From the IMG/VR virus record IMGVR_UViG_3300032046_000029, positions 1-58,728 of that record: a stretch of DNA of 58,728 bases; one strand, given 5' to 3'. This stretch comes from a virus. How positions within the stretch are numbered: the stretch's first letter is position 1; every line of letters starts with the position of its first letter. The notes under the pieces are model-generated. The model ran no database searches. It saw only the letters and a program-made list of their open reading frames with translations, and had not been told where the DNA came from. Positions 1-58,728 of this stretch are shown here, in pieces. The position numbers and the translations under genes are program-made.

Positions 1-163
1 CTGCGCCCAGGAAGTTGGGGGCAGGCGGGCGTTGGGCCGCGTTCCAGATCATGGCCTTGGTCGCCAGGAGCGTAAAGTCCGCCGGGAGTGCCCGGCAGAG
101 CCGGTAGAGGTGCACCTGGTGCCAGGGATAATCGAGTATTCTCAATCTGCCTTCTATGCCCAT
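1..163 (-). CDS. glycosyltransferase-like protein, N-terminal part (gene cut by window edge)
   Basis: The reading frame opens with ATG at 163 on the minus strand, overlapping the end of the MuF-like gene by ten bases, and runs off position 1; 54 codons are visible. The visible start (MGIEGRLRILDYPWHQVHLY) followed by a Leu-rich helix and a segment ending in RPPAPNFLG resembles the N-terminal Rossmann strand and first helix of GT4-like glycosyltransferases. No ribosome binding site is obvious, so translation may be coupled to the upstream gene. A glycosyltransferase inside a head operon would suggest modification of virion or host sugars. With only the N-terminus visible this call is tentative. 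Confidence 0.4.
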   Translation of the reverse strand, partial: MGIEGRLRILDYPWHQVHLYRLCRALPADFTLLATKAMIWNAAQRPPAPNFLGA

Positions 164-2064
164 ATTGCTACTTTCGGAAGCCACCTTGCCCACTCCTGTG
201 CCAGCGCCGCCGGGAGCCACAACTCGTATGGGTTCCACGTCTCGGACAGGTGGACACAGTCGTCGCAGTTGTGAACCACGAAGTCATTGGCGATATAATG
301 ATGCCCTGTAGTAACCTCTAGATTGTAGACGGTTTGACAACTATGCATACTGGGGTATAATATACGCATATCACTGTAGTGAGGCAACTTATGGCGTCCG
401 ATCCTACTTATCCGTGTGAAAACTGCGGAAAACCAGTTGGTAAGACGACTCAGAGAGGGAATTACCAAAAACGATTTTGTTCGATCCGCTGTCGCAATGT
501 CGCCAATGCCAAGTCCCAACCACATAATGGGACTTACTGTATCTGCTGTGGCAAGTATCGTCCGGGACGCAAACAGCCCAAGAGTTCCCTGTGCCAGGAG
601 TGTACCGGGACACTTTGGACTCCAGAGAGAACGATCTACCTGACCCAACATTACTCTATTGACGGGGCCGTGAAAGTTGCCTCCGCTCTGGGTCTTGAAC
701 ATTCCCAAGTTCTGAGTAAGGCTAATAAGTTGGGCCTCAAACTTACAAAAGAGGCGCAAGGCAGAATCATTCATTCTGTTGCCGCTGTCTATATGCGAAA
801 GCGCAATCCAATGCACCAACAGGGATCTAAAGATAAAGTGGCTCAATGGAGACGCGACAATCCCGAAAAGACACGACAGATCATGGAGTGTGTTTTTGAG
901 GGCAAACAGAAATCTCAGAGGGACAAGCCCTCCGGCCCTGAGCGCAAACTGCATGGGATGCTGGAATCCCTGGGCGTTAGATTTGATGTAGCCTATCTCA
1001 TTAAACCCAAGTTCATTGTAGACGTGAAAATCGGGAACCTCATTATCCAGGTTGATGGAGATTATTGGCATGGGCATCCACGCTTTGAGCCTCTCACGGA
1101 ACGGCAACAATCGCAAAAGAAACGCGATGAGTCGCAGGATACCTACCTTAGAACCTGCGGCTATACCGTAGTCCGAATCTGGGAAAGCGACCTCGTGCTC
1201 GATAAAGTGATTGCCACACTTAATGAGTACGGCATCTCCATGCCGAATATTTTCAGCACTGATCCATCCCCGCTGGGTTAAAAACGGATGGTTGGGCGTG
1301 CACGAAATGTGGGACTGCCCATCGCTTACGGAAAGCAATTCACCACAGTATGGATTCCGATATATCTTAGTCACAATCCCTGATCCCGACATAGTCGAAA
1401 CTCGATCCCCAATTTGGATCATTTCGATTGGGCGTTTTCCATCTGGAGTCTCGATCATCGTACCAGCCGGAAAACAGTGCTCGGCCTGCCCCAGTCTCCA
1501 GTAGACCAGTAGCAATCCCGGCTGGTCCCCTTCCTCGAACTCTAATTCACACCGGCAGTTCGTGCGGCATTGCGTCTGCCCATCCCCCGGCACCTGCGGG
1601 AGCAGCCCCTGCGCCAGGCCGGTGTAGAAACTGGCGCGGGCATTGCCGCCGTAGAGTTGGGAGCGCCACTGGAGGTACTTCTCTGAGTAAAAGTTCGCAT
1701 TGCCGGCCAGCGCATTGAGCGCGCTGTTTTGGATCGCCTGAGCATAGCGGTTCAGGTACCCGTACTGCGTCCGGCAGTGCGCCCCCAGCCGCCCCCACTC
1801 GGCTTGAGTGATGTTCGCTGCCTCCCCCCCATGCGCGATGATCAATGCATTGGTATGCAGGTACTTGAGTTCCTCCCGCATCGCCTGCTGCCAACTCTCG
1901 GCGCTTAAGTTTCCGCTATGGAGTTGCGAGGCTAAGTCTATAGCACGCCGGTCGAAGTGCTCAACGTAAATATCCAGCGCCGCCCGCCTGGACTCTATCG
2001 TCCGCAGGCGGGGGTAGGGGGCGCCGGGGTTGGCGACGTCGAGGGGACTGGTTCCACCCGGCAT
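154..2064 (-). CDS. MuF-like minor head protein interrupted by an intein
   Basis: 636 residues, starting at an ATG that overlaps the portal stop codon (TAATG). Residues 1-196 and the last 37 residues form a MuF/gp30-like head morphogenesis protein: a helical N-terminal region, then the metal-binding pattern C-x3-C-R-C followed by H-C-x2-C near the end. Residues 197-599 are an intein inserted exactly at the first Cys of the last pair (AEH before, CDDC after). Removal would give a 233-residue protein. MuF proteins sit on the inside of the portal or procapsid and help head assembly, matching the position directly after the portal gene. The frame stays open further upstream of 2064, but that part overlaps the portal coding sequence and looks like shadow translation. 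Confidence 0.8.
   Translation of the reverse strand: MPGGTSPLDVANPGAPYPRLRTIESRRAALDIYVEHFDRRAIDLASQLHSGNLSAESWQQAMREELKYLHTNALIIAHGGEAANITQAEWGRLGAHCRTQYGYLNRYAQAIQNSALNALAGNANFYSEKYLQWRSQLYGGNARASFYTGLAQGLLPQVPGDGQTQCRTNCRCELEFEEGDQPGLLLVYWRLGQAEHCFPAGTMIETPDGKRPIEMIQIGDRVSTMSGSGIVTKIYRNPYCGELLSVSDGQSHISCTPNHPFLTQRGWISAENIRHGDAVLIKCGNHFIEHEVAFPDSDYGIAAGSKVGILRLIAFLLRLLPFRERLKAWMPMPIISINLDNEVPDFHVYNELGFNEIGYIKSNAQGFQHPMQFALRAGGLVPLRFLFALKNTLHDLSCLFGIVASPLSHFIFRSLLVHWIALSHIDSGNRMNDSALRLFCKFEAQLISLTQNLGMFKTQSGGNFHGPVNRVMLGQVDRSLWSPKCPGTLLAQGTLGLFASRTILATADTVSPIMWLGLGIGDIATADRTKSFLVIPSLSRLTNWFSAVFTRISRIGRHKLPHYSDMRILYPSMHSCQTVYNLEVTTGHHYIANDFVVHNCDDCVHLSETWNPYELWLPAALAQEWARWLPKVAIWA
334..361 (+). 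promoter_or_regulatory. sigma70-type promoter for the antisense endonuclease gene
   Basis: TTGACA at 334-339, a 16-nt spacer, and TATAAT at 356-361, both hexamers perfect. It faces the endonuclease start at 391 and lies inside sequence that encodes the C-terminal splicing block of the intein on the other strand. Confidence 0.75.
391..1281 (+). CDS. EDxHD (Vsr-like) homing endonuclease encoded antisense to the intein
   Basis: 296 residues. The ATG at 391 follows GAGG by six bases; a GTG at 379 is a less likely start. The N-terminal third has two zinc-ribbon-like Cys clusters (C-x2-C ... C-x3-C, then C-x2-C ... C-x2-C) and a helical DNA-binding segment rich in Lys. The C-terminal domain has a Vsr-like core: GPERKLHGMLESLG, then IIQVDGDYWHGHPRFE, then a strand ending VVRIWESDL. 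That order is typical of very-short-patch-repair-type nucleases and of the EDxHD homing endonucleases known beside split inteins. It is the only plus-strand gene in the left minus-strand arm, has its own promoter, and is A+T-richer than its surroundings, which suggests mobility. Confidence 0.8.
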   Translation: MASDPTYPCENCGKPVGKTTQRGNYQKRFCSIRCRNVANAKSQPHNGTYCICCGKYRPGRKQPKSSLCQECTGTLWTPERTIYLTQHYSIDGAVKVASALGLEHSQVLSKANKLGLKLTKEAQGRIIHSVAAVYMRKRNPMHQQGSKDKVAQWRRDNPEKTRQIMECVFEGKQKSQRDKPSGPERKLHGMLESLGVRFDVAYLIKPKFIVDVKIGNLIIQVDGDYWHGHPRFEPLTERQQSQKKRDESQDTYLRTCGYTVVRIWESDLVLDKVIATLNEYGISMPNIFSTDPSPLG

Positions 2065-3647
2065 TATGCCTCTGTTTCCTCGAATACTTCGGGCAGCACA
2101 TCCCGCAGCCGCGCTACTGCCTGTGTGATGTCCTGCTCGGTGAACGTCACCTGGCCGGGTACGGGCGACAGCGGAACGGAGACGATCTTCTGCAGGGCCG
2201 CGGCCGGCGGGTTGCCGTCTGTAGTCGCCGGTTCCTGGCCCGGCTCGGCGGCCTGGAAGGCGACGGCCTCCGGTACCTCTTCCTCGACCTCCTCTTCCGT
2301 TTCCTCGTCCGGTAGCGGCATGGCTATCATCTCCTCTCCCTGCGGGATATTCAACCTCCGGAGGGCCTCCATCAGGTCCACGTAAGTCGGCGGGACGTCC
2401 AGCCGGCCCAGCAGCCCGCGCACGATCTCGAACAACTGCGCGCGGGATTCCGGTTCCAGGCCGACCGTCCGCACCCGCACGCGGGGCGAGTCGGGCGGAA
2501 AGTTTGCCCGCTCTACGATGGGCAGACAATACTCGTTCAGGTGCCGGTCGATGTCTGCTGCATCTTGCATCAGCAGATCCTCGGCTATGTCGGTCAGCTT
2601 ATCCGCCGACGTCGGCCCGCCCAGGTCCCCACCGGTCACGTCCTGCATCGCCTGTGGCGGGATCAGCATCCCCACACTGATTTTTCGGTCGTGGTGGTCG
2701 GCGATCTCGTGGAACTCCCCGACGGCCCGCGCGCTCTCCAGGAAAGCGAGCGTCCACTTGCGCACGGCGCTCATCTCCTCGCCGCCGGTCATCTGATCGG
2801 TCGTCGTGTAGACCGACGAGGCCAGAGCGACCGTCGCACCGGAGCGCACGCTGTCGCCGACGGCGGTGGCGACGTCGCGGTTGGAGGAGCCTGATGGGTC
2901 CGTGCCGGGCGGGAATCCGACCATGACGGCCGGGTTGATTTGCTTCTGGAGCCACACGAGGTAGAGGTCGTGGCCGAAATGTTTGGCCCACCATTCCTTG
3001 TAGGCATTCTCCAGCCGGCCGCTTCCGGCGTAGGCCCCGAATGCCCGCGCCTTGCCCATCGTGATCCACAGGCTGAAAAACGCATCCACGTCGCCGTCGG
3101 TGGTGGTGATGCCCAGGAACGTCCGGCCCTTGGGGTCGAAACGGGCACTGGAGGTCACAGGGTAGCATTGGTCGAAACCCTCGACGATGTAGGGAGTAGC
3201 AGAGCTATTCCACACGGGCGGGGCGCCGATCTCCTCCGGCTCTGGCACCTGGAAGCGAAACTTCTTGATCAGGCCACAGGAACCGAGCGCCACGGCCTGA
3301 GATGCCTGGATGATGAACTCGCGTTCCCAGGCCCGGAACATGGCCTCGATGAATCTGCGCTTCGCCTCGTCCGGGCATTCCACTACCCGCTTGGCCTTGA
3401 CCAGAGAAGCGGTGATGAAGCCCATCGCAAGAGCGATGACAGGATCGCGCAGCATCTCTAGCTTTACGCGCTCCGGGATGTTCCTGGCGGACGTCATGCG
3501 ACCGTAGCGCCGCTCCGGGTCCCCCAGCCAGTAGCCGTAGGTGCCGAAGAATTGACTCTGCGCGGATGGTGCAGTCGTGCGCGGGGTTTCCGGGAGAATC
3601 TGCCCTTCTGGGGCTTTGGCTATGTGGGTAGTGGGTTTTTCTGGCAT
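2064..3647 (-). CDS. portal protein (Mu gp29 / DUF935-like)
   Basis: 527 residues. It lies between terminase and the MuF-like gene, the usual place of a portal, and ends in a TAATG overlap with the latter. The N-terminus is low in complexity. The core has the portal-style pattern of a Gly-rich strand after a basic helix, a segment with FPPGTDPSGSSNRDVATAVG, and a helix-rich stem region with DRKISVGMLIPPQAMQD. The C-terminal 90 residues are very acidic and Ala/Pro-rich. Portals form the dodecameric channel for DNA at one capsid vertex. The assignment rests on position, length and the resemblance to DUF935 portals; no single diagnostic motif exists for this family. Confidence 0.75.
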   Translation of the reverse strand: MPEKPTTHIAKAPEGQILPETPRTTAPSAQSQFFGTYGYWLGDPERRYGRMTSARNIPERVKLEMLRDPVIALAMGFITASLVKAKRVVECPDEAKRRFIEAMFRAWEREFIIQASQAVALGSCGLIKKFRFQVPEPEEIGAPPVWNSSATPYIVEGFDQCYPVTSSARFDPKGRTFLGITTTDGDVDAFFSLWITMGKARAFGAYAGSGRLENAYKEWWAKHFGHDLYLVWLQKQINPAVMVGFPPGTDPSGSSNRDVATAVGDSVRSGATVALASSVYTTTDQMTGGEEMSAVRKWTLAFLESARAVGEFHEIADHHDRKISVGMLIPPQAMQDVTGGDLGGPTSADKLTDIAEDLLMQDAADIDRHLNEYCLPIVERANFPPDSPRVRVRTVGLEPESRAQLFEIVRGLLGRLDVPPTYVDLMEALRRLNIPQGEEMIAMPLPDEETEEEVEEEVPEAVAFQAAEPGQEPATTDGNPPAAALQKIVSVPLSPVPGQVTFTEQDITQAVARLRDVLPEVFEETEA

Positions 3648-3657
3648 AATTTACCGC

Positions 3658-3685
3658 CTATGGCATTATGACCATAATCCTATAC
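3658..3685. repeat. 28-bp palindrome, copy 1
   Basis: First copy of a dispersed palindrome. Consensus in three blocks: CTATrG, two bases, TTAtGATCaTAA, two bases, CyATAG. Here the core is TTATGACCATAA with left arm CTATGG. It lies between the HNH gene and the portal start, just upstream of the portal on the minus strand. Confidence 0.8.
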
Positions 3686-3741
3686 CTTATATCTCGCAGT
3701 CGCTTGCATATGGAATTAATGATAAATTGCCAATTATTGCG

Positions 3742-4209
3742 CTATTCTAACCAAGCCCAGCTTTTCCCATGCTTGATTGCGCTAATGGTCGTAGGACCCA
3801 CCCTGAATAGCTTTGCGATTTTGCTAGGTCCCATACCTCCTGAGAGTAAGTCTCTAATCTCGTGTACTTGTATCTCAGACAATTTAGCGCAAGCAATTCT
3901 ATATCCACGGGCTTGGCGACCTTTTTTGACCATATCCTTACTATTACCGGGTTTCGTTTCTACGAACAAATGCCTTGGGTTACAACAACAAGGATTGTCA
4001 CAATGATGGCAGACAACCATACCAGGAAGAATATCTCCATAGGTTAAAATAAAGGCAACTCGATGTGCTGTCGTCGTTTCCTTTCCCATCCAAACTCTAC
4101 CATAATTCTTATGCCTACGTCCGTCCTTTGCCGCCTTCCAGGGCCAGCATTCATTGGGCTTGCCTATATCTACCTTGTCCCAGAACTGTTCCTGTAGACT
4201 TCTTGCCAT
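3742..4209 (-). CDS. HNH homing endonuclease with C-terminal helix-turn-helix
   Basis: 155 residues. Residues 55-95 hold the HNH core of free-standing phage endonucleases: VVCHHCDNPCCCNPRHLFV followed by an Asn/Ser-rich loop and a basic helix (GNSKDMVKKGRQ). A C-terminal helix-turn-helix (LSEIQVHEIRDLLSGGMGPS then KIAKLFRVGPTTISAIKHG) resembles the DNA-recognition segment of such enzymes. The gene is clearly A+T-richer than its neighbours and sits alone between two copies of the 28-bp palindrome, so it looks like a recent insertion into a structural-operon intergenic region. Homing endonucleases cut alleles lacking the gene and spread by repair. Confidence 0.85.
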   Translation of the reverse strand: MARSLQEQFWDKVDIGKPNECWPWKAAKDGRRHKNYGRVWMGKETTTAHRVAFILTYGDILPGMVVCHHCDNPCCCNPRHLFVETKPGNSKDMVKKGRQARGYRIACAKLSEIQVHEIRDLLSGGMGPSKIAKLFRVGPTTISAIKHGKSWAWLE

Positions 4210-4223
4210 TCCGTTTCCCTCCC

Positions 4224-4251
4224 CTATAGCATTACGGCCATAACTCTACAG
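4224..4251. repeat. 28-bp palindrome, copy 2
   Basis: CTATAG arm, core TTACGGCCATAA, right arm CTACAG. Between the Pro-rich anchored gene and the HNH start. Confidence 0.75.
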
Positions 4252-4253
4252 AC

Positions 4254-4730
4254 TCAGCCCCCTACCGGCTCGAACGTTGGCTGCGGAGGGTAGGGGGTTG
4301 CAGTAGGGTAAGCCGTCGGACTGGGACCGATGTCCGGGCAGACCGGCGTCGGCAGGCAAGTCGGCATCGGCGCTGGCGTATACGTCGGCTGGATAGGCCA
4401 TTCTGGCGGGCAGTCCGGCGCGCCGGGACAGCTATCCCACCAGTGAGCCTCTACGTCCGGCGTGCGGGTCGGTAGGGGCAGGACCGTAGGGCGCGGGGTC
4501 GAGGTGGGAGAATGCTCAGGAGTGGGAATGGGAGAGACAAGCGTAGGAAGCGGAGAGATGGGGGAGATGGGGGACGTAAAGAATGCAGAAGGGGGGTCGC
4601 CAGGCAAGGCCAACGACAGAGCGATGGTGATGGCCAACGTCCCCATGCCGCCCAGGATGACTTGCCGGGTGCTCGCAGCGCGCAGTCCATGCCAGGCTAT
4701 CCGTATGCCGTCCTTTAGGCTTTCTATCAT
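4254..4730 (-). CDS. membrane-anchored Pro/Thr/Ser-rich protein
   Basis: 158 residues from the ATG at 4730, which follows GAGG by nine bases; an in-frame ATG at 4745 is the alternative. A single hydrophobic segment (VILGGMGTLAITIALSLAL, about residues 24-42) follows a short basic cytoplasmic tail. The rest is outside the membrane and is almost entirely Pro, Thr and Ser with repeated PTP-type motifs, plus four Cys. Such linkers are common in Chloroflexota surface proteins. The gene lies directly after the repeat-containing small gene and before the portal insertion point. Function unknown; a role in lysis, superinfection exclusion or surface display are all possible. Confidence 0.6.
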   Translation of the reverse strand: MIESLKDGIRIAWHGLRAASTRQVILGGMGTLAITIALSLALPGDPPSAFFTSPISPISPLPTLVSPIPTPEHSPTSTPRPTVLPLPTRTPDVEAHWWDSCPGAPDCPPEWPIQPTYTPAPMPTCLPTPVCPDIGPSPTAYPTATPYPPQPTFEPVGG

Positions 4731-4734
4731 AACC

Positions 4735-5172
4735 TCATGCCTCATTTTGCTGGCGGATGTCGCCGCCATCATCGCCGACTATCACCGTTGCCGGTGAATG
4801 CCGTTCCCGGTTTTGCACCGTCCTGTTAATAAGGACAGAGAGCGGGTTCTCCCCGGCTGTGATACGATATAATTGCTCATCCGTCAGGGCAGCCATATTG
4901 ATCTCCGTCAGGACAGAGAGCGGGTCCTCCCCGGCTGTGATACGATATAATTGCTCATCCGTCAGGGCAGCCACCTCGGCCTCAATCCGGCGGATGTCAC
5001 CGCCATCACCGCCGGCCAGCACCGCCAGGCCGAACTCGGTCGCCTCACGCAAGATCACGGACAATTTTACCCCTCGGTCTCGCGCCCACCTCTCCGCTTC
5101 CTCGTACAGCGGAAGGGGTAGACGATAGCCCACCGACACTGACACATCTTTTCCGCTAACTGTCGTCACCAC
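4735..5172 (-). CDS. small protein with CopG-like helix and duplicated TerS-type motif
   Basis: 145 residues from GTG at 5172, which sits seven bases after GGAGG and just behind the terminase stop. The first 50 residues (strand VSVSVGYRLPLPLY, then a helix EEAERWARDRGVKLSVILRE) resemble a ribbon-helix-helix or CopG-like fold. They are followed by two nearly identical 26-residue repeats built on ALTDEQLYRITAGEDPLSVL. A third, diverged copy of that motif forms the end of the terminase small subunit two genes upstream. The shared motif suggests a common partner, perhaps the large terminase. Function otherwise unknown. Confidence 0.65.
   Translation of the reverse strand: MVTTVSGKDVSVSVGYRLPLPLYEEAERWARDRGVKLSVILREATEFGLAVLAGGDGGDIRRIEAEVAALTDEQLYRITAGEDPLSVLTEINMAALTDEQLYRITAGENPLSVLINRTVQNRERHSPATVIVGDDGGDIRQQNEA
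4832..4973. repeat. 64-bp direct repeat pair (4832-4895 and 4910-4973)
   Basis: The two 64-bp units differ at one base (t/c in AGCGGGTTCT versus AGCGGGTCCT) and start 78 bp apart, so the reading frame is kept. They encode the duplicated 26-residue unit of the surrounding gene. A related stretch is at about 6915-6980 in the small terminase gene. Confidence 0.9.
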
Positions 5173-5185
5173 TTCTATACCTCCA

Positions 5186-6964
5186 TCACAGTTGCCCCCG
5201 CAGACTGCCGGGGACGTAATGCCGTTCCTTGCCCGTTCCGGGCGATTCATCCTCCCCGCCACGTGCCTCCGCCGTCTGGCCGGGGTCCGGCGGGAGGATC
5301 GAGAGTGCGACTTCGCAGTAGGCTTTCGCGTGGTGCAGGTGGTCGGGCTTGCCTGTGTGGGGGAAGGTGTAGGCCGTCGAGCCGTCCTCCCGCACCCGCT
5401 TGACTTTGACGTTGGCCGTCATGTGCTCCAGCAGGCCCTCTACGTTTTCCCACTCTGCCGGGAGTTCGTCTATCCCCAGTTGGAGTTTCGCCCCGGCCTC
5501 GTCCAGCGCCTTCGTGCGCTCGATCTTGACCACCCCCCGGCCTCGATCCCAGCGCGCCATGTCCGCCTCCGGCGAGTCCAGGTACTGCGCCAGCCACACC
5601 CGGCCCCGGTGGCGCTTCTGGAATTCCACGTCGAGCCGCAATTCCGGCGCATCGTCCACCACGCAGCGCTGGACGTTGTAGCGGGCCATCAGTACGTCCA
5701 GGTCGCTCCAGTCCAAGACGTTGCCGATTGCCACCGACCGCTCGCGCCCACCGGGCCGCCGTTCCTTGATCCAGTAGTATAACTCCAGCCCGACGTCCAC
5801 TCCCATCGCCGTCCAGGCCGCTCCTGGCGGGAAGGCCGGGTACTGGCCGGGCAGGGCGGCGCAGGCGGCCAGGGCCTCGCGGGTGAGCCGGGCGCCTTTC
5901 GGCTCGTAGGGTAGCCCTAAGTCGCCGTTCCAGAAGGCTTGCCGGTCCAGGTCACGCTGGGCCTGGCTGTGCTCCCAAAGTTCGTCGAGGTCCAGGCGCT
6001 CGTCCACCAGGCGCGGGATCCAATACCCCACGACAGCGCTGCCCGGATTGCGCGCCCGCCAGCGCGCCCGCCCCCCGCTCCACATTCCCACCCGCTCTAT
6101 CGCCGCATGGCAAGTGGGGCAGATCGTCCGGGCATGTGGATCATCGGCGACCGGCCCCCGCACCAGTGACCAGTCCAGCCGGTGCCACTGCCCGCACCCC
6201 TGGCACCGGACCTCTACCTCGCGCCGGTCGGACGCCTGGTACTCAGCGTCTATCCCCAGGTCCGGGTAGGTCGGCGTCGAAAGGTCGATCTCCCAGCGCA
6301 TCGCGGATGCCTTGAGGCGGTCGCGGATCAGGGGGATGGCGGCGGGCGGCACCCGGTCGAATTCGTCCACGATCGCCAGGTCTGCCGGCGATTCGCTCAG
6401 TTGCGCCGCCCGGCGGGGATCGCCTTTCGGGATAGCCGTAGACCGAATGTAGAGGTTAAATCCCCCCTGGAACGTCTTCAGCCCCACGTTATCTATGTTG
6501 CCCGCAATGGCGTGAAAGTGGGGACTGGCGGAGATGGCCGGGTCTACGCGGGAGTGGGCGAAGTTGCCTTGCGTCGGGCCGGGCGGCAGGGCGTAGAATA
6601 CACTGCCTCTGCCGTTCAGAACGTAAAACGATAGGTTCAAGGCGAACTCCGTCGCCCCGATCTGTGCGGCCTTGCGGACGACCATGCGCCCGCCGGGCTG
6701 GGCCAGTTCGTCTATGGCTTTGTAAATGTCCTCGAACCAGGGATAATCCCGCAGGGAGAACCGCTGCGGCTTACCCTGTGCTTTGTCCAGAATCCAACGG
6801 CGTTCCCGCGTCCACCCCAGGAATGGCAATCTCGCTGGTGGGCTTCCCGTCGGCGGGTTCGGATGTCGCCGTCTTTTCTCCCGTTTCGCTCGTTCTCTTA
6901 TTGCCTGTTCCTGCAAGGACAGCAAGCGGGTCCTCCCCTGCCGCGATGCGGTCGAGTTGCTCAT
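5186..6964 (-). CDS. terL: terminase large subunit, GpA type
   Basis: 592 residues. ATPase half: adenine/Walker A-like RKAAQIGATEF (about residues 97-107) and Walker B LAIVDEFDRVP (about 196-206). A zinc-binding pair C-x2-C ... C-x2-C (CQGCGQWH, CPTCHAA) follows. Nuclease half: AMGVDVGLE and VVDDAPELR carry the acidic residues of the RNaseH-like site, then PDHLHHAKAYCEVAL. This is the lambda-GpA-like terminase family, which packages DNA into the procapsid. The ATG at 6964 has no good ribosome binding site and overlaps the small subunit by 194 bases. A TTG at 6925, six bases after GGGGAGG, is a strong alternative start. Confidence 0.9.
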   Translation of the reverse strand: MSNSTASRQGRTRLLSLQEQAIRERAKREKRRRHPNPPTGSPPARLPFLGWTRERRWILDKAQGKPQRFSLRDYPWFEDIYKAIDELAQPGGRMVVRKAAQIGATEFALNLSFYVLNGRGSVFYALPPGPTQGNFAHSRVDPAISASPHFHAIAGNIDNVGLKTFQGGFNLYIRSTAIPKGDPRRAAQLSESPADLAIVDEFDRVPPAAIPLIRDRLKASAMRWEIDLSTPTYPDLGIDAEYQASDRREVEVRCQGCGQWHRLDWSLVRGPVADDPHARTICPTCHAAIERVGMWSGGRARWRARNPGSAVVGYWIPRLVDERLDLDELWEHSQAQRDLDRQAFWNGDLGLPYEPKGARLTREALAACAALPGQYPAFPPGAAWTAMGVDVGLELYYWIKERRPGGRERSVAIGNVLDWSDLDVLMARYNVQRCVVDDAPELRLDVEFQKRHRGRVWLAQYLDSPEADMARWDRGRGVVKIERTKALDEAGAKLQLGIDELPAEWENVEGLLEHMTANVKVKRVREDGSTAYTFPHTGKPDHLHHAKAYCEVALSILPPDPGQTAEARGGEDESPGTGKERHYVPGSLRGQL

Positions 6965-7343
6965 CGGTCAGTGTGCGCACGTCGATCTCGATCTGGCGAG
7001 CGGTCGGCGGGACGTCCAGGTTGAGCATCTTGGCGCGGCGTTTCTTACAATCCAGACGGGCCGTGAACCACTGAGGCGATTTCGTAGAGACGAACTGCAA
7101 AGCGGCGTCGTGCTCCATCTCATCCAGTTCTGCCAGTTCGCGTCCGCGCGCCTCTGCGATGTCTGCCACGGCGGCCTCGCGCCATTGCTGCATCAGCCAT
7201 TTGACGTCGCGGCTGACGGTTGCCTGGCTCACCTTCAGCCGTTCGGCGATGTCGGTTTCGTTGACGCGGCGCAGGTACAGGCTCGCGACCTTGCGCCGGC
7301 GCGCCAGCATCTCCCCTCGCTTCTTCGTCCGTTCATCGTTCAT
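6771..7343 (-). CDS. terS: terminase small subunit-like DNA-binding protein
   Basis: 190 residues. A helix-turn-helix near the N-terminus (NETDIAERLKVSQATVSRDV) is followed by a long charged helix and a Lys/Arg-rich helix, as in phage small terminase subunits that recognise packaging sites. The motif TLTDEQLDRIAAGEDPLAVL at about residues 124-143 is the same unit that is duplicated in the gene after the large terminase. The last 45 residues are polar and probably disordered. It lies just upstream of and overlaps terL. The DNA for AGEDP contains GGGGAGGA, which may serve as ribosome binding site for an internal terL start. Confidence 0.75.
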   Translation of the reverse strand: MNDERTKKRGEMLARRRKVASLYLRRVNETDIAERLKVSQATVSRDVKWLMQQWREAAVADIAEARGRELAELDEMEHDAALQFVSTKSPQWFTARLDCKKRRAKMLNLDVPPTARQIEIDVRTLTDEQLDRIAAGEDPLAVLAGTGNKRTSETGEKTATSEPADGKPTSEIAIPGVDAGTPLDSGQSTG

Positions 7344-7371
7344 TATTCACTCTATACTATGCAAAACGGTC

Positions 7372-7399
7372 CTATGGGATTGCTAACGTAACCCCATAG
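7372..7399. repeat. 28-bp palindrome, copy 3
   Basis: Perfect outer arms CTATGGG and CCCATAG with core TTGCTAACGTAA; the better match reads on the minus strand. Directly upstream of the small terminase start. Confidence 0.75.
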
Positions 7400-7409
7400 A
7401 TACTGAGCA

Positions 7410-8831
7410 TTACGTTTCGACCAATCGCGGCTCTATGCCTGCTAGTAGGTTTCTTATATGTAAGGCAATGGCACGCATAAAGAGAGGCGGGACACTGTTG
7501 CCAACCCTCTCAAAGCCGTCACTGAGTAAGCCGTGAAAAGTGAAAGCATCAGGATAGAAATGTAGCCGCTTCACCTCTCCAAGTGAGATAGGGCGATCAT
7601 CAGACGGGTGCCAGATATGATAAGCGCCTGCACCGCCGCCCCTGTCTACAGTAGGTGATACCTCATTCCACGCAAGCCTATGATGACTATGATGAACTTT
7701 GCATCTTTGACCAGGTTTCACGGCCCGCATTTGCCTTAGTGTTAGGCTGTCCGCCGCAAGTCTGACATATTCTGATTGAGGCACTTGCTGAAAGGCTTGT
7801 CTGACATTGACAGGCCGTTCACTTGTCATTGGGTGCGTTGCCTGTTTCCCCAGGTCCTCTCTGACTCCAATCCAAATCAGCCTCTCTCTCGACTGTGGTA
7901 CATTGAACCACATCGCATTGAGAAGCCTACAGGAAACCCGATACCCGCTTGCTTTCAGTTCTTTCATGATCTCAGCAAATACAAGCTTCATCTTGCCCTT
8001 GACAAGTCCGCTGACATTTTCCATTACGAAAACGCGCGGCCTGAATGCTCGCAGCAGGCGCACGTACTCATGAAACAATGAGTTGCGCGGGTCATTCAGT
8101 TGCCGCTTGCCAGCGGTAGAAAAACCTTGACAGGGTGGTGAACCGTCAAGCACATCAAGTTGCCCCGATTCAACCCCGGCTAATCTCAGGGCCTCATCAT
8201 CTGACAGTTGCACAATATCCCCTTGCCAGAATGTTACATCAGGAAAGTTCAGCCTAAACGTTGCCGCTGCATTCTTATCCCAGTCTACCGCGAGGAGTTC
8301 CCTAAAACCCGCCATGCTATAACCGAGAGATGAACCACCGCAACCCGCGAACAGACTTACGACTGTCGGTGCATCTGATTCACGTGGTGCAAGATGCTCC
8401 TGCCATGCCGCCTCAAGTTTCTCAATATATGTTTCGCCCTCCAACTCTCTCTCTCTCTCTCCCTGGAAAAGCCCTACTGCGATTCTATTTGCAATCGCGC
8501 GCATCATCAATGGTGGAACGCTATTGCCAATACATGCTCCCGCCTCTCTCTGCCATTGATAAGCATCTGGAAAGCTGCCAAGCCTTGCTATCTCAATGAT
8601 TTTGGGTTTCCTGATGCCTGCATGAGTTAGAAATTGATAATCAGAACTAGCTTTCGTAACCGTTGCCGCTGGCCTTGGATGCCTGATCCAAGGATTGATC
8701 TTCATACTACGACTTGCAATAACATCTGGTATTATATCACCAATCCCAAGGGGCTTATTTCTTGCCTTGGGAAATAAATTCCCCAGGTCTACTTCGCCCA
8801 CTTGTGACCGCATTGTGGACACTCCAACCAT
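7410..8831 (-). CDS. C5-cytosine DNA methyltransferase fused to the C-terminal piece of a second one
   Basis: 473 residues. A complete methyltransferase starts near residue 154: motif I VVSLFAGCGGSSLGY, motif IV GSPPCQGFST with the catalytic Cys, motif VI VMENVSG, motif VIII QSRERLIWIG and motif X ERVGNSVPPLFMRAIA. The first 125 residues look like the end of another C5 enzyme: a target-recognition-like stretch HPRPAATVTKAS, then RLGSFPDAYQW and a second motif X, CIGNSVPPLMMRAIA. That leading copy lacks motifs I-VIII and cannot be active alone. The DNA is A+T-richer than its neighbours. It starts inside the end of the ParB-like gene. Role: modification of phage DNA against host restriction. 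Confidence 0.85.
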   Translation of the reverse strand: MVGVSTMRSQVGEVDLGNLFPKARNKPLGIGDIIPDVIASRSMKINPWIRHPRPAATVTKASSDYQFLTHAGIRKPKIIEIARLGSFPDAYQWQREAGACIGNSVPPLMMRAIANRIAVGLFQGERERELEGETYIEKLEAAWQEHLAPRESDAPTVVSLFAGCGGSSLGYSMAGFRELLAVDWDKNAAATFRLNFPDVTFWQGDIVQLSDDEALRLAGVESGQLDVLDGSPPCQGFSTAGKRQLNDPRNSLFHEYVRLLRAFRPRVFVMENVSGLVKGKMKLVFAEIMKELKASGYRVSCRLLNAMWFNVPQSRERLIWIGVREDLGKQATHPMTSERPVNVRQAFQQVPQSEYVRLAADSLTLRQMRAVKPGQRCKVHHSHHRLAWNEVSPTVDRGGGAGAYHIWHPSDDRPISLGEVKRLHFYPDAFTFHGLLSDGFERVGNSVPPLFMRAIALHIRNLLAGIEPRLVET

Positions 8832-9301
8832 TCCACTTCATCAGCTATTGACTCATCATACTCAGGAAATTCAGCGGGCGGCGTGGATGATTCTGCCTCT
8901 GCTTTCAATTCATTCAATATCTCCTGTACCGCCGCGTCCTGCTCCCCCAACCCCTCCAGCAGCTCCCTTACCTTGCTGGCATCAGCCTCGGCCATTGCCG
9001 CGAGTGGGTCAAGGGTTGCCAGGATCAGCGCTTCTTGCTCTGGCGTCCAGGAACCAATCAGGACAGGTACGAGTTCACCTTCCGGCACAACTTCCTGCCG
9101 GAGGTGGCCGTCGATCAGCCTGTTGGTCGTTTCGTTATACAGGAGCGCGCCAGCCCAACCGACCTGGCCCAGCACCGACGAAAGCGCCTCTCGTTGCGCC
9201 TTCGGATGTCTGCGCCAGTTCTTGGGGTTTGGCGTCAGGCTTTTTGGGTCAACCCACTCTAGCCTGAGTTTCGGCTGATCGACGACCTGATCTTCTAGCA
9301 T
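8789..9301 (-). CDS. ParB/Srx-fold nuclease-domain protein
   Basis: 170 residues. The N-terminal 90 residues follow the ParB-like pattern of phage proteins: WVDPKSLTPNPKNWRRHPK, then LLYNETTNRLIDGHLRQEVV with the GHxR-like box, then a strand with VPVLIGSWT. A charged helical linker follows and the C-terminus is a small zinc knuckle (ECPQCGHKW). In phages such proteins usually precede or fuse with DNA methyltransferases, and here the next gene is one (overlap 43 bp). The exact activity (nuclease, DNA binding or cofactor) is not settled for this family. Confidence 0.8.
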   Translation of the reverse strand: MLEDQVVDQPKLRLEWVDPKSLTPNPKNWRRHPKAQREALSSVLGQVGWAGALLYNETTNRLIDGHLRQEVVPEGELVPVLIGSWTPEQEALILATLDPLAAMAEADASKVRELLEGLGEQDAAVQEILNELKAEAESSTPPAEFPEYDESIADEVEWLECPQCGHKWAK

Positions 9302-9307
9302 CGCTGT

Positions 9308-9335
9308 CTATCGAATTACGAACTGAAACCCACAG
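9308..9335. repeat. 28-bp palindrome, copy 4
   Basis: CTATCG arm, core TTACGAACTGAA, right arm CCACAG. Just upstream of the ParB-like gene start. Confidence 0.65.
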
Positions 9336-9353
9336 GGGCTGTCTCCCTCTGCG

Positions 9354-9515
9354 CTATCTCAGCGAAAGGCATCTCCACGTCCCAACCAAACAGATGAGCG
9401 CCAACGCCAAGAAGCCTAATGCAAGCAGCGTGGCTCCTGATAATTCGTATAGCATGGCGCTGACCAGGTAGCCGGCGGTGCCCAGTAAGCCCAGCGCAAG
9501 CAGGTATATCCTCAC
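9354..9515 (-). CDS. two-helix small membrane protein, holin-like
   Basis: 53 residues from GTG at 9515, preceded by GGGG. Two hydrophobic helices (IYLLALGLLGTAGYLVSAML and ATLLALGFLALALICLVG) are joined by a short polar turn, with basic residues at the C-terminus. It lies directly after the amidase gene in the lysis region. Size, topology and position fit a class II holin or a holin antagonist. There is no sequence motif that proves this. Confidence 0.6.
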   Translation of the reverse strand: MRIYLLALGLLGTAGYLVSAMLYELSGATLLALGFLALALICLVGTWRCLSLR

Positions 9516-9541
9516 GTTACCCCGTCTGCCCAACCGCTCAC

Positions 9542-10186
9542 CTACCTTTCAGCTACTCCCAACGCCGCGAAGAATGCCACTCGCCAGCCCTTGACTTTCC
9601 AGCCGGGACAATCGGTCTTATATCCCCGCACGATCGCCCGCTCGTTGTGGCCCTGGACTTCCGCCAGCGGTATCTCGTACTCGCGCATCAGCCACGCCAC
9701 CAAGCGGACAGTGGCTTCGATCTGCTCGGCAGGTGGCTTGAGCACGCTTAAATCGCCCGCCATGCCGATGCTGATCGTGGTCGGGTGGCCGCCCGTGTGA
9801 TCGTGCCACACGGCCAGGTCCAGCGGGGCCAGCAGGTATACGGGGCAGCCGTCGCCCTGGCTCACCCAAAATTGGTATTGGATGCCGGGGTAGCCCTTGC
9901 CGCCCGCTTTGTTGACCGACCTGGTGCAATACTTGGCGGTCTCCAGGGGGCTATGGCTCATGGTGTGGTGGATCGTAATACCCGTGATGTCCGAGAGTTG
10001 CCTGGGTGGCCAGGCGGTGAGTTTGTTTGCCAGGATGTCGGGATGGTCAGGGTGGGTGTTGACGGGCATCTCCGCTATCCGATCAGTCCACAGTGCCGAC
10101 GGGATAGCAGGCAATAGACGCTTCACGGCGTCCGCTGCCTGCATGATGCTGTCGAATGCCAATTGCACGAGTTCCTGATCGGTCAT
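9542..10186 (-). CDS. N-acetylmuramoyl-L-alanine amidase (endolysin)
   Basis: 214 residues. Amidase_2/PGRP-type core: GITIHHTMSHSP with the first zinc His, VWHDHTGG, SIGMAGDLS, then QGHNE with the second His and TDCPG with the zinc Cys. A 60-residue N-terminal extension has no recognised binding motif and there is no signal peptide, so export would depend on a holin. The enzyme cleaves the bond between muramic acid and the stem peptide. The gene follows the holin-like gene by 18 bp, forming the lysis cassette at the head of the left operon. Confidence 0.92.
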   Translation of the reverse strand: MTDQELVQLAFDSIMQAADAVKRLLPAIPSALWTDRIAEMPVNTHPDHPDILANKLTAWPPRQLSDITGITIHHTMSHSPLETAKYCTRSVNKAGGKGYPGIQYQFWVSQGDGCPVYLLAPLDLAVWHDHTGGHPTTISIGMAGDLSVLKPPAEQIEATVRLVAWLMREYEIPLAEVQGHNERAIVRGYKTDCPGWKVKGWRVAFFAALGVAER

Positions 10187-10203
10187 CTCGCTCGATTACG
10201 GGA

Positions 10204-10638
10204 TTATGGCCGTCCGGCCATCTTCCTGAACATCGGCACGTTGGCCGCCCGCAACTGCTCGAACAATCCAAACGTAGAGACGAGCATCAGGACCAATTTG
10301 CCGATTGCCGCCAGGACTGCCAGGACTTGCTGGAATCCTGCTCCCAGCGGGTCGAAGCCGAACACACCCGCGATGTAGAGAGCAGCGAACGCCACGACAT
10401 TTGCAATCGCCGCCCAGGTGCCGGCCTGCCCGTCCGGGATTATGCCGATCTTCTTGAGGATTTCGATCGCCAGCATGATCAGTGCCCCAACCCCCACCGC
10501 CGCGACGTACTGTTCGATCTGCGAGATGTCGGGCAGGGTACCTTCCTGTGCCAGGGACTGCGCCAGCGCCACGGCTGGAACGGCCAGGGCGATCAGCGCG
10601 ACCAGAGCCAAGACCAAACCGTACTTGTATGCCTTCAT
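10204..10638 (-). CDS. holin-like membrane protein with signal-like N-terminus
   Basis: 144 residues. The N-terminus is a clear signal peptide (basic MKAYKYG, hydrophobic LVLALVALIALAVPAV, then ALAQS). Three further hydrophobic segments follow at about residues 46-62, 74-94 and 104-124 (VGVGALIMLAIEILKKIG; AAIANVVAFAALYIAGVF; VLAVLAAIGKLVLMLVSTF). The gene directly precedes the amidase. Phage holins with several helices occur in this position, so a pore-forming role at lysis is likely, although a signal peptide is unusual for a holin. Confidence 0.6.
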   Translation of the reverse strand: MKAYKYGLVLALVALIALAVPAVALAQSLAQEGTLPDISQIEQYVAAVGVGALIMLAIEILKKIGIIPDGQAGTWAAIANVVAFAALYIAGVFGFDPLGAGFQQVLAVLAAIGKLVLMLVSTFGLFEQLRAANVPMFRKMAGRP

Positions 10639-10684
10639 TTCGAGCCTCCTGTTTGCCTGAAAGTTGACTGGGACTGAAACCTAC

Positions 10685-10888
10685 CTACAACGACGCGAGG
10701 TCGTGAGAGACTTCGATCCGTCCCCCCACGACCTCGTTACCGTGAAAGATTGCTTCTACCGTGCCATACCCTGTCCTCTGCGCGACGCGGATGGCGAGGG
10801 CATTGAGCCAATCCAGGGAGCGCAAACCCGGCGGTGGCGTGACTTCACAGATCAGCCGGAATTCCACTATCCTACCTTGTCGTATCAC
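10685..10888 (-). CDS. small hypothetical protein
   Basis: 67 residues from GTG at 10888; the start overlaps the stop of the preceding small gene (GTGA), so the two are probably translationally coupled. The sequence is amphipathic, with strands such as GRIVEFRLICEV and TVEAIFHGNEVV around one helix (LDWLNALAIRVAQ), as in a compact alpha/beta fold. No family is recognised. It is the second gene after the leftward promoter and precedes the lysis genes. Confidence 0.5.
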   Translation of the reverse strand: MIRQGRIVEFRLICEVTPPPGLRSLDWLNALAIRVAQRTGYGTVEAIFHGNEVVGGRIEVSHDLASL

Positions 10889-11007
10889 GAGCCGCAGGCC
10901 GTCTGCAGGTCGCCGTCTCCGGTCTCTCGCACGGCGGCCAACAGGCCCTCGAACGCCAGTTCGACTTTTTTCGTTTGCGCCTCAGATAATCCTACGTCCA
11001 TCCCCAT
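10885..11007 (-). CDS. first small gene of the leftward operon
   Basis: 40 residues from ATG at 11007: one amphipathic helix (EAQTKKVELAFEGLLAAVRE) and a short polar tail. The frame is open further upstream to a GTG at 11049, so the protein may be longer. Supporting evidence is the GTGA overlap with the next gene and the position about 80 bp after a perfect minus-strand promoter. No family is recognised. Confidence 0.4.
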   Translation of the reverse strand: MGMDVGLSEAQTKKVELAFEGLLAAVRETGDGDLQTACGS

Positions 11008-11088
11008 CCTGTCTGTGGAGCAAAGAAAAAGGATCGCCACGTGTACCACAGTGGCGGCCCCGGGATCTACCTCTACGAGCGCGCCTAC

Positions 11089-11116
11089 CTATGAGATTAT
11101 ACTCCTAAGCCTTTGG
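11089..11116. repeat. 28-bp palindrome, copy 5, over the leftward promoter
   Basis: CTATGA arm and core TTATACTCCTAA. It covers the -10 hexamer and spacer of the minus-strand promoter. Confidence 0.65.
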
Positions 11117-11124
11117 AATGTCAA
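11096..11124 (-). promoter_or_regulatory. leftward sigma70 promoter, perfect consensus
   Basis: On the minus strand TTGACA (11119-11124), exactly 17 nt, and TATAAT (11096-11101). It points at the left operon of lysis, packaging and head genes and is divergent from the promoter at 11190. Both hexamers match the consensus exactly, so tight repression would be needed in a lysogen. Confidence 0.85.
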
Positions 11125-11189
11125 TAGCGAAAATGGTAAAGAAACCACTAAAAATGGACCGTTTCGAGGGTACAGTGGGAATGGACTTC

Positions 11190-11218
11190 TTGACATTTCT
11201 GGTGATATACCCTATAAT
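11190..11218 (+). promoter_or_regulatory. rightward sigma70 promoter, perfect consensus
   Basis: TTGACA (11190-11195), 17 nt, TATAAT (11213-11218). It drives the Phd-like gene at 11248 and the genes after it. The -10 hexamer lies inside palindrome copy 6. Confidence 0.88.
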
Positions 11219-11238
11219 GAGCAGTATAACCATAATAG
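11212..11238. repeat. 28-bp palindrome, copy 6, over the rightward promoter
   Basis: CTATAATGAG, then GTATAACCATAATAG; one base shorter than most copies. It overlaps the -10 box and start site of the rightward promoter. Confidence 0.6.
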
Positions 11239-11247
11239 GAGGAACCG

Positions 11248-11529
11248 ATGGACAAAGCACGAACAGTGACCATGAGTGAACTACACTTGAACCCAGGGGA
11301 GATCGTGTCCCAGGTCCACTACACCAGGCAGCCCGTGGCCGTCGTCAAGCACGGCAAGCCGCTCGTAATCCTGGTGCCAGTGATCGGTGTGCTGGACGGG
11401 AGCGACGATGCAGTCGACGCGATTCGCCGGTGGCTGGACTCCCTGGAGCCGGCACAGACCTGGGAGCAGCGCGAGGTTGAGAAGCCGATAGACACGAGCG
11501 GGACTGACAAACCGGGAGGATGGGACTAA
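11248..11529 (+). CDS. Phd/YefM-like antitoxin-type DNA-binding protein
   Basis: 93 residues; the ATG follows AGGAGG by five bases. The first half matches the Phd/YefM fold: SELHLNPGEIVSQVHYTRQP then VAVVKHGKPLVILVPV, a DNA-binding domain that represses its own promoter. The C-terminal half is acidic and probably disordered, as in antitoxins. No toxin gene of known type lies next to it; the following gene encodes a membrane protein. Because it is the first gene after the rightward promoter and sits at the divergent switch region, it is a candidate regulator of the phage rather than a classical antitoxin. Confidence 0.7.
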   Translation: MDKARTVTMSELHLNPGEIVSQVHYTRQPVAVVKHGKPLVILVPVIGVLDGSDDAVDAIRRWLDSLEPAQTWEQREVEKPIDTSGTDKPGGWD

Positions 11530-12491
11530 TGGGCAATATCCTCATCTTTACCATCCTGGCCGTCACTATCCCCCGCTGGGCGCTCACGCTGGCCCAGGTG
11601 GACACGTTTGGCCTGACCATCGGCGGGAGCCTGATCCCCATCGCGGCCATTGGGGAAGCCATCGTCTTGGAGTTTGGCAACCTGTTCATCCTGAGCGTCT
11701 TCACTCGTTGCCAGCGCCATGCATTCCAGTGGCAAGCGGACTGGGAGAAACACGATGAACTGATGCGTGATCAGAGCAAGCACAACCGCAGGCCGGAGCA
11801 CGATCCGCGTATCCGGGGTTACAGCCTCTTGCCGGCCATGCTCCTGACCCTAGAGACGATGACGCTCCTGGCGCAGACGCCGTTCATCGCCGGCCAGTTG
11901 CTCGGCATTCCGGCGGTGCGGTTGCTTAACGAGTGGGGACGCTTTTGGGTGTGGGCCTATGCCTTCCTGTTGGTCATTGCCCCTGGCGTGATGACTATCG
12001 CCATCGGTTTCGGGATCAACTACGATAAGGTGACGCGGGAGATCGAGGGCAAAGGGCGAACAATGGCCGGACAGCGGCAGCCAGTGGGCGACCAATTGCG
12101 CGAGTGGGCGACTGGCTTACTCAGTAGACGCTTGAGGCAAGGCGTCCAGGCGTCGAATGGGCGACCAGTGGCGGCTACTCAAGCGTACACTGGACGGTTG
12201 GACACTGAGGCGGAAGCGTCCACTCCGTCCACTGGACAGACAGTAGACGACAGTGGACGTACAGTGGACGAGACCAGCCAAAGCCTGGCCGCCCACCTGT
12301 CTACTCTGCAAGGGTACCTGTCCAGTGAGCGACAGACTGGACGGGTGAACGGTTTCTTTCGACGGGCTGACATCGAGCGGGCGTGCCGCATTTCCAAGAG
12401 CCACGCCAGCAATGTAATCCGCTATGGCGTCGAGCATGGGGTCTTGGAGAAAATCGGGCGCTACGAGTACGAGTTCGTGAACAAGGAATGA
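11529..12491 (+). CDS. membrane protein with C-terminal winged-helix domain
   Basis: 320 residues. The chosen ATG overlaps the preceding stop (TAATG) and lies eight bases after GGGAGG. The N-terminal half has four hydrophobic helices (around residues 3-20, 30-56, 105-125 and 140-165). A basic stretch leads into a Thr/Ser/Asp-rich linker, and the last 70 residues look like a winged helix (RRADIERACRISKSHASNVI, then GVLEKIGRYEYEF). A membrane protein ending in a DNA-binding domain, followed by an FtsK-like translocase, resembles the layout of transfer modules in actinobacterial mobile elements. The linker-coding DNA contains the repeat cluster at 12186-12342. Confidence 0.6.
   Translation: MGNILIFTILAVTIPRWALTLAQVDTFGLTIGGSLIPIAAIGEAIVLEFGNLFILSVFTRCQRHAFQWQADWEKHDELMRDQSKHNRRPEHDPRIRGYSLLPAMLLTLETMTLLAQTPFIAGQLLGIPAVRLLNEWGRFWVWAYAFLLVIAPGVMTIAIGFGINYDKVTREIEGKGRTMAGQRQPVGDQLREWATGLLSRRLRQGVQASNGRPVAATQAYTGRLDTEAEASTPSTGQTVDDSGRTVDETSQSLAAHLSTLQGYLSSERQTGRVNGFFRRADIERACRISKSHASNVIRYGVEHGVLEKIGRYEYEFVNKE
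12186..12342. repeat. cluster of CACTGGAC / CAGTGGAC octamers
   Basis: Within about 150 bp there are two direct and one inverted CACTGGAC, two CAGTGGAC eleven bp apart, and several near matches (TTGGACACTG, GTCCACTCC, GACTGGACG). The cluster sits in linker-coding sequence upstream of the FtsK-like gene. It may be an iteron-like binding site or simply a product of the encoded Ser/Thr/Val/Asp linker. Confidence 0.5.
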
Positions 12492-12494
12492 AAA

Positions 12495-12516
12495 GCCGGG
12501 CCTTTCACAGCCCGGC
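12495..12516. terminator. GC-rich hairpin after the membrane/winged-helix gene
   Basis: GCCGGGC, an eight-base loop, GCCCGGC. The run TTTTC follows it only on the minus strand, so as a plus-strand terminator it would be weak. Confidence 0.35.
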
Positions 12517-12565
12517 CAGCGAGCCAGGTCCGCCAAGACGCAGCATCGCCGCCATCATTATACCG

Positions 12566-12593
12566 CTATCCGTTTAGGATAGCAACTCTACAG
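12566..12593. repeat. 28-bp palindrome, copy 7
   Basis: CTATCC arm, core TTAGGATAGCAA, right arm CTACAG. Its right arm is also the base of the long hairpin at 12588-12632. Confidence 0.6.
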
Positions 12594-12632
12594 GCGGCGG
12601 ACCCCATGCTCTCGCGGGTTCGCCGCCTGTAG
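12588..12632 (+). promoter_or_regulatory. 17-bp leader hairpin before the small Cys-rich gene
   Basis: CTACAGGCGGCGGACCC pairs with GGGTTCGCCGCCTGTAG around an 11-nt loop and is followed by TTTCT. It could act as an attenuator or terminator; the next ATG is only 15 bases further on. Confidence 0.55.
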
Positions 12633-12647
12633 TTTCTGGGGGAACGT

Positions 12648-12911
12648 ATGACGATTTTCGATGCAAAGTGTAAAGTGACTTCGTGCCCGTTCAATCTTGG
12701 GGCGCGGGGCGTCACCTGCGGCTGGTTGACCGGTCCTGGCAAGCGGTGCCACCATGCTGCCTATCGGGAAGCCTGGCAAGCCGCTCAGGAATTAGAGCAG
12801 GCGCAACAGGCGGAAGCGCCGCGGCCGGAATCCCTTACGACGAGGGCGCTGGCCGCCAACAGGCCGATGACTGCTGATCGAGCAAGGCAGTTAGTATTAG
12901 GGGGAGGATAG
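12648..12911 (+). CDS. small Cys/His-rich protein
   Basis: 87 residues. The first 37 residues contain a probable zinc site (C-x4-C, then C, then CHH). The middle is an Ala/Gln/Glu-rich helix and the C-terminus ends in a basic helix. The gene lies between the membrane/winged-helix gene and the FtsK-like gene, with only four bases before the latter, so it is likely co-translated with it. Family not recognised; an adaptor for the translocase is one possibility. Confidence 0.55.
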   Translation: MTIFDAKCKVTSCPFNLGARGVTCGWLTGPGKRCHHAAYREAWQAAQELEQAQQAEAPRPESLTTRALAANRPMTADRARQLVLGGG

Positions 12912-12915
12912 CAAG

Positions 12916-14304
12916 ATGAACAAGGAACGACTACTCGACGATTGGGCCGCACGGGTGATGAGGGCGGCGGTAGGCGGGCATCTGGGCCGCACAATCGCCA
13001 TTACGCACGTCGAGACGGTATGCGGGCCACGGGCCGGGACGCTTCGCATTCTGGCCGGGCTGGATGCCGGACGGCTGATGACGATGCTTGGCCGCCAGGA
13101 GTGCGCGGTTCTGGCCCAGATGATTCCGCAGGAGTGGGATTTCCAGGGCAAGCCGGCGGTATACCTGGACGGCCGCTGGGTATGCCTGACTGCCGGATGG
13201 CCGGCCGGGGAAGACAACAGCGACGTGCGGCTGTCTCAAATCTGCAATCGGCCGCTGGGCGGTGGGCGATGGGTATTGGGCGTGGACGAACTGGGCAGCA
13301 CTGTGATTGCCTCATGCGACCTCGCCGACCATCCTCATAGTCTGATCTCCGGGATGACGGGCAGCGGGAAAACGGTCGCGTTGTGGTTGGCCATTCGGCA
13401 ATTATGTGCCGATCCAGAGAACAGGGTCGTACTGGTGGACGGCAAGCACAGTGCATCGTTCCGGCATAGCGACCGATCGCCGTTCTGCTTGACTTGCCAG
13501 GTTGGGCCGGTGGCGACCGAGCCGGATAGCTGGCGCGGAGCATTGGTATGGGCGGTCCAGGAGATGAGGCGGCGCTACGATTCCGGCTACGAGGACCGGT
13601 TGATCATCGTCGTAGACGAGGTTCAGGAGGTGATCCAGGACCCCATCGCGCTGGAGGCCCTGCGGCGACTGGTCGTGATGGGTCGGGATGCTGACGTTCA
13701 CGTGATCGCCGCCACCCAACACCCGGTCGTGGATGCATTGGGTGGCCCGACTGTGGCGCGAAACCTGGGTCTACGGCTATCCTTCCGGGTAGGGGACGAC
13801 GTTGCCGCGCGCGTGGCGCTGAATGACTCCAGCCTACCGGCCCATCGGCTCTTGGGCCGAGGGGATGCCTATCTCCGCACGATCAAGCATACATGCCGCC
13901 TCCAAGGAGCCTACGTCACGGACGACGATCTGGCCGCCGTCAAGGGGAATGGATTCGAGGTAGATACCTGGCCAGAGGTATGTGCTGAGGACATCGGGGT
14001 CGAGCCTCGCCAGCGGGGGCGGCGTTCCCCCTGGCCGGCTCCAGCAGAGATCGGCGCCGGCCTGATTGCAGCATCCAGAGGGCAGGGGCGCGGACTGTTC
14101 CAAGATGCGGTAGAGGCCGCGATCCGGCGCCGGCCTGGGTCCGACCGGGCAGACAAAACGCTTACCCTGTGCGGAGAAGCGGTCGAGTTCTTGCGCGACA
14201 CCGGTTGGTCTCTAGCCCAGGTCGAACAACCCGCGGTGAGGCGCGAGCCATATCCCACGGAGGTCATATACTTACCTTCTGTGGCCGCTGCCCGGCCTGC
14301 CTGA
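12916..14304 (+). CDS. FtsK/SpoIIIE-like DNA translocase
   Basis: 462 residues. Walker A GMTGSGKTVALW is at about residues 148-159 and Walker B LIIVVDEVQEV at about 229-239, followed by the sensor-like VIAATQHPV. This is the order of the FtsK/HerA motor domain. An N-terminal domain of about 130 residues has no transmembrane segment. The C-terminus (about 370-462) is basic and may hold a small helical DNA-binding domain. Such motors pump double-stranded DNA. In phages and phage-plasmids they may serve partition, conjugation-like transfer or resolution. The two genes before it could provide membrane anchoring. Confidence 0.8.
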   Translation: MNKERLLDDWAARVMRAAVGGHLGRTIAITHVETVCGPRAGTLRILAGLDAGRLMTMLGRQECAVLAQMIPQEWDFQGKPAVYLDGRWVCLTAGWPAGEDNSDVRLSQICNRPLGGGRWVLGVDELGSTVIASCDLADHPHSLISGMTGSGKTVALWLAIRQLCADPENRVVLVDGKHSASFRHSDRSPFCLTCQVGPVATEPDSWRGALVWAVQEMRRRYDSGYEDRLIIVVDEVQEVIQDPIALEALRRLVVMGRDADVHVIAATQHPVVDALGGPTVARNLGLRLSFRVGDDVAARVALNDSSLPAHRLLGRGDAYLRTIKHTCRLQGAYVTDDDLAAVKGNGFEVDTWPEVCAEDIGVEPRQRGRRSPWPAPAEIGAGLIAASRGQGRGLFQDAVEAAIRRRPGSDRADKTLTLCGEAVEFLRDTGWSLAQVEQPAVRREPYPTEVIYLPSVAAARPA

Positions 14305-14342
14305 AATTCGAGTATATACCCCTAGAAGGTCCAAAAACAGTC

Positions 14343-14370
14343 CTGTGGGGTTATGGTACTAACATTACAG
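14343..14370. repeat. 28-bp palindrome, copy 8
   Basis: CTGTGG arm, core TTATGGTACTAA, right arm TTACAG. Followed by four CAGG units (14368-14383) and the start of a small membrane gene. Confidence 0.65.
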
Positions 14371-14410
14371 GCAGGCAGGCAGGTAAACAGGCAGATAATA
14401 GGGAGGAACG

Positions 14411-14827
14411 ATGGACAAGAAAAAGACTGAATCATTGACAGGCTGCACGATGAGGGTGGGGGCGCTGCTCCTGCTGTTCGCCGTCGTCGTAGGCGGGGCG
14501 GGGGTGTATTGCCTCATGGTAGTGGGGGAGGGGGTCCTCAGATGGTGGGCGGGAATCGCCACGCTGGTTGCGATAGTAGGGATCCCGGCTGCTTTCATTC
14601 TTGGCCTATACGGCTCGCGGGAGCGGATGGCGGGGATGACCATCGGGGTCAACCAAATCGTGGGGGCGGCGGGGAAGGTGATCGACCTGCGCGGCCAGGC
14701 GGCGGCGGCTGTGCGCACGGCGACGACGGCACCGGGCCAGCCCATGCCGCCGACCGATTTCTCACAGATCGTCGTGACGCGGGCACCGCGCCCTGCGCTG
14801 CGGGACGGGAAGGATATCTATGTCTGA
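14411..14827 (+). CDS. two-helix membrane protein
   Basis: 138 residues; ATG preceded by GGGAGGAACG. Two hydrophobic helices (MRVGALLLLFAVVVGGAGVY and WWAGIATLVAIVGIPAAFIL) form a hairpin after a short basic N-terminus, and the remaining 75 residues are soluble, Ala/Pro-rich and basic. It overlaps the next gene by eight bases. Not recognised as a member of a known family. Confidence 0.6.
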   Translation: MDKKKTESLTGCTMRVGALLLLFAVVVGGAGVYCLMVVGEGVLRWWAGIATLVAIVGIPAAFILGLYGSRERMAGMTIGVNQIVGAAGKVIDLRGQAAAAVRTATTAPGQPMPPTDFSQIVVTRAPRPALRDGKDIYV

Positions 14828-15290
14828 GCCTGAACCCAGCGCGATCGAGGCGGATGAGGGAAGCGGCGATGTCCGCGACGTTTGGGGTGGTGTGGATTTT
14901 CTCTTGGATTGTTTCGCCAAGTTTGAGCTGATCGAACTGCTGTCCGGGAGCATGATCAATATGTGGCTCTGGCTGCACGGCGAGGGATACCGGAGATTCT
15001 CGTTCTCACGCCGCACCGAATGGCGCGGGATCGACGTCGAGCGGCTCCTGCGGCGGCACGGCATACGGCTGTGGGAGCGCAGTTTAGACTCGAAGGACCT
15101 GTACTTCAATGTGAAAGCAGGGCAGGCGCGCTTCGCCGAATACGTGATGCTACGGGCCGGCGTGCCGTTGACCTCAGAGTGGGTCGATCCCCGACATGCC
15201 GGCGTCCAGCCCATCGGCGAACCACTCGCCAGGGGGCCGGCGTTGAAACCGGGGTTGACAGAACGGATACTCAGCATATTCTTGAATTGA
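14820..15290 (+). CDS. hypothetical protein with basic DNA-binding-like core
   Basis: 156 residues. After an acidic N-terminus comes a compact domain with WLHGEGYRRFSFSRRTEWRG, IDVERLLRRHGIRLW and a C-terminal strand-helix VKAGQARFAEYVMLRAGVPL. The mixture of Trp, Arg and amphipathic helices would fit a winged-helix or protein-interaction domain, but no family is recognised. It overlaps the preceding membrane gene and is followed after 13 bp by a coiled-coil gene; the three are probably one transcription unit. Confidence 0.55.
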   Translation: MSEPEPSAIEADEGSGDVRDVWGGVDFLLDCFAKFELIELLSGSMINMWLWLHGEGYRRFSFSRRTEWRGIDVERLLRRHGIRLWERSLDSKDLYFNVKAGQARFAEYVMLRAGVPLTSEWVDPRHAGVQPIGEPLARGPALKPGLTERILSIFLN

Positions 15291-15303
15291 GTGGGGTAGC
15301 AAT

Positions 15304-16038
15304 TTGGCGCGTACACAATTTCTGGAAGTCGAATCCCGGGCTGATGCCATGCTCCATGCCGACCTGGAGCAGGCACTGGCACAGGTTGCCACGCTCCAGG
15401 CGGCCAAGGCCGGGCTGGAGCGAGCGCTGGCGGAATGTCGCCGGGAGCGCAACCTGGCGGAGGGGCGCTGGTTACAGGAGCGCCGGGCGCTGATCGAACG
15501 CCTCCAGCCTGCTCCTGTCCCGATGCTCCTGTTCCCGCTTCAGCCGGAGGACGGGCCGGTCATGTGCCGAGAGGACGTCGAATGCATCCGGCGATACGGA
15601 CTCCCGCACTGGGCACAAGCGGTCGGGGCGCGGATGGTCGCCGAGAAGGTTATGCGAGAGGAACGCACGGACCTGGAGCCGGTGGTACTCCTCGCGCTGG
15701 AGGAGGCCGTAGGGGTATCGCTGCGCGGGTTGCAGATCGAGGAGCGCTGCGGGCGCGTGCTCCAGGTCCGGGTCCACACGAGCGAATCTACACACGAAGG
15801 ACAGTCGCTGCGGATGATCTGGCTCCTGGTGGCGCTGGGGGGCCGCCGGCGGGTGCACATGAACCGCTACTATGAAGTGGCGGGGCATTGGCTGGCCGGT
15901 CGGTACGGCAAATGCTGCCAGGAGGCGGCAGGGCTGACAGAGATCGCCTACGACCTGGCGCCGGGGTTACTGATGACCGGCGAGTTCCTGTATCTGCTGA
16001 GCCACCTGCGGGAGTTCGCTGCATTCGTGAAGGGGTGA
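15304..16038 (+). CDS. coiled-coil protein of unknown function
   Basis: 244 residues from TTG at 15304. Residues 15-70 form a heptad-rich helix (ALAQVATLQAAKAGLERALA continuing to EERRALIERL). The rest is a mixed alpha/beta domain with three Cys and a Leu-rich end (LLMTGEFLYLLSHLREFAAF). No catalytic motif is visible. It is the last gene before the first copy of the TTGCAC-type promoter. Confidence 0.5.
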   Translation: MARTQFLEVESRADAMLHADLEQALAQVATLQAAKAGLERALAECRRERNLAEGRWLQERRALIERLQPAPVPMLLFPLQPEDGPVMCREDVECIRRYGLPHWAQAVGARMVAEKVMREERTDLEPVVLLALEEAVGVSLRGLQIEERCGRVLQVRVHTSESTHEGQSLRMIWLLVALGGRRRVHMNRYYEVAGHWLAGRYGKCCQEAAGLTEIAYDLAPGLLMTGEFLYLLSHLREFAAFVKG

Positions 16039-16039
16039 G

Positions 16040-16072
16040 TTGCACAAACCCGGCACCTCGTTCGTTATATAG
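16040..16072 (+). promoter_or_regulatory. TTGCAC-type phage promoter, copy 1
   Basis: First of 12 elements with TTGCAC, a 21-nt spacer carrying CTCrTTCGTT at its end, and CTATrG. Here the second box is ATATAG. The ATG it would serve lies about 50 bases downstream, behind AAGGAGATGAGGAG. Confidence 0.65.
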
Positions 16073-16121
16073 GTGTTGCTGTGGTACAATAATATCAGAG
16101 TAGCCGCAAGGAGATGAGGAG

Positions 16122-16364
16122 ATGGATCAGGTAGATGTATTGATTCGTAAGAATGGACTATGGGAGGTCAAATATCACAACTTGACCCCTAAGGATGCGG
16201 AATATATGACGAAGATCCTTGGTATGCAAGGCTACATTACGAAGATTACTCCAGTAGTGAAAGACGAACTTGATGCAGAATTAGAGCGGATGGCTGAGGC
16301 AGCCATACAGGAGCAGGGCGAGCGTGACGCCTACTGGGGTGGTATCGGATTTGACGCGGCCTAG
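16122..16364 (+). CDS. small hypothetical protein behind TTGCAC promoter 1
   Basis: 80 residues with a good ribosome binding site. A short beta/alpha fold is suggested by VLIRKNGLWEVKYHNL and TPKDAEYMTKILGMQGYITK, followed by an acidic helix. It is A+T-richer than its neighbours. No family recognised. Confidence 0.55.
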   Translation: MDQVDVLIRKNGLWEVKYHNLTPKDAEYMTKILGMQGYITKITPVVKDELDAELERMAEAAIQEQGERDAYWGGIGFDAA

Positions 16365-16440
16365 AGTCGCCATTTGATTCGATCCGCAGGGGCGGCCACC
16401 CGCCCCGCAGGATACTATGACAGATGAAAGGAGATCTGAC

Positions 16441-16671
16441 GTGACACTACAAGGCGCTGAAAAGGCATTGAAACAGGCCGGGGTTTCCGGTCTCGTTGTC
16501 ACCGATGAGGGTGGCAATGTCTCATACGTCGAACTGAGACGGCGTGATGGGCACGCGGCGGGCAGGCAGTTTCGGGCCTATGCGGATGAAACCACTGGCA
16601 TTGCGGAACTGGCTGCAGACTTGCAGAACCTAGCGCAACAGTTCGCGCACAGGTTTCCGAGCCTCGCATAG
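16441..16671 (+). CDS. small hypothetical protein
   Basis: 76 residues from GTG at 16441, placed behind AAAGGAGA; an upstream ATG at 16417 has no binding site. Sequence: an N-terminal helix, two strands (GLVVTDEGGNVSYVEL), and a C-terminal helix ELAADLQNLAQQFAHRF. No family recognised. Confidence 0.5.
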   Translation: MTLQGAEKALKQAGVSGLVVTDEGGNVSYVELRRRDGHAAGRQFRAYADETTGIAELAADLQNLAQQFAHRFPSLA

Positions 16672-16758
16672 CCCACAACTTCCCCACCTGTGTGGGGGTC
16701 GGGAGCATCCCGCTCCCCCTGGCACTCGTTACGCGGTGGCGGGTAACATCCTCTTTTC

Positions 16759-16786
16759 CTATGGCGTTATGATCGTAAGAGTTCAG
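16759..16786. repeat. 28-bp palindrome, copy 9
   Basis: CTATGG arm, core TTATGATCGTAA, right arm GTTCAG. It lies 18 bp upstream of the -35 box of the replication promoter. Confidence 0.75.
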
Positions 16787-16804
16787 CGGATTCTCTGTTT
16801 TTGT

Positions 16805-16833
16805 ATTGACAGTACAGTGGTACTGTAGTAGAA
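16805..16833 (+). promoter_or_regulatory. sigma70 promoter with internal operator, replication region
   Basis: TTGACA (16805-16810), 17 nt, TAGAAT (16828-16833). The spacer region holds a perfect inverted repeat ACAGTAC, AGTG, GTACTGT (16808-16825), which is the place a repressor would bind to block polymerase. Confidence 0.8.
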
Positions 16834-17018
16834 TATAGCCGTAATGGATGGGGGTAGCAGCCCGATGACATTGACAATTAGACTACAGATACTTAGACCT
16901 CCTGGTTTTCCACCAGGCGGCGGGGAGCCTTTGCCATTACTGCTACAATGGCGGGGCAAATCCTGTGGTCGCCCGCGCCGCTTGGTGGAAGGTCGGGAGG
17001 TTCTTTTTTGGAGGAAAA

Positions 17019-18023
17019 ATGACTGAACCTAAACCTGAATATGATGCGGGTGTCAAGAAGTTTGAGGGATTCGAGAAACCTGAGCAGAACTGGACTCAAT
17101 CTCCCAATATGCTCATAGACATACTGCCGCAGATCGAGACGGTCAGCGAAGTCAAGGTAATCCTCTACATCTTGCGCCACACTTGGGGATACCACGATAC
17201 TGAGAAGAAGATCACGCTCGACGAATTCGAGAATGGGCGGAAAAGGAAAGACGGCAGTCGCATAGATAAGGGTACCGGCTTAACCGTTCCCTCGATCCGT
17301 GACGGCCTGAAACGTGCTCAGGAACATGGGTTCATTACTGTAGAGATAGACGACCGTGACAAGGGCAGGGTGAAAAAGTTTTACAGCCTGACCATGAAGC
17401 AGGATGCAAACAGTTTACACCCAGACCTAGAAACTCTTGCACCCCCAGTGCAAGAAGTTTGTAATCCTACAGAGAAAGATACCTCAGAAAGAAACCTAGA
17501 GAAAGAAAAAGACGGAGGCGCTAGCGCGCCAACCGTCACCGATACCCCAGACATCTCCCAGAATGAACCCCAGAATGCGGTTACCCCGGAGCCAGAACCC
17601 AAACCAGGACCAGAGCCAGAGCCACAACCCATCACCCCCTTCACGTTCCAGAGCTGGGTAGAGACCATCCGAGATTCCGCAAATCGCCCGGCGGTACTGC
17701 GTGCGATGTTCGTTACCCTGTACGGTGCCGGGATCCCCGAGACCGACCTGCCGACCTATGCCTATATCGGGCGGGCCGCTCGCACGGTTGGGGGAGCGAG
17801 TAGGCTGGCAGAATTGCTATGGCAGCATTCCACCCGACCACCTACCGGTGACGTGCTGGCTTACCTCATGGCCGTCGCGAAAAATGGAGGAAAGGGAAAT
17901 GGAACGTATCAGCAGGGTAATGGAAACCGTCAAGAGCGAGGCCGGTGGACTGCAGAGGACGCCAAACGCATCAATGCCCAGATCACCACAGAACTCGCCG
18001 CCAAAGAGGCCGCCGGTGGCTAA
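17019..18023 (+). CDS. replication initiator-like protein with N-terminal winged helix
   Basis: 334 residues from ATG at 17019 after GGAGG. Residues 25-115 read like a replisome-organiser winged helix: NMLIDILPQIETVSEVKVIL, YILRHTWGYHDTEKKITLDE, then LTVPSIRDGLKRAQEHGFI and a wing strand. A Pro/Glu-rich linker (about 150-215) separates a C-terminal helical domain. It precedes and overlaps a DnaC-like loader gene, the usual pair for phage replication initiation (initiator then helicase loader). A replication origin may lie in this gene or in its promoter region. Confidence 0.75.
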   Translation: MTEPKPEYDAGVKKFEGFEKPEQNWTQSPNMLIDILPQIETVSEVKVILYILRHTWGYHDTEKKITLDEFENGRKRKDGSRIDKGTGLTVPSIRDGLKRAQEHGFITVEIDDRDKGRVKKFYSLTMKQDANSLHPDLETLAPPVQEVCNPTEKDTSERNLEKEKDGGASAPTVTDTPDISQNEPQNAVTPEPEPKPGPEPEPQPITPFTFQSWVETIRDSANRPAVLRAMFVTLYGAGIPETDLPTYAYIGRAARTVGGASRLAELLWQHSTRPPTGDVLAYLMAVAKNGGKGNGTYQQGNGNRQERGRWTAEDAKRINAQITTELAAKEAAGG

Positions 18024-18807
18024 TCTCGGCCTGGCCCGGGACGGGCTTCCCCACTGCCTGGCCTGCAACGATCTGCGCCGGATACGGGCGGATGTGCCGG
18101 TCGGCCATCCCGATTTCGGTAGATTGATCTACTGCCCATCCTGTGGCGAGCAGGCATTGCGCCAGCACCTGGCCCACGTCCACGCCGGCCTGCGTGAGCG
18201 CATCGGGCAGTACAGCATGCGCATCGGGCGTTACGCTCGCCAGACGTTCGAGCGGTTCGACGTCGGTGATACGAGAGCCGAGGGCTATGGCGTTTCTATC
18301 CGAAATGCATACACACTGGCGAAGTGCTTCGCTCAGAATCTGCGCCTCCCCCAAGAGCCGTACAAGTGGCTGGTGCTGTACGGTTCCAGGGGCACGGGCA
18401 AATCCCACCTGGCCGCCGCCATCGTCAACTACCTGGAGACGTTGCCAGAACCGGAGCGGCCGGTGACGATGTTCGTCGTCGTGCCGGACTTGCTCGATCT
18501 CCTGCGCAGCGGGTACAGGCGCGGGGATTACGAGGACCTGCTCGACCTGTGCAAGCAGGTGCAGGTCCTGGTCCTCGACGATCTGGGCACTGAGGCGGCC
18601 ACGGACTGGGCCGCCGAGAAGTTGTTCCAGGTCCTCAATTATCGGTACCAGACCGAGCAGCCGACGGTGATCGTAACCAATTGCAGGCTGGAGGAATTGG
18701 AGCCGCGGCTATGTGATCGGCTGAGTGACGATGACTTCTGTGAGCGGGTGGCGATGGTGGGGCCATCTTACCGTCAGCGCCGGTCGGCTCCCGGCGTGAT
18801 CGTGTAG
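18016..18807 (+). CDS. dnaC-like: DnaC-like helicase loader, AAA+ ATPase
   Basis: 263 residues from GTG at 18016, six bases after AAAGAGG and overlapping the initiator stop. The N-terminus has a four-Cys zinc site (HCLACNDL, then YCPSCGEQ). AAA+ core: Walker A LYGSRGTGKSHLAAAIV, Walker B VQVLVLDDLGTEAATDWA, sensor I VIVTNCRLEELE, and a C-terminal Arg-rich end. This matches phage DnaC/IstB-like loaders that place the replicative helicase at the origin. The frame is open upstream (to 17701), and an ATG at 17899 is a possible alternative start. Confidence 0.85.
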   Translation: MANLGLARDGLPHCLACNDLRRIRADVPVGHPDFGRLIYCPSCGEQALRQHLAHVHAGLRERIGQYSMRIGRYARQTFERFDVGDTRAEGYGVSIRNAYTLAKCFAQNLRLPQEPYKWLVLYGSRGTGKSHLAAAIVNYLETLPEPERPVTMFVVVPDLLDLLRSGYRRGDYEDLLDLCKQVQVLVLDDLGTEAATDWAAEKLFQVLNYRYQTEQPTVIVTNCRLEELEPRLCDRLSDDDFCERVAMVGPSYRQRRSAPGVIV

Positions 18808-18876
18808 GGAGTTCCCAATTCTTAAAATCCAGGGGATATTGGTGGTGAATTTCTAGGAATTGGGGCCATTTCCCTA

Positions 18877-18905
18877 TTGACAGAATCTGGTTAATATGGT
18901 TAAAT
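18877..18905 (+). promoter_or_regulatory. sigma70-like promoter before the sigma-factor pair
   Basis: TTGACA (18877-18882), 17 nt, TTAAAT (18900-18905). The spacer and -10 region contain a direct repeat TGGTTAATA / TGGTTAAATA. The first sigma-like gene starts at 19009. Confidence 0.65.
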
Positions 18906-19008
18906 ATACAGTGTAGATGGAGAGAATCACAGAGAGAGTGGACATTCCTTTTTTACCCGAAACCTACAGCCAGAGTGGACAGAAGTACAGAGAGGATAGA
19001 TAGACAGA

Positions 19009-19533
19009 ATGAGCCAGCAGAACCAGAACCCCGAGACAGTCCTCAGCAAGATCGCCCCAAGAATCAAAGGCGCAGCCTACAACATCGCGCGGCGATACGA
19101 CCGGCTCGACCAGGTGGACGACGTCGAGCAGGAAATCACCCTGGCGATCCTCGAGCACTATATCGAGGACCCCAACTTCCTGGCCCAATCCGACTCCTGG
19201 ATCGTCAACTGGGGAGCGACGGCGGCGCGGTGGCAAATCCTGAGCGCGATGGGCCGGGAGAAGTGGGAGAGCCAGGACGAGGGAGCGGACGACGAGGACG
19301 GCGATGGATTACTGGAGCGGGTCCCCGCCGAGGACGCCTACGAAAGCGCAACCCTGGCCCTGGCGGTCGAGCAGGCGCTGGCCGGGCTGGACGCGCAGGA
19401 TCAGCAGATCGCTCGGATGCTGGCACAGGGGAAGGGGCCGCGGCAGATCGGGCCGGCGGTGGGACTCAGTTGGCGGACAGTTTACAACCGGATGAACGGC
19501 CAGATCGCACAGGCGCTGGCGGGGGTGGCGTGA
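19009..19533 (+). CDS. sigma-70 family (ECF-like) factor A
   Basis: 174 residues. Region 2-like segment: LDQVDDVEQEITLAILEHYI. Region 4-like helix-turn-helix: LDAQDQQIARMLAQGKGPRQ then IGPAVGLSWRTVYNRMNGQI. An acidic linker joins them, and no region 1 or 3 is present, as in ECF-type factors. It overlaps a second sigma-like gene (TGATG). Eleven of the twelve TTGCAC-type promoters lie downstream of this pair, so one or both products probably direct host RNA polymerase to them. ECF family placement is by motif only. Confidence 0.7.
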   Translation: MSQQNQNPETVLSKIAPRIKGAAYNIARRYDRLDQVDDVEQEITLAILEHYIEDPNFLAQSDSWIVNWGATAARWQILSAMGREKWESQDEGADDEDGDGLLERVPAEDAYESATLALAVEQALAGLDAQDQQIARMLAQGKGPRQIGPAVGLSWRTVYNRMNGQIAQALAGVA

Positions 19534-20033
19534 TGGGTGATCTAGCGAAGAAGGCAGTACGATGCGCCCTGGTCCGACTAGGGCACCCTGCCGTAACGTC
19601 GGCCGATTTTGAGGATATGGAGCAAGAAGCAGCGGCGGCCCTGTGGCAGAGCCAGGGGCACGGCGAGAATTACGCCTTCGTCTGCGCTCGCAACGCGGCC
19701 ACGAACTGGTATATTGGGTTCGTGTGGGGCGTGCACAGGAAGGACGTACAGCCCCATGCCACACCAGTTGCCGATGCGCAGGCGTTGCCGGAAGATGAGG
19801 CGGATTGGCACATTGCACCAGAGCCAGAAAGCCGGGGAGGCATCCCGCCAGAGATGCACCTGAAGGTCCTTGACATTTTTCAGAATGCCCGCGATGTAGC
19901 GATTCTGCAGTTGGTGTTGGAGGGATACACCAATGAAGGAATTGCTCAGGAACTAGGCTTGACGCCAGCAAGCATCAAGCGGTATCGGTCAGAGATTCGC
20001 AGGAAACTGGAGGAAGAAGCGAATGGCAATTAG
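19533..20033 (+). CDS. sigma-70 family (ECF-like) factor B
   Basis: 166 residues from ATG at 19533, overlapping the stop of factor A. Region 2-like: TSADFEDMEQEAAAALWQSQ followed by NYAFVCARNAATNWY. Region 4-like: AILQLVLEGYTNEGIAQELG then LTPASIKRYRSEIRRKL. The frame extends open far upstream (18975), but that part is the shadow of factor A. Two sigma-like genes in tandem are unusual: they could be an active factor with a modified partner, or serve two promoter classes. Confidence 0.65.
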   Translation: MGDLAKKAVRCALVRLGHPAVTSADFEDMEQEAAAALWQSQGHGENYAFVCARNAATNWYIGFVWGVHRKDVQPHATPVADAQALPEDEADWHIAPEPESRGGIPPEMHLKVLDIFQNARDVAILQLVLEGYTNEGIAQELGLTPASIKRYRSEIRRKLEEEANGN

Positions 20034-20415
20034 AGCGTTTCATGGATACATTACAGAGGAGTTCTTGGCAAAGTTCCAAGGCCGCCTGGATTTCTCCACC
20101 ATCCAGGGTATCAAGGTGTTCGCCAATCCCTGGATGGAGGCAGGCCGCGAGGCCACATTCATTGTCCAGGACGAAGACCTCGACCTATTCGCAACGTATC
20201 AGAATGGCAGAATCCAAGTGCGGGCGACCTGCTGGATTCTACCAGGCCACCTTGACGTGGCATCTTGGACTGCCCAGGAGGCGGCGCAATGGGCGCGCGA
20301 CCATCTGGATTTTTGCCATGAGGGCGAGGCCATTGTAGAATCCTTGGGGCAGTGCCCGGCACCGTCTCGGCAGAAGATCGAGGAGATCGTGGAGGAAGTC
20401 CTCAAGCGAATGTAG
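20023..20415 (+). CDS. hypothetical protein following the sigma pair
   Basis: 130 residues, overlapping factor B by 11 bases. Two predicted strands (EATFIVQDEDLDLFATYQNG and RIQVRATCWILPG) and helices rich in Trp and Glu; the C-terminus is a charged amphipathic helix. No family recognised. Its coupling to the sigma genes makes an anti-sigma or accessory role possible. Confidence 0.5.
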   Translation: MAIRAFHGYITEEFLAKFQGRLDFSTIQGIKVFANPWMEAGREATFIVQDEDLDLFATYQNGRIQVRATCWILPGHLDVASWTAQEAAQWARDHLDFCHEGEAIVESLGQCPAPSRQKIEEIVEEVLKRM

Positions 20416-20613
20416 TCATGCCCGCACATCGGGAATTATCCCGATGGGAAAATAGACGCTGTGCTGAGACCTGTGCCACTGAGAGGTGGCCGATGGCCGA
20501 CTCCACCGATTGGGATTGCAGGAGGTAGGCATAGAATCTAAACAGGCCCATCCCGTGAGCCTAAGTCGGCGTAATCGGGGGAGCCGTGAGATTCGGCAGC
20601 GGGCACCCTTAGT

Positions 20614-20641
20614 CTATCAGTTTATGACCTAAATCCTTTAG
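20614..20641. repeat. 28-bp palindrome, copy 10
   Basis: CTATCA arm, core TTATGACCTAAA, right arm CTTTAG; eight bases upstream of the -35 box of TTGCAC promoter 2. Confidence 0.65.
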
Positions 20642-20649
20642 GTCAGGAA

Positions 20650-20682
20650 TTGCACAAATCACTTGTCTCATTCGTTTTATGG
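20650..20682 (+). promoter_or_regulatory. TTGCAC-type phage promoter, copy 2
   Basis: TTGCAC (20650), second box TTATGG (20677-20682) preceded by CTCATTCGTT. Serves the small gene at 20712. Confidence 0.7.
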
Positions 20683-20711
20683 GTGTAATATGATCATCGG
20701 GGAGGAATGAA

Positions 20712-20906
20712 ATGGATATCAGGGAATGGAAGGTTCAGGTACGAAGGCAATATGGGGCGATTCGCGTCGTCTCTGAAAGTTCGTTTGAGGCGCGGGGTTG
20801 TTACAAGGTCGGGCGGCGCGTGCTTGCTCGCGTGACATCACCGCGAGGCGGCAAGTATCTCGTCTTCTCCAACGATACTGAGGCACAGAGACGCAAGGCC
20901 AAGTAG
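20712..20906 (+). CDS. small basic hypothetical protein
   Basis: 64 residues behind GGGGAGGAATGAA. Strand-rich and basic (WKVQVRRQYGAIRVVSESSF, then RVLARVTSPRGGKYLVFSN), as in a small OB or SH3-like barrel. It ends one base before the next gene. Family not recognised. Confidence 0.5.
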   Translation: MDIREWKVQVRRQYGAIRVVSESSFEARGCYKVGRRVLARVTSPRGGKYLVFSNDTEAQRRKAK

Positions 20907-20907
20907 G

Positions 20908-21393
20908 ATGCTCTACATCTTCGATAAGGATGGTACTCTGGTTAGCGGGGCAGATGGTCGCCCTGCTAACTCTACCTCTGAGCAAGTCCCCCTGCCCGGC
21001 GTCGTCGAGCGTATGGCGGAATTACGGGCAGGCGGCCACTATCTCGCCATTGCTTCCAACCAGGGCGGCGTAGCATGGGGCTTCATCTCCAGGAGCCAGG
21101 CGTACAGGCTCGTGAACGACGCTGCCGAAAAGGTCGGTCGCGTGGATGCGGTAGCCGTATGCTGTTACGATCCTAAAGCTATAGTCAAAAATCCCAACAG
21201 CCCGTATGCCCGACCCAGCCTCAGGCGCAAGCCGGCGCCGGGGATGCTCCTGGACCTGATGCACAGGCTAGGATACAGGCCATGGGATACGACCTACGTG
21301 GGGGATCAGGAGTCAGATCGCCAGGCTGCGGAAGCGGCCGGCGTGCGGTTCGTGTGGGCGAGTGACTTTTTCATATCCACAGGGGAGGGATAG
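20908..21393 (+). CDS. HAD-family phosphatase (polynucleotide/GmhB-like)
   Basis: 161 residues. All four HAD motifs are present: I FDKDGTLVS, II LAIASNQGGVAWG, III RRKPAPGMLLDL (the Lys), IV YVGDQESDRQAAEAA. The size and the SNQGG motif fit the HisB-N/GmhB or polynucleotide 3'-phosphatase branch. Phages often carry such enzymes for DNA or RNA end repair; no kinase or ligase is seen close by. Substrate therefore unknown. Confidence 0.85.
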   Translation: MLYIFDKDGTLVSGADGRPANSTSEQVPLPGVVERMAELRAGGHYLAIASNQGGVAWGFISRSQAYRLVNDAAEKVGRVDAVAVCCYDPKAIVKNPNSPYARPSLRRKPAPGMLLDLMHRLGYRPWDTTYVGDQESDRQAAEAAGVRFVWASDFFISTGEG

Positions 21394-21397
21394 AATA

Positions 21398-21682
21398 ATG
21401 CCTGGAAGAACGCTGGTAGACGTGACTGATTTGCTGGCCCTGGGGGCCGGCATCCCCGAATTGGAATCGAGCCTGGGGCACGAGATGCGCGACCTGGCCG
21501 ATGAGCTCAATTCGGCGTTGGACGGCTACGAGGTGAGCCTGGTACATCTCGACACTGCGGACTATCTCCAGTTCGTGCGGGTGGACCCGACCGAGGGGGC
21601 GTACTGGCAGGAATTGGAGGAGGAGCGGCAGGAGCAGGGCGAGGCGATAGCCGCACTGGCAAAGGAGCAGGCCAGCGACTGA
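21398..21682 (+). CDS. small acidic hypothetical protein
   Basis: 94 residues from ATG at 21398 behind GGGGAGGG. Acidic, helix-rich, with a central strand pair (YEVSLVHLDTADYLQFVRV). It follows the HAD gene by four bases and is followed by a strong terminator. Not recognised. Confidence 0.5.
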   Translation: MPGRTLVDVTDLLALGAGIPELESSLGHEMRDLADELNSALDGYEVSLVHLDTADYLQFVRVDPTEGAYWQELEEERQEQGEAIAALAKEQASD

Positions 21683-21709
21683 TACCCTGACCTCGATGCA
21701 GTCTGCGAT

Positions 21710-21737
21710 AATAGGCCCGGCATGTGCCGGGCCTATT
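21710..21737 (+). terminator. intrinsic terminator after the HAD operon
   Basis: AATAGGCCCGGCA and TGCCGGGCCTATT form a 13-bp stem around TG, followed by GCTTTA. It overlaps palindrome copy 11, so one stretch may serve both ends of adjacent transcription units. Confidence 0.75.
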
Positions 21738-21760
21738 GCTTTATGGTCATAACCGCTCAA
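21733..21760. repeat. 28-bp palindrome, copy 11
   Basis: CTATTG arm, core TTATGGTCATAA, right arm CGCTCAA; directly before TTGCAC element 3. Confidence 0.65.
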
Positions 21761-21767
21761 GGTGAGA

Positions 21768-21800
21768 TTGCACAAATCGCGGGCTCCATTTGTTTCATGA
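21768..21800 (+). promoter_or_regulatory. TTGCAC-type phage promoter, copy 3 (degenerate)
   Basis: TTGCAC followed by AAAT is intact but the second half reads CCATTTGTTTCATGA, so CTATrG is replaced by TCATGA. Serves the RecT-like gene at 21815. Confidence 0.5.
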
Positions 21801-21814
21801 ATGGAGGTGAAACG

Positions 21815-22627
21815 ATGGAAGAACGACAGGAAGAAAAGCAATTGGCGGTTGCTAAGGAACCCCGGATCATGGCCTGGGCTGACCGGGCGGATGTACGAGA
21901 GATGTCTATCCGCGTCCGCAAGTTCATGCCGGGTGGTGACAAGCTCAGCGATGCTGAGGCATTGATCTTGGCGCAGTATGCCTTGACGATGGACGCCAAC
22001 CCGTTTCGGGGCGAGGTCTATGCCTACGTAGACAAGCGCGGGCAACTATGCCTGGTCGAGGGGTACAAATTGCTCGTCCGCTGGTGCAAACGGCAGGGGG
22101 ACTACCTGGAGCGATACGAGCCGATTTCCGGATTGCCAGATGGAGATGTCGGATTCCGGTGCTGGATATTCCCGTTGAACCGGACCAGCACCGTGCAACA
22201 GTTCGTCAAGATGGGGGCCGACTTCAAGACGGCCTACGAACTGGCATCCACCTGGGCGGACGGGGTCGTGCGCAAGATGGAGAAATTTGCGCGGGACGGG
22301 CACGCCATCTCCCCGCCCGCCGGCTGGACCTGGGAGCAAACAGCCAGGAAGCGGGCGCTCAAGGCTGCCCTGCGACTGGCCTACGGCGCACCATCTCCTC
22401 GTGAAATTGCACGCGAGACGTGGATGGTTGCCGATACGCAGACTCAGCCGGATGACTGGACTGGTCTGGAGCAGAATATGCCCACAGTGGCCCGGGAACG
22501 GGTTGCGGAACTCAGCGCCCAAACCAGGGATGCTCTGGAGGAGTTTCGCGTTCTCTCGCCAGAAGAGCAGCAAGCCGCGCTCGAGCAGAATCGCCTACTC
22601 TTGCATGGGGAGGATGACGAGCTATAG
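21815..22627 (+). CDS. recT-like: RecT-like single-strand annealing protein
   Basis: 270 residues; ATG at 21815 behind GGAGGTGAAACG. The pattern ALTMDANPFRGEVYAYVDKR followed by LCLVEGYKLLVRWCKRQG, then a Cys-containing strand and the helix ARKRALKAALRLAYG, matches the RecT/Red-beta order, in which a conserved NP-(F/L) core precedes a strand and a Gly-Tyr helix. These proteins anneal complementary single strands during phage recombination and repair. No RecE-type exonuclease is recognised nearby. The C-terminal 50 residues are acidic. Confidence 0.7.
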   Translation: MEERQEEKQLAVAKEPRIMAWADRADVREMSIRVRKFMPGGDKLSDAEALILAQYALTMDANPFRGEVYAYVDKRGQLCLVEGYKLLVRWCKRQGDYLERYEPISGLPDGDVGFRCWIFPLNRTSTVQQFVKMGADFKTAYELASTWADGVVRKMEKFARDGHAISPPAGWTWEQTARKRALKAALRLAYGAPSPREIARETWMVADTQTQPDDWTGLEQNMPTVARERVAELSAQTRDALEEFRVLSPEEQQAALEQNRLLLHGEDDEL

Positions 22628-22649
22628 GTTTATGAACTGAAGGCCATAG
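22622..22649. repeat. 28-bp palindrome, copy 12
   Basis: CTATAG arm, core TTATGAACTGAA, right arm GCCATAG. The arm contains the stop codon of the RecT-like gene. Confidence 0.75.
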
Positions 22650-22667
22650 CGAATCGAGGGGGCCGGG

Positions 22668-22700
22668 TTGCACAAATCCGGCCCCTCGTTCGTTCTATGG
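22668..22700 (+). promoter_or_regulatory. TTGCAC-type phage promoter, copy 4
   Basis: TTGCAC (22668), CTATGG (22695-22700). TTGCAC lies in the loop of a potential hairpin (CGAGGGGGCCGG upstream, CCGGCCCCTCG downstream). The following gene begins within a few bases, so its message may be leaderless. Confidence 0.75.
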
Positions 22701-22702
22701 GT

Positions 22703-23023
22703 ATGGACACGATTTTACTCCAAACCAGGCCGGTAGACGGCCACGACGGGGACCGGGTCCACATGATCTTCCCGGCCGAACTGGCAGATGACGTTCGAGA
22801 TAACCCCTTCTGCCAGGACCAGTTTCCGCGCTACCATTGGTTCGGACAGGATGGTAGTCGGAACCTGTGTGGGGAGTATGAGTATTACTTTCACCCCTCC
22901 GGCAGGATCGTGGTCGGCGTGTGCGCGAGGTGCGGCGCGGAGTTCGTCAAGCAGTGCAAGCCGCTGCGCCGGAGTAACTTGGTACCGGAGGATCGTATCT
23001 CGAATCTGCGGAGGGTGCTATGA
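22703..23023 (+). CDS. small zinc-ribbon-like protein
   Basis: 106 residues from ATG at 22703 (another ATG at 22697 lies inside the promoter box). An acidic strand-rich N-terminus is followed by GRIVVGVCARCGAEFVKQC, with a C-x2-C pair that could bind zinc. It overlaps the NrdG-like gene by four bases (ATGA). Unknown function. Confidence 0.5.
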   Translation: MDTILLQTRPVDGHDGDRVHMIFPAELADDVRDNPFCQDQFPRYHWFGQDGSRNLCGEYEYYFHPSGRIVVGVCARCGAEFVKQCKPLRRSNLVPEDRISNLRRVL

Positions 23024-23652
23024 GGATCGCGGAGATCACATCTCCATCATACGTGGACGGGCCGGGAGCGCGGACGGTAGTGCGGGTTCAGGGCTGCTCG
23101 ATCCATTGCCCTGGGTGCCAGAATCAATGCCTGTGGCCGGCCGACGGCGGGATGGAGTTCGATGAGGGTATCCTGGCCGACATGCTGGCGGAGGCTAGGT
23201 TGCCCGTCACCATCACCGGCGGCGAGCCGTTCGACCAGCCTGGGGCGTTGGTCTTCCTCCTGACATTGGTCCGGGCGCAGTGCCCCAACCGGCACATCGT
23301 GGTCTATACCGGCTATGCCTTCGAGCAGTTGGTACAGAGTCATCGTTACGCGGTCCTGGAGGCGCTGGCACAGATCGACGTCCTGGTAGATGGGCCATAC
23401 GTCGAGGCGCTTGATCACGACGGCCTCCAATACCGGGGGTCCTCGAACCAGCGCGTGATCGACATGCGGGCGACGTTCCGGCAGCCGGCGCGGGTCACTC
23501 TCAGCCGTGGCCCGGTCCTCCTGGACTGGGACACACCGGAGATCGTCGTCACCAGCGACGGCGACGTGCTGGCAGCGGCGGACGTCGCACGGGAGTTCGC
23601 GGACCTGGGAGTGCTCCAGGAGACGCCGCGATGTGGGGAGGTGATGGGATAG
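23020..23652 (+). CDS. nrdG-like: anaerobic ribonucleotide reductase activating protein-like radical SAM enzyme
   Basis: 210 residues. The radical-SAM cluster motif is present as VQGCSIHCPGCQNQCLW (C-x3-C-x2-C), followed by VTITGGEPFDQPGALVFL and the C-terminal DVLVDGPYVEALDHDG then YRGSSNQRVIDM typical of NrdG. NrdG generates the glycyl radical of the anaerobic reductase NrdD; no nrdD is in the window, so it may act on the host enzyme. This would suit a host growing without oxygen. It overlaps the zinc-ribbon gene and ends before a long intergenic region. Confidence 0.88.
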   Translation: MRIAEITSPSYVDGPGARTVVRVQGCSIHCPGCQNQCLWPADGGMEFDEGILADMLAEARLPVTITGGEPFDQPGALVFLLTLVRAQCPNRHIVVYTGYAFEQLVQSHRYAVLEALAQIDVLVDGPYVEALDHDGLQYRGSSNQRVIDMRATFRQPARVTLSRGPVLLDWDTPEIVVTSDGDVLAAADVAREFADLGVLQETPRCGEVMG

Positions 23653-23723
23653 GGTAATGATGAGGTGTCGCTGGCCGGTCCTGGCCCCTGCTCGCCGTGA
23701 GAAAGACCCCACTGCGCAGCGCT

Positions 23724-23751
23724 CTATCGGATTATGACGATAATTTGATAG
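23724..23751. repeat. 28-bp palindrome, copy 13
   Basis: CTATCG arm, core TTATGACGATAA, right arm TGATAG. Confidence 0.8.
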
Positions 23752-23858
23752 GGTAGCCAAAACAAGCAGTGCCGGGAAGTAAAAAAAGGTCTTGAGCAAG
23801 CCGGGGCCGGCCAGGGGCACCCCATGCCCCAACCTCTCTGTATCTGTGTTCTGGCCGT

Positions 23859-23892
23859 GCAAGAGGCCCACCCGCAAGGGTGGGCCTCTTGC
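23859..23892 (+). terminator. 15-bp perfect hairpin with GCAA loop
   Basis: GCAAGAGGCCCACCC, GCAA, GGGTGGGCCTCTTGC. The tail (CATTCC) is poor in T, so termination may be rho-aided; the stem is one of the strongest in the window. Confidence 0.65.
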
Positions 23893-23952
23893 CATTCCAG
23901 TCTGTGGCATGCCTACGCAATTCTTAAAATGTTCACGAACTAACACAGATGC

Positions 23953-23985
23953 TTGCACAAATTGCCTCGCTCATTCGTTCTATAG
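23953..23985 (+). promoter_or_regulatory. TTGCAC-type phage promoter, copy 5
   Basis: TTGCAC (23953), CTCATTCGTT, CTATAG (23980-23985). ATG follows 29 bases later behind GGAGGTAGGGCA. Confidence 0.75.
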
Positions 23986-24014
23986 GTAGATCATAGGGAG
24001 ATGGAGGTAGGGCA

Positions 24015-24413
24015 ATGTGTAAGGTAGTAGTCCACCCAGTTACAGACGAGTTGTTCTTGCAAGAGCCGGACGGCGGCTCCCTGGTCACGTTCGGCGGGAC
24101 GAGCCTGAACGTGCAGCGGCTCGAAAAGGCCGCTGGCAAGCCCGTCTCCGAGTGGAAGGCGGCCGGAGAGGTCGCCTCCATAGCCGACTGGCACAACTCT
24201 GATCGTGCCGCTACACTGCGGCAGTACGTCGTGGCTCAGATGTGGTCGCCATACCCCAAGCCGAACGGGATGCAGTTCTATGCCGGTGGGGGGATAGGTT
24301 ACATCTCCGCCTGGGCGCGGGAGCAGCACGGAAATGCCGCCTATTGCAATGCCTACCTCTATCGGGACGCGGCCAGGCTCAAGGCCGAGGTTTTGGGTGG
24401 GGTTGCGTGGTAA
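24015..24413 (+). CDS. hypothetical protein behind TTGCAC promoter 5
   Basis: 132 residues. Begins with a beta-rich stretch (VVVHPVTDELFLQEPDGGSL) and contains an Ala/Gly/Tyr-rich region (MQFYAGGGIGYISAWAREQH). No motif of a known family. First of four tightly packed genes (to 25644). Confidence 0.5.
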   Translation: MCKVVVHPVTDELFLQEPDGGSLVTFGGTSLNVQRLEKAAGKPVSEWKAAGEVASIADWHNSDRAATLRQYVVAQMWSPYPKPNGMQFYAGGGIGYISAWAREQHGNAAYCNAYLYRDAARLKAEVLGGVAW

Positions 24414-24426
24414 CAGGGAGGATGAG

Positions 24427-24969
24427 ATGAAAAAGCAACGATATGCACCACAAAAGTCGTTCTCGCTCTACGGTCGCATTGGATATGGCTCTACAGTAGC
24501 AGAGGCCAAGGCCGATGCTACGGCCAAGGTCGAACAGGCATTGTGCGGTTCCTATAACCCCCTGGTCATCAGCGCGCACGATCAATGCGTGCTGATCTGG
24601 CGCGACCTCTGCGGGTGGGGGTACACGTTCGTTACCCCCGGCTCTGAGGTAGATGGGCACGATGCCATCCCCCTGCACCACCTGTGCGGTGGGATGTACG
24701 CCACCTCTGCGGAGGCCGAGAAGGCGGCGCGCTTTCACCTGGCGCAGAGAATTTTCCGCATCGGCGGGGCAACCGGGCTGGACGTCATCGGGGATGAGAA
24801 GGATCGCCGGGAGCATTACGGTTGGTGTCGGTTCCAGTATGCGTATCGGGCCTGGCAGAATAAAGGATACGGCGATACAGACTGCCACGACTGGGCTTGC
24901 TGGAATCGCTGGCCGGAAGGGGTCGAGCCGTGGGACATTCCACAGGAGGAAAAGACGTGGGAAAAGTGA
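24427..24969 (+). CDS. hypothetical Cys/Trp-rich protein
   Basis: 180 residues from ATG at 24427 after GGGAGG. Contains many Cys, His and Trp (CVLIWRDLCGWGYTFV; LHHLCGGMYATSAEAEKAA; TDCHDWACWNRW), suggesting a metal-binding or disulfide-rich fold. It overlaps the next gene by 13 bases. Not recognised. Confidence 0.5.
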   Translation: MKKQRYAPQKSFSLYGRIGYGSTVAEAKADATAKVEQALCGSYNPLVISAHDQCVLIWRDLCGWGYTFVTPGSEVDGHDAIPLHHLCGGMYATSAEAEKAARFHLAQRIFRIGGATGLDVIGDEKDRREHYGWCRFQYAYRAWQNKGYGDTDCHDWACWNRWPEGVEPWDIPQEEKTWEK

Positions 24970-25346
24970 CCGTCACTGTCGAGGATGAATCCCCAAAGGC
25001 AGTCGTGCACGCCCTGGTCGCCAGGTGCCTGGGGGAGCGGGACAGTACTGGGATGAACGCGGTCCTGGCGGACTGGCTGAGCGCCACCGGCAATAGCGAG
25101 ACGTTCGGTCGGTATTGCCGCCGCCAGTCCTGGACGCTGGCCCAGGCCCTGTCACTGATCGAGTATCAGAGTAAATACCTTTTCGGTGATGGCCTGGACG
25201 AACGCGAGTTCCACGAGATGTGGCGCATCTTCGGCCCGATCCTGCGCGACCAGGGACTGCTGAGTGCGACCGTCGCCCGCCGGTACCTCCAAGAAGCCAT
25301 CGAGGTAGCACACGGGCCGAGCCGGTCGGCTTACGTGGAGGCGTAA
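24957..25346 (+). CDS. helical hypothetical protein
   Basis: 129 residues from GTG at 24957, seven bases after AGGAGG. All-helical appearance (KAVVHALVARCLGERDSTGM, ETFGRYCRRQSWTLAQALSL, then IFGPILRDQGLLSATVARRY). It is followed after one base by the SWIM-type gene. No family recognised. Confidence 0.5.
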   Translation: MGKVTVTVEDESPKAVVHALVARCLGERDSTGMNAVLADWLSATGNSETFGRYCRRQSWTLAQALSLIEYQSKYLFGDGLDEREFHEMWRIFGPILRDQGLLSATVARRYLQEAIEVAHGPSRSAYVEA

Positions 25347-25347
25347 C

Positions 25348-25644
25348 GTGGCGAAGAAATCGAAGTGGGTGCAGCGGTGGGAGGTACCGAGCGACAGCAG
25401 GTCGGATACCTCTTACGTCGTGGCGATAGATGCTGAGGGCAACTGGGCTTGCTCTTGCCCGGTCTGGAAGTTCAAGCGAATTACATGCAAGCATATTCAG
25501 TACGTCCGGGACGAGATGGGGGCAGCGCCTGCTGCTCCTGAGCAGCCACGCCCGGCGAGCAGGCCGGCGCAGCCCTCCCCCACGAACGGTAGCCAAGACT
25601 CGGAGCCAAGGTCGAAAAGCAGGACGGCGTTCATCGAGTTCTGA
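25348..25644 (+). CDS. SWIM-type zinc finger protein
   Basis: 98 residues from GTG at 25348. The pattern WACSCPVWKFKRITCKHIQY gives C-x-C-x8-C-x-H, which is the SWIM zinc finger, here with a short strand pair before it. The C-terminal 40 residues are Pro/Ser/Gln-rich and disordered. SWIM fingers bind DNA or proteins; many phage copies are of unknown function. Confidence 0.75.
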   Translation: MAKKSKWVQRWEVPSDSRSDTSYVVAIDAEGNWACSCPVWKFKRITCKHIQYVRDEMGAAPAAPEQPRPASRPAQPSPTNGSQDSEPRSKSRTAFIEF

Positions 25645-25658
25645 TCGTAAGTCTACAG
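25631..25658. repeat. 28-bp palindrome, copy 14
   Basis: TCATCG arm, core TTCTGATCGTAA, right arm TCTACAG; overlaps the end of the SWIM-type gene, just upstream of the methyltransferase-like gene. Confidence 0.6.
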
Positions 25659-25665
25659 GAGTGCT

Positions 25666-26577
25666 ATGGAAATCGGAGATCACTTAGAGAAGCAGAAACC
25701 GGGCTGGCTCTTGCCATACCTGTTGGCGCTCGACACACTCGACGTGGACGAACCGGACGAGGATTTGCGGGGGCCGATGCCGTTTCACGGGCATGGCCGG
25801 TGGGACTACTGGCTCGACGCTTGTCTCCAGGGCCAGGTGCCGGAGGGCGACATTCCCCGAATCGAATTCGAGCAGACCCCTGAGCGAGTGGATTCTCTGC
25901 ACATCCGAGAGATGCTCAGGCTCTACGTGCAGAAATATGGATCGTGGTACGACGACGCCTGGCTCCAGATGGTACGCTGGCTCCTGCACGGGTTCGGGCG
26001 CAAAGGACTGGAGAAGGAAGTCGAGCGCATCCCGGCGGAGATTCGCAACTTCTGGTACACGCAGTTCAACCTCGCCTACCTGCTCCACTCCCCATGCGAC
26101 TGGTCCGCCTGCCTGCTAGAGAGTCGGCTGCATTGGATGAAGCCGGGGACGGCCAAGTGGTCCAAGTCCACTGCTTTCTTTTCGACGCCCCTATCGGTCG
26201 GCAAGATGATGGTCGAGATGGTACTTGCGACCGGGGACCCTGAGGACGTCAAAATTCAGACCGTATGCGATCCGTGTTGTGGAACCGGTTCGCTATTCCT
26301 GCCAGCGTCGAACCACAGCCTGCGCCTCTATGGCGTAGACATCGTGTACGACCTGGTGCTCTGCGCAGAATTGAACGGCTGGCTGTGGATGCCTTGGATG
26401 GTATTCAGTACGAAGGAGATGGACGAGACCTTTGCCAACCTGGACGAGCAGCGCGGGAACGGCCACACGCCGCAGGGGGTCCGGCTGGAGACCAGGCCGG
26501 AGAGGGTCGAGGCTACGCAAGCGTATCGAAACGGGGAGATCGACCAAGGGGACTTCTTCGCCAGGTTGGGAATGTGA
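25666..26577 (+). CDS. SAM methyltransferase-like protein lacking a catalytic motif
   Basis: 303 residues. Motif I of N6-adenine methylases is present (TVCDPCCGTGSLFLPASNH, then LYGVDIVYDLVLCAELN), with an N-terminal helical region and an HsdM-like AFFSTPLSVGKMMVEMV. The expected motif IV (NPPF/DPPY) is not found after it; instead the protein ends about 80 residues later. It may bind SAM without methylating, need a partner, or be a decayed enzyme. Confidence 0.65.
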   Translation: MEIGDHLEKQKPGWLLPYLLALDTLDVDEPDEDLRGPMPFHGHGRWDYWLDACLQGQVPEGDIPRIEFEQTPERVDSLHIREMLRLYVQKYGSWYDDAWLQMVRWLLHGFGRKGLEKEVERIPAEIRNFWYTQFNLAYLLHSPCDWSACLLESRLHWMKPGTAKWSKSTAFFSTPLSVGKMMVEMVLATGDPEDVKIQTVCDPCCGTGSLFLPASNHSLRLYGVDIVYDLVLCAELNGWLWMPWMVFSTKEMDETFANLDEQRGNGHTPQGVRLETRPERVEATQAYRNGEIDQGDFFARLGM

Positions 26578-26583
26578 TTGCAC
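26578..26583 (+). promoter_or_regulatory. TTGCAC element, copy 6 (first half only)
   Basis: TTGCAC with AAAT is present, but CTATAG of palindrome copy 15 follows after 13 nt instead of 21 and there is no CGTTCGTT box. Probably not active as such. Confidence 0.3.
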
Positions 26584-26596
26584 AAATACACTTTTG

Positions 26597-26624
26597 CTAT
26601 AGAATTATGAACCTAACATCACAG
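26597..26624. repeat. 28-bp palindrome, copy 15
   Basis: CTATAG arm, core TTATGAACCTAA, right arm ATCACAG; upstream of the excisionase-like gene. Confidence 0.75.
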
Positions 26625-26642
26625 AGCGGGGAGGGTACACAA

Positions 26643-26891
26643 ATGGAACCGGAGGAAATTGAGACGGCCCTTGAGGGTCTAACGAATCCAACTACGGCTC
26701 CCGTATTGGCTGGGGCATTAGGATACAGGAACTACACATCTGTTACGCATGCCTGTCATAGGGGGGGAATTCCTGGTGCTGTGAAAGTGGGGAATATATG
26801 GCTTATCCCCTTGGCAGGCGTGAGACAAGCATTGAAAGAAGAGACTCTAAGACCGAGGTGGAAACAGAAGCCCCCTACAGTGACAGTGTAA
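26643..26891 (+). CDS. excisionase/MerR-type helix-turn-helix protein
   Basis: 82 residues; ATG behind GGGGAGGG. The core TTAPVLAGALGYRNYTSVTH, then ACHRGGIPGAVKVGNIWLIP, matches small HTH_17-like DNA-binding proteins (helix-turn-helix followed by a beta hairpin). The C-terminus is basic. As the phage has a tyrosine integrase, a recombination directionality role is possible; it could equally be a repressor of the palindrome family. Confidence 0.65.
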   Translation: MEPEEIETALEGLTNPTTAPVLAGALGYRNYTSVTHACHRGGIPGAVKVGNIWLIPLAGVRQALKEETLRPRWKQKPPTVTV

Positions 26892-26938
26892 TGCAGGCCA
26901 GTTCTGCTGTACGTTTTCCTAGAAATGCCCTTTCCCTC

Positions 26939-26967
26939 TTGACAGAATAGCATAACTGTGCTATTAT
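26939..26967 (+). promoter_or_regulatory. sigma70 promoter with operator, small RNA gene
   Basis: TTGACA (26939-26944), 17 nt, TATTAT (26962-26967). The spacer holds the inverted repeat AATAGCA, TAACTG, TGCTATT. Confidence 0.85.
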
Positions 26968-26973
26968 AAGCAT

Positions 26974-27136
26974 TGAGAGTTAGGTAGGACCTTGAAAGCC
27001 TAGACAAGAGAACGGCCCCGGTAGGTGTTGGAAGCACCCGCCAGGGCCTGGCCCCACAAGCCGAACGGGCGGCGAGCAGGGTTGTGCATATTATACCCAA
27101 AAGCCATCGTTCGGCAAACGGACGATGGCTTTTTTG
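26974..27136 (+). ncRNA. small structured RNA between its own promoter and terminator
   Basis: About 163 nt from the expected start site to the end of the T-run, with no convincing coding frame. Predicted stems: GGCCC/GGGCC enclosing GGTG/CACC (27010-27050), CACAA/TTGTG enclosing GCCG/CGGC (27055-27087), and the terminator hairpin. The combination of a near-perfect promoter, an operator and a strong terminator indicates a dedicated small RNA rather than a leader, although read-through to the gene at 27160 is possible. Family not recognised. Confidence 0.65.
27103..27136 (+). terminator. intrinsic terminator of the small RNA
   Basis: GCCATCGTTCG, GCAAA, CGGACGATGGC: an 11-bp stem followed by TTTTTTG. 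Confidence 0.85.
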
Positions 27137-27159
27137 TTTTCTAAGGGAAGGAGCGAGCA

Positions 27160-27345
27160 ATGACCGCAGAGCAAATCTTGAGCGAGGCTTTTTGTCTCGG
27201 GCGTGACCTGGAATCCCACACTGGCGAGCGGGAGACCAATCCCGATAACTGGGATGCCGTCTGTGAATACGTCGCTGAGGAAATGGCGTGCCTGGTAGGG
27301 CAGTTGGCCGACCTCGGGGCGCGCCGTCCAGGCCAGGGGGGATAG
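27160..27345 (+). CDS. small acidic helical protein
   Basis: 61 residues behind AAGGGAAGGAG. Mostly helical and acidic (EQILSEAFCLGRDLESHTGE; WDAVCEYVAEEMACLVGQLA). It is the first gene after the small RNA terminator. No family recognised. Confidence 0.5.
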   Translation: MTAEQILSEAFCLGRDLESHTGERETNPDNWDAVCEYVAEEMACLVGQLADLGARRPGQGG

Positions 27346-27350
27346 GGACA

Positions 27351-27566
27351 ATGCCGCAAGAAATCATCAATGGCATTCTGGTCACGTTCACGGGAGACCG
27401 GCACGAGAAGGCAGCCGAGATCGTAGCGATGTTTGACCGGCTGGCGATTCGCCCGGTCCCGGACAATGAGGGGCGGGGGCCATCATTGGCCCCCGCCATG
27501 TTGGAGTTCCCTATCGTAAATCGAGGAGGGTCTAATGCCCGAAAAAGAAGAATGGCGAGATATTGA
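27351..27566 (+). CDS. small hypothetical protein overlapped by an HNH gene
   Basis: 71 residues from ATG at 27351. N-terminus: INGILVTFTGDRHEKAAEIV. Its C-terminal part is unusual: a perfect hairpin (GGCGGGGGCCA / TGGCCCCCGCC, 27472-27497) lies inside it, and the last ten codons overlap the HNH gene start. The natural end may have been replaced by insertion of that gene. Confidence 0.45.
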   Translation: MPQEIINGILVTFTGDRHEKAAEIVAMFDRLAIRPVPDNEGRGPSLAPAMLEFPIVNRGGSNARKRRMARY

Positions 27567-28080
27567 GGGTTATGAGGGAATCTATCAGGTATCCAATGAA
27601 GGGAGAATTAAACGGGTTGCCAAGCAGAATAACACCTGGCCGGGGCGCATCTTGCGTGGTGAACAGGACAAAGATGGCTATCGGCTTGTTCGCCTTTATC
27701 GCAACGGCCAAGGAAAGTTACTCAAAATCCATCGCCTAGTATGTTGGGCATTTAATGGACCTCCCCCGACCACAGAACACCAAGTCAATCATAAGAACGG
27801 GGTAAAGAATGACAACCGAGTATCAAACCTGGAATGGGTAACTCCATCAGAACAGCAAATACATGCTTGCTATGTATTAGGGCAAAATCATCAATTTAAT
27901 GTCCCCCACTATAGAGGTGAGGAGCATGCTAATGCTAAGCTTACTGCAGAAGATGTCTTATTGATTCGTGAATTACAAATTACGGGACAGTATACATTGA
28001 CTGAGTTAGGCAAGCTCTTCGGTGTTACCAAACAGAATATCCGTTCGGTTGTTAGTCGCAGAACGTGGCGTCATATTTGA
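27535..28080 (+). CDS. NUMOD4-HNH homing endonuclease
   Basis: 181 residues behind GGAGGG. N-terminal NUMOD4 motif: EEWRDIEGYEGIYQVSNEGR. HNH core: LKIH-RLVCWAFNGPP, then HQVNHKNGVKNDNRVSNLEW and VTPSEQQIHA. The C-terminus is a helix-turn-helix of the kind that recognises the target (LTAEDVLLIRELQITGQYTL then TELGKLFGVTKQNIRSVVSR). The gene is A+T-rich and overlaps the end of its upstream neighbour, as expected for a mobile homing gene. Confidence 0.92.
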   Translation: MPEKEEWRDIEGYEGIYQVSNEGRIKRVAKQNNTWPGRILRGEQDKDGYRLVRLYRNGQGKLLKIHRLVCWAFNGPPPTTEHQVNHKNGVKNDNRVSNLEWVTPSEQQIHACYVLGQNHQFNVPHYRGEEHANAKLTAEDVLLIRELQITGQYTLTELGKLFGVTKQNIRSVVSRRTWRHI

Positions 28081-28087
28081 GATTCGG

Positions 28088-28120
28088 TTGCACAAACCAG
28101 GCCCCTCATTCGTTCTATAG
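28088..28120 (+). promoter_or_regulatory. TTGCAC-type phage promoter, copy 7
   Basis: TTGCAC (28088), CTCATTCGTT, CTATAG (28115-28120). Followed by palindrome copy 16 between promoter and gene, which would place the operator in the transcribed leader. Confidence 0.7.
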
Positions 28121-28126
28121 ATGAGT

Positions 28127-28154
28127 GTATGACCTTATGATCCTAAGACTACAG
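28127..28154. repeat. 28-bp palindrome, copy 16
   Basis: GTATGA arm, core TTATGATCCTAA, right arm ACTACAG. Confidence 0.7.
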
Positions 28155-28174
28155 AGAGGGAAATGGAGGTTGAG

Positions 28175-29452
28175 ATGGAGACTACCTTGAACATCACTAC
28201 TGACACGGCGCTAGACGAACGCCGCACCATCTTCGCTGGCATAGTCGGCGAGGACGATGCGGCTAGACTTCAGACCGTTAGTTTGGACATTCAGAGGATG
28301 AGAGAACTGGGTGCCCTAGTGGATATAGATATCCACGGATCCAATCTTTTCGTTGTCCGCGCGACGTGGGCGGAGTTGGGAATACCGGATGAGGATATGC
28401 GCCAGAGGCGGCTGCATCAGGGATCGAAAGACCTAATTCCGACGCTCTACATCGGGCGCTGGAATAGTCTGCAAACCCGTTTTAGGCAGTCACTCGATAG
28501 ATACTCTTGGGACTTACAAGGTTTTCGCCCATGGCGTTTTATCCCCTTCACTGCCTATGCCGCCTGGAAAGCGGAGTGGGAAACCCTGCAGGCCGAGTTG
28601 GCCATCCTCAAGGCGGACCTGATCGAGCGCCGGGATGGATTCGCGGACCAACTGGCGGCCGACTTCGCACAGGTGGCGCGCGAGGCCTGGCAGGCGATCA
28701 AGTCCCGCCGGCCGGACGACGCTGGCGAGTTCGTCCTGGTTACGGACTACGGCACGTTCGAGACCGCGAACCAGTTCGTGGACTACGTGGTGAGCCAGGC
28801 CGTCGCCCTGCTCCCGACCGCGGAGCAGATCGAGGCCGGGCTGTATGTGGATTACAAGAATGCGATGGTATCCACCGGGGCGGACCTGGCGATAGAGCAA
28901 GCCCGTGAAGAGCAGGCCCGGAGCGAGGCCCGCACCGGCGAGGTCGAGGAATACACGAAGCGCCAGAAGCTCCAGGTGGAGCTATTTGAGGCACAGAAAA
29001 TGTCCGACATGCGGCTCAGCCTGGAGCAAGCAAAACTACAGGCGATGCACCAGGCCGAGCTCGAGCACGCCCGCGAGCAACTGGCGCACGCCGTCTCCCC
29101 GTTCCAGGAGATGGCCGAGCAGTTCCGCGCTCGCATCTTTCAGGACGTGACCGAGATCGCCGCCTCGATCCGCAAGAACGGCCACGTGAGGGGCAAGGTA
29201 GCCGAGAGGGCCAGGGGGTTGGTAGAATCGTACCGGCTCCTGAACTCGGTGACAGGAGACGTCGAACTGGAGCAGGCACTCCAGGGACTGCGTGATCAAC
29301 TCCTGCAGGCGCCGGCTGCCGAGGGGGTCCACTACAGTGTGGCAGCCGTGGAGGCTACGCTGGAGGGGATCGAGGGAATGTGCCACGAGCAGGCCGAAAT
29401 CGTCAAGGCCCGCTCCGGGGCGCGGACCCGGGCCGGGATGATCGAAGTCTAA
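28175..29452 (+). CDS. large coiled-coil protein (DUF3150-like)
   Basis: 425 residues from ATG at 28175, five bases after GGAGG (another ATG at 28163). An alpha/beta N-terminal part ends in WRFIPFTAYAAWKAEWETLQ. Long charged helices follow, with a clear coiled coil at about 235-330 (Glu/Gln/Ala-rich). The gross pattern and the following AAA+ gene recall DUF3150-type proteins that accompany ATPases in phages and conjugative elements. Function unknown; probable partner of the AAA+ protein. Confidence 0.5.
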   Translation: METTLNITTDTALDERRTIFAGIVGEDDAARLQTVSLDIQRMRELGALVDIDIHGSNLFVVRATWAELGIPDEDMRQRRLHQGSKDLIPTLYIGRWNSLQTRFRQSLDRYSWDLQGFRPWRFIPFTAYAAWKAEWETLQAELAILKADLIERRDGFADQLAADFAQVAREAWQAIKSRRPDDAGEFVLVTDYGTFETANQFVDYVVSQAVALLPTAEQIEAGLYVDYKNAMVSTGADLAIEQAREEQARSEARTGEVEEYTKRQKLQVELFEAQKMSDMRLSLEQAKLQAMHQAELEHAREQLAHAVSPFQEMAEQFRARIFQDVTEIAASIRKNGHVRGKVAERARGLVESYRLLNSVTGDVELEQALQGLRDQLLQAPAAEGVHYSVAAVEATLEGIEGMCHEQAEIVKARSGARTRAGMIEV

Positions 29453-29483
29453 TAGATCGAGGGGCCGGATTGGCAGCAGCGCG

Positions 29484-29516
29484 TTGCACAAATCCGGCTC
29501 CTCGTTCGTTCTATAG
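29484..29516 (+). promoter_or_regulatory. TTGCAC-type phage promoter, copy 8
   Basis: TTGCAC (29484), CTCGTTCGTT, CTATAG (29511-29516). The ATG of the AAA+ gene follows 27 bases later behind GGGGAGGAAACG. Confidence 0.75.
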
Positions 29517-29543
29517 GTAGAGCACAGAAATGGGGAGGAAACG

Positions 29544-31085
29544 ATGGACAACAAGACCGTGACGCAGATCGACCGGATGATTCGGGGACGTTACCCGATC
29601 ATCGCGGTTCAGTCGCATGAGGAGGGCCGGGTGATGGATGCCCTGACGGGAATCGCCAAGGCCCAGGGCAAGCAGTTGCACGTCTGGACGATCAGCCGGG
29701 GGATGGAGCAGGTCCTCCCAGAGACCGACCAGCCGGCGAACCAGGCCCTGGCCGACCCCGTCAGCGCCCTCCAGTGGGTGCGGGAGCAGGAGGCCGGTAG
29801 CAAGGCGTTGTTCGTGTTCAAGGACCTGCACCCCTTCATCGGCGGTGAGCGGGCCGACCCCGTGGCAGTGCGCAGCCTGCGGGATTGCGCGGACGCCCTG
29901 ACCAGCCGGTTCCAAACGATTATCCTCGTAAGCCCACAGATCGCCGTCCCAACCGACTTACAGAAGGACGTGGTGACGGTGGACTTTCCCCTGCCGACGT
30001 TCGGTGAGTTGGCCGAGGTCCTGGAGGGAGCAATCGAGAACCTGCCCAGCCACATCCCCTGCAACCTGAACGGGGACCGCAAGGACGTCATCCGGGCGCT
30101 CCAGGGACTGACCCAGGTCGAGGCTGATGCAGTGCTGGGCTACGCCATCGCCAGCCTGCGGCATCTGGATACGGATGCTATTCCCCTGATCCTGGATGCC
30201 AAGCGGGAAATCATTCGGCAATCCGGGGCACTCGAATACTACCCTGAGCAGGCCAGTTACAGTGAAATCGGGGGGCTGGACGTACTGAAAGCCTGGTGTA
30301 TGGAGAGCGAGATTGCCTTTTCTGATCAGGCCCAGGCGTTCGGGGTCGAGCCGGACAAGGGGGTCTTGATCGTAGGCGTACCGGGTTGTGGAAAGTCGCT
30401 CACCGCCAAGGCTATCGCAGGGGGCAACCGCCCCTTGTTGCGGCTCGACGTGGGGGCGCTGTTCGGGTCGCTGGTCGGCCAGAGCGAGGCGCAGACGCGC
30501 AACGCGCTCAAGGTTGCCGAGGCCGTTGCCCCTTGTGTCCTGTGGATCGACGAGATCGAGAAGGCACTTGGAAGCGGCGGAGGGGAATTGGACGGCGGGA
30601 CGAGCCTGCGGGTCCTGGGGACCATCCTCACCTGGATGGAGGAAGCGGACGCGCCGGTGTTCGTAGTGGCAACGGCCAACGACATCGGCAGCCTGCGGCC
30701 TGAGTTGATCCGGCGGTTTGGGGAGGTCTTTTTCGTAGACCTACCCCAGGTCGGCGAGCGGGCCGACATTCTGGCGATTCACCTGCAGCGCAAGCGGGAT
30801 TCTGGGAAGTTTGATCTTCAGGCCGTGGCCGAAGCAACTGAGAATTTTACCGGCTCTGAGTTAGAGAAGGTCGTCCAGATGGCCCTGCGGCGGGCATTCG
30901 CCCAGGGGCGCGAGGTCGAGACGGCGGACCTGCTGACAGTGACCGGGGAGACGGTACCCCTGGTCACGACGATGCAGGAGCAGATCCAGGCGATGCGCCA
31001 GTGGGCGACCAGAGCGCGGCCGGCGTCGAGCCGCCAGGAAACCGGGCGCAAGGTCCAGGCCACGGGCCGGGCGCTGGAGGTCTGA
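29544..31085 (+). CDS. AAA+ ATPase, Ycf46-like
   Basis: 513 residues. The N-terminal 200 residues carry the Ycf46-type start RYPIIAVQSHEEGRVMDALT and a P-loop-less domain. The AAA+ core has GVLIVGVPGCGKSLTAKAIA (Walker A), VAPCVLWIDEIEKALGSGGG (Walker B), VFVVATANDIGSLRPELIRR (sensor I and arginine finger), and ENFTGSELEKVVQMALRR (sensor II helix). It is followed by a DUF1257-like and a DUF2997-like gene, an association known from cyanobacteria, plastids and some bacteria. Likely a remodelling ATPase; its substrate is unknown. Confidence 0.88.
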   Translation: MDNKTVTQIDRMIRGRYPIIAVQSHEEGRVMDALTGIAKAQGKQLHVWTISRGMEQVLPETDQPANQALADPVSALQWVREQEAGSKALFVFKDLHPFIGGERADPVAVRSLRDCADALTSRFQTIILVSPQIAVPTDLQKDVVTVDFPLPTFGELAEVLEGAIENLPSHIPCNLNGDRKDVIRALQGLTQVEADAVLGYAIASLRHLDTDAIPLILDAKREIIRQSGALEYYPEQASYSEIGGLDVLKAWCMESEIAFSDQAQAFGVEPDKGVLIVGVPGCGKSLTAKAIAGGNRPLLRLDVGALFGSLVGQSEAQTRNALKVAEAVAPCVLWIDEIEKALGSGGGELDGGTSLRVLGTILTWMEEADAPVFVVATANDIGSLRPELIRRFGEVFFVDLPQVGERADILAIHLQRKRDSGKFDLQAVAEATENFTGSELEKVVQMALRRAFAQGREVETADLLTVTGETVPLVTTMQEQIQAMRQWATRARPASSRQETGRKVQATGRALEV

Positions 31086-31090
31086 GAGTG

Positions 31091-31117
31091 AGCCGCCTCT
31101 CTGACAGGGAGGCGGCT
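31091..31117 (+). terminator. hairpin after the AAA+ gene
   Basis: AGCCGCCTC, a nine-base loop, GAGGCGGCT; no T-run follows. Partly overlaps palindrome copy 17. Confidence 0.55.
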
Positions 31118-31143
31118 ATGAGTTTACGAACGCAATTGCACAA
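31116..31143. repeat. 28-bp palindrome, copy 17
   Basis: CTATGA arm, core TTACGAACGCAA; its right end is the TTGCAC box of promoter 9, so operator and promoter share bases. Confidence 0.65.
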
Positions 31144-31168
31144 AACGGGTTACTCATTCGTTCTATGG
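31136..31168 (+). promoter_or_regulatory. TTGCAC-type phage promoter, copy 9
   Basis: TTGCAC (31136), CTCATTCGTT, CTATGG (31163-31168); next ATG 13 bases further, behind AGGAGG. Confidence 0.75.
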
Positions 31169-31181
31169 GTAGGAGGATGCG

Positions 31182-31634
31182 ATGAGCAAGTATCTCAAGG
31201 TAGCGATTCAATTCAAAGACGAGACGACGTTCCGTGAGGCATTGCGGGACGTGTGTAAGGCGCGCGGGATTCAGTTCGAGCAGGGGCAGAACCTTACCCT
31301 GGTCGGCTACCTGAATGACCTGCGCCCTGAGACGGCGGAGTACGTGATCCTGCGCCGGTACGTTGGAACATCCGCTAACGATCTGGGGTTCGCCCGGCAG
31401 GCCGACGGCAGCCTGGGAGTGGTCATCAGCGAGTTCGACAGCCGGGGAACAGGGGCCGAGATCGTGGCCCAGGTCAAGCAGCGGTACGCGCGGCTCCAGG
31501 TCGAAAAGAAAGCGCAGGCGCGCGGGTTCCGGGTCGAGGAAGTGAAAGAGGCGGGTGGCACGATCCGCCTGCGGCTCTACCCGACGGCGGCCACCCGGCA
31601 GCCGGTGCGCCAGGCGTATACGGTGAGGAGATGA
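31182..31634 (+). CDS. DUF1257 (Ycf35-like) protein
   Basis: 150 residues. The family pattern is visible: a strand-helix start (YLKVAIQFKDETTFREALRD), an aromatic and charged middle, FARQADGSLGVVISEFDSRG, then AEIVAQVKQRYARLQVEKKA and a final strand. DUF1257 genes occur with Ycf46-type AAA+ genes and DUF2997 genes, as here. Biochemical role is unknown. Confidence 0.75.
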   Translation: MSKYLKVAIQFKDETTFREALRDVCKARGIQFEQGQNLTLVGYLNDLRPETAEYVILRRYVGTSANDLGFARQADGSLGVVISEFDSRGTGAEIVAQVKQRYARLQVEKKAQARGFRVEEVKEAGGTIRLRLYPTAATRQPVRQAYTVRR

Positions 31635-31638
31635 GGCG

Positions 31639-31836
31639 ATGGCCGAGCAGAAGTACATCGAGATCGTGATCAACGCTGATGGGGAGATCGAGTCCGAGGT
31701 CAAGGGTGTTCTCGGCCCGGACTGCGAAGGGCTGGCGGATTGGATCGAGGAACTGGGGACGGTGACAGAGCACCGCCACACGCCAGAGTATTATCGGCGG
31801 CAACAGGTCGCGCCCCAGGTACGGGCGGGGCGCTGA
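31639..31836 (+). CDS. DUF2997-like small protein
   Basis: 65 residues. Matches the short family pattern: a strand IEIVINADGEIESEVKGVLG, then CEGLADWIEELGTVTEH. It follows the DUF1257 gene by four bases, completing the three-gene cluster. Function unknown; probably a small partner of the other two. Confidence 0.75.
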   Translation: MAEQKYIEIVINADGEIESEVKGVLGPDCEGLADWIEELGTVTEHRHTPEYYRRQQVAPQVRAGR

Positions 31837-31932
31837 GAGAAGGCAGGGACAGAAGATCGTCCCTTGCCGTGGCTCTGACGGGGGCACCGGTACTCGGGGG
31901 CCGGGAAGATTGGACCTGTCAGGGCCACGGGA

Positions 31933-32148
31933 ATGGACGATCAAGGTAAACCTACACGGAGTCGGGTGCGGGTTAACTACGAGGAACTGGAGCGCCGGCA
32001 ATCCGTGGAGTTGGAACGACGGCAACGCGAGGAAGCCGCCAGGCAAGGATTCTGGTCCCTGCTGCGGCAGGTATTCGCAGGGGCAACCCGTGCCACGCTC
32101 GAACGCCAGGAGCGGGCGCGTGAACTGCGCCGGGGGAATGAACAGTGA
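31933..32148 (+). CDS. small charged protein
   Basis: 71 residues; ATG at 31933 has no strong binding site. A basic N-terminus is followed by a long Arg/Glu-rich helix (YEELERRQSVELERRQREEA) around a hydrophobic stretch FWSLLRQVFAGA. It overlaps the next gene (GTGA). Unknown. Confidence 0.45.
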   Translation: MDDQGKPTRSRVRVNYEELERRQSVELERRQREEAARQGFWSLLRQVFAGATRATLERQERARELRRGNEQ

Positions 32149-32348
32149 GTGACCTGGATGAGTTGACCGATAGAGAGATATGGGCCATGCCGCTGACACT
32201 GTGGAACTTTGAGCGGAAACTGCCACTGCTCGCAGAGGCGTGCGAATATCTTTTACCCAAGATTCAACGCCTTGAGCGTCGCATAGAACGGCTTTCGCGC
32301 CGATTGTGCAAGGCGATAGAGGAACTGGAGGCGCGTGACAATGGATGA
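32145..32348 (+). CDS. small helical protein
   Basis: 67 residues from GTG at 32145, overlapping the previous stop. Helical, with a coiled-coil-like end (LLPKIQRLERRIERLSRRL then CKAIEELEARD). The end overlaps the RuvC-like gene start. Unknown. Confidence 0.5.
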   Translation: MSDLDELTDREIWAMPLTLWNFERKLPLLAEACEYLLPKIQRLERRIERLSRRLCKAIEELEARDNG

Positions 32349-32820
32349 GATTATCCTCTCCCTCGATGCCTCCAGTACCGCTATCGGCTGGTGCGCCGCT
32401 CAGGGTGAGCGTTACCTGAACAGCGGCGTGCAGGACTTCACCGGCGAGCGGGATGTGCGCATCCGTGAGATCGTGTTCTGGGTACGTGGAATGCTCCTGA
32501 ACTACGATCCCGACCTGGTGGCAATCGAGGAGCCGACCGGCTCCCACCAGAACCTCCAGACCGACCGGCTGCTGGCCCGTGTAGCCGGCGCAATCGAGGG
32601 CCTGTGCATCCTCTCAGAGGTACCCGTGACCTACGTCCACGCGATGAAAGTCAAGGCGACCTCATTCAACAAGCATACGACGCTCATGACGGCGCGCTTC
32701 GTCGGAAAGCCCATCGTCGGGCCGGACGAGGCAGACGCCATCGGAGTGTGGCAAGCAGCCCTGGGGATATTCCAGGGCTATAGACTTACGAACAAAACTT
32801 CACAGGAGGAAGTGCAATGA
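32341..32820 (+). CDS. RuvC-like Holliday junction resolvase
   Basis: 159 residues from ATG at 32341, nine bases after GGAGG. The RNaseH-fold motifs fit: first Asp in ILSLDASSTAIGWC, second acidic in VAIEEPTGSHQ, and the C-terminal DEADAIGVWQAAL. Phage RuvC-like enzymes of this size resolve junctions or trim branches in replicating DNA. The 3' end of the gene contains palindrome copy 18, and the stop overlaps the beta clamp start. Confidence 0.8.
   Translation: MDEIILSLDASSTAIGWCAAQGERYLNSGVQDFTGERDVRIREIVFWVRGMLLNYDPDLVAIEEPTGSHQNLQTDRLLARVAGAIEGLCILSEVPVTYVHAMKVKATSFNKHTTLMTARFVGKPIVGPDEADAIGVWQAALGIFQGYRLTNKTSQEEVQ
32778..32805. repeat. 28-bp palindrome, copy 18
   Basis: CTATAG arm, core TTACGAACAAAA, right arm TTCACAG; lies within the last codons of the RuvC-like gene and directly in front of the GGAGG of the clamp gene. 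Confidence 0.7.
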
Positions 32821-33980
32821 GAGCGGTATGTAACCTTTCCGAGTTCCAAGCAGCCCTGTCCCTGGCGGGCCGGGCCATCTCGAAACGGGCGGTCCTGCCG
32901 GTCCTGAGCCACGTGCTGCTCCAGACGGACGGCAATGGCCTGATCGTAGCAGGGACCGATCTGGGGACGTCCATCCGGGTCGGCATCTACGCCAGGGTGG
33001 ACGAGCCAGGGGCGATTACGGCGCCGTTCTATACACTCCAGCCCCTGGCCGGTGTGCTGGAGGGCCAGGACGTCACCCTGTCTGTCAACGGCAATGCGAC
33101 GTTGCTGGTCGGAGCCGGGCGGATGAATGCCAACGTCAAGGGGTTCGAGGCGAAGGAGTTTCCACCCGTCCCGGACTACAGCGTCGCCTCCATCACCGAT
33201 CCCGGGTTCGTCTCGCTGGAGATCCCGACGGCGGCCCTGTGCAAGGCCGTCGCCCGGACGGCGATCAGCGCGAGCAAAGAGGATGCGAACAGGCCCACGC
33301 TCACGTCGGTGTACCTCCACCGGCTGGACGGCGTGTTGGCCCTGGCCGCGGCGGACGGATTCCGCATGAGCCGATGCAAGATTGGCGTTGAGGTCGGGGA
33401 GAGATTTACCGGCCTGCTGATCCCTGCTGCTGCATTGACAGAGGCCGGGCGCGCCATCGCCGGACAGGCCGACACGACCCGCATCGCATTCAAGCCGGGC
33501 GACCCTCACGTGACGTTCCTGGCCGGCACGGTGCAGTTGACAGCGACGTTGATGGAAGGAAAGTTCCCGGACATCTCGGACGTCATCCCGAAAGAGCATG
33601 CCGTCTTGGTCATTGCGTCAGCGGCGGAACTGAAACGGGCCGTCAAGACGGCGATGGTGTTCGCCCGCGAGGAGCAGGGCCACACGATCCGCCTCGCCAT
33701 CGGGGAAAACAAGATGACTCTATTGGCGGAGAATGCTGTAGACGGAGACCAGGTGACCGCAGTGCAAGCCTGCGTGACGGGGAAACTGGAGGAGAGCACG
33801 CTACCGCCGGGGGAGTTCTGGCTGGACGGACGGTATCTGCGCGACCTGCTGGACGTGATCGGCACCGATGACGTTTGCATCACTGGCACCAGTGCCTCGC
33901 ATCCATTCACGTTTCGATCTGCCGAGGATGACGGGTTCGTCCACGTCATCATGCCGCAGGCCGGAAGATCACAGGGGTAG
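32817..33980 (+). CDS. dnaN: DNA polymerase III beta sliding clamp
   Basis: 387 residues behind GGAGGAAGTGCA. Family landmarks: LPVLSHVLLQTDGNGLIV in domain 1, RPTLTSVYLHRLDGV and ADGFRMSRCKI in domain 2, MEGKFPDISDVIPKE before the domain 3 strand, then LDGRYLRDLLDVIG and a C-terminus near VHVIMP. The clamp tethers a polymerase to DNA. No polymerase gene lies in the window, so it may act with the host replicase or with a polymerase outside the window. Confidence 0.92.
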   Translation: MRAVCNLSEFQAALSLAGRAISKRAVLPVLSHVLLQTDGNGLIVAGTDLGTSIRVGIYARVDEPGAITAPFYTLQPLAGVLEGQDVTLSVNGNATLLVGAGRMNANVKGFEAKEFPPVPDYSVASITDPGFVSLEIPTAALCKAVARTAISASKEDANRPTLTSVYLHRLDGVLALAAADGFRMSRCKIGVEVGERFTGLLIPAAALTEAGRAIAGQADTTRIAFKPGDPHVTFLAGTVQLTATLMEGKFPDISDVIPKEHAVLVIASAAELKRAVKTAMVFAREEQGHTIRLAIGENKMTLLAENAVDGDQVTAVQACVTGKLEESTLPPGEFWLDGRYLRDLLDVIGTDDVCITGTSASHPFTFRSAEDDGFVHVIMPQAGRSQG

Positions 33981-33981
33981 C

Positions 33982-34009
33982 CTATGGTTTACGATCATAA
34001 CTCCACACG
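33982..34009. repeat. 28-bp palindrome, copy 19
   Basis: CTATGG arm, then TTTACGATCATAA and CTCCACAC; it includes the start codon of the next gene. Confidence 0.6.
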
Positions 34010-34406
34010 CAACCAGGCCGGGGATCTGAAAGCGGCCGTGCTGGAAATCCTGTCCCGCCACGTTGGAGCAGGGACGGCGATCCAGGCGCGCGACATTGCC
34101 GGAGCCTGTGGCTTGCGAGGCAAGTATGCCGACCGGCCCGTGAGGGAGGCGATTCGTCAACTCAGGCAGGAGGGGCACCTGATCCTCTCCAGCGTCGGGC
34201 GTGAGCCGGGTTACTTCCTGGCCGCCTCTCGGCAGGAATGGGAGGAGTTCCGGGACGGGAATCTCAGGCCGCGAGCACTGGACATCCTGGAGACGGCGAA
34301 GGCGATGGGCCAAGCGGCGGCCAGCAGGTGGGGCGGTGTGCTCGACCTGGGGGATGGGGAGAGCGTGGCGGTGATGCAGTTACGCATGCCGGAGTTAGTG
34401 GCGTGA
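33984..34406 (+). CDS. winged-helix DNA-binding protein
   Basis: 140 residues; ATG at 33984 lies six bases after AGGGG and within palindrome copy 19. A winged helix is suggested by LKAAVLEILSRHVGAGTAIQ, ARDIAGACGLRGKYADRPVR and EAIRQLRQEGHLILSSVG. The C-terminal part is a charged helix. An autoregulatory role would be natural, as a repeat copy covers its own start. It ends in a TGATG overlap. Confidence 0.6.
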   Translation: MVYDHNSTRNQAGDLKAAVLEILSRHVGAGTAIQARDIAGACGLRGKYADRPVREAIRQLRQEGHLILSSVGREPGYFLAASRQEWEEFRDGNLRPRALDILETAKAMGQAAASRWGGVLDLGDGESVAVMQLRMPELVA

Positions 34407-34531
34407 TGGGATACATCTGCGCCGGCCTGGTCATCCTGATCATCATTGCCACAATTGCCATCGTTGTAGCGTGCATCGTTGGCAGTGGGGTGGACGCGCA
34501 CCTTCACGTGGAGCACGGTGGTGATGAATGA
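34406..34531 (+). CDS. single-helix membrane peptide
   Basis: 41 residues. One long hydrophobic helix (YICAGLVILIIIATIAIVVA) followed by a His/Asp-rich tail. The start overlaps the preceding stop (TGATG), and its end overlaps the methyltransferase start. Unknown. Confidence 0.5.
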   Translation: MGYICAGLVILIIIATIAIVVACIVGSGVDAHLHVEHGGDE

Positions 34532-35427
34532 GTTGGCTCTATTTGCCGGGGCGGGCGGGGGACTGCTCGCCACTCAACACTTACTCGGATTCAGGACCGT
34601 CTGTTACGTCGAAATCGCACCCTACCCGGTCGCGGTCCTCGAGGCCCGCATCCGAGACGGATTGCTCGACGACGCCCCCATCTGGGACGACGTCCGAACC
34701 TTCGATGGCAAGCCCTGGCGTGGAGTCGTGGATCTCATCTCTGCGGGATTCCCGTGCCAGCCGTACAGTAGCGCAGGCAAGCAACGCGCGGACGCCGATG
34801 AGCGTAACCTGTGGCCGGATACCATTCGCGTCGTTAGAGAAGTCCGGCCCCGATACGTCCTGCTGGAGAACGTCTCAAGGCTGCTTGTTTACCCATACGC
34901 TCGCCGAATATTCGCAGACCTGGCCGAGAGCGGGTACGATTGTCGGTGGGATTGCCTACCGGCTGCCGCCGTCGGCGCCCCTCACATCCGTGATCGGCTC
35001 TTCATCGTGGCCTACACCGGTAGGTTACAATCGGGGAAACCGATCAGCGAGTTCGGGCAGTCGGTACCGGCCATCACTCCAGGAGATGGCGGAGACGGGA
35101 GACTGGCGGAGGTTCTGGCCTACACCACAGAGTCGGGATTGGAAGGGTCCGTGCAACCAGAAGTCTTGCCTGCCCAATGCAGTACGGGAAAGATGGCCTA
35201 CGCCGACGGAGGGGGATTCGCGGGGGCGAAGGACCAGCCGCAAGGCCAAGGCGTTGTATTCGGCAGGTCCTACCCTATTGGAAGCGATCTGGGGGGATCG
35301 TCCTGGTGGGAAGTTGAACCCCGATTGGATCGAGTGGCTGATGGGGTGGCCCATCGGGTGGACCGAATTGCAGCCATTGGAGAGGGACAAGTTCCTCTCG
35401 TGGTCGCAACAGCATGGAGGATTCTGA
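34524..35427 (+). pseudogene. C5-cytosine DNA methyltransferase split by a frameshift
   Basis: The first part (from 34524) has motif I LALFAGAGGGLLATQ, motif IV SAGFPCQPYSSAGKQ and motif VI LLENVSRLL, then HIRDRLFIVA. From about 35001-35080 onward the conserved sequence continues in the +1 frame: WPTPQSRDWKG, RWPTPTEGDS and the C-terminal LNPDWIEWLMGWPIGWTELQ. That second frame stops at 35427, exactly abutting the integrase start, whereas the first frame would run to 35459 into the integrase gene. So the real end is in the second frame. This is a true frameshift mutation, a sequence error, or a recoding event. Confidence 0.8.
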
Positions 35428-36372
35428 GTGAGCACATCGGGAGCGCCGGCGATGAGTGACCTCGTTCCGGTCAAGGTCCAGGATTGGCCCATCCTGGCAG
35501 CGATAGACAACTGCCGGCGTCTGGCCGACAGTACGCGCCGTCAGTACCACAACGCCCTGGTCGGCTATCTGGGGACCGGGGCAGAGTTGAAGGACGCTGT
35601 GGCGCTGGCCGCCTATGCCCGGACGCTCCCGGCATCGAGCAGGTCCTTCCTCAAGGCTGCCGTGCGATTGGTGACGGCGGGGCTGGCAAACGGTCTGAAG
35701 GGCCAGGCTACGCCGGACAACGTGAATGGAGTCCAGGCCGCACTCTACCGCCTGGAGGCCCTGCAGGGAGCCATCGAGACGCATGCGCAGAGGGGCCGAA
35801 AACTGCACACCTGGCTGACGGCGGCGGAAGTCGAGCGGCTGCTGGCGACCTGTGACACCTCGACGCTCCTGGGCCGGCGCGACCGGGTCCTCCTGGGCCT
35901 GCTGGCCGGGGCCGGCTTGCGGCGGGCGGAAGCGGCGGCGTTGCGATTCACGGATGTCGCGCTCCTGCCGGTCAAGGGGCGGATGCGCACCGTCCTCCAG
36001 GTGCGGGGCAAGGGGGACAAGTTGCGGGCCGTGCCTATCTCCGATGCGTTGGCGAACGGGTTGGACGATTGGGCGGCCGAGGCCGGCGCCGGGCGGGTGC
36101 TCAGGAGCGTGGATCAGGGCGGGCGTTTGGCCGCCAGCATGTCCCAGGCCGCGATCTTCGACGTCGTGCGGGCGCGGGGCGCGCTGATCGGCAAGCCGGA
36201 CCTGGCTCCCCACGACCTGCGGCGGACGTTCGCCCAGCTCGGGTACGAGGCGGGCATCCCGCTGGTGCAGATTTCCAGGCTGTTGGGGCACTCTAGTGTC
36301 ACGACGACGCAGCGGTACCTCAACCTGGACTTGGACTTGAAGATGACGGCGAGCGACTTCGTGCCGTTTTGA
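35428..36372 (+). CDS. int: tyrosine recombinase (integrase)
   Basis: 314 residues from GTG at 35428, seven bases after GGAGG. The catalytic set is present: Arg in AGLRRAEAAALRF, Lys in VRGKGDKLRAVPI, His-x2-Arg in PHDLRRTFAQLGY, His in RLLGHSSVTTTQRYLNL, and the Tyr in the same stretch. The N-terminal 110 residues are the helical core-binding domain. Such enzymes integrate phage DNA or resolve dimers. No clear attachment site was recognised beside it. Confidence 0.92.
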   Translation: MSTSGAPAMSDLVPVKVQDWPILAAIDNCRRLADSTRRQYHNALVGYLGTGAELKDAVALAAYARTLPASSRSFLKAAVRLVTAGLANGLKGQATPDNVNGVQAALYRLEALQGAIETHAQRGRKLHTWLTAAEVERLLATCDTSTLLGRRDRVLLGLLAGAGLRRAEAAALRFTDVALLPVKGRMRTVLQVRGKGDKLRAVPISDALANGLDDWAAEAGAGRVLRSVDQGGRLAASMSQAAIFDVVRARGALIGKPDLAPHDLRRTFAQLGYEAGIPLVQISRLLGHSSVTTTQRYLNLDLDLKMTASDFVPF

Positions 36373-36390
36373 GGAAAGGGAGAAAAAGAA

Positions 36391-36744
36391 ATGGAGAACA
36401 GTGCCATCATAATCTACGCCGGTCAGCCAATGAAGGTCGTTTGTGATAGGAACTGCGCCAAGGCGTGGGGGATCCAATGCCGCCCCGAAGTGCAGTTGTC
36501 CGATGATCCTGATGACTATGCTTTCCTGGCCGATGGAGAGTTGGGTGAGGCACCGATTGATCCGGGCACCTATGAGGGCGGGGAAGCCAAGCCATTATCG
36601 CCTTACGAATTCCCCAACAAGTGGTGTGTGAGAGAATGCGAGAGGTGCGCCAAGTCCCTACCCCGCGAGCAGAATGAACCGCTCAAAGCGTTGCAATATG
36701 ATGGGCGAGTCTACAATATGCCGCAGTTGCACAGTGGCCGGTGA
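36391..36744 (+). CDS. hypothetical protein with Cys pairs
   Basis: 117 residues behind GGGAG. Several Cys (VVCDRNCAKAWGIQC, then WCVRECERCAKSL) suggest a zinc-binding fold with two knuckles. Sits between the integrase and a methyltransferase. Family not recognised. Confidence 0.5.
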   Translation: MENSAIIIYAGQPMKVVCDRNCAKAWGIQCRPEVQLSDDPDDYAFLADGELGEAPIDPGTYEGGEAKPLSPYEFPNKWCVRECERCAKSLPREQNEPLKALQYDGRVYNMPQLHSGR

Positions 36745-36762
36745 CTTCGTGCCGTTCTAGGG

Positions 36763-36790
36763 CTATGGCGTTAGTATCGTAATCTCATAG
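36763..36790. repeat. 28-bp palindrome, copy 20
   Basis: CTATGG arm, core TTAGTATCGTAA, right arm TCATAG; before the N4/N6-type methyltransferase. Confidence 0.75.
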
Positions 36791-36804
36791 AGGAGAGGCA
36801 ACCA

Positions 36805-38304
36805 GTGATTGAGCGTGATTGGCATGGACTGTACAAAGAAGGCTGGGGCACGAGCATCGTGCCGGGGGCATTTGCTCATCCGGCAAAGTTTCGTCCCGCC
36901 CTCATTCGGCGCATCTACGCCCACCTGCTAGAACAAGGCTACCTCCAGGCGGGGCAGACGGTATTGGACCCCTTCGGCGGCGTAGCCCTGGGCGCTTTAC
37001 ACGCCATGAAGAATGGGTTGACTTGGGTTGGCGTAGAATTGGAGGAGCGTTTCGTTGACCTGGGCCAACAGAACATTGACCTGTGGAATGCCCGCTACAG
37101 TACCATGCCAGGATGGGGCCAGGCTGCTATCTTCCAAGGCGACTCCCGCCACCTGTGCGAGGTGCTGGCGGGGGCGGGGTTCGGTGCGGCATTGTCCAGT
37201 CCACCCTACAGCAGCAATACCGTACACGGCCGTTCTGGTCCGCTGGACGTGCGCTTGTTCGTGAGGAAGCCTGGCCCTAACGGGCAAATCTTCACCTGTG
37301 ACGACTATGGTGATACCCCTGGACAACTTGGCTCTATGCCTGCAGGCGACGCGCCGCAGGTGCCCAGCGCGGTGGTATCGAGTATGCCGTTTGGAGGAGC
37401 CGACCAACACACCGCTGGCGAGCCGCCGAGCGCCGTGGTATCCTCAATGCCATTCACAAACTCTCTCGCCTCAGACGATCCCGACAAAAGAGGCGGCCTG
37501 TTCCGTGACCCGAAGCGGCGCGGGGACAGGAACATGACGGGCGAGTATGGCGCAACAAAAGGCCAACTTGGCGCAATGGCGGAAGGGCAGCCGGTACAGG
37601 TACAGGGGAGCGTGAGTAGCCCGCCATATGCTGATCAGAGTATTGCTGCAGGGAGTCATGGGAAATTTGGAAATCATCATGAGCATGGAAGTTTACTTGA
37701 TCAAATGGGATATGGGGAAGGTTACTCACATAGTGAAGACAACCTGGGCAACTCTCAGGGCACCACCTTCTGGTCCGCATCTGCCGAGATCATGCGCCAG
37801 GTGTACCAGGTCCTTGCGCCTGGCGCGGTGGCAGTTTGGGTGTGCAAAGCGTTCGTGCGGAAGGGTGCGCTGGTGGACTTCCCCGGCCAGTGGCAGGCGC
37901 TCGGTGAGTCCTGCGGGTTCGAGACGGCGCAGATCATCCGCGCGTGGGTGGTGGAAGATCAGGGCGCGCAGCATACCCTGGACGGCGGCCTGGACGTGCG
38001 CAAGATCGAGCGCAAATCCTTCTTTCGCGCACTCCAGGAGTTCAAGGCGCGGGCTGCCGAGTCTTGGAAGCCCCTGAGTCGTGACGATAAGGCCCGCTAC
38101 CTGCGGCAAGCCCACCGTGAACTTTGGGCGCACTACGAGGCGCGAATACTGGAGGACACCGCCGACGGTGAGCCTCCCCGCCCCACACATGCCAGGATCG
38201 TGGCGGCGGCGCAGGCCAGCGCGTACCGAGACGCGGGCGAACCCGACATCGAGACGGATACGCAGATAGATTATGAGGTTGTGCTAATACAACGCAAGAT
38301 GTGA
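36805..38304 (+). CDS. DNA methyltransferase (N4/N6 class) with repeated motif-IV-like sites
   Basis: 499 residues from GTG at 36805. Motif I VLDPFGGVALGALHA and the SPPY motif ALSSPPYSSNTV are present, with a C-terminal region typical of phage beta-class enzymes. A long insert carries three more motif-IV-like sequences: VVSSMPFGGAD, VVSSMPFTNSL and SVSSPPYADQS. Two of them have MPF in place of PPY. The repetition is known from large phage methylases and may reflect domain duplication. It probably modifies adenine or cytosine in phage DNA. Confidence 0.85.
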   Translation: MIERDWHGLYKEGWGTSIVPGAFAHPAKFRPALIRRIYAHLLEQGYLQAGQTVLDPFGGVALGALHAMKNGLTWVGVELEERFVDLGQQNIDLWNARYSTMPGWGQAAIFQGDSRHLCEVLAGAGFGAALSSPPYSSNTVHGRSGPLDVRLFVRKPGPNGQIFTCDDYGDTPGQLGSMPAGDAPQVPSAVVSSMPFGGADQHTAGEPPSAVVSSMPFTNSLASDDPDKRGGLFRDPKRRGDRNMTGEYGATKGQLGAMAEGQPVQVQGSVSSPPYADQSIAAGSHGKFGNHHEHGSLLDQMGYGEGYSHSEDNLGNSQGTTFWSASAEIMRQVYQVLAPGAVAVWVCKAFVRKGALVDFPGQWQALGESCGFETAQIIRAWVVEDQGAQHTLDGGLDVRKIERKSFFRALQEFKARAAESWKPLSRDDKARYLRQAHRELWAHYEARILEDTADGEPPRPTHARIVAAAQASAYRDAGEPDIETDTQIDYEVVLIQRKM

Positions 38305-38314
38305 GGAAGAATCA

Positions 38315-38515
38315 ATGGACATCGGCAAGATCATGACAGGCGACATCCTCCTGTACAAACCGCCAAAGAAACGTTACGCTCAACGCGTGACCGTAGTGGC
38401 AGTAAACATGGGAAAGCAGCGCGCTATGGTGGTACTGCAAAGTGGCAAGACAATAACTGCCCCCATCGAGCATTTTTCTCGACCGCCAAAGGCGAAGGGT
38501 GTACAGGTGTCATAA
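38315..38515 (+). CDS. small basic beta-rich protein
   Basis: 66 residues; strand-rich and basic (GDILLYKPPKKRYAQRVTVV, then RAMVVLQSGKTITAPIEHF), like an SH3-type barrel. No family recognised. Confidence 0.5.
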   Translation: MDIGKIMTGDILLYKPPKKRYAQRVTVVAVNMGKQRAMVVLQSGKTITAPIEHFSRPPKAKGVQVS

Positions 38516-38539
38516 AGAGTAATATACGCAACCTGTAGG

Positions 38540-38567
38540 CTATGGGTTTAGGAACATAATCGCATAG
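38540..38567. repeat. 28-bp palindrome, copy 21
   Basis: CTATGG arm, core TTAGGAACATAA, right arm CGCATAG. Confidence 0.75.
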
Positions 38568-38582
38568 GAAAAGGAGATAAGC

Positions 38583-39203
38583 GTGAAGAAAAAGACAGGC
38601 ATGAAGATGGACATCCGCATACCAGCAGGCGATTGGCTGGAAGAATACCTGAGAGAGGAACCCGACCTCTCTACCGAAGATGCGCTGGCACAAGAAGCCG
38701 TGAGGGGTAAGCGTCACGTCCGGCAACTGGCCCGCATGCTGATCGTGGCCCAGGAACGGGGTGACATCGAAGGCATCATATCGCCACCCAAGACCTTGCT
38801 CAATACCGGTGGCGCAGTACAGGTCGCACGTATCCTCAGATCGCGCAAGATCGAGGTAGTGGCACCGAGCGGAAAAACCTACCAGGTCCGCGAACTGGTC
38901 TCAGGGTACGTGGGCGGTCCTCCAGGCGCAGAGCCGTCCGCCGGCATCGGCTTCGAGGCGTCAGTGGAGGCGGTAGGCGTAGGTACAGAAGAACCAAAGA
39001 ATGACTATACCTATCACGATATCGAAGATGAGAGAGCGTCCGATCTCGCCTACCGCTACCTGGAGACGATGATACGTAGGCATATCTGGAATCACCTGAC
39101 GATCCTGGCGAAGCACAGGGTGGACCTGGGGCCAATCGCCAAGATATTGCACGACCAGATTGATGAGATGGTGGGAGAGTTGACAGAGCCATCGACCGCG
39201 TGA
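38583..39203 (+). CDS. hypothetical protein
   Basis: 206 residues from GTG at 38583 behind AAAGGAGAT. Helical start (AGDWLEEYLREEPDLSTEDA), a short strand-rich middle with VAPSGKTYQVRELVSG, and a helical C-terminus. The stop overlaps a small repeat-coding gene (GTGA). Not recognised. Confidence 0.5.
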   Translation: MKKKTGMKMDIRIPAGDWLEEYLREEPDLSTEDALAQEAVRGKRHVRQLARMLIVAQERGDIEGIISPPKTLLNTGGAVQVARILRSRKIEVVAPSGKTYQVRELVSGYVGGPPGAEPSAGIGFEASVEAVGVGTEEPKNDYTYHDIEDERASDLAYRYLETMIRRHIWNHLTILAKHRVDLGPIAKILHDQIDEMVGELTEPSTA

Positions 39204-39293
39204 AACCCAAGGGCAAGGTGCGAGCCATTTTGTGGGTGAAAACCAAGAGCGAAGTGCGAGCCAGGCAGAGAGTGAAAACCATCAACCATGTGC
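39186..39293. repeat. three 36-bp tandem repeats
   Basis: Three consecutive 36-bp units, each beginning GAGCCA and ending in TGC, with a central GTGAAAaCCA block; units diverge by about a third. They are in phase with the small gene at 39200. Confidence 0.75.
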
Positions 39294-39319
39294 GACAAGA
39301 AAAGGAGAACCATGACTAA
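39200..39319 (+). CDS. 39-residue basic repeat protein
   Basis: GTG at 39200 overlaps the preceding stop (GTGA) and the stop overlaps the transposase-like gene start, so it is translationally linked on both sides. The 36-bp tandem repeat gives three 12-residue units starting VKPKGKVRA, VKTKSEVRA and VKTINHVRQ, all basic. Function unknown; perhaps RNA or DNA binding. Confidence 0.5.
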   Translation: MKPKGKVRAILWVKTKSEVRARQRVKTINHVRQEKENHD

Positions 39320-40064
39320 GAAGCAGGACCGGAGACCAGACCCTAAGCCCCGCAAGCATGCCCAGTTGTGGCAGTGCTATCTGTGGTGGGATGAACTGGT
39401 GGAGATGCGCAAGCGCCACACGTTGCGTATTAGCAGCGTGGAGGCCGGCAAGTCCAACCTCGATGCGCAGTACGAGCGCGACATGATGGGTGAACTTGCT
39501 CTCGATGCACAGGTCCATAACATCAAGAAAGCTATGGTGAATTGCGGGGAGGCAGTCGGCCCCGTGTGGGATTGGCTTACCAGCATTAAGGGCCTGGGTG
39601 AAGGATCGCTGGCCGCGCAACTCCTGGCGCAGATAGATGACATCGGGAATTTTGCGACGGTGAGCAAACTCTGGCGCTTCGCAGGGTGGGCAGTCCTAGA
39701 CGGCAGGGTCGAGCGCAACCAGAAGGGGGAAAAGAGCCACTACAATCGCCGCCTCAAGTCCATCTGTTGGCTGATCGCGGACCAATTCGTCCGCCAGCAG
39801 ACGCCTACCTATGCCGGCCTGTACTATGAGGAGAAGGAGCGCCAGCGTCGCTTGCACCCTGAGAAGGCCAAGGGCGACAACGGCAAGTGGCAATTCAACG
39901 ATGGGCATATTGACAACCGCGCACGGCGTAAAGTCGCCAAGGTCTTTCTGCAACACCTGTGGGTGGTGTGGCGGCAATCGGAGGGATTGCCCGTAACCGA
40001 GCCCTACGTCCAGGCGGTGATGGGGCACACGAACATCATAGAGCCGCCATCTATGGACTTATGA
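39312..40064 (+). CDS. IS110-type Transposase_20 domain protein without the catalytic half
   Basis: 250 residues from ATG at 39312. The C-terminal half matches the Transposase_20 domain of IS110/IS116 enzymes: a helix-hairpin-helix-like LTSIKGLGEGSLAAQLLAQI, then FATVSKLWRFAGWAVLDG and SHYNRRLKSICWLIADQF, with the Ser-containing region of the family. The RuvC-like DEDD domain that normally precedes it is absent; the first 100 residues are Arg-rich and helical instead. It lies directly upstream of the structured RNA region, and IS110 enzymes use structured bridge RNAs. The link here is only suggestive. Confidence 0.65.
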   Translation: MTKKQDRRPDPKPRKHAQLWQCYLWWDELVEMRKRHTLRISSVEAGKSNLDAQYERDMMGELALDAQVHNIKKAMVNCGEAVGPVWDWLTSIKGLGEGSLAAQLLAQIDDIGNFATVSKLWRFAGWAVLDGRVERNQKGEKSHYNRRLKSICWLIADQFVRQQTPTYAGLYYEEKERQRRLHPEKAKGDNGKWQFNDGHIDNRARRKVAKVFLQHLWVVWRQSEGLPVTEPYVQAVMGHTNIIEPPSMDL

Positions 40065-40078
40065 ACATGTGGGAGTGG
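40051..40078. repeat. 28-bp palindrome, copy 22 (weak right arm)
   Basis: CTATGG arm and TTATGAACAT; overlaps the stop codon of the transposase-like gene. Confidence 0.5.
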
Positions 40079-40088
40079 AGGTTTTCAG

Positions 40089-40295
40089 ATGGATAAGCAA
40101 TTACTGCGGGGATTGATTCTGGACGAGTTGAGAGAAGGCCCGGCCACGGCGTTCGGGCTGTGGTTTAAGTTCAGGGTCATGCAGAACAAGGACGTGGATG
40201 CTCAGGACGTAGAGGAAGTATTGAAGGAGATAGGGCAAGAGGGGATGATAGAGCAACGGCCACGGGAGGACCGGCCAGCCCCTATAGACTTATGA
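40089..40295 (+). CDS. small winged-helix-like protein
   Basis: 68 residues: RGLILDELREGPATAFGLWF, KFRVMQNKDVDAQDVEEVLK, then EIGQEGMIEQRPRED, a pattern of a compact winged helix. Its stop codon lies inside palindrome copy 23. Confidence 0.55.
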   Translation: MDKQLLRGLILDELREGPATAFGLWFKFRVMQNKDVDAQDVEEVLKEIGQEGMIEQRPREDRPAPIDL

Positions 40296-40309
40296 ACCTA
40301 ATTGCACAG
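40282..40309. repeat. 28-bp palindrome, copy 23
   Basis: CTATAG arm, core TTATGAACCTAA; the right arm is the TTGCAC box of promoter 10. Confidence 0.7.
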
Positions 40310-40334
40310 GATGGGCGGCTCGTTCGTTCTATGA
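40302..40334 (+). promoter_or_regulatory. TTGCAC-type phage promoter, copy 10
   Basis: TTGCAC (40302), GCTCGTTCGTT, CTATGA (40329-40334). It points at the structured RNA region and the zinc-ribbon gene at 40630. Confidence 0.7.
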
Positions 40335-40456
40335 GTAGCAGATTGACAACTGAATGAGAGTATCGAGGGCTTCGGCCTTCGCCCACCCGCCTGGACTGCT
40401 AGGGCATAGCGGGCCTGAGAACCCGCGAGAGGCCAGGATCGAACCTGGTACCAGGC

Positions 40457-40557
40457 CGGTGGGCGGCGACTGAGGACCGCTTGGGGGCGAAAAGGTGAAG
40501 CCTGCGCGAGGGCCAGGGGCCAGCGCAGAAACGCGGGATCGTTACCCGCCGCCTCCA
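40457..40557 (+). ncRNA. structured RNA unit 0 (most diverged)
   Basis: CGGTGGG (40457-40463) can pair with CCCGCCG (40545-40551), followed by a Cys-like hairpin AACG/CGTT. It is flanked 3' by a 22-nt box (GGCAGTCGGGAAAGTCCGAG plus GC, 40563-40584) that recurs after unit A. The upstream segment 40360-40450 has an AGGGCTTCGGCCTTCGCCC hairpin resembling the one at 46013. No coding frame. Confidence 0.45.
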
Positions 40558-40629
40558 CTTTCGGCAGTCGGGAAAGTCCGAGGCGTGGCAGCCTGGGGCG
40601 GGTAACATTCAGCAAGGAAAAGGAGAACT

Positions 40630-40809
40630 ATGACCAAGCAGAAACAGAGCAAGGAGCAAGTCCGTGAGGGGAAATGCATCACCTGTGGTGAACGCATCAC
40701 GGTGATCTATCGTAATGGCAAGGCATACCGCACTATGTGCTCTTGCCAGAACAAAGGTAATGGCCAGCGGAACCGCCAGAACTATCCTGGCATTGATGCG
40801 ATCATCTGA
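40630..40809 (+). CDS. 59-residue zinc ribbon protein
   Basis: ATG at 40630 behind AAGGAGAACT. The pattern CITCGERITVIYRNGKAY, then MCSC, gives C-x2-C and C-x-C. It is a small zinc ribbon with a basic tail, placed between structured RNA unit 0 and unit A. Confidence 0.6.
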   Translation: MTKQKQSKEQVREGKCITCGERITVIYRNGKAYRTMCSCQNKGNGQRNRQNYPGIDAII

Positions 40810-40876
40810 GCATCAAGGGCGATACCCTGCCCGTGCTACGGCACGAAGTGGTGCGATAATGCGGAGAGCCGCGCCT

Positions 40877-40915
40877 AGCGTGACAGCGCGGAGAGACGGC
40901 TTAACAAGTGAACAT
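40877..40915 (+). ncRNA. conserved 5' box of unit A
   Basis: AGCGTGACAGC (40877-40887), a short gap, then GAGAGACGGCTTAACAAGTG plus AACAT directly before the acceptor-like strand. The same boxes precede unit B at 41228-41265 with 26 identical bases. Confidence 0.7.
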
Positions 40916-41110
40916 GCACGGGCGGCGTGACGGCGAACACGCTGATTAGAATCTCAAGCCGGATAGCACACTTGGGAAACCGCACACGGCGAGAAGCCAC
41001 CGCTAAGTAGCGGCCCTGGGCCTCCTGGACAGGCCCGACCCGAAGTGGCTAGGGGGAACAAGTTGTCTGACAATGCCGGCAAAGTAGGTTCGATTCCTAC
41101 CCCGTGCACC
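40916..41110 (+). ncRNA. structured RNA unit A with tRNA-like ends
   Basis: 195 nt. 5' GCACGGG (40916-40922) pairs with 3' CCCGTGC (41101-41107), followed by ACC. Just inside is a perfect T-arm: GTAGG, TTCGATT, CCTAC (41084-41100). A D-arm-like GCGT/ACGC hairpin follows the 5' strand. In place of an anticodon arm there is a large domain closed by GCCGG (40958) with CCGGC (41076), containing a three-way junction AGCCA/TGGCT with stems CCGCT/AGCGG and GGGCCT/AGGCCC. There is no T8 and no anticodon loop, so this is not an ordinary tRNA. Confidence 0.65.
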
Positions 41111-41114
41111 TTCC

Positions 41115-41136
41115 GGCAGTCGGGAAAGTCCGAGGC
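41115..41136 (+). ncRNA. 22-nt box shared with unit 0
   Basis: GGCAGTCGGGAAAGTCCGAG plus GC, identical to 40563-40584, followed by hairpin GGCTT/AAGCC. Confidence 0.7.
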
Positions 41137-41265
41137 TTGGCAAGCCGTGGTTAATATCGGACAGTAAGCGGAAGCCAGCAATATTGGAAGCCAGATCCGA
41201 AACCGACCGGATGACGTAACCGACAATAGCGTGACAGCCGGAGAGACGGCTTAACAAGTGAACAT

Positions 41266-41531
41266 GTGCGGGCGGCGTGGCGGATGACACGCAGGCTATA
41301 AAAGAAGCTGATGCCTGGGCAAATGTGGGGAACGTTAGACCCCAAAATAAAACGCAACTCAGCAGGATGTGGCCTGAATTGACAGGCTAGTGGCACTGAG
41401 GCTTCGGGAGATAAAACCGATGATACCGCAAGCAGAAGGTAGCGAGAACTGCTTGTTTGGGTGTGAGCAAGGTCAAAGTGCCCCACTTCTTAGTCCTGGC
41501 CCAGCAGGTTCGACTCCTGCCCCGCGCACCA
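41266..41531 (+). ncRNA. structured RNA unit B with tRNA-like ends
   Basis: 266 nt. GTGCGGG (41266-41272) pairs with CCCGCGC (41521-41527), followed by ACCA. The T-arm is GCAGG, TTCGACT, CCTGC (41504-41520). Compared with unit A, acceptor pair 3 changes from A-U to G-C and pair 2 from C-G to U-G. The inner domain is closed by TGGGC (41316) with GCCCA (41499) and holds hairpins GGGG/CCCC, GCCTG/CAGGC, AGTG/CACT and AAGTG/CACTT. The inner domain differs completely in sequence from unit A but sits in the same place. Confidence 0.65.
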
Positions 41532-41761
41532 TCCCAATAACGAGACGGGCCGCGAGTAACAGGAGAGGGTATGCCGGGTCTGGGTGTACCGGGGACTGGC
41601 CTAGCCCAAGCCGAGCCAGCGGAAAGGCGAACGAACCGGCGAGAAAGCGGCCCACTGCCAGCAGTACGACAGCAGAGGAACGGCGCTGATGGCTGGCAGG
41701 AGGTGGTACGGGGTTCCCGGCGATCTGGCAGCCGGGAGTCCACCTAAAGCGAGGAGGACAG

Positions 41762-42271
41762 ATGAACCAAAACAGGTTCGCGGAAGATGGCAATTATTGG
41801 CAGACGACAGTGCATCCGGCCAAGAGCCAGGCCGAGATCATGGAACTTCTGGAGGATTTCGGGACCTTCAACATGATCATCAGCCAGGGCCAGGCACAGG
41901 GGAAGCGAGCCTGGATGGTGCGCTTCGAGTGGAGAGGCGTAGTCTATCGGTTTGTGTTCGTCCCTCTCGAGTGCCGTGACCCGCTCAAGGAGGTTTCGTT
42001 CGGTGGCAAGCGTCGTCCGCACTCCGAGCAAGCGTACTATCAGATGGGTCGCATTGCGGTTTACTTCGTGAAAGCGATCCTGACCGCAGCAGAGACCAAC
42101 CCGGATGCGTTGTTCGGTTTCGTCGAATTGCCGGGGGCCGGAACACACGGTGGCAGCCTCCCGATAACTGCCGCGGAGTTGGGGATCGAGGGGTTGGTGG
42201 GAGCATTGCCGCCAATGGGATTCTCGCCGATGCTGAGGGCGGGGAGCATTACTATTGTCGAGGAGGAATGA
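41762..42271 (+). CDS. hypothetical protein
   Basis: 169 residues behind GAGGAGG. Mixed alpha/beta: QAEIMELLEDFGTFNMIISQ, then RAWMVRFEWRGVVYRFVFVP and a helix AYYQMGRIAVYFVKAILTAA. It is followed by an overlap with the next gene (ATGA). No family recognised; first gene after the structured RNA region. Confidence 0.55.
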   Translation: MNQNRFAEDGNYWQTTVHPAKSQAEIMELLEDFGTFNMIISQGQAQGKRAWMVRFEWRGVVYRFVFVPLECRDPLKEVSFGGKRRPHSEQAYYQMGRIAVYFVKAILTAAETNPDALFGFVELPGAGTHGGSLPITAAELGIEGLVGALPPMGFSPMLRAGSITIVEEE

Positions 42272-42627
42272 CAATGCCAGAATCAACATCTGTAACATTG
42301 GACCAGGTCGAGTTCCAGCGCCTGGTCCACCTGAGTGCCGATACTCCTCTCGACGCTATGGATGAGGAGGATGCCCTGGCCTGTGAATTGATCGGCCGTT
42401 TCTTCGCCGTCAATTCCTGGCTGGCCCACTTCGCCAGCGACGTGACGCAGATCACGCTCGTAGCGTGCGATGAGAAACCGCCACGGGTCAACGTGGCCGT
42501 CGTCCGGAGGGGGATGAAGTTCGAGTGGACGACGGGGGAAGGCGGGGTCATTCCAGGCTCTCGTAGGCTGGCCCGCAGAATCTATCGGCAGTGGGCACAG
42601 GAGAAGGAGCAAGGGGATGGCGACTGA
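42268..42627 (+). CDS. hypothetical protein
   Basis: 119 residues, overlapping the previous gene by four bases. Acidic N-terminal helices and a strand-rich C-terminus (QITLVACDEKPPRVNVAVVR). Unknown. Confidence 0.5.
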   Translation: MTMPESTSVTLDQVEFQRLVHLSADTPLDAMDEEDALACELIGRFFAVNSWLAHFASDVTQITLVACDEKPPRVNVAVVRRGMKFEWTTGEGGVIPGSRRLARRIYRQWAQEKEQGDGD

Positions 42628-42859
42628 CTTCTGTGATGGTTGCTGTGGGGATATGCATGCCCAGGTCGTGGCCCTGGATGCACGAGAGACACTCCAGATC
42701 ACTGCACCGTATCGGATGTACATCCAACAGGTGATGGCCCAGGCCGCCAGACTGCGCGAGATCGTGCGGATAACGCAGGCCGTGCAGGCCGCCGGGATCG
42801 AGATCGTCGCCGTTTCGTCGTCCCTGGGGCAGTGGCGCGATAGAGGAGGCAAGCCGTGA
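42617..42859 (+). CDS. hypothetical protein
   Basis: 80 residues; begins MATDFCDGCCGDMHAQVV (Cys cluster that may bind a metal) and continues as a long helix. Its stop overlaps the next gene (GTGA). Confidence 0.5.
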   Translation: MATDFCDGCCGDMHAQVVALDARETLQITAPYRMYIQQVMAQAARLREIVRITQAVQAAGIEIVAVSSSLGQWRDRGGKP

Positions 42860-43023
42860 CACTGGCGAGTCTGCTCGACACTGCTGCCATTTTTTGCGCT
42901 CTGGTCGCGATTCTAGATATGATTCTGGATTCCCCATCTGATGCACAGTGGGTGGCCTGGATCGGCCTGGCCCTGGTCGTGCTGGGAGCCATAGTCAAGA
43001 CGGATCGGGTGAAAAGAGCATAG
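42856..43023 (+). CDS. two-helix small membrane protein
   Basis: 55 residues from GTG at 42856, behind GGAGG and overlapping the previous stop. Two hydrophobic helices (LASLLDTAAIFCALVAILDM and WVAWIGLALVVLGAIV) with a basic C-terminus. Holin-like size, but far from the lysis genes. Confidence 0.6.
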   Translation: MTLASLLDTAAIFCALVAILDMILDSPSDAQWVAWIGLALVVLGAIVKTDRVKRA

Positions 43024-43029
43024 GCTGAG

Positions 43030-43356
43030 ATGGAGCTAACGTTCAATGACCTCGTTTCGATGCTGCTGGGGGGATGCCTCGGCACGACCTTCCTAGCCCT
43101 GGCCGTGGCACTCTTCGCGCTTTGGAAAGTCTATCAGGGCCAGCAGCAACGAGAAACGGCGCGGAGACCGCAGCCTACCGAAGTTCATTGGAACATCGGG
43201 GACGTCATCACGATTCCCCGCATCCAGGCCGGGGACGTGGGAGCCTACACCGCCAAGTGGCAACGCGGTGGCTGGAAGTTCATCAGGCAGCATCCGGTCG
43301 AGGGGACGGGGCTTTTCGACCTGGACTTCGTTTATCTGGGGTACCACGGGCAATAA
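43030..43356 (+). CDS. membrane-anchored hypothetical protein
   Basis: 108 residues with one N-terminal membrane helix (LVSMLLGGCLGTTFLALAVA) followed by a basic helix and a strand-rich soluble domain. It directly follows the two-helix gene. Unknown. Confidence 0.5.
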   Translation: MELTFNDLVSMLLGGCLGTTFLALAVALFALWKVYQGQQQRETARRPQPTEVHWNIGDVITIPRIQAGDVGAYTAKWQRGGWKFIRQHPVEGTGLFDLDFVYLGYHGQ

Positions 43357-43359
43357 TCC

Positions 43360-43387
43360 ACATAGTATTATGAGCATAAACCCGTAG
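43360..43387. repeat. 28-bp palindrome, copy 24
   Basis: ATAGTA left of core TTATGAGCATAA, right arm CCCGTAG; weak left arm. Nine bases upstream of promoter 11. Confidence 0.6.
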
Positions 43388-43395
43388 GGGCCGGG

Positions 43396-43428
43396 TTGCA
43401 CAAATCCGGCCCCTCGTTCGTTCTATAG
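43396..43428 (+). promoter_or_regulatory. TTGCAC-type phage promoter, copy 11
   Basis: TTGCAC (43396), CTCGTTCGTT, CTATAG (43423-43428). TTGCAC lies in the loop of GGGGCCGG / CCGGCCCC. ATG follows 27 bases later behind AAGGAGG. Confidence 0.75.
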
Positions 43429-43455
43429 GTAGATCATGGAGAAGGAGGTCCAGCA

Positions 43456-43632
43456 ATGAAGATGAAATGCTGCGGAGAACTCCAGAAGATCGCCAGGGGT
43501 GTGTATCGTTGCAGAAAGTGCGGGCGCATGTGGATGGGCTACGAGATCGTGAGTGCTCGCAAGAGACACGGGGTAAGCATTCCGCGCGGTGTACGTATCT
43601 TACGGGCAGGGGGGCGCCGTGGCCGGGGTTAA
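43456..43632 (+). CDS. 58-residue zinc ribbon protein
   Basis: MKMKCCGELQKIARGVYRCR then KCG: a C-C ... C-x2-C zinc ribbon with a basic, Gly/Arg-rich tail. The gene overlaps the next start. Too short for most gene callers but has a good ribosome binding site. Confidence 0.6.
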   Translation: MKMKCCGELQKIARGVYRCRKCGRMWMGYEIVSARKRHGVSIPRGVRILRAGGRRGRG

Positions 43633-43987
43633 AAGGCCAGATCGCGTCGACTTCTCCATCCTTAGCACGGGCATGGTGATCGTCCGCAAGTACGATCACA
43701 TCGCCGAGGTCGGCCACGACGACCTGCTGAGCAGCGACGAAAAACCAGTCGGCTTCGATACGGAGAAAGCACTGACCTGGTGCGAGGCCCACGGCTACGT
43801 CGTGCGCCGGTGGCCGGGCGGGGCGCGGGTCTGGAAGGCCGAGCGGCCGTGGCCCATCAGGACGCGCTCCCAGATCAAGCGCTTGCGCGAGCGGGTCGAG
43901 ACCGAGGTACGGGCCTGGTGCCAGGCCCATCCCGGCCAGAGGACAGAATCCAACCGCATGGGATTGGATTTCGCACTAGACTACTAG
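43619..43987 (+). CDS. hypothetical protein
   Basis: 122 residues from GTG at 43619. Begins as a strand (VDFSILSTGMVIVRKYDHIA) and ends in a basic helix (WPIRTRSQIKRLRERVETEV). It lies just before the terminator and the truncated recombinase. Unknown. Confidence 0.45.
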   Translation: MAGVKRPDRVDFSILSTGMVIVRKYDHIAEVGHDDLLSSDEKPVGFDTEKALTWCEAHGYVVRRWPGGARVWKAERPWPIRTRSQIKRLRERVETEVRAWCQAHPGQRTESNRMGLDFALDY

Positions 43988-44029
43988 GCCAGGACCGGCA
44001 CCGGTAGTCTGACTGACAACTCCAGTACG

Positions 44030-44058
44030 ACGGGAGCCTCTACAGGCTCCCGTTTTTC
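44030..44058 (+). terminator. intrinsic terminator before the serine recombinase remnant
   Basis: ACGGGAGCCT, CTAC, AGGCTCCCGT, then TTTTC. Confidence 0.8.
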
Positions 44059-44116
44059 GTCGTCCGGGGCCGGGCGAACCGCCAACCGGCGGAGCGGCCG
44101 CTGGAAGCACCCGACG

Positions 44117-45253
44117 GTGATCTACGGCTACACGCGCCTGGCCGAACATGCCACCCCAGAGCAGCCGGTCTACACCGATGTGCCCCGCATCGTGCCGGAG
44201 GAAGCGGCCGTAGTGGCGCGCATCGAGCGACTGTACCTGGCGGGAGGGCTGGGCAGTAACGCTATCGCCCGGCAGTTGAACCTGGAGCGGGTACCGTCTC
44301 CAACCGGTAAGCAGTGGCGCGGGGGCGCCATCTTGCGTATCCTCCATAGCCCGTTCTACTGCGGATGGATCGTGTGGGGGACAATGCGCCGGGCGACGGT
44401 ACTGGACCGGGAGACGGGCCGTTTCGTCTCGCGCACCGCGCCGGTCAAGTTCGTCGTGGACCTCGCGGAGCGCCTGGGCCGACCGGCGAACGTATTCGAC
44501 CTCCTGGAGCGGGCCGGCGAACTTCCCGCACACGACATCTCGGTCGTGCGGGGTTTGCATGAGCCGACCAGGTCCGAGGATACCCAGCGCGCGCTCTACG
44601 CTGAGCTGGAGCGGCGTTTCGCGATGGGCGGGAGGGCCGCGGCTACAGCGGGGCGCGCGCCCTTGTTCAGCGGCCTGCTGTACTGTGCGGATTGTGGCTC
44701 GATGCTGCTGGCGCAGTCCTGGAAGACGCGCGCGACGATCTACTACACGTGCCGGGCGCGCAAGGAGGGCGGCGCGTGTGGGAACAAGCTGTGGGTCCGC
44801 GAGGACAGATTGCTCGAGCGGGTGCTGGCCGTCCTGCAGGAGATCGCCCGCACGCCGGGGGCGATAGACGCATACCTGCGGGAGCGGGCCACATCCGACC
44901 TGGAGGATTTGCACCAGGAGCGGGACGGGTTGGCGCAGACGCTGGAGGGCCTGGAGGCCCGGCGCACACGCTGGGACGATGCCTACGAGGCGGATGTGAT
45001 CGGCCTGGCGGATTACGGCAACCGCCTGGCCGGCCTGGAGCAGGAACGGGCGGGAATCGTGGACCGCCTGGAGGTCGTCGAGCGAAGACTATCCCAGTCC
45101 CAATCCTACGAGCGCCGCCGGGATGAGATCGTGAACGTGATTCAGGGCGGGATCCCGGCTATAGAGGATCGTGCGGCGCTCAAAGCATGCCTGCGCAGAA
45201 TTATCGCGAAGATCGTCGTCGGCGGGGGGCGGATCATCGAGATCGTGATGTAG
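44117..45253 (+). CDS. large serine recombinase lacking its catalytic domain
   Basis: 378 residues from GTG at 44117. Recombinase domain: LGSNAIARQLNLERVPSPTG then ILRILHSPFYCGWIVWG. Zinc ribbon: FSGLLYCADCGSMLL ... YYTCRARKEGGACGN. A coiled coil (residues about 255-345) and a short C-terminal helix follow. The N-terminal resolvase-type catalytic domain with its active Ser is missing. In-frame sequence upstream up to 43988 is low-complexity and does not restore it. It is either a remnant or a DNA-binding regulator evolved from a recombinase. A working tyrosine integrase is present elsewhere in the window. Confidence 0.75.
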   Translation: MIYGYTRLAEHATPEQPVYTDVPRIVPEEAAVVARIERLYLAGGLGSNAIARQLNLERVPSPTGKQWRGGAILRILHSPFYCGWIVWGTMRRATVLDRETGRFVSRTAPVKFVVDLAERLGRPANVFDLLERAGELPAHDISVVRGLHEPTRSEDTQRALYAELERRFAMGGRAAATAGRAPLFSGLLYCADCGSMLLAQSWKTRATIYYTCRARKEGGACGNKLWVREDRLLERVLAVLQEIARTPGAIDAYLRERATSDLEDLHQERDGLAQTLEGLEARRTRWDDAYEADVIGLADYGNRLAGLEQERAGIVDRLEVVERRLSQSQSYERRRDEIVNVIQGGIPAIEDRAALKACLRRIIAKIVVGGGRIIEIVM

Positions 45254-45264
45254 GCCCCTTTTCG

Positions 45265-45297
45265 TTGCACAAATCGGGGGTCTCATTCGTTCTATAC
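45265..45297 (+). promoter_or_regulatory. TTGCAC-type phage promoter, copy 12
   Basis: TTGCAC (45265), CTCATTCGTT, CTATAC (45292-45297). Leads into structured leaders and small genes. Confidence 0.7.
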
Positions 45298-45306
45298 ATG
45301 AGAGAC

Positions 45307-45404
45307 ATTCAGTTGGGAGTATCCTGCTCCCCCTAGCGTCCACCACATTGTGGCGGGCGGCAGGGAGCGCAGGAATGCGCTATCATTCAGGAGAGGAGTT
45401 TGAC
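45307..45404 (+). promoter_or_regulatory. structured leader before a small gene
   Basis: GGGAGTATCCTGCTCCC hairpin, a GGTGG-type stem, then AGCGCAGGAATGCGCT followed by the ribosome binding site. A closely related arrangement recurs at 45648-45742 and in part at 16676-16740. Confidence 0.5.
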
Positions 45405-45632
45405 GTGAGTGCATTGAGCAAGATTCAGGCGAAGGTAGCCGACGTGTACGGGGATGCGTCGGCGAACATCTACCGAGGCAACGATTACGACGGCACCATG
45501 CAACAGTACGGATACTGGTACCGTCCCTTCGGGCGCAACCCCATCTTCCTGGGTGCGTCCGAGGCTGAGGCCCTGGAGATGCTGGGGCAGGTCGCGGAGT
45601 CGCGGCGGGAAGCCGCGCAGGGCATTGGATGA
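45405..45632 (+). CDS. small hypothetical protein
   Basis: 75 residues from GTG at 45405 behind AGGAGAGGAG. A Tyr-rich middle (YDGTMQQYGYWYRPFG) and an acidic helical end. No family recognised. Confidence 0.5.
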   Translation: MSALSKIQAKVADVYGDASANIYRGNDYDGTMQQYGYWYRPFGRNPIFLGASEAEALEMLGQVAESRREAAQGIG

Positions 45633-45647
45633 CAGAATCCCGACTAA

Positions 45648-45742
45648 GGGTCTTGGGGAGCACCTGCTCCCCTCCCTGTCCATCACCAGGTGGCGGGCAG
45701 GGAGGAGCGCAGGATGCGCTATCTCATTCAGGGAGGAAGGAC
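45648..45742 (+). promoter_or_regulatory. second structured leader of the same type
   Basis: GGGGAGCACCTGCTCCCC hairpin, CCCTG/CAGGG stem enclosing GGTGGCGGG, then AGCGCAGGATGCGCT and the ribosome binding site. Confidence 0.5.
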
Positions 45743-46006
45743 ATGCGTTTTAGTTATTGCCAGAATTGTGGCACCCGTGGGCGACTGATTGCCCACGAAT
45801 GGGACAAGGAATACAAATGTCCCAAGTGTCATATCACTTGGGTGGACCTCTGCGGCTGCGCAAAGTGCACGGCCAAGGACATGGCCTTTCAGGCCGACCA
45901 GGATCGGCGCGCCCAGCAGGCCGAAGCAGACGGTTCCGCTGAGACCGAGCGGATTCGGGCTCGCACGCTCGTGAGGGCAAAGTTGGCCCCTGTTATCCTC
46001 GATTGA
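45743..46006 (+). CDS. double zinc ribbon protein
   Basis: 87 residues behind GGGAGGAAGG. Cys pairs C-x2-C (YCQNCGTRG) and KCPKCHITW, then LCGCAKC, suggest two zinc sites; the C-terminus is a charged helix. It may bind nucleic acid. Confidence 0.55.
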   Translation: MRFSYCQNCGTRGRLIAHEWDKEYKCPKCHITWVDLCGCAKCTAKDMAFQADQDRRAQQAEADGSAETERIRARTLVRAKLAPVILD

Positions 46007-46246
46007 AAGTGGCGCAGGGCTTCGGTCCTCGCCCTCTGGCCAGTAAGAACTTGGCTACTTGGCTATTCGCTGAACCCATCTCAACAACCAATCGGTCCCC
46101 CGGAGGCATCCCGAAATCTGCACCTGGGACGGCAACCCAGAGTAAGTTAAGGACCGTGGGCGATAGCTAAAGTGCCACTGGCCAGACGGCGGCGACCGAG
46201 ACCGCGACATCGCTACCTGTGCGGCGAGAGGCGCGGGAGGAGAGAT
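46007..46246 (+). other. 240-bp structured leader before a small gene
   Basis: Starts with an AGGGCTTCGGTCCTCGCCC hairpin very similar to the one at about 40370 and ends with GCCAGT-type pairing across the leader. No coding frame; probably a cis-acting RNA for the gene at 46247. Confidence 0.5.
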
Positions 46247-46465
46247 ATGATTGGGATGCTTACAACAAATAGGTGCGGGGAACGCGCCGTCCGCACGGAC
46301 AGTGGAAGCCTCATTCCAATTGAGGCAGGTGAGGCTTTGCATATTCCTGCCCATTGGCAGGATGGGAAGCCCGTCACAGGCAGTGCGTGGACCGCTGCCA
46401 ATGGGAAGCCCGTCTGCGGCATGCTCACGCCCGTTCCACATAAGCACGGGGCGTGGCAGGAGTAG
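46247..46465 (+). CDS. small hypothetical protein
   Basis: 72 residues behind AGGAGAGAT. Strand-rich, with two Cys and Gly/Pro turns (LIPIEAGEALHIPAHWQDGK). Unknown. Confidence 0.5.
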   Translation: MIGMLTTNRCGERAVRTDSGSLIPIEAGEALHIPAHWQDGKPVTGSAWTAANGKPVCGMLTPVPHKHGAWQE

Positions 46466-46525
46466 CCAGCCCCACGGCTGGCCCATTGCGCCAGGGAGGC
46501 TGGCGCTAGAAAAGGAGACAGAGCG

Positions 46526-46861
46526 ATGGGTAGACAAAAACCCCTGTACGCGGGTGAGCCAACCCGCGAGGTGTCATTCGATGAGATGGTGGCGGCAGGT
46601 TTCGTCCCTGTCGCCCAGAACGGCGGCACGATTACGTTCCGCTCGGTGAGACAGACCCAGGGCAACGCTCACTACCACCAGGTGACATTCGACGGCATTG
46701 GTCGTATTGCACTGGTGAGTGAAGTGGCGTTTTTGGGCTCAAAGCCGGGCCGTGTGATCGGCGGCGAGTTCAAGGTGGATGAGGCCCACGCAGCCAGCGA
46801 GGCTATACAAGCCGCGCAGGAGTTGGCGCAGGCAAAGCACCTGTATCCTGCCGCGTTCTAG
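46526..46861 (+). CDS. last plus-strand gene, hypothetical protein
   Basis: 111 residues behind AAAGGAGACAGAGCG. Pattern SFDEMVAAGFVPVAQNGGTI, TFRSVRQTQGNAHYHQVTFD, then a C-terminal Ala-rich helix. Convergent with the tail operon. Unknown. Confidence 0.5.
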   Translation: MGRQKPLYAGEPTREVSFDEMVAAGFVPVAQNGGTITFRSVRQTQGNAHYHQVTFDGIGRIALVSEVAFLGSKPGRVIGGEFKVDEAHAASEAIQAAQELAQAKHLYPAAF

Positions 46862-46936
46862 GCATTATCCCTGCTCCGCCCGTGATACCATCCCTGGATG
46901 ACCTGCGGGCTAAACGGCAGAGCGGGGATATTATTG

Positions 46937-46982
46937 TACGGTTTATACTCCGCTTGTCTCGATGGATGGAGCGTAAACCGTA
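46937..46982. terminator. bidirectional terminator between convergent operons
   Basis: TACGGTTTA and TAAACCGTA arms with an inner CTCC/GGAG pairing; a second GC-rich stem lies at 46866-46925. It separates the last plus-strand gene from the tail operon end. Confidence 0.6.
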
Positions 46983-46992
46983 TAGTGCTATC

Positions 46993-47020
46993 CTATGGCT
47001 TTTCTATCATAACACCATAG
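46993..47020. repeat. 28-bp palindrome, copy 25
   Basis: CTATGG arm, right arm CCATAG, core better read on the minus strand as TTATGATAGAAA. Between the convergent operons. Confidence 0.75.
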
Positions 47021-47024
47021 GCTT

Positions 47025-49196
47025 CTAGGTAGACTGCAATGACTGAATTATAGCGATCTGCCTGGCGAATGCGTCAGAAGTCACGCGCGGGATCAACTCC
47101 GCCGTCCTGGAATCCTCATCCACTTTAATCCCCGCCAGCGGGAATGTGGTGGTGCCATCGCGCCAATCATTGGGATCCATGGTCGCTTCCCGCGCTCTCC
47201 ACTCTTTGATTTGTACCAGATCGCCGGGTTTTAACTCATCCACGGCCACGAACCTCCCGGCCGGCGTGTAGACCCCGCTGCGTACCTGGAACGATCCGGC
47301 GGTGCCGGGCCGGCCGTGCTCGGCCAGCCACAGGTCTATCGCGCCCTCCACCTGCTCCACATCGGTCGTGCCCGAGATTTGCACGGCGGTCCGACGGTAG
47401 TATCCGCCCAGGCGGGCGATGACATCGGGCAGGCTCCTGTCGGCAGTCCTCAGCACCTGGCCTTGCACATCCGTGTAAATCCCGTAGGCGACCTGGGCCG
47501 ATTCCCCCCAGTCTCCCCCGCGCTCCAGCTGCTGCATCTGCCGGGGCTTCACGACATACTTGACGGTCGTCAATCTCATTGGCTCCAGGAACAGGCGGCG
47601 CGTCGTATCCAGCGCGACACCCCAGACGACGGGGTTCCCGTCGGCATCTCCGAACTGGCAGCACCACGACAGGATTTGCGCGGGCGTCTGGTCCCGGTCG
47701 AAAGCGGCCGGCGTCAGGAGGGTCCCTGGCGGCTCGATCCGGTCGGTCGAATCACTCAGGCCGTGAGCATCGTCGCTCAGGATGCTCGCCAGGTCGTCCG
47801 CTATGACTTTAGCATCCAAAACCGTTACGTGCTCTGAGTACACTACGGCGCTGGTGAGTTGGCCGTAGACCGTATCGTCGGCGGCGGTGTTTTCCCCAGA
47901 CGACGTCAATGCGAAACGCACCTCGAAAGAATCTGGGTCACCGGTCGTCAGTAGGTCCAGCGTTCCGGCCCCACCCGTGGCGAGCGACCACAGCGTGACC
48001 CCATTCCCATCCAGGACGCTGAACTCTCCCGGCCAGTGGTTGGGCAGGGCCACGTCGTAGTCTGCCACCAGCCGTGCAGCGTGCTCCCCGAACTCGAACG
48101 TGTAGCGCAGCCTGGAGTAATCGCCCGTCACGAAGTCTACACCTCGGCGGGGCTTGAAGTAAATCCTGTCGTTCGTGTCCCAGTCGAAGTAGTCCGGGCG
48201 AAAACTGCCGGCCGGCGTCTCATCGCCCAGCCACTTGTTCAACCTCGTATCGCTCCAGACCCGATTGTAAATATCTGCCGTGGCGACGTGGACCCAGCCC
48301 AGCGCCCAGACTTCGATCTCATCCCCGGCCGTGCCCGTGCGCTCGGTGATCCTCACGATCTGGCCGTCGAACAGGCAGTTGAATGGCCCCTTGCGCATCG
48401 TGACTGGAAAGCCGTAGCCGAGGTCGGGGTAGTCGTACCCTACCCGTCGTTTGCAGCGCCAGGTGAGGTAGCCGAAGCCGGCTCCCTCCGCGCCGTAGTG
48501 GATGAACCACTGGCGGTTCCGGTCGTCGGTGAGGCGGTACTGGCGACCGGTCAGCGGGCTCGTAGTCGTGACGACAGGGTGCCAGAGGCGGGGTATACTC
48601 ATGGACGGCGTGCCTATCGGAATCGGTGGGGCATTATAATCACCGCCACCGAAATCGTCTATGTGGACATCCGTGCCGAGCACTGCGCCAATATATCCCG
48701 GCCCCAAGGTCGTAGAGTCGACAGCGCTAACGACCTGAATCCATGTCCCCCCCACAGGGCAATGGTATCCTGTAATTGTATTTCCGTTGCATTCTAATCC
48801 GAATTTGTCGCCAATGTTCAGATCGATTATTGCCAAGTCGAGGGGGCCGCTGATGCCAGAAAACAGTATAACGCCGTCCCCACCAACGTCATCTCTGGCT
48901 ATAATAAGCCAATATCCAATTGCGCCAGGATCGAGTGGGGGTGCTATATCGTTGCTGCGGGCGAAAAGAATCATCCCCTCACTATCGTCGACGTTTACGA
49001 GGGTTGCATAGACTTCGCAGTTCGCATTCGTGATAGTATTCCAATATCCTCCCCCGGACGCCCCATCTGGAATAGCCTCATTCCCGTCCACAACCATGCC
49101 GTCTGTGCCGGGAAAATCGGACCAATCCGCGCTGGGTGGCGGTCCCTCATTGGGGCGATTGAAGTCGTCCAGAATGGGAGTAGTCGGGAATGCCAT
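47025..49196 (-). CDS. tail protein with N-terminal lectin-like domain
   Basis: 723 residues. The N-terminal 200 residues look like a concanavalin/LamG-type beta sandwich (LDDFNRPNEGPPPSADWSDF start, many Gly and Asp in strands). The rest has tail-hub-like beta structure, with IGTPSMSIPRLWHP, repeated FDWDTNDRIYFKP-type strands and a C-terminal VDEDSRTAELIPRVTSD. It is the last gene of the tail operon, where receptor-binding or baseplate proteins sit. Host specificity cannot be read from sequence. Confidence 0.65.
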   Translation of the reverse strand: MAFPTTPILDDFNRPNEGPPPSADWSDFPGTDGMVVDGNEAIPDGASGGGYWNTITNANCEVYATLVNVDDSEGMILFARSNDIAPPLDPGAIGYWLIIARDDVGGDGVILFSGISGPLDLAIIDLNIGDKFGLECNGNTITGYHCPVGGTWIQVVSAVDSTTLGPGYIGAVLGTDVHIDDFGGGDYNAPPIPIGTPSMSIPRLWHPVVTTTSPLTGRQYRLTDDRNRQWFIHYGAEGAGFGYLTWRCKRRVGYDYPDLGYGFPVTMRKGPFNCLFDGQIVRITERTGTAGDEIEVWALGWVHVATADIYNRVWSDTRLNKWLGDETPAGSFRPDYFDWDTNDRIYFKPRRGVDFVTGDYSRLRYTFEFGEHAARLVADYDVALPNHWPGEFSVLDGNGVTLWSLATGGAGTLDLLTTGDPDSFEVRFALTSSGENTAADDTVYGQLTSAVVYSEHVTVLDAKVIADDLASILSDDAHGLSDSTDRIEPPGTLLTPAAFDRDQTPAQILSWCCQFGDADGNPVVWGVALDTTRRLFLEPMRLTTVKYVVKPRQMQQLERGGDWGESAQVAYGIYTDVQGQVLRTADRSLPDVIARLGGYYRRTAVQISGTTDVEQVEGAIDLWLAEHGRPGTAGSFQVRSGVYTPAGRFVAVDELKPGDLVQIKEWRAREATMDPNDWRDGTTTFPLAGIKVDEDSRTAELIPRVTSDAFARQIAIIQSLQST

Positions 49197-49199
49197 CGC

Positions 49200-49511
49200 C
49201 TACACCGCCTCCGTCAACTTCTCATACCACCACGCGCCCCATTTCGTCACGCACAGCCATACTGTCCCGGCCCCGCCATCGTCCAGAATGCCGATGAAGC
49301 CGTTTCCCAGGTCGGCGGGCGTCCCGAACGCCGCGTCCAACTCCGCGTCCGTCGGCTCCAATGGGTTGTTCAGGGCGGCGTCGCTCGTGGTGGCCTTGAG
49401 TGCCCCCCGCCAGGAACGCCCGATCCTCTCGCGCAGTTCCCGGCACTCACGCCAGAGCCGGTCCTTTTCGAGTTCCAGTTCGCGGATGCGGACCTGTAGG
49501 GTATCAGCCAT
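49200..49511 (-). CDS. small tail-associated protein with coiled coil
   Basis: 103 residues. A coiled-coil start (VRIRELELEKDRLWRECREL) and a C-terminal beta/aromatic part (GIL-DDGGAGTVWLCVTKWGAWW). Such short proteins often accompany tail fibre or receptor-binding genes. It lies four bases before the next gene. Confidence 0.55.
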   Translation of the reverse strand: MADTLQVRIRELELEKDRLWRECRELRERIGRSWRGALKATTSDAALNNPLEPTDAELDAAFGTPADLGNGFIGILDDGGAGTVWLCVTKWGAWWYEKLTEAV

Positions 49512-49515
49512 AGTC

Positions 49516-49543
49516 CTATACCGTTATGATCGCAAGCCCATAG
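49516..49543. repeat. 28-bp palindrome, copy 26
   Basis: CTATAC arm, core TTATGATCGCAA, right arm CCCATAG. Between two tail genes. Confidence 0.75.
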
Positions 49544-49544
49544 G

Positions 49545-52160
49545 CTACTCGTTGAATGGGGCGATCGTGCGGAAGATCGCCTGGCCCTCCAGCGTGATCT
49601 CATCGGCGGGGATGTGGCGGTCCGAGAGACCTTCCAACTTTACTTCATCGAAACGCCCCAAAGTGGAGATACTCATCACGCCACATTGGCCGGTATCGTA
49701 AGTCGCATCGGTAACGGTGGCAAGCAGGTTGGCGGCGTCGAATACGTGGTCGTCGGTACTTAGGCCGGTGACCGGATGAGCGTAGACTTTGAACGTCGAT
49801 CCCTGGACGACGACGCCTATCACGTACCAGACGTTTACCTTGCTGTTGAAGGCCGGGTTGGCGTGCTGGGTGACCGCTCCTGCGGCATATTCACGCACCA
49901 GCAATTTATTATTGGTGATGTCGAGCAAGGCAGCATAGCAATCTTCTGCCCCGACGGTGAGCGTATCCTGACCGGAACGCCATACTAGACCTACGTAGCC
50001 CGGGTTGCCTCGTTCGATCTTCGCCAGCACTCGCGCACGGAAGCGCACGTCATTCGGCGTCGTCTCATCTATGAGCGCGCTCTTTTCCACTCCGACTTCG
50101 TCGTCCAGACAGGCCAGCGTAGCACCGACTCCCGGCATGTCCTCTGTGATCGTCCATATTCCGGCGGCGGGTTGGAAGTTCCACTGATTACCCGTGGCGT
50201 TGGGGGAATTGGCATCGTCCGGATCTGCATTCTCCAGCCGCCACCAGTCGAACGCAATCTCTTTCGGGAAATAGACGTCCCCGTTTATGGCCTCCAATTC
50301 GATCCTGTCTACGTCGCCCCAGTTGGGTGCGCCCACGGCAGAGAAGGCGGACTTTTTCTGGTAGATGAAGTTGTACGTGCCGGCCAGGTCGTATGCCGGG
50401 CTCGCGTATTCGTCCGTATCGTAAACGGTATGAAAGTGAGCAACAGTTTGAACATTGGTAGTAACGCCATTCTTCCAGGCCACGTAGCAACTGAAAGCCC
50501 CGGCGGGGAATGCGCCTTCGTGCTCCAGGTCGAGGTCCACCAACTTATGCATGCTGGCCGAGATGCCAATACCGCCTGTTATTTGTATCTCTAGGCTTTG
50601 GGCCCCCTCGACGTATTCGGCGGTTTCGACGGCGGCACCTACCCAGGTATCTACGTTTTCCATGTCGTCAACCGCCATCCACTTGACGCCGTCGTATCCC
50701 TCGAAATCGTCGTCCAGGACAGTCGTCCAATGGCTGCGTTGCTGCAGGAACACCAGCAGATTGTCTTTCGTAGGATCGAGCGTCAGGAAGTCCCCGCGTG
50801 GCGCTTCTGTCGGCAGGCGCTCAAAGTCGTTATCTGCCTGTGCCACAATATGCGCCAATTCGCGGATCGTACCCAGGTTGCCGGGGAAGTTCTCTACCAG
50901 CAATTTGTCGCTGTTGGTTACGCCGTCGCCGTCCTCGTCTTCACCGGGCACATCGAGCGCTGTTGGCTGTAATTTGCTATCCGCTACGTATACCAACACG
51001 ATACCATCGAGACGAAATTCATCAGTTCCGAGAGTGCGCGTCGCGTACCATTCGATATAGGGGCCTTCGTCGTAAGCAGTTTCTACGCTACTGAGGGATG
51101 CGGGAGGCAACTCGAATTCTCCCGCATAGATAATGCCCCAACTCATCATGTCTTCGGCCTGGTAGTCATCTTCGCTCTCCTGGATGATATTTCCGACTCG
51201 GAGTTTGGCCTGATGCGCCCATTCACCGCCCGCCACGTAGCCGACTCCGAATACGGCGAAGCGGCCTTCGTGGTCGGCCGGATTGGCAATCGTGAATCTC
51301 AAGCCCTGTGCTTCGTCGTTGACCGACGGCAGGCAGCGCATGTAATGAGCATTGCCCCTGTCGGGATCGTCGATCTCAGACCAGGCAGTAGAAGGATCAA
51401 TCGTGGCGGCGTCTTCCGCCTCGTAGACGCTGACGAAGTTCGCCAGGGTACCCTCGTCCCGCTTGTAGACGATCAACTCTCCCAGGTCGTGGCCGGCATC
51501 GGGTTGGGCCGTGATCCGTAGCAAGGCCGGCATGGTGCCTTTCAAATCGGCCTCGTCCACCAATACGCTGTTCGTCTGCCCGGCCCCGGTGTCTTCCCAG
51601 TTCTGTATCGTCGTCGCCAGTGCGGTCAACGTCACCGGGCTGGCCGGGTTGCTGGTGGCGATGGGCTGGGTTTGCAACGCGACCTCGACGATCAGTCGGA
51701 AATAGCCATCCGCATGCGCTCCGGCGTCCCACCTGTTTTTCGCCTGGTCGAGGACGCGGGGCGGGCCGGATTGGACGTAGTGGTAGTACGTGGTGAGCGT
51801 GCCCGCCGGGACGTCCTCCGGCAGATAGGCAATCGTGCCCCCCAGGGGATTCAGGAGTGCCGCCTGGAGGTCGTTGTAGGCGGCGATCATGCCGATGCGC
51901 GTATCCGCCTTGATGACGACCCAGAACGACAACGGTACCAGGTCGCCGTAACTGGAAACGGCGCGGCCCCCCTCCCCACCCCCGGTGCCGGCCTGCTCGT
52001 AGACGATGCGCCAGCGCTCATCCTCATTGAGCGTGAGCGTCTGCAGCGGCACGATGTAAGGCGAGGTTCCGGTATATGGCTCGGACCCCTCCAGCCCCAT
52101 CGTCAGGGTACTCCCCCCCGTCGGGTTGACCGTCAGCGTCGAAAGTGTTCCGCCTGGCAT
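49545..52160 (-). CDS. large minor tail protein
   Basis: 871 residues from ATG at 52160, eight bases after GGAGGAG. The frame is open upstream to an ATG at 52229, whose first 23 residues look like a lipoprotein signal; this is unlikely to belong to a tail protein. The N-terminus is Thr/Gly-rich beta structure (MPGGTLSTLTVNPTGGSTLT), the middle has tail-type domains (FYIDPSTAW-like turns), and the C-terminal third has a carbohydrate-binding-like module (VKWMAVDDMENVDTWVGAAV). Position directly after the tape measure gene fits a distal tail protein or hub. Confidence 0.6.
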   Translation of the reverse strand: MPGGTLSTLTVNPTGGSTLTMGLEGSEPYTGTSPYIVPLQTLTLNEDERWRIVYEQAGTGGGEGGRAVSSYGDLVPLSFWVVIKADTRIGMIAAYNDLQAALLNPLGGTIAYLPEDVPAGTLTTYYHYVQSGPPRVLDQAKNRWDAGAHADGYFRLIVEVALQTQPIATSNPASPVTLTALATTIQNWEDTGAGQTNSVLVDEADLKGTMPALLRITAQPDAGHDLGELIVYKRDEGTLANFVSVYEAEDAATIDPSTAWSEIDDPDRGNAHYMRCLPSVNDEAQGLRFTIANPADHEGRFAVFGVGYVAGGEWAHQAKLRVGNIIQESEDDYQAEDMMSWGIIYAGEFELPPASLSSVETAYDEGPYIEWYATRTLGTDEFRLDGIVLVYVADSKLQPTALDVPGEDEDGDGVTNSDKLLVENFPGNLGTIRELAHIVAQADNDFERLPTEAPRGDFLTLDPTKDNLLVFLQQRSHWTTVLDDDFEGYDGVKWMAVDDMENVDTWVGAAVETAEYVEGAQSLEIQITGGIGISASMHKLVDLDLEHEGAFPAGAFSCYVAWKNGVTTNVQTVAHFHTVYDTDEYASPAYDLAGTYNFIYQKKSAFSAVGAPNWGDVDRIELEAINGDVYFPKEIAFDWWRLENADPDDANSPNATGNQWNFQPAAGIWTITEDMPGVGATLACLDDEVGVEKSALIDETTPNDVRFRARVLAKIERGNPGYVGLVWRSGQDTLTVGAEDCYAALLDITNNKLLVREYAAGAVTQHANPAFNSKVNVWYVIGVVVQGSTFKVYAHPVTGLSTDDHVFDAANLLATVTDATYDTGQCGVMSISTLGRFDEVKLEGLSDRHIPADEITLEGQAIFRTIAPFNE

Positions 52161-52245
52161 TTTACACTCTCCTCCCGTGCACGTCAGCACGAGTGGCAGC
52201 ACGATCAGGAATCTCAATACAGTGTTCATTTTTCCTATCCTCCCC

Positions 52246-52273
52246 GTATGGTTTTATGATAGTAATTATATAC
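52246..52273. repeat. 28-bp palindrome, copy 27
   Basis: GTATGG arm, core TTATGATAGTAA, right arm TATATA. Between the tape measure and the minor tail gene. Confidence 0.65.
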
Positions 52274-52277
52274 CTTT

Positions 52278-55200
52278 TCATGCAATTCCTCCAGTTCGGG
52301 CGGCCATCAGGGCGGCCAGCGCCTGCCGGTCGATCCCGACCCGCACACCTTGCGCCCCCCGCCCGTCGCGCACGTTCGGGAAGATCAGGCCGCCCTCGAT
52401 GTTTTGATGAATGGTTACACCCCCCAGGCCAGCATCGAGCACACCCTGAGTGCGCTTGAGCTCGGCTTGCAGCGTTCCGCGCAGGGGGGCGAAATCAATG
52501 CCGGAGGCGAAGTTTTCCACGAGTGCCCGGCCGGCACCTGCGAGGTTGCGCAGGGGCGAACGCGGGTTCTTTGGCTCTGACCAGGGTAGGTATGCCCCCA
52601 AGCTACGGAGCAGTGCCTCGAAGTCGGCCAGGAATTCTTGCCATTCGGCCCACACGCCCTTGGCGATAGACTTGACGATTTCCTTGCCGGCCTCGACTAA
52701 GTTCGTGAACCAGGTCCCGGCCATGAGAGTGTCGAACAAGCCACTGATCAATTCTCCAATGCGTACTGCCAGGTCCCAAGCGGCATAAAGCCCTTCCCTG
52801 ATCTTGACGACGATTCTCTCGCCAACTTCCTTCAGTCGCTCGGCCCATTCGTCGATCTTGGCGAGCACGCGCGTGATGAAAGTGGAGATGATATTGGCGA
52901 ACCAGATCACGATGCGCGCGATCCAGACGGGTGTCGTGGTAGCCAGCAAGGTAAGGAACGTCTGCATGAGGGTCACGAACTTATCCTTGACGCTCGCGGC
53001 CCATTCTGGGACACGTAAGGAAATCCAGGTTTTCCAGCGCTCGACTATTCCCCCGAACCACGTGTCGAGAGCAACCTCAGCCTCTGCTATCTTTTCGGTT
53101 AGAAACGTGATCGCTGTGGTGAAGACGCCGTAAATCCACTCGCCGACAGATTTGGCCCAGTCCTCCCAGTTGTCCTCGATGTAGGCCAGCCCCTTGTCTA
53201 CCCAGCCAGTTACGACGGTTAGCAATCCCTCTTCCTCGATCTGATCCGCGATGTCGAATATGCTTTGGAGATAGCCGGGGAAGTCGATGCCGGTCGCGTT
53301 CCCCAGCCAGGTTGCAACAGTCATCAGTTTGCCCTCTAGGGGGAGGGCGATGAAGTTCTGTATGGACAGAATGGCATCCTCGACTTTTTGTTTCATGGCT
53401 TGAAACTCAGGAGTCATTTGGCCCAGCTTGGCCTCGATGTTCTTCCCCTCTTCCTCCAAGTCCCCTAAGCCGAGTTCAGGCGCTATATAGTCTCCCGCAT
53501 CTGCGCCTTCACCGACTGCAGGCTCCACCGGCGCTATATTGGCATCTCGCAGAGCATCGGCCAGGTCCTGCATGGCCTCCAGCATCTGAATCTGAATGTC
53601 AGCGCTCTCCTGCTGAGCCTCCAGGTATGCTTGCTGCCAGTTGTATTGGTCCTCCGCGGCTTTGGCGGCGCTCTCCGCCAGGGACAATTTCTTCTTGAGA
53701 TCGGCAGAGACGAAACCCCGCTTTTCGGCGGCGGCGACTTCCTCTTGCACGCTGGCGAGGCTCCGCTGCGCCTGCTGGTACTGCAACTGAAGCCGGATCA
53801 TCTTGACGTATTCTTCCGAACCGGCCCCCAGAGTCTCGGCGATCTTGCCTAACTGCTCCTCCGAGATCTCGCCCGTCTCGTTGAACGTGGCGATGAGGCC
53901 CGCTACCTGCTCCCTGGCCGTGGCGAACACCTGGCCCAGGTCCACTTCTTTCAGGTCGCCCGCCCGCACCGCCATGTCGAGTGCCTGCCGGATCGGCGAG
54001 AGCATTTCCTTGAGCATCCCGAAGTCGGCCGTCTGGAATGCTCGCAGGTAGGTGTTCATCAGCCCCCTACCCCACTTGGCGATGTTGGAGAGTGGGCCCT
54101 CCTCCGGCGGTGAGCTTGCGCCGATGAACCGCTTGATGATATTGCCGATGGTGGTCATCACCTTGGTGAGAACGGATTGGGCTGCCTTGCTGATTCCATT
54201 CGCCACCTGGACGATCAGGTTCCAGCCCCACAGCAGCGCCCGCTTGATGTACTTGTCGAAAACCAGGGCGACCATCGTCAGGCCATTCAGCGCGGCATCC
54301 CCCAGGCTGGAGAACGCCTTCGTGCCCTCGCCCGCCAGCAGCCGCTGAATCGTCGTCAAGAATCCCGTGATCAGGCCGCCGACGACGTTCAATGCGTTAG
54401 ACAGATCCCCGAAGATGCTGGCCCAGTCGATACCCTTGACTGCAAAAGCGAGATCCCCGAACAGGGGGACTATGATCTTTTTAACTAAATCCCATATCGC
54501 GGTGCCGATGGCGCGCATCTGTCCCCATATCTGCGCGCCCCAGCCGGTGAATAGGGCGACGAACTGGTCGAGTAAAGGCTTCACCGTGGCCCAGGCCGCT
54601 TGAACCGCCGTGCGGATCCCGCCCCAGTTCTGCGTCCACACGACGTACAGGGCGGCGGCGGCGGCAGCCAGGACGGCCAGGATGACGACGATAGGGGCGA
54701 CGATGGCGAGGATGGGGGAGGCGGCAGCCGAGAGGGCAGTGAACCCGGCGATGAGGGTAGGCAGCACGACGAGCAGGCCGCCGAAGGCTACTCCGAGAAC
54801 AGATATGCCAGTGACGAGGATGAGTAAGATCGCAATTACTTTCTTCGTCCCCTCTGGCAGAGCCTCGAATGCCTTTAGGAATTTGGAAAGGATGTCTACT
54901 CCAACTCCCCATATCGGAATAAAATATTTACCGAGGGCCGCCTTCGCTTCCTCGATCAACCGAGGAAGGCTGGTCATGCGCTTACCGACTAAACTGAGAG
55001 ATTGCTCATATACTCCTGCTGTTTTAGCCCCTTCGTTTAGGATATATTCTAGGAATCGATTACGTTTGGCAGCGGAGTCAGTGGAGTTTGCCAGGTCGCC
55101 CAGGATTTGATTAGTCGTGGCTACAATATTATACTCCCGCAGCATGCGGGGCTGGAGTGCCCCGATGGAATCCATTAATTTGCCGAACGTATCAGATGAG

Positions 55201-55634
55201 TTTTCTCCAGCGACGGCGGCCAGGTCTTGTGCGACACGAGCCAGGTCGGTAGCCTTGTTTAAGTCAAGCTGGCTCGTTACCATACGAGTGATGGAACTAC
55301 GGGCTTGACTGGTAGTAATGCCAAGGCCTTTGACGCTGGCCTCCAGCGCATCGAGTTGTGCGGCGTTATAGCCAGCGTTCTGGCCGACCACGTGCATGGA
55401 CAGCGCCAGCACTTCGTTGCGCATGGCGATCTGGACGGAGGAGGAGATCAACCCCTTACCCGCATCGGCGATCCCGCCGAATATCTTCTGGAGTTGGGCA
55501 CCGGCCGCGGCCAGGCGCTCGACCGTGGCGGACTTGGCGACGGTCTCCAGCGCAGCTTGTACCCGCCCTAGCGCACCCTCGGCACCGGAGGAGTCCCCCG
55601 CTATTTCGAGTAAGACCTTCTCGTTTGCTGTCAT
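52278..55634 (-). CDS. tape measure protein
   Basis: 1118 residues, the longest product. The N-terminal 200 residues resemble tape measure starts (VLLEIAGDSSGAEGALGRVQ, then a long helix). A hydrophobic segment (VIAILLILVTGISVLGVAFG and VVILAVLAAAAAALYVVW) is about residues 265-335, followed by repeated Trp-containing helices (e.g. WDLVKKIIVPLFG, FLTTIQRLLAGEG). Such proteins set tail length and are injected with DNA. The preceding gene pair is the usual tail assembly chaperone pair. Confidence 0.88.
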   Translation of the reverse strand: MTANEKVLLEIAGDSSGAEGALGRVQAALETVAKSATVERLAAAGAQLQKIFGGIADAGKGLISSSVQIAMRNEVLALSMHVVGQNAGYNAAQLDALEASVKGLGITTSQARSSITRMVTSQLDLNKATDLARVAQDLAAVAGENSSDTFGKLMDSIGALQPRMLREYNIVATTNQILGDLANSTDSAAKRNRFLEYILNEGAKTAGVYEQSLSLVGKRMTSLPRLIEEAKAALGKYFIPIWGVGVDILSKFLKAFEALPEGTKKVIAILLILVTGISVLGVAFGGLLVVLPTLIAGFTALSAAASPILAIVAPIVVILAVLAAAAAALYVVWTQNWGGIRTAVQAAWATVKPLLDQFVALFTGWGAQIWGQMRAIGTAIWDLVKKIIVPLFGDLAFAVKGIDWASIFGDLSNALNVVGGLITGFLTTIQRLLAGEGTKAFSSLGDAALNGLTMVALVFDKYIKRALLWGWNLIVQVANGISKAAQSVLTKVMTTIGNIIKRFIGASSPPEEGPLSNIAKWGRGLMNTYLRAFQTADFGMLKEMLSPIRQALDMAVRAGDLKEVDLGQVFATAREQVAGLIATFNETGEISEEQLGKIAETLGAGSEEYVKMIRLQLQYQQAQRSLASVQEEVAAAEKRGFVSADLKKKLSLAESAAKAAEDQYNWQQAYLEAQQESADIQIQMLEAMQDLADALRDANIAPVEPAVGEGADAGDYIAPELGLGDLEEEGKNIEAKLGQMTPEFQAMKQKVEDAILSIQNFIALPLEGKLMTVATWLGNATGIDFPGYLQSIFDIADQIEEEGLLTVVTGWVDKGLAYIEDNWEDWAKSVGEWIYGVFTTAITFLTEKIAEAEVALDTWFGGIVERWKTWISLRVPEWAASVKDKFVTLMQTFLTLLATTTPVWIARIVIWFANIISTFITRVLAKIDEWAERLKEVGERIVVKIREGLYAAWDLAVRIGELISGLFDTLMAGTWFTNLVEAGKEIVKSIAKGVWAEWQEFLADFEALLRSLGAYLPWSEPKNPRSPLRNLAGAGRALVENFASGIDFAPLRGTLQAELKRTQGVLDAGLGGVTIHQNIEGGLIFPNVRDGRGAQGVRVGIDRQALAALMAARTGGIA

Positions 55635-55637
55635 AGC

Positions 55638-55665
55638 CTATCGCATTGCTATCATAAAATCATAG
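55638..55665. repeat. 28-bp palindrome, copy 28
   Basis: CTATCG arm, right arm TCATAG; on the minus strand the core reads TTATGATAGCAA. Directly upstream of the tape measure start. Confidence 0.75.
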
Positions 55666-55688
55666 AGGCCCCGCCGTCGGGGCCTCTA
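55663..55688 (-). terminator. hairpin between chaperone and tape measure genes
   Basis: TAGAGGCCCCG, CCGT, CGGGGCCTCTA: an 11-bp stem followed on the minus strand by TGATTTTA. May partly terminate tail transcription. Confidence 0.6.
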
Positions 55689-55735
55689 GGTTCAAGCGGC
55701 TGGGCGCGGGGAGGTTTGGCCCGACCGCCAGTACC

Positions 55736-56008
55736 CTAAATTTCCCGCCGGTCCTTGTTCACTTCCTCGAATTTATGCATCCATTCTGGAAGCCCCGGCC
55801 CATCGGAGCGGCCGGCCCCGAGCGTCGATTCGTAGGCCGGCAGGTCCGGCAGGTGTTTCTCTCCGAATGCCTGAGCCAACGCCCGGCTAACTCCGAGTTG
55901 CGTAGCGGAAACCTGTTCGAGCATGGCCTCCCACCTGGCCCGCGCTACGCGCTCGTACTCCTCGATCAGCCACATGGCGGGCTTGCGCGAGATCGCCTCG
56001 TCCGGCAC
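55736..56008 (-). CDS. tail assembly chaperone, second frame
   Basis: 90 residues from ATG at 56008 as an independent frame: AMWLIEEYERVARARWEAML then a polar end. The frame is open upstream (GSLTRLLETLIFEVAAFRHV precedes the ATG) and overlaps the end of the first chaperone in the -1 frame. This is the arrangement of gpG/gpGT-type chaperones made by ribosomal frameshifting. The slip site cannot be pinned down by eye. Confidence 0.6.
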   Translation of the reverse strand: MPDEAISRKPAMWLIEEYERVARARWEAMLEQVSATQLGVSRALAQAFGEKHLPDLPAYESTLGAGRSDGPGLPEWMHKFEEVNKDRREI

Positions 56009-56055
56009 GTGCCGGAAGGCGGCAACCTCGAAGATCAGCGTTTCGAGCAGTCGCG

Positions 56056-56499
56056 TCAGAGAGCCGGCGATGGCGGAGAGCCTGGTGCCGGTGCCGGGAT
56101 CGGAATGCTCTGATCCAGCATCGTCCCCAGGCCCTCGATGCCTGTTAAAAAACTCTGGATCGCCTCCACGAGATCGGTGCTCAGTTTCAGATTCAGGAAC
56201 AGCGCGTCCACAATGGGCGCGATCTTGATCCCGTTCTCCTTGAGCCAGTGCTTGCCCTCGCGGTCGTCGTCGAATTGCAGCGCAGCAGATCCAAGGTTGA
56301 TGAGGTCCTGCTCGTCCACCTCGCTCAGCAAGGCAAAGAGCAGGGTCCTACGGCCGGGGTTTTTCATCACCCTGGTCGCGGCCTCCTCGGCCCGCATGGC
56401 CACCCTGCCGATGACCTTGAGGATGCGCAGCGTGATCTCGACGCTCGGCTCCTCAATCTGGAACTCGCGCTCGTTCAGTACGATGGTATTTTCACTCAC
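56056..56499 (-). CDS. tail assembly chaperone, first frame
   Basis: 147 residues from GTG at 56499, five bases after GGGGAGG. Helical, with an acidic start (ENTIVLNEREFQIEEPSVEI) and a C-terminus ending in a Pro/Ala stretch IPIPAPAPGSPPSPAL. It precedes the tape measure and follows the tail tube gene, the canonical chaperone position. Together with the next frame it would give a longer gpGT-like product by a -1 shift. Confidence 0.7.
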   Translation of the reverse strand: MSENTIVLNEREFQIEEPSVEITLRILKVIGRVAMRAEEAATRVMKNPGRRTLLFALLSEVDEQDLINLGSAALQFDDDREGKHWLKENGIKIAPIVDALFLNLKLSTDLVEAIQSFLTGIEGLGTMLDQSIPIPAPAPGSPPSPAL

Positions 56500-56521
56500 A
56501 GTAGCCTCCCCGCTTGGATCG

Positions 56522-57166
56522 TTAATCCTCCTCGAATATCTTGCCGAACTGGCCATCTCCCTCGCTCACGGCCGTATCGGCATTCAGTTTGAACTTGAGC
56601 GGCAGGCTCGACGCCTCGCTGCTCTGAACTACGACCTCGCTCCCGTCCACTTGGGGGATAGCACTGCGGAAGGCGAAGATGCGCAGGCCACCGGACTTGG
56701 GATCTTCCTGCGCCACGGCCAGCAGTCGTTCGGTGAAGGTAAAAGGGGCGTCCAGGTCGAGTGCGTGCTGGGCGACATTGCTACCGCTGCCGGCGACAGT
56801 ACGCTTGTTGCCGCCTTCCCATGCGATCTGGAACGTATCCAGGTCGGTGTGCAGGAGCGCCGTCTCCAGTTCCATCGTCCACTTTTCCGGCTCCCCCTCG
56901 TCCAGGTTCGTCTGCCGCTGGTCCACAGGGATGCCGTCCGACAGGTCGGTGGAGCGTCGGATCGTCACGCCGTCCTCGGTCGTGGGACCGAGGTCGGTCC
57001 AATCGGAGTCCAGGGCGTAGGCCGCCCCGGCGGCTGGCACTGCTGGATTCATGATGTGCTCCAGGATGCCGGGGAACGACGTACCCTCAGGGGCGTACAT
57101 CAGGCGCGACGCCCCCTTGAAGATCTTCGTGCGGGTCACGGTGATGGAATCTATCATCTGAGCCAT
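56522..57166 (-). CDS. major tail tube protein
   Basis: 214 residues. Tail-tube pattern: a loop-rich beta start, SDWTDLGPTTEDGVTIRRST, a central ELETALLHTDLDTFQIAWEG, and a C-terminal domain with ASSLPLKFKLNAD. Its place between the neck genes and the chaperones is that of the tail tube subunit, which polymerises around the tape measure. Family membership is by layout and overall pattern. Confidence 0.75.
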   Translation of the reverse strand: MAQMIDSITVTRTKIFKGASRLMYAPEGTSFPGILEHIMNPAVPAAGAAYALDSDWTDLGPTTEDGVTIRRSTDLSDGIPVDQRQTNLDEGEPEKWTMELETALLHTDLDTFQIAWEGGNKRTVAGSGSNVAQHALDLDAPFTFTERLLAVAQEDPKSGGLRIFAFRSAIPQVDGSEVVVQSSEASSLPLKFKLNADTAVSEGDGQFGKIFEED

Positions 57167-57183
57167 AGAAATACCTCCCTAAC

Positions 57184-57681
57184 TTATCCTAACCATGCGA
57201 CCCGGCGCGCAGTCTGCGCCAGGCCGTACTCGAATTGAGGCGTCATCGCCTCGATTGCGTCTGGAATGAACGGATGCGGGATCGTGCCCGGGTGCCACAC
57301 GCTCCAGGCGAAATGATGCCCGCCCGATTTGTCGATCCAATGCAGGGGATAGCCCTTCGCCAGTTGGGCCGCCGATCCCCCGATGGGGATCTCGTGCGGC
57401 CGGCTGCCCATCGCCAGGATGGGCAAGAGAAACGCGTGCTTGCCCCGGACGTAGAACGTGGCCGTCGTTCTGCTACCCCGTTCGTCCGTGCGGAAGCCGA
57501 TCCCGGCGGCAAACTCTCCTGTGCGTTTAGGAGCATAATGCTGTAGAGTGCTCACCATTGAGCGGGCCAGGTTGCGTATCGTATCGCGCCGGGCAGCTGC
57601 CAGTTCAGGCGTGCGCCTGGCCAATCGGCCTTGCACGTCCCGGTAGCCCATCACTTCCATCTTGAGTAGCGGCCCGGCCAT
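57184..57681 (-). CDS. HK97 gp10-like neck protein
   Basis: 165 residues. Matches the HK97-gp10 family: an N-terminal helix with VMGYRDVQGRLARR, LARSMVSTLQHYAPKRTGEF, the strand region GSRPHEIPIGG and a C-terminal GTIPHPFIPDAIEAM. These proteins sit at the head-tail joining region. The gene overlaps its upstream neighbour at 57681. Palindrome-like copy 29 lies within it. Confidence 0.85.
   Translation of the reverse strand: MAGPLLKMEVMGYRDVQGRLARRTPELAAARRDTIRNLARSMVSTLQHYAPKRTGEFAAGIGFRTDERGSRTTATFYVRGKHAFLLPILAMGSRPHEIPIGGSAAQLAKGYPLHWIDKSGGHHFAWSVWHPGTIPHPFIPDAIEAMTPQFEYGLAQTARRVAWLG
57519..57546. repeat. 28-bp palindrome-like sequence, copy 29, inside a gene
   Basis: CTGTGC arm, core TTAGGAGCATAA, right arm CTGTAG. 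The only candidate copy inside a coding region, so it may be chance. Confidence 0.35.
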
Positions 57682-58208
57682 TACGATCCCTCCAACTTCA
57701 CGACGATGCGCCCGCCCTGGATGAAGTCCACATCGGCGGCGTCGAACATGTCAGCATCGGCCTGCTTGGCGGCGTGGCGAGATGCTTCGCTCAGATGCAC
57801 CTCTGGCTCCCAGTCGGCTTGCATGTAGGCGTTGATGTATTGCTCCTCTTGCAGTACGGCGCAGATCGCCTCGGCGTACCGGCAGGCTACCTTGTTGACC
57901 GTCGTTTCGTCTACGGCCACGACGAAGAAATCCGTGAACAGGTTCAAATCCTGCTCCTGGTAGCCCCACCGGGCCGGCCTGGCCTGCGGCATTCGTTCGG
58001 CCACGACTACGGCCACGAACGGAAAGGCGACCGAGTCCATTTCCAGGACTGTGGGTTTATGTCCGAAAAACCACGTCACAGGATCGGGCAACGTGACAGG
58101 ATCCCCCTCGATAACCCAGGCGGCTTCCACCACATCGAGCGCGCTGGAGAGTCGCGCCTGGAGCCGGGCCTGCAATGCCCTTCCCGTCTTTTCCGCGTCG
58201 AATGCCAT
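57681..58208 (-). CDS. tail completion / terminator-like protein
   Basis: 175 residues. Begins with a helix (DAEKTGRALQARLQARLSSA) and a strand-rich middle (VAFPFVAVVVAERMPQARPA; LFTDFFVVAVDETTV), with a C-terminal end FIQGGRIVVKLEGS. Its position between the small head/neck proteins and the gp10-like gene suggests a tail completion role. No firm motif. Confidence 0.55.
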   Translation of the reverse strand: MAFDAEKTGRALQARLQARLSSALDVVEAAWVIEGDPVTLPDPVTWFFGHKPTVLEMDSVAFPFVAVVVAERMPQARPARWGYQEQDLNLFTDFFVVAVDETTVNKVACRYAEAICAVLQEEQYINAYMQADWEPEVHLSEASRHAAKQADADMFDAADVDFIQGGRIVVKLEGS

Positions 58209-58216
58209 ACTCTACC

Positions 58217-58528
58217 TCATAGGTTCGCGTGCACGTCGAACCGGTGCACGTCCGTGTACCAGGTGCCAGACGGGAGGACTACTTTCCCCTGCAACTTCCA
58301 ACCGCCGACCTGGTCTATGTCACCGCTCACCGTCGTGTATTGCATCTTGCCGTCGGTACCATTGGTGGTAGGCATAGCGGTCTTCGTGACCTTGCTCCCA
58401 TCCGGCTTCTTGAACGTGAGTTGTTTCGTCGTCGCACCGGAGATGTCCACTACGTGCCCGGTATCGTCCGCCACCGTTCCGACGAACACCGTTCCAATAT
58501 CTCCGAGATGTATTTCGTTTGCTGGCAT
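58217..58528 (-). CDS. small beta-rich neck/virion protein
   Basis: 103 residues from ATG at 58528, two bases after the upstream stop. Strand pattern NEIHLGDIGTVFVGTVADDT, LTFKKPDGSKVTKTAM and YTTVSGDIDQVGGWKLQGKV with a C-terminal strand near FDVHANL. Short proteins with this order occur in siphovirus structural operons, often annotated as neck or baseplate-upper-domain-like. Function not established. Confidence 0.6.
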   Translation of the reverse strand: MPANEIHLGDIGTVFVGTVADDTGHVVDISGATTKQLTFKKPDGSKVTKTAMPTTNGTDGKMQYTTVSGDIDQVGGWKLQGKVVLPSGTWYTDVHRFDVHANL

Positions 58529-58529
58529 G

Positions 58530-58728
58530 CTATATCCCCAATGCCTCGTCCTGCTCCTGCTCTGTACGTAGTACCTCTGCCCACTCTCGATCTACGTGCA
58601 ACGTCCCTGCCCATTCCCGGTCTACGTCCAGCGTTCCCGTCCACTCCTGGTCCACGTACAATGCCCCTGCCCACCTTTGATCTATGTACAGAGTGGCCGC
58701 CCAGGCGACTACCAGGATGACTATCGGC
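58530..58728 (-). CDS. C-terminus of a 10-residue-repeat protein (gene cut by window edge)
   Basis: 65 residues remain of a larger gene, ending at 58530. A hydrophobic start (PIVILVVAWAATLY) leads into four and a half imperfect 10-residue units built as L-x-V-D-x-E-W-A-G-T (e.g. LYVDQEWTGT, LDVDREWAGT), each coded by 30 bp. The gene belongs to the head or neck part of the tail operon. No known function. Confidence 0.65.
   Translation of the reverse strand, partial: PIVILVVAWAATLYIDQRWAGALYVDQEWTGTLDVDREWAGTLHVDREWAEVLRTEQEQDEALGI

What the first reader, a model, noticed from the sequence alone, without database searches (positions are those of the whole stretch)
40457..41531. Repeated structured RNA with tRNA-like acceptor stem and T-arm but no anticodon arm
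Units A and B (195 and 266 nt) are each closed by a 7-bp acceptor-like stem and a perfect T-arm, with a D-arm-like hairpin, and a large domain where an anticodon arm should be. Stem pair 3 covaries (A-U to G-C), the inner domain is closed by different but complementary helices in each unit, and 26-nt and 22-nt boxes are identical around the units. A third, diverged unit precedes them. This is not a tRNA, tmRNA or a family I can name.
Basis: partly seen in the sequence, partly recalled or inferred. Interest (0 to 1): 0.9.

Follow-up and report, generated by a model that had tools for sequence, protein, structure and literature searches.

The report
Phage tRNA-like and RNase P-like array
A bacterial virus carries tRNA-shaped RNAs whose anticodon arm has been replaced by a large foreign domain, packed end to end with short RNA segments that resemble the core of RNase P, the RNA enzyme that trims tRNAs; this may be a natural enzyme-plus-substrate RNA array, and other phages carry recognisable RNase P RNAs squeezed between ordinary tRNA genes.

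Summary
The units are real. A (40916-41110) and B (41266-41531) each have a 7-bp acceptor stem, a 5-bp D-arm with GG in the loop, a perfect T-arm and an ACC/ACCA tail. Shuffled DNA gives about 0.005 such elements per window; there are two here. They are not tRNAs, tmRNAs or Rfam families, and their inner domains are not detectably related. The unit before them (40483-40560) resembles a tmRNA tRNA-like domain with G3.U70.

The identical boxes around the units look like RNase P RNA: GGAAAGUCCGAG (conserved region I) and CGGCUUA (region V) can form helix P4 with its bulged U, plus P2, in RNase P order. GAAAGTCC...CGGCTTA occurs twice in the window and otherwise only in RNase P loci across 3.05 Mb. 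Other phage contigs, and cultured Microbacterium phages, carry RNase P RNAs abutting tRNAs in the same layout.

Against: no Rfam RNase P hit, ACAGAA of region V missing, no S-domain motifs, full-width profiles do not pick out the boxes.

Best reading, inferred: a degenerate phage tRNA/RNase P RNA array in which tRNA-like domains are RNase P substrates and punctuation around minimal P-like RNAs. No homologue of the window's own array was found.

The parts
40483..40560 (+). TLD0: tRNA-like domain with acceptor GGGGGCG/CGCCTCC (G3.U70), T-arm GCGGG-ATCGTTA-CCCGC, no proper D-arm; resembles a tmRNA tRNA-like domain without its mRNA region
   Evidence: tmRNA RF00023 E 0.0013 (12.3 bits, below gathering 47) when searched alone; permuted tmRNA 15.6 bits, below gathering
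40558..40590 (+). Box 2, copy 1: RNase P conserved-region-I-like (GGAAAGTCCGAG) with P2 5' strand 40561-40569 and P4 5' strand 40574-40580
40561..40903 (+). RNase P-like unit 1, from the P2 5' strand to the end of CGGCTTA; its interior holds a 59-aa ORF
40630..40809 (+). Small ORF (59 aa) with CxxC and CxC, preceded by AAGGAG; lies inside P-like unit 1
   Evidence: no Pfam match above cut-off; no phage match
40876..40915 (+). Box 1, copy 1: P2 3' strand 40882-40891 and region-V-like CGGCTTA 40897-40903
40916..41110 (+). Unit A: acceptor, D-arm, large inner domain (closing helix 40958-40962/41076-41080) instead of an anticodon arm, T-arm, tail ACC
41110..41142 (+). Box 2, copy 2: P2 5' strand 41113-41121, P4 5' strand 41126-41132
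41111..41265 (+). RNase P-like unit 2, about 155 nt, directly between units A and B
41227..41265 (+). Box 1, copy 2: P2 3' strand 41233-41241, region-V-like CGGCTTA 41247-41253
41266..41531 (+). Unit B: acceptor, D-arm, large inner domain (closing helix 41316-41320/41499-41503) instead of an anticodon arm, T-arm, tail ACCA

Best explanation
The 1.1-kb mostly non-coding stretch is a divergent, reduced relative of the tRNA/RNase P RNA arrays found in other phages. tRNA-like domains (TLD0, A, B) alternate, without spacers, with minimal RNase P-like RNAs that keep mainly the core helices P2 and P4. Proposed mechanism (inferred): the stretch is transcribed as one precursor. RNase P, either the host enzyme or the phage core RNA with the host RnpA protein, cuts at the 5' end of each tRNA-like domain, since acceptor stem + T-arm + ACC(A) is close to its minimal substrate. 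This frees the P-like RNAs on one side and the tRNA-like RNAs on the other. The domains that stand where the anticodon arm should be would be cargo carried on a stable tRNA scaffold. Shown: the tRNA-like geometry, the similarity of the boxes to RNase P CR-I/CR-V cores, the abutting layout, and the same layout in other phages. Inferred: transcription, processing, catalysis and cargo function.
For: tRNA-like geometry beyond chance. Boxes identical or nearly so between copies while interiors are unrelated. GAAAGTCC-N40..420-CGGCTTA: two hits in the window, all other hits in 3.05 Mb lie in loci that carry an RNase P RNA, shuffles 13 per 30.5 Mb, i.e. about 0.025 expected per window. P4 with bulged U and P2 can form in RNase P order; P2 of unit 2 is in the unconstrained minimum-energy fold. 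UAG a few bases before the P2 3' strand as in several genuine P RNAs. Bona fide phage RNase P RNAs abutting tRNAs with 0-3 bases between: L208, L215, L217, L218, L221, L222, L226, L230 and cultured Microbacterium phages. The C-domain of type A P RNA cleaves without the S-domain (PMC5839562).
Against: No Rfam RNase P match at E<=10 even for the 181-base stretch alone and none in the window by RF00010. Full-width CR-I/CR-V profiles do not single out the boxes: GAG before region I and ACAGAA of region V are missing. P2 only modestly better than random position pairs (p 0.025 and 0.165). Competing local hairpin for the region I strand in unit 2. Unit 1 contains an ORF. No RnpA gene in the record. 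No homologues, so no covariation test. The RNase P descriptor was chosen after the resemblance had been seen.
Confidence: 0.5

Rival explanations
1. Duplicated tRNA-like cassettes without any RNase P: a tRNA-like element with fixed flanks was duplicated; the identical boxes are recombination, processing or transcription signals, and the resemblance to RNase P is coincidence.
For: Boxes are conserved while the interiors are not; no RNase P model match; full-width profiles fail; a serine recombinase gene lies nearby.
Against: The joint P4 core pair is rare, lies in RNase P order with a possible P2, and sits exactly where other phages place RNase P RNA relative to tRNAs.
Confidence: 0.3
2. tmRNA-derived elements: A and B are reduced phage tmRNAs with a replaced or shortened mRNA region, TLD0 a further remnant.
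For: TLD0 matches tmRNA ends with G3.U70. Phages with P RNA often carry tmRNA in the same array (L208, L217). ARAGORN at a relaxed threshold proposes a tag in B.
Against: A has A3-U70 and B G3-C70, both have a real 5-bp D-arm, and no tmRNA model matches them as a whole.
Confidence: 0.12
3. tRNA genes interrupted by an unusual intron in the anticodon loop.
For: ARAGORN with introns allowed and a relaxed threshold splices B to a tRNA-Lys(CUU) with a 190-nt intron.
Against: No group I match; A's inner domain is small for a group I intron and by inspection its exons form no anticodon stem; the flanking boxes would remain unexplained.
Confidence: 0.07

Closest known systems
Bacterial RNase P RNA class A (Rfam RF00010), including reduced forms found here in phages (L208, L215, L217, Microbacterium phage A3Wally)
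   Same: CR-I core GGAAAGUCCGAG, CR-V core CGGCUUA, possible P4 with bulged U and P2 in the same order, no spacer to the neighbouring tRNA or tRNA-like domain
   Different: Only 130 nt from CR-I to CR-V in unit 2 (172-309 nt in the genuine phage RNAs whose ends were found); no P3; GAG before CR-I and ACAGAA in CR-V missing; no S-domain; no Rfam match
Archaeal type T RNase P RNA (Pyrobaculum)
   Same: Minimal RNase P RNA with a degenerate specificity domain (PMC5839562)
   Different: Archaeal cellular gene, larger (about 200 nt, from general knowledge); the window units keep fewer conserved nucleotides
tRNA
   Same: Acceptor stem, D-arm with GG, T-arm with TTCGA, discriminator A and ACC(A)
   Different: No anticodon arm; 138 and 211 bases in its place
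tmRNA
   Same: tRNA-like domain closing a large inner domain; TLD0 has G3.U70 and tmRNA-like ends
   Different: A and B lack G3.U70, have a paired D-arm, and match no tmRNA model as a whole

Membership tests
RNase P RNA class A (RF00010) | Covariance model match | tested here: not met
   No match at E<=10 and none in RF00010 search of the record
RNase P RNA class A (RF00010) | Conserved region I (GAGGAAAGUCC) | tested here: inconclusive
   GGAAAGUCCGAG exact, preceding GAG replaced by CGG; top CR-I score in the window but full CR-I/CR-V score not above background
RNase P RNA class A (RF00010) | Conserved region V (ACAGAA..GGCUUA) | tested here: not met
   CGGCUUA present, ACAGAA replaced by GGAGAGA; L225 also departs from ACAGAA
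RNase P RNA class A (RF00010) | P4 between regions I and V, with bulged U, crossing P2 | tested here: inconclusive
   6 pairs and bulged U possible; P2 p 0.025 (unit 2) and 0.165 (unit 1); no covariation data
RNase P RNA class A (RF00010) | Specificity domain with regions II and III, and region IV | tested here: not met
   Not recognised by inspection or by Rfam; also mostly absent from L208 and L215
RNase P RNA class A (RF00010) | Catalytic cleavage of tRNA precursors | not testable with these tools
   Needs in vitro assay
tRNA | Acceptor stem, D-arm and T-arm in register | tested here: met
tRNA | Anticodon arm; recognised by ARAGORN or the tRNA model | tested here: not met
tmRNA | G3.U70 pair in the acceptor stem | tested here: not met
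   A: A3-U70, B: G3-C70; met only in TLD0
tmRNA | Tag reading frame and pseudoknots, model match | tested here: not met
   No whole-unit match for A or B; TLD0 12.3 bits, below gathering 47
Group I intron, GOLLD, ROOL, HEARO | Rfam match | tested here: not met
   All Rfam 15 families, E<=10

The most novel reading that the evidence does not exclude
A phage genome encodes a self-contained enzyme-and-substrate RNA array: core-only RNase P RNAs of about 150 nt liberate, in cis, tRNA-scaffolded RNAs whose anticodon arm is replaced by unrelated cargo domains. This would be a new kind of RNA element and among the smallest RNase P RNAs of bacterial type.
Probability: 0.2. Interest if true: 0.92.

Novelty: new variant of a known kind. 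Interest (0 to 1): 0.72.

Why it matters
Phage-encoded RNase P RNA wedged between tRNA genes was not found reported in the paper library searched, and it occurs in cultured phages, so it is testable now. The window shows what may be an extreme form, in which the tRNAs have become tRNA-like carriers of other domains and the ribozyme is cut down to its core. It bears on how small RNase P RNA can be, on how phages mature their own tRNAs, and on natural use of tRNA scaffolds to display structured RNA.

Tried and rejected
Ordinary or intron-containing tRNA (ARAGORN). Known Rfam families. IS110-like bridge RNA, because a Transposase_20-type gene lies upstream: its phage relatives are hypothetical proteins and the RNAs are tRNA-like. 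Permuted tmRNA or tRNA pairing of A-3' with B-5': possible with two G.U pairs, but A/A and B/B pair better. Exact box patterns and looser ones in IMG/VR gave no homologue (the hits were read as unrelated sequence). Model R1 in 42 related viral records and in about 400 Anaerolineae and 400 Chloroflexota genomes gave only chance-level hits. Phage relatives found through the AAA ATPase have no synteny at this locus. Full-width CR-I/CR-V profiles failed to pick out the boxes. P1 (CACUU/AAGUG) was set aside because it overlaps the tRNA-like tails.

Full report
Setting. The window is a 58,728-base IMG/VR virus record with terminase, portal, tape measure, serine recombinase, integrase, beta clamp and AAA ATPase genes. 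The closest cellular relative of the AAA ATPase lies in an Anaerolineae genome (59%), and a fragment related to the upstream Transposase_20-like protein is in another Anaerolineae genome (43%), so a Chloroflexota host is likely but not shown. The window has no tRNA gene. The stretch from about 40,300 to 41,760 carries one convincing small ORF (40630-40809).

The tRNA-like domains. Units A and B have a 7/7 acceptor stem, a two-base spacer, a 5-bp D-arm with GG in an 8-base loop, a 5/5 T-arm with UUCGAUU or UUCGACU, and an ACC or ACCA tail. A scan for this geometry with a 100-500-base span finds exactly these two in the window; shuffles give 3.75 per 3.05 Mb, and 0.25 with the ACC tail. The acceptor pairs have probability 0.92-1.00. 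Pair 3 changes from A-U to G-C between units. Where the anticodon arm should be, A has about 140 and B about 210 bases, which can be closed by GCCGG/CCGGC and TGGGC/GCCCA. These interiors are not detectably related, and neither unit reaches any Rfam family. The preceding element (40483-40560) is different: searched alone it matches the ends of the tmRNA model at E 0.0013 (12.3 bits, below gathering), with G3.U70.

The boxes. The conserved flanks are the key. The 33-base box after TLD0 and after A contains GGAAAGUCCGAG, identical to the core of RNase P conserved region I in several Anaerolineae P RNAs. The box before A and B contains CGGCUUA, the core of region V. Together they can form P4 with the bulged U. 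The bases before each can form P2 (8 pairs and an A.A in unit 2, present in the unconstrained minimum-energy fold), and a UAG lies a few bases before the P2 3' strand as in several genuine P RNAs. In 3.05 Mb of fetched DNA, GAAAGTCC followed within 40-420 bases by CGGCTTA occurs in the window twice and otherwise only in loci carrying an RNase P RNA; shuffles give 13 per 30.5 Mb. The descriptor was chosen after the resemblance had been seen, so this is not a blind test.

Independent support. Asking IMG/VR for a T-loop followed closely by the region I core brought in phage contigs with bona fide RNase P RNAs that directly abut tRNA genes. L215 is tRNA-Arg(CCG) / 221-nt P RNA / tRNA-Arg(CCT); L208 is tRNA-Asn / 235-nt P RNA, with tmRNA and GOLLD in the same array. 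Those two are highly significant but below the gathering score. L217, L218, L221, L222, L226 and L230 are above it, with tRNAs 0-3 bases away. L225, L227 and L229 carry both conserved regions but did not appear above gathering in the listed results. L208 and L215 align to the model with most of the specificity domain missing. Cultured Microbacterium phages A3Wally, Big4 and Zooman carry 91-97% identical copies of the L215 RNA, in A3Wally in an unannotated gap between tRNA genes. The C-domain of type A P RNA cleaves without the S-domain, with reduced efficiency (PMC5839562). Paper searches found no report of phage-encoded P RNA, but the library is incomplete.

Limits. Rfam does not recognise the window units even when 181 bases are searched alone. 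Full-width profiles trained on genuine P RNAs do not single out the boxes, because GAG before region I and ACAGAA in region V are missing. P2 is only modestly better than random position pairs (p 0.025 and 0.165). Unit 1 holds an ORF. The region I strand has a competing hairpin partner in unit 2. No homologue of the array was found in IMG/VR, phage or plasmid records, related viral records or about 800 Chloroflexota genome searches, so covariation cannot be tested. The link with RNase P is therefore a supported inference, not membership.

Mechanism. As with the tRNA-flanked phage P RNAs, the tRNA-like ends would serve as RNase P cleavage points in a common precursor, releasing P-like and tRNA-like RNAs; the inner domains would be cargo on a tRNA scaffold. 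Transcription, processing, catalysis and cargo function are not shown.

Noticed in passing
L208, L215, L217, L218, L221, L222, L225, L226, L227, L229, L230; MZ150783, ON637770, OK040793: Phage-encoded RNase P RNAs that directly abut tRNA genes, some with most of the specificity domain missing; in Microbacterium phage A3Wally the RNA lies in an unannotated gap between tRNA genes.
   Followed up: partly
L208:2438-2853 and 6827-7193; L217:376-694: Phage arrays that combine tRNAs, tmRNA and RNase P RNA, in L208 also GOLLD RNA.
   Followed up: no
window 40380-40465: A strong four-arm fold with a palindromic T-arm-like hairpin (CCAGG ATCGAA CCTGG) just before TLD0.
   Followed up: no
window 39288-40064: Short Transposase_20-type protein (258 aa) upstream; its phage relatives are annotated as hypothetical proteins.
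   Followed up: partly
window 41535-41760: About 225 further GC-rich bases without a convincing gene between unit B and the next gene; fold not clearly better than shuffles.
   Followed up: no
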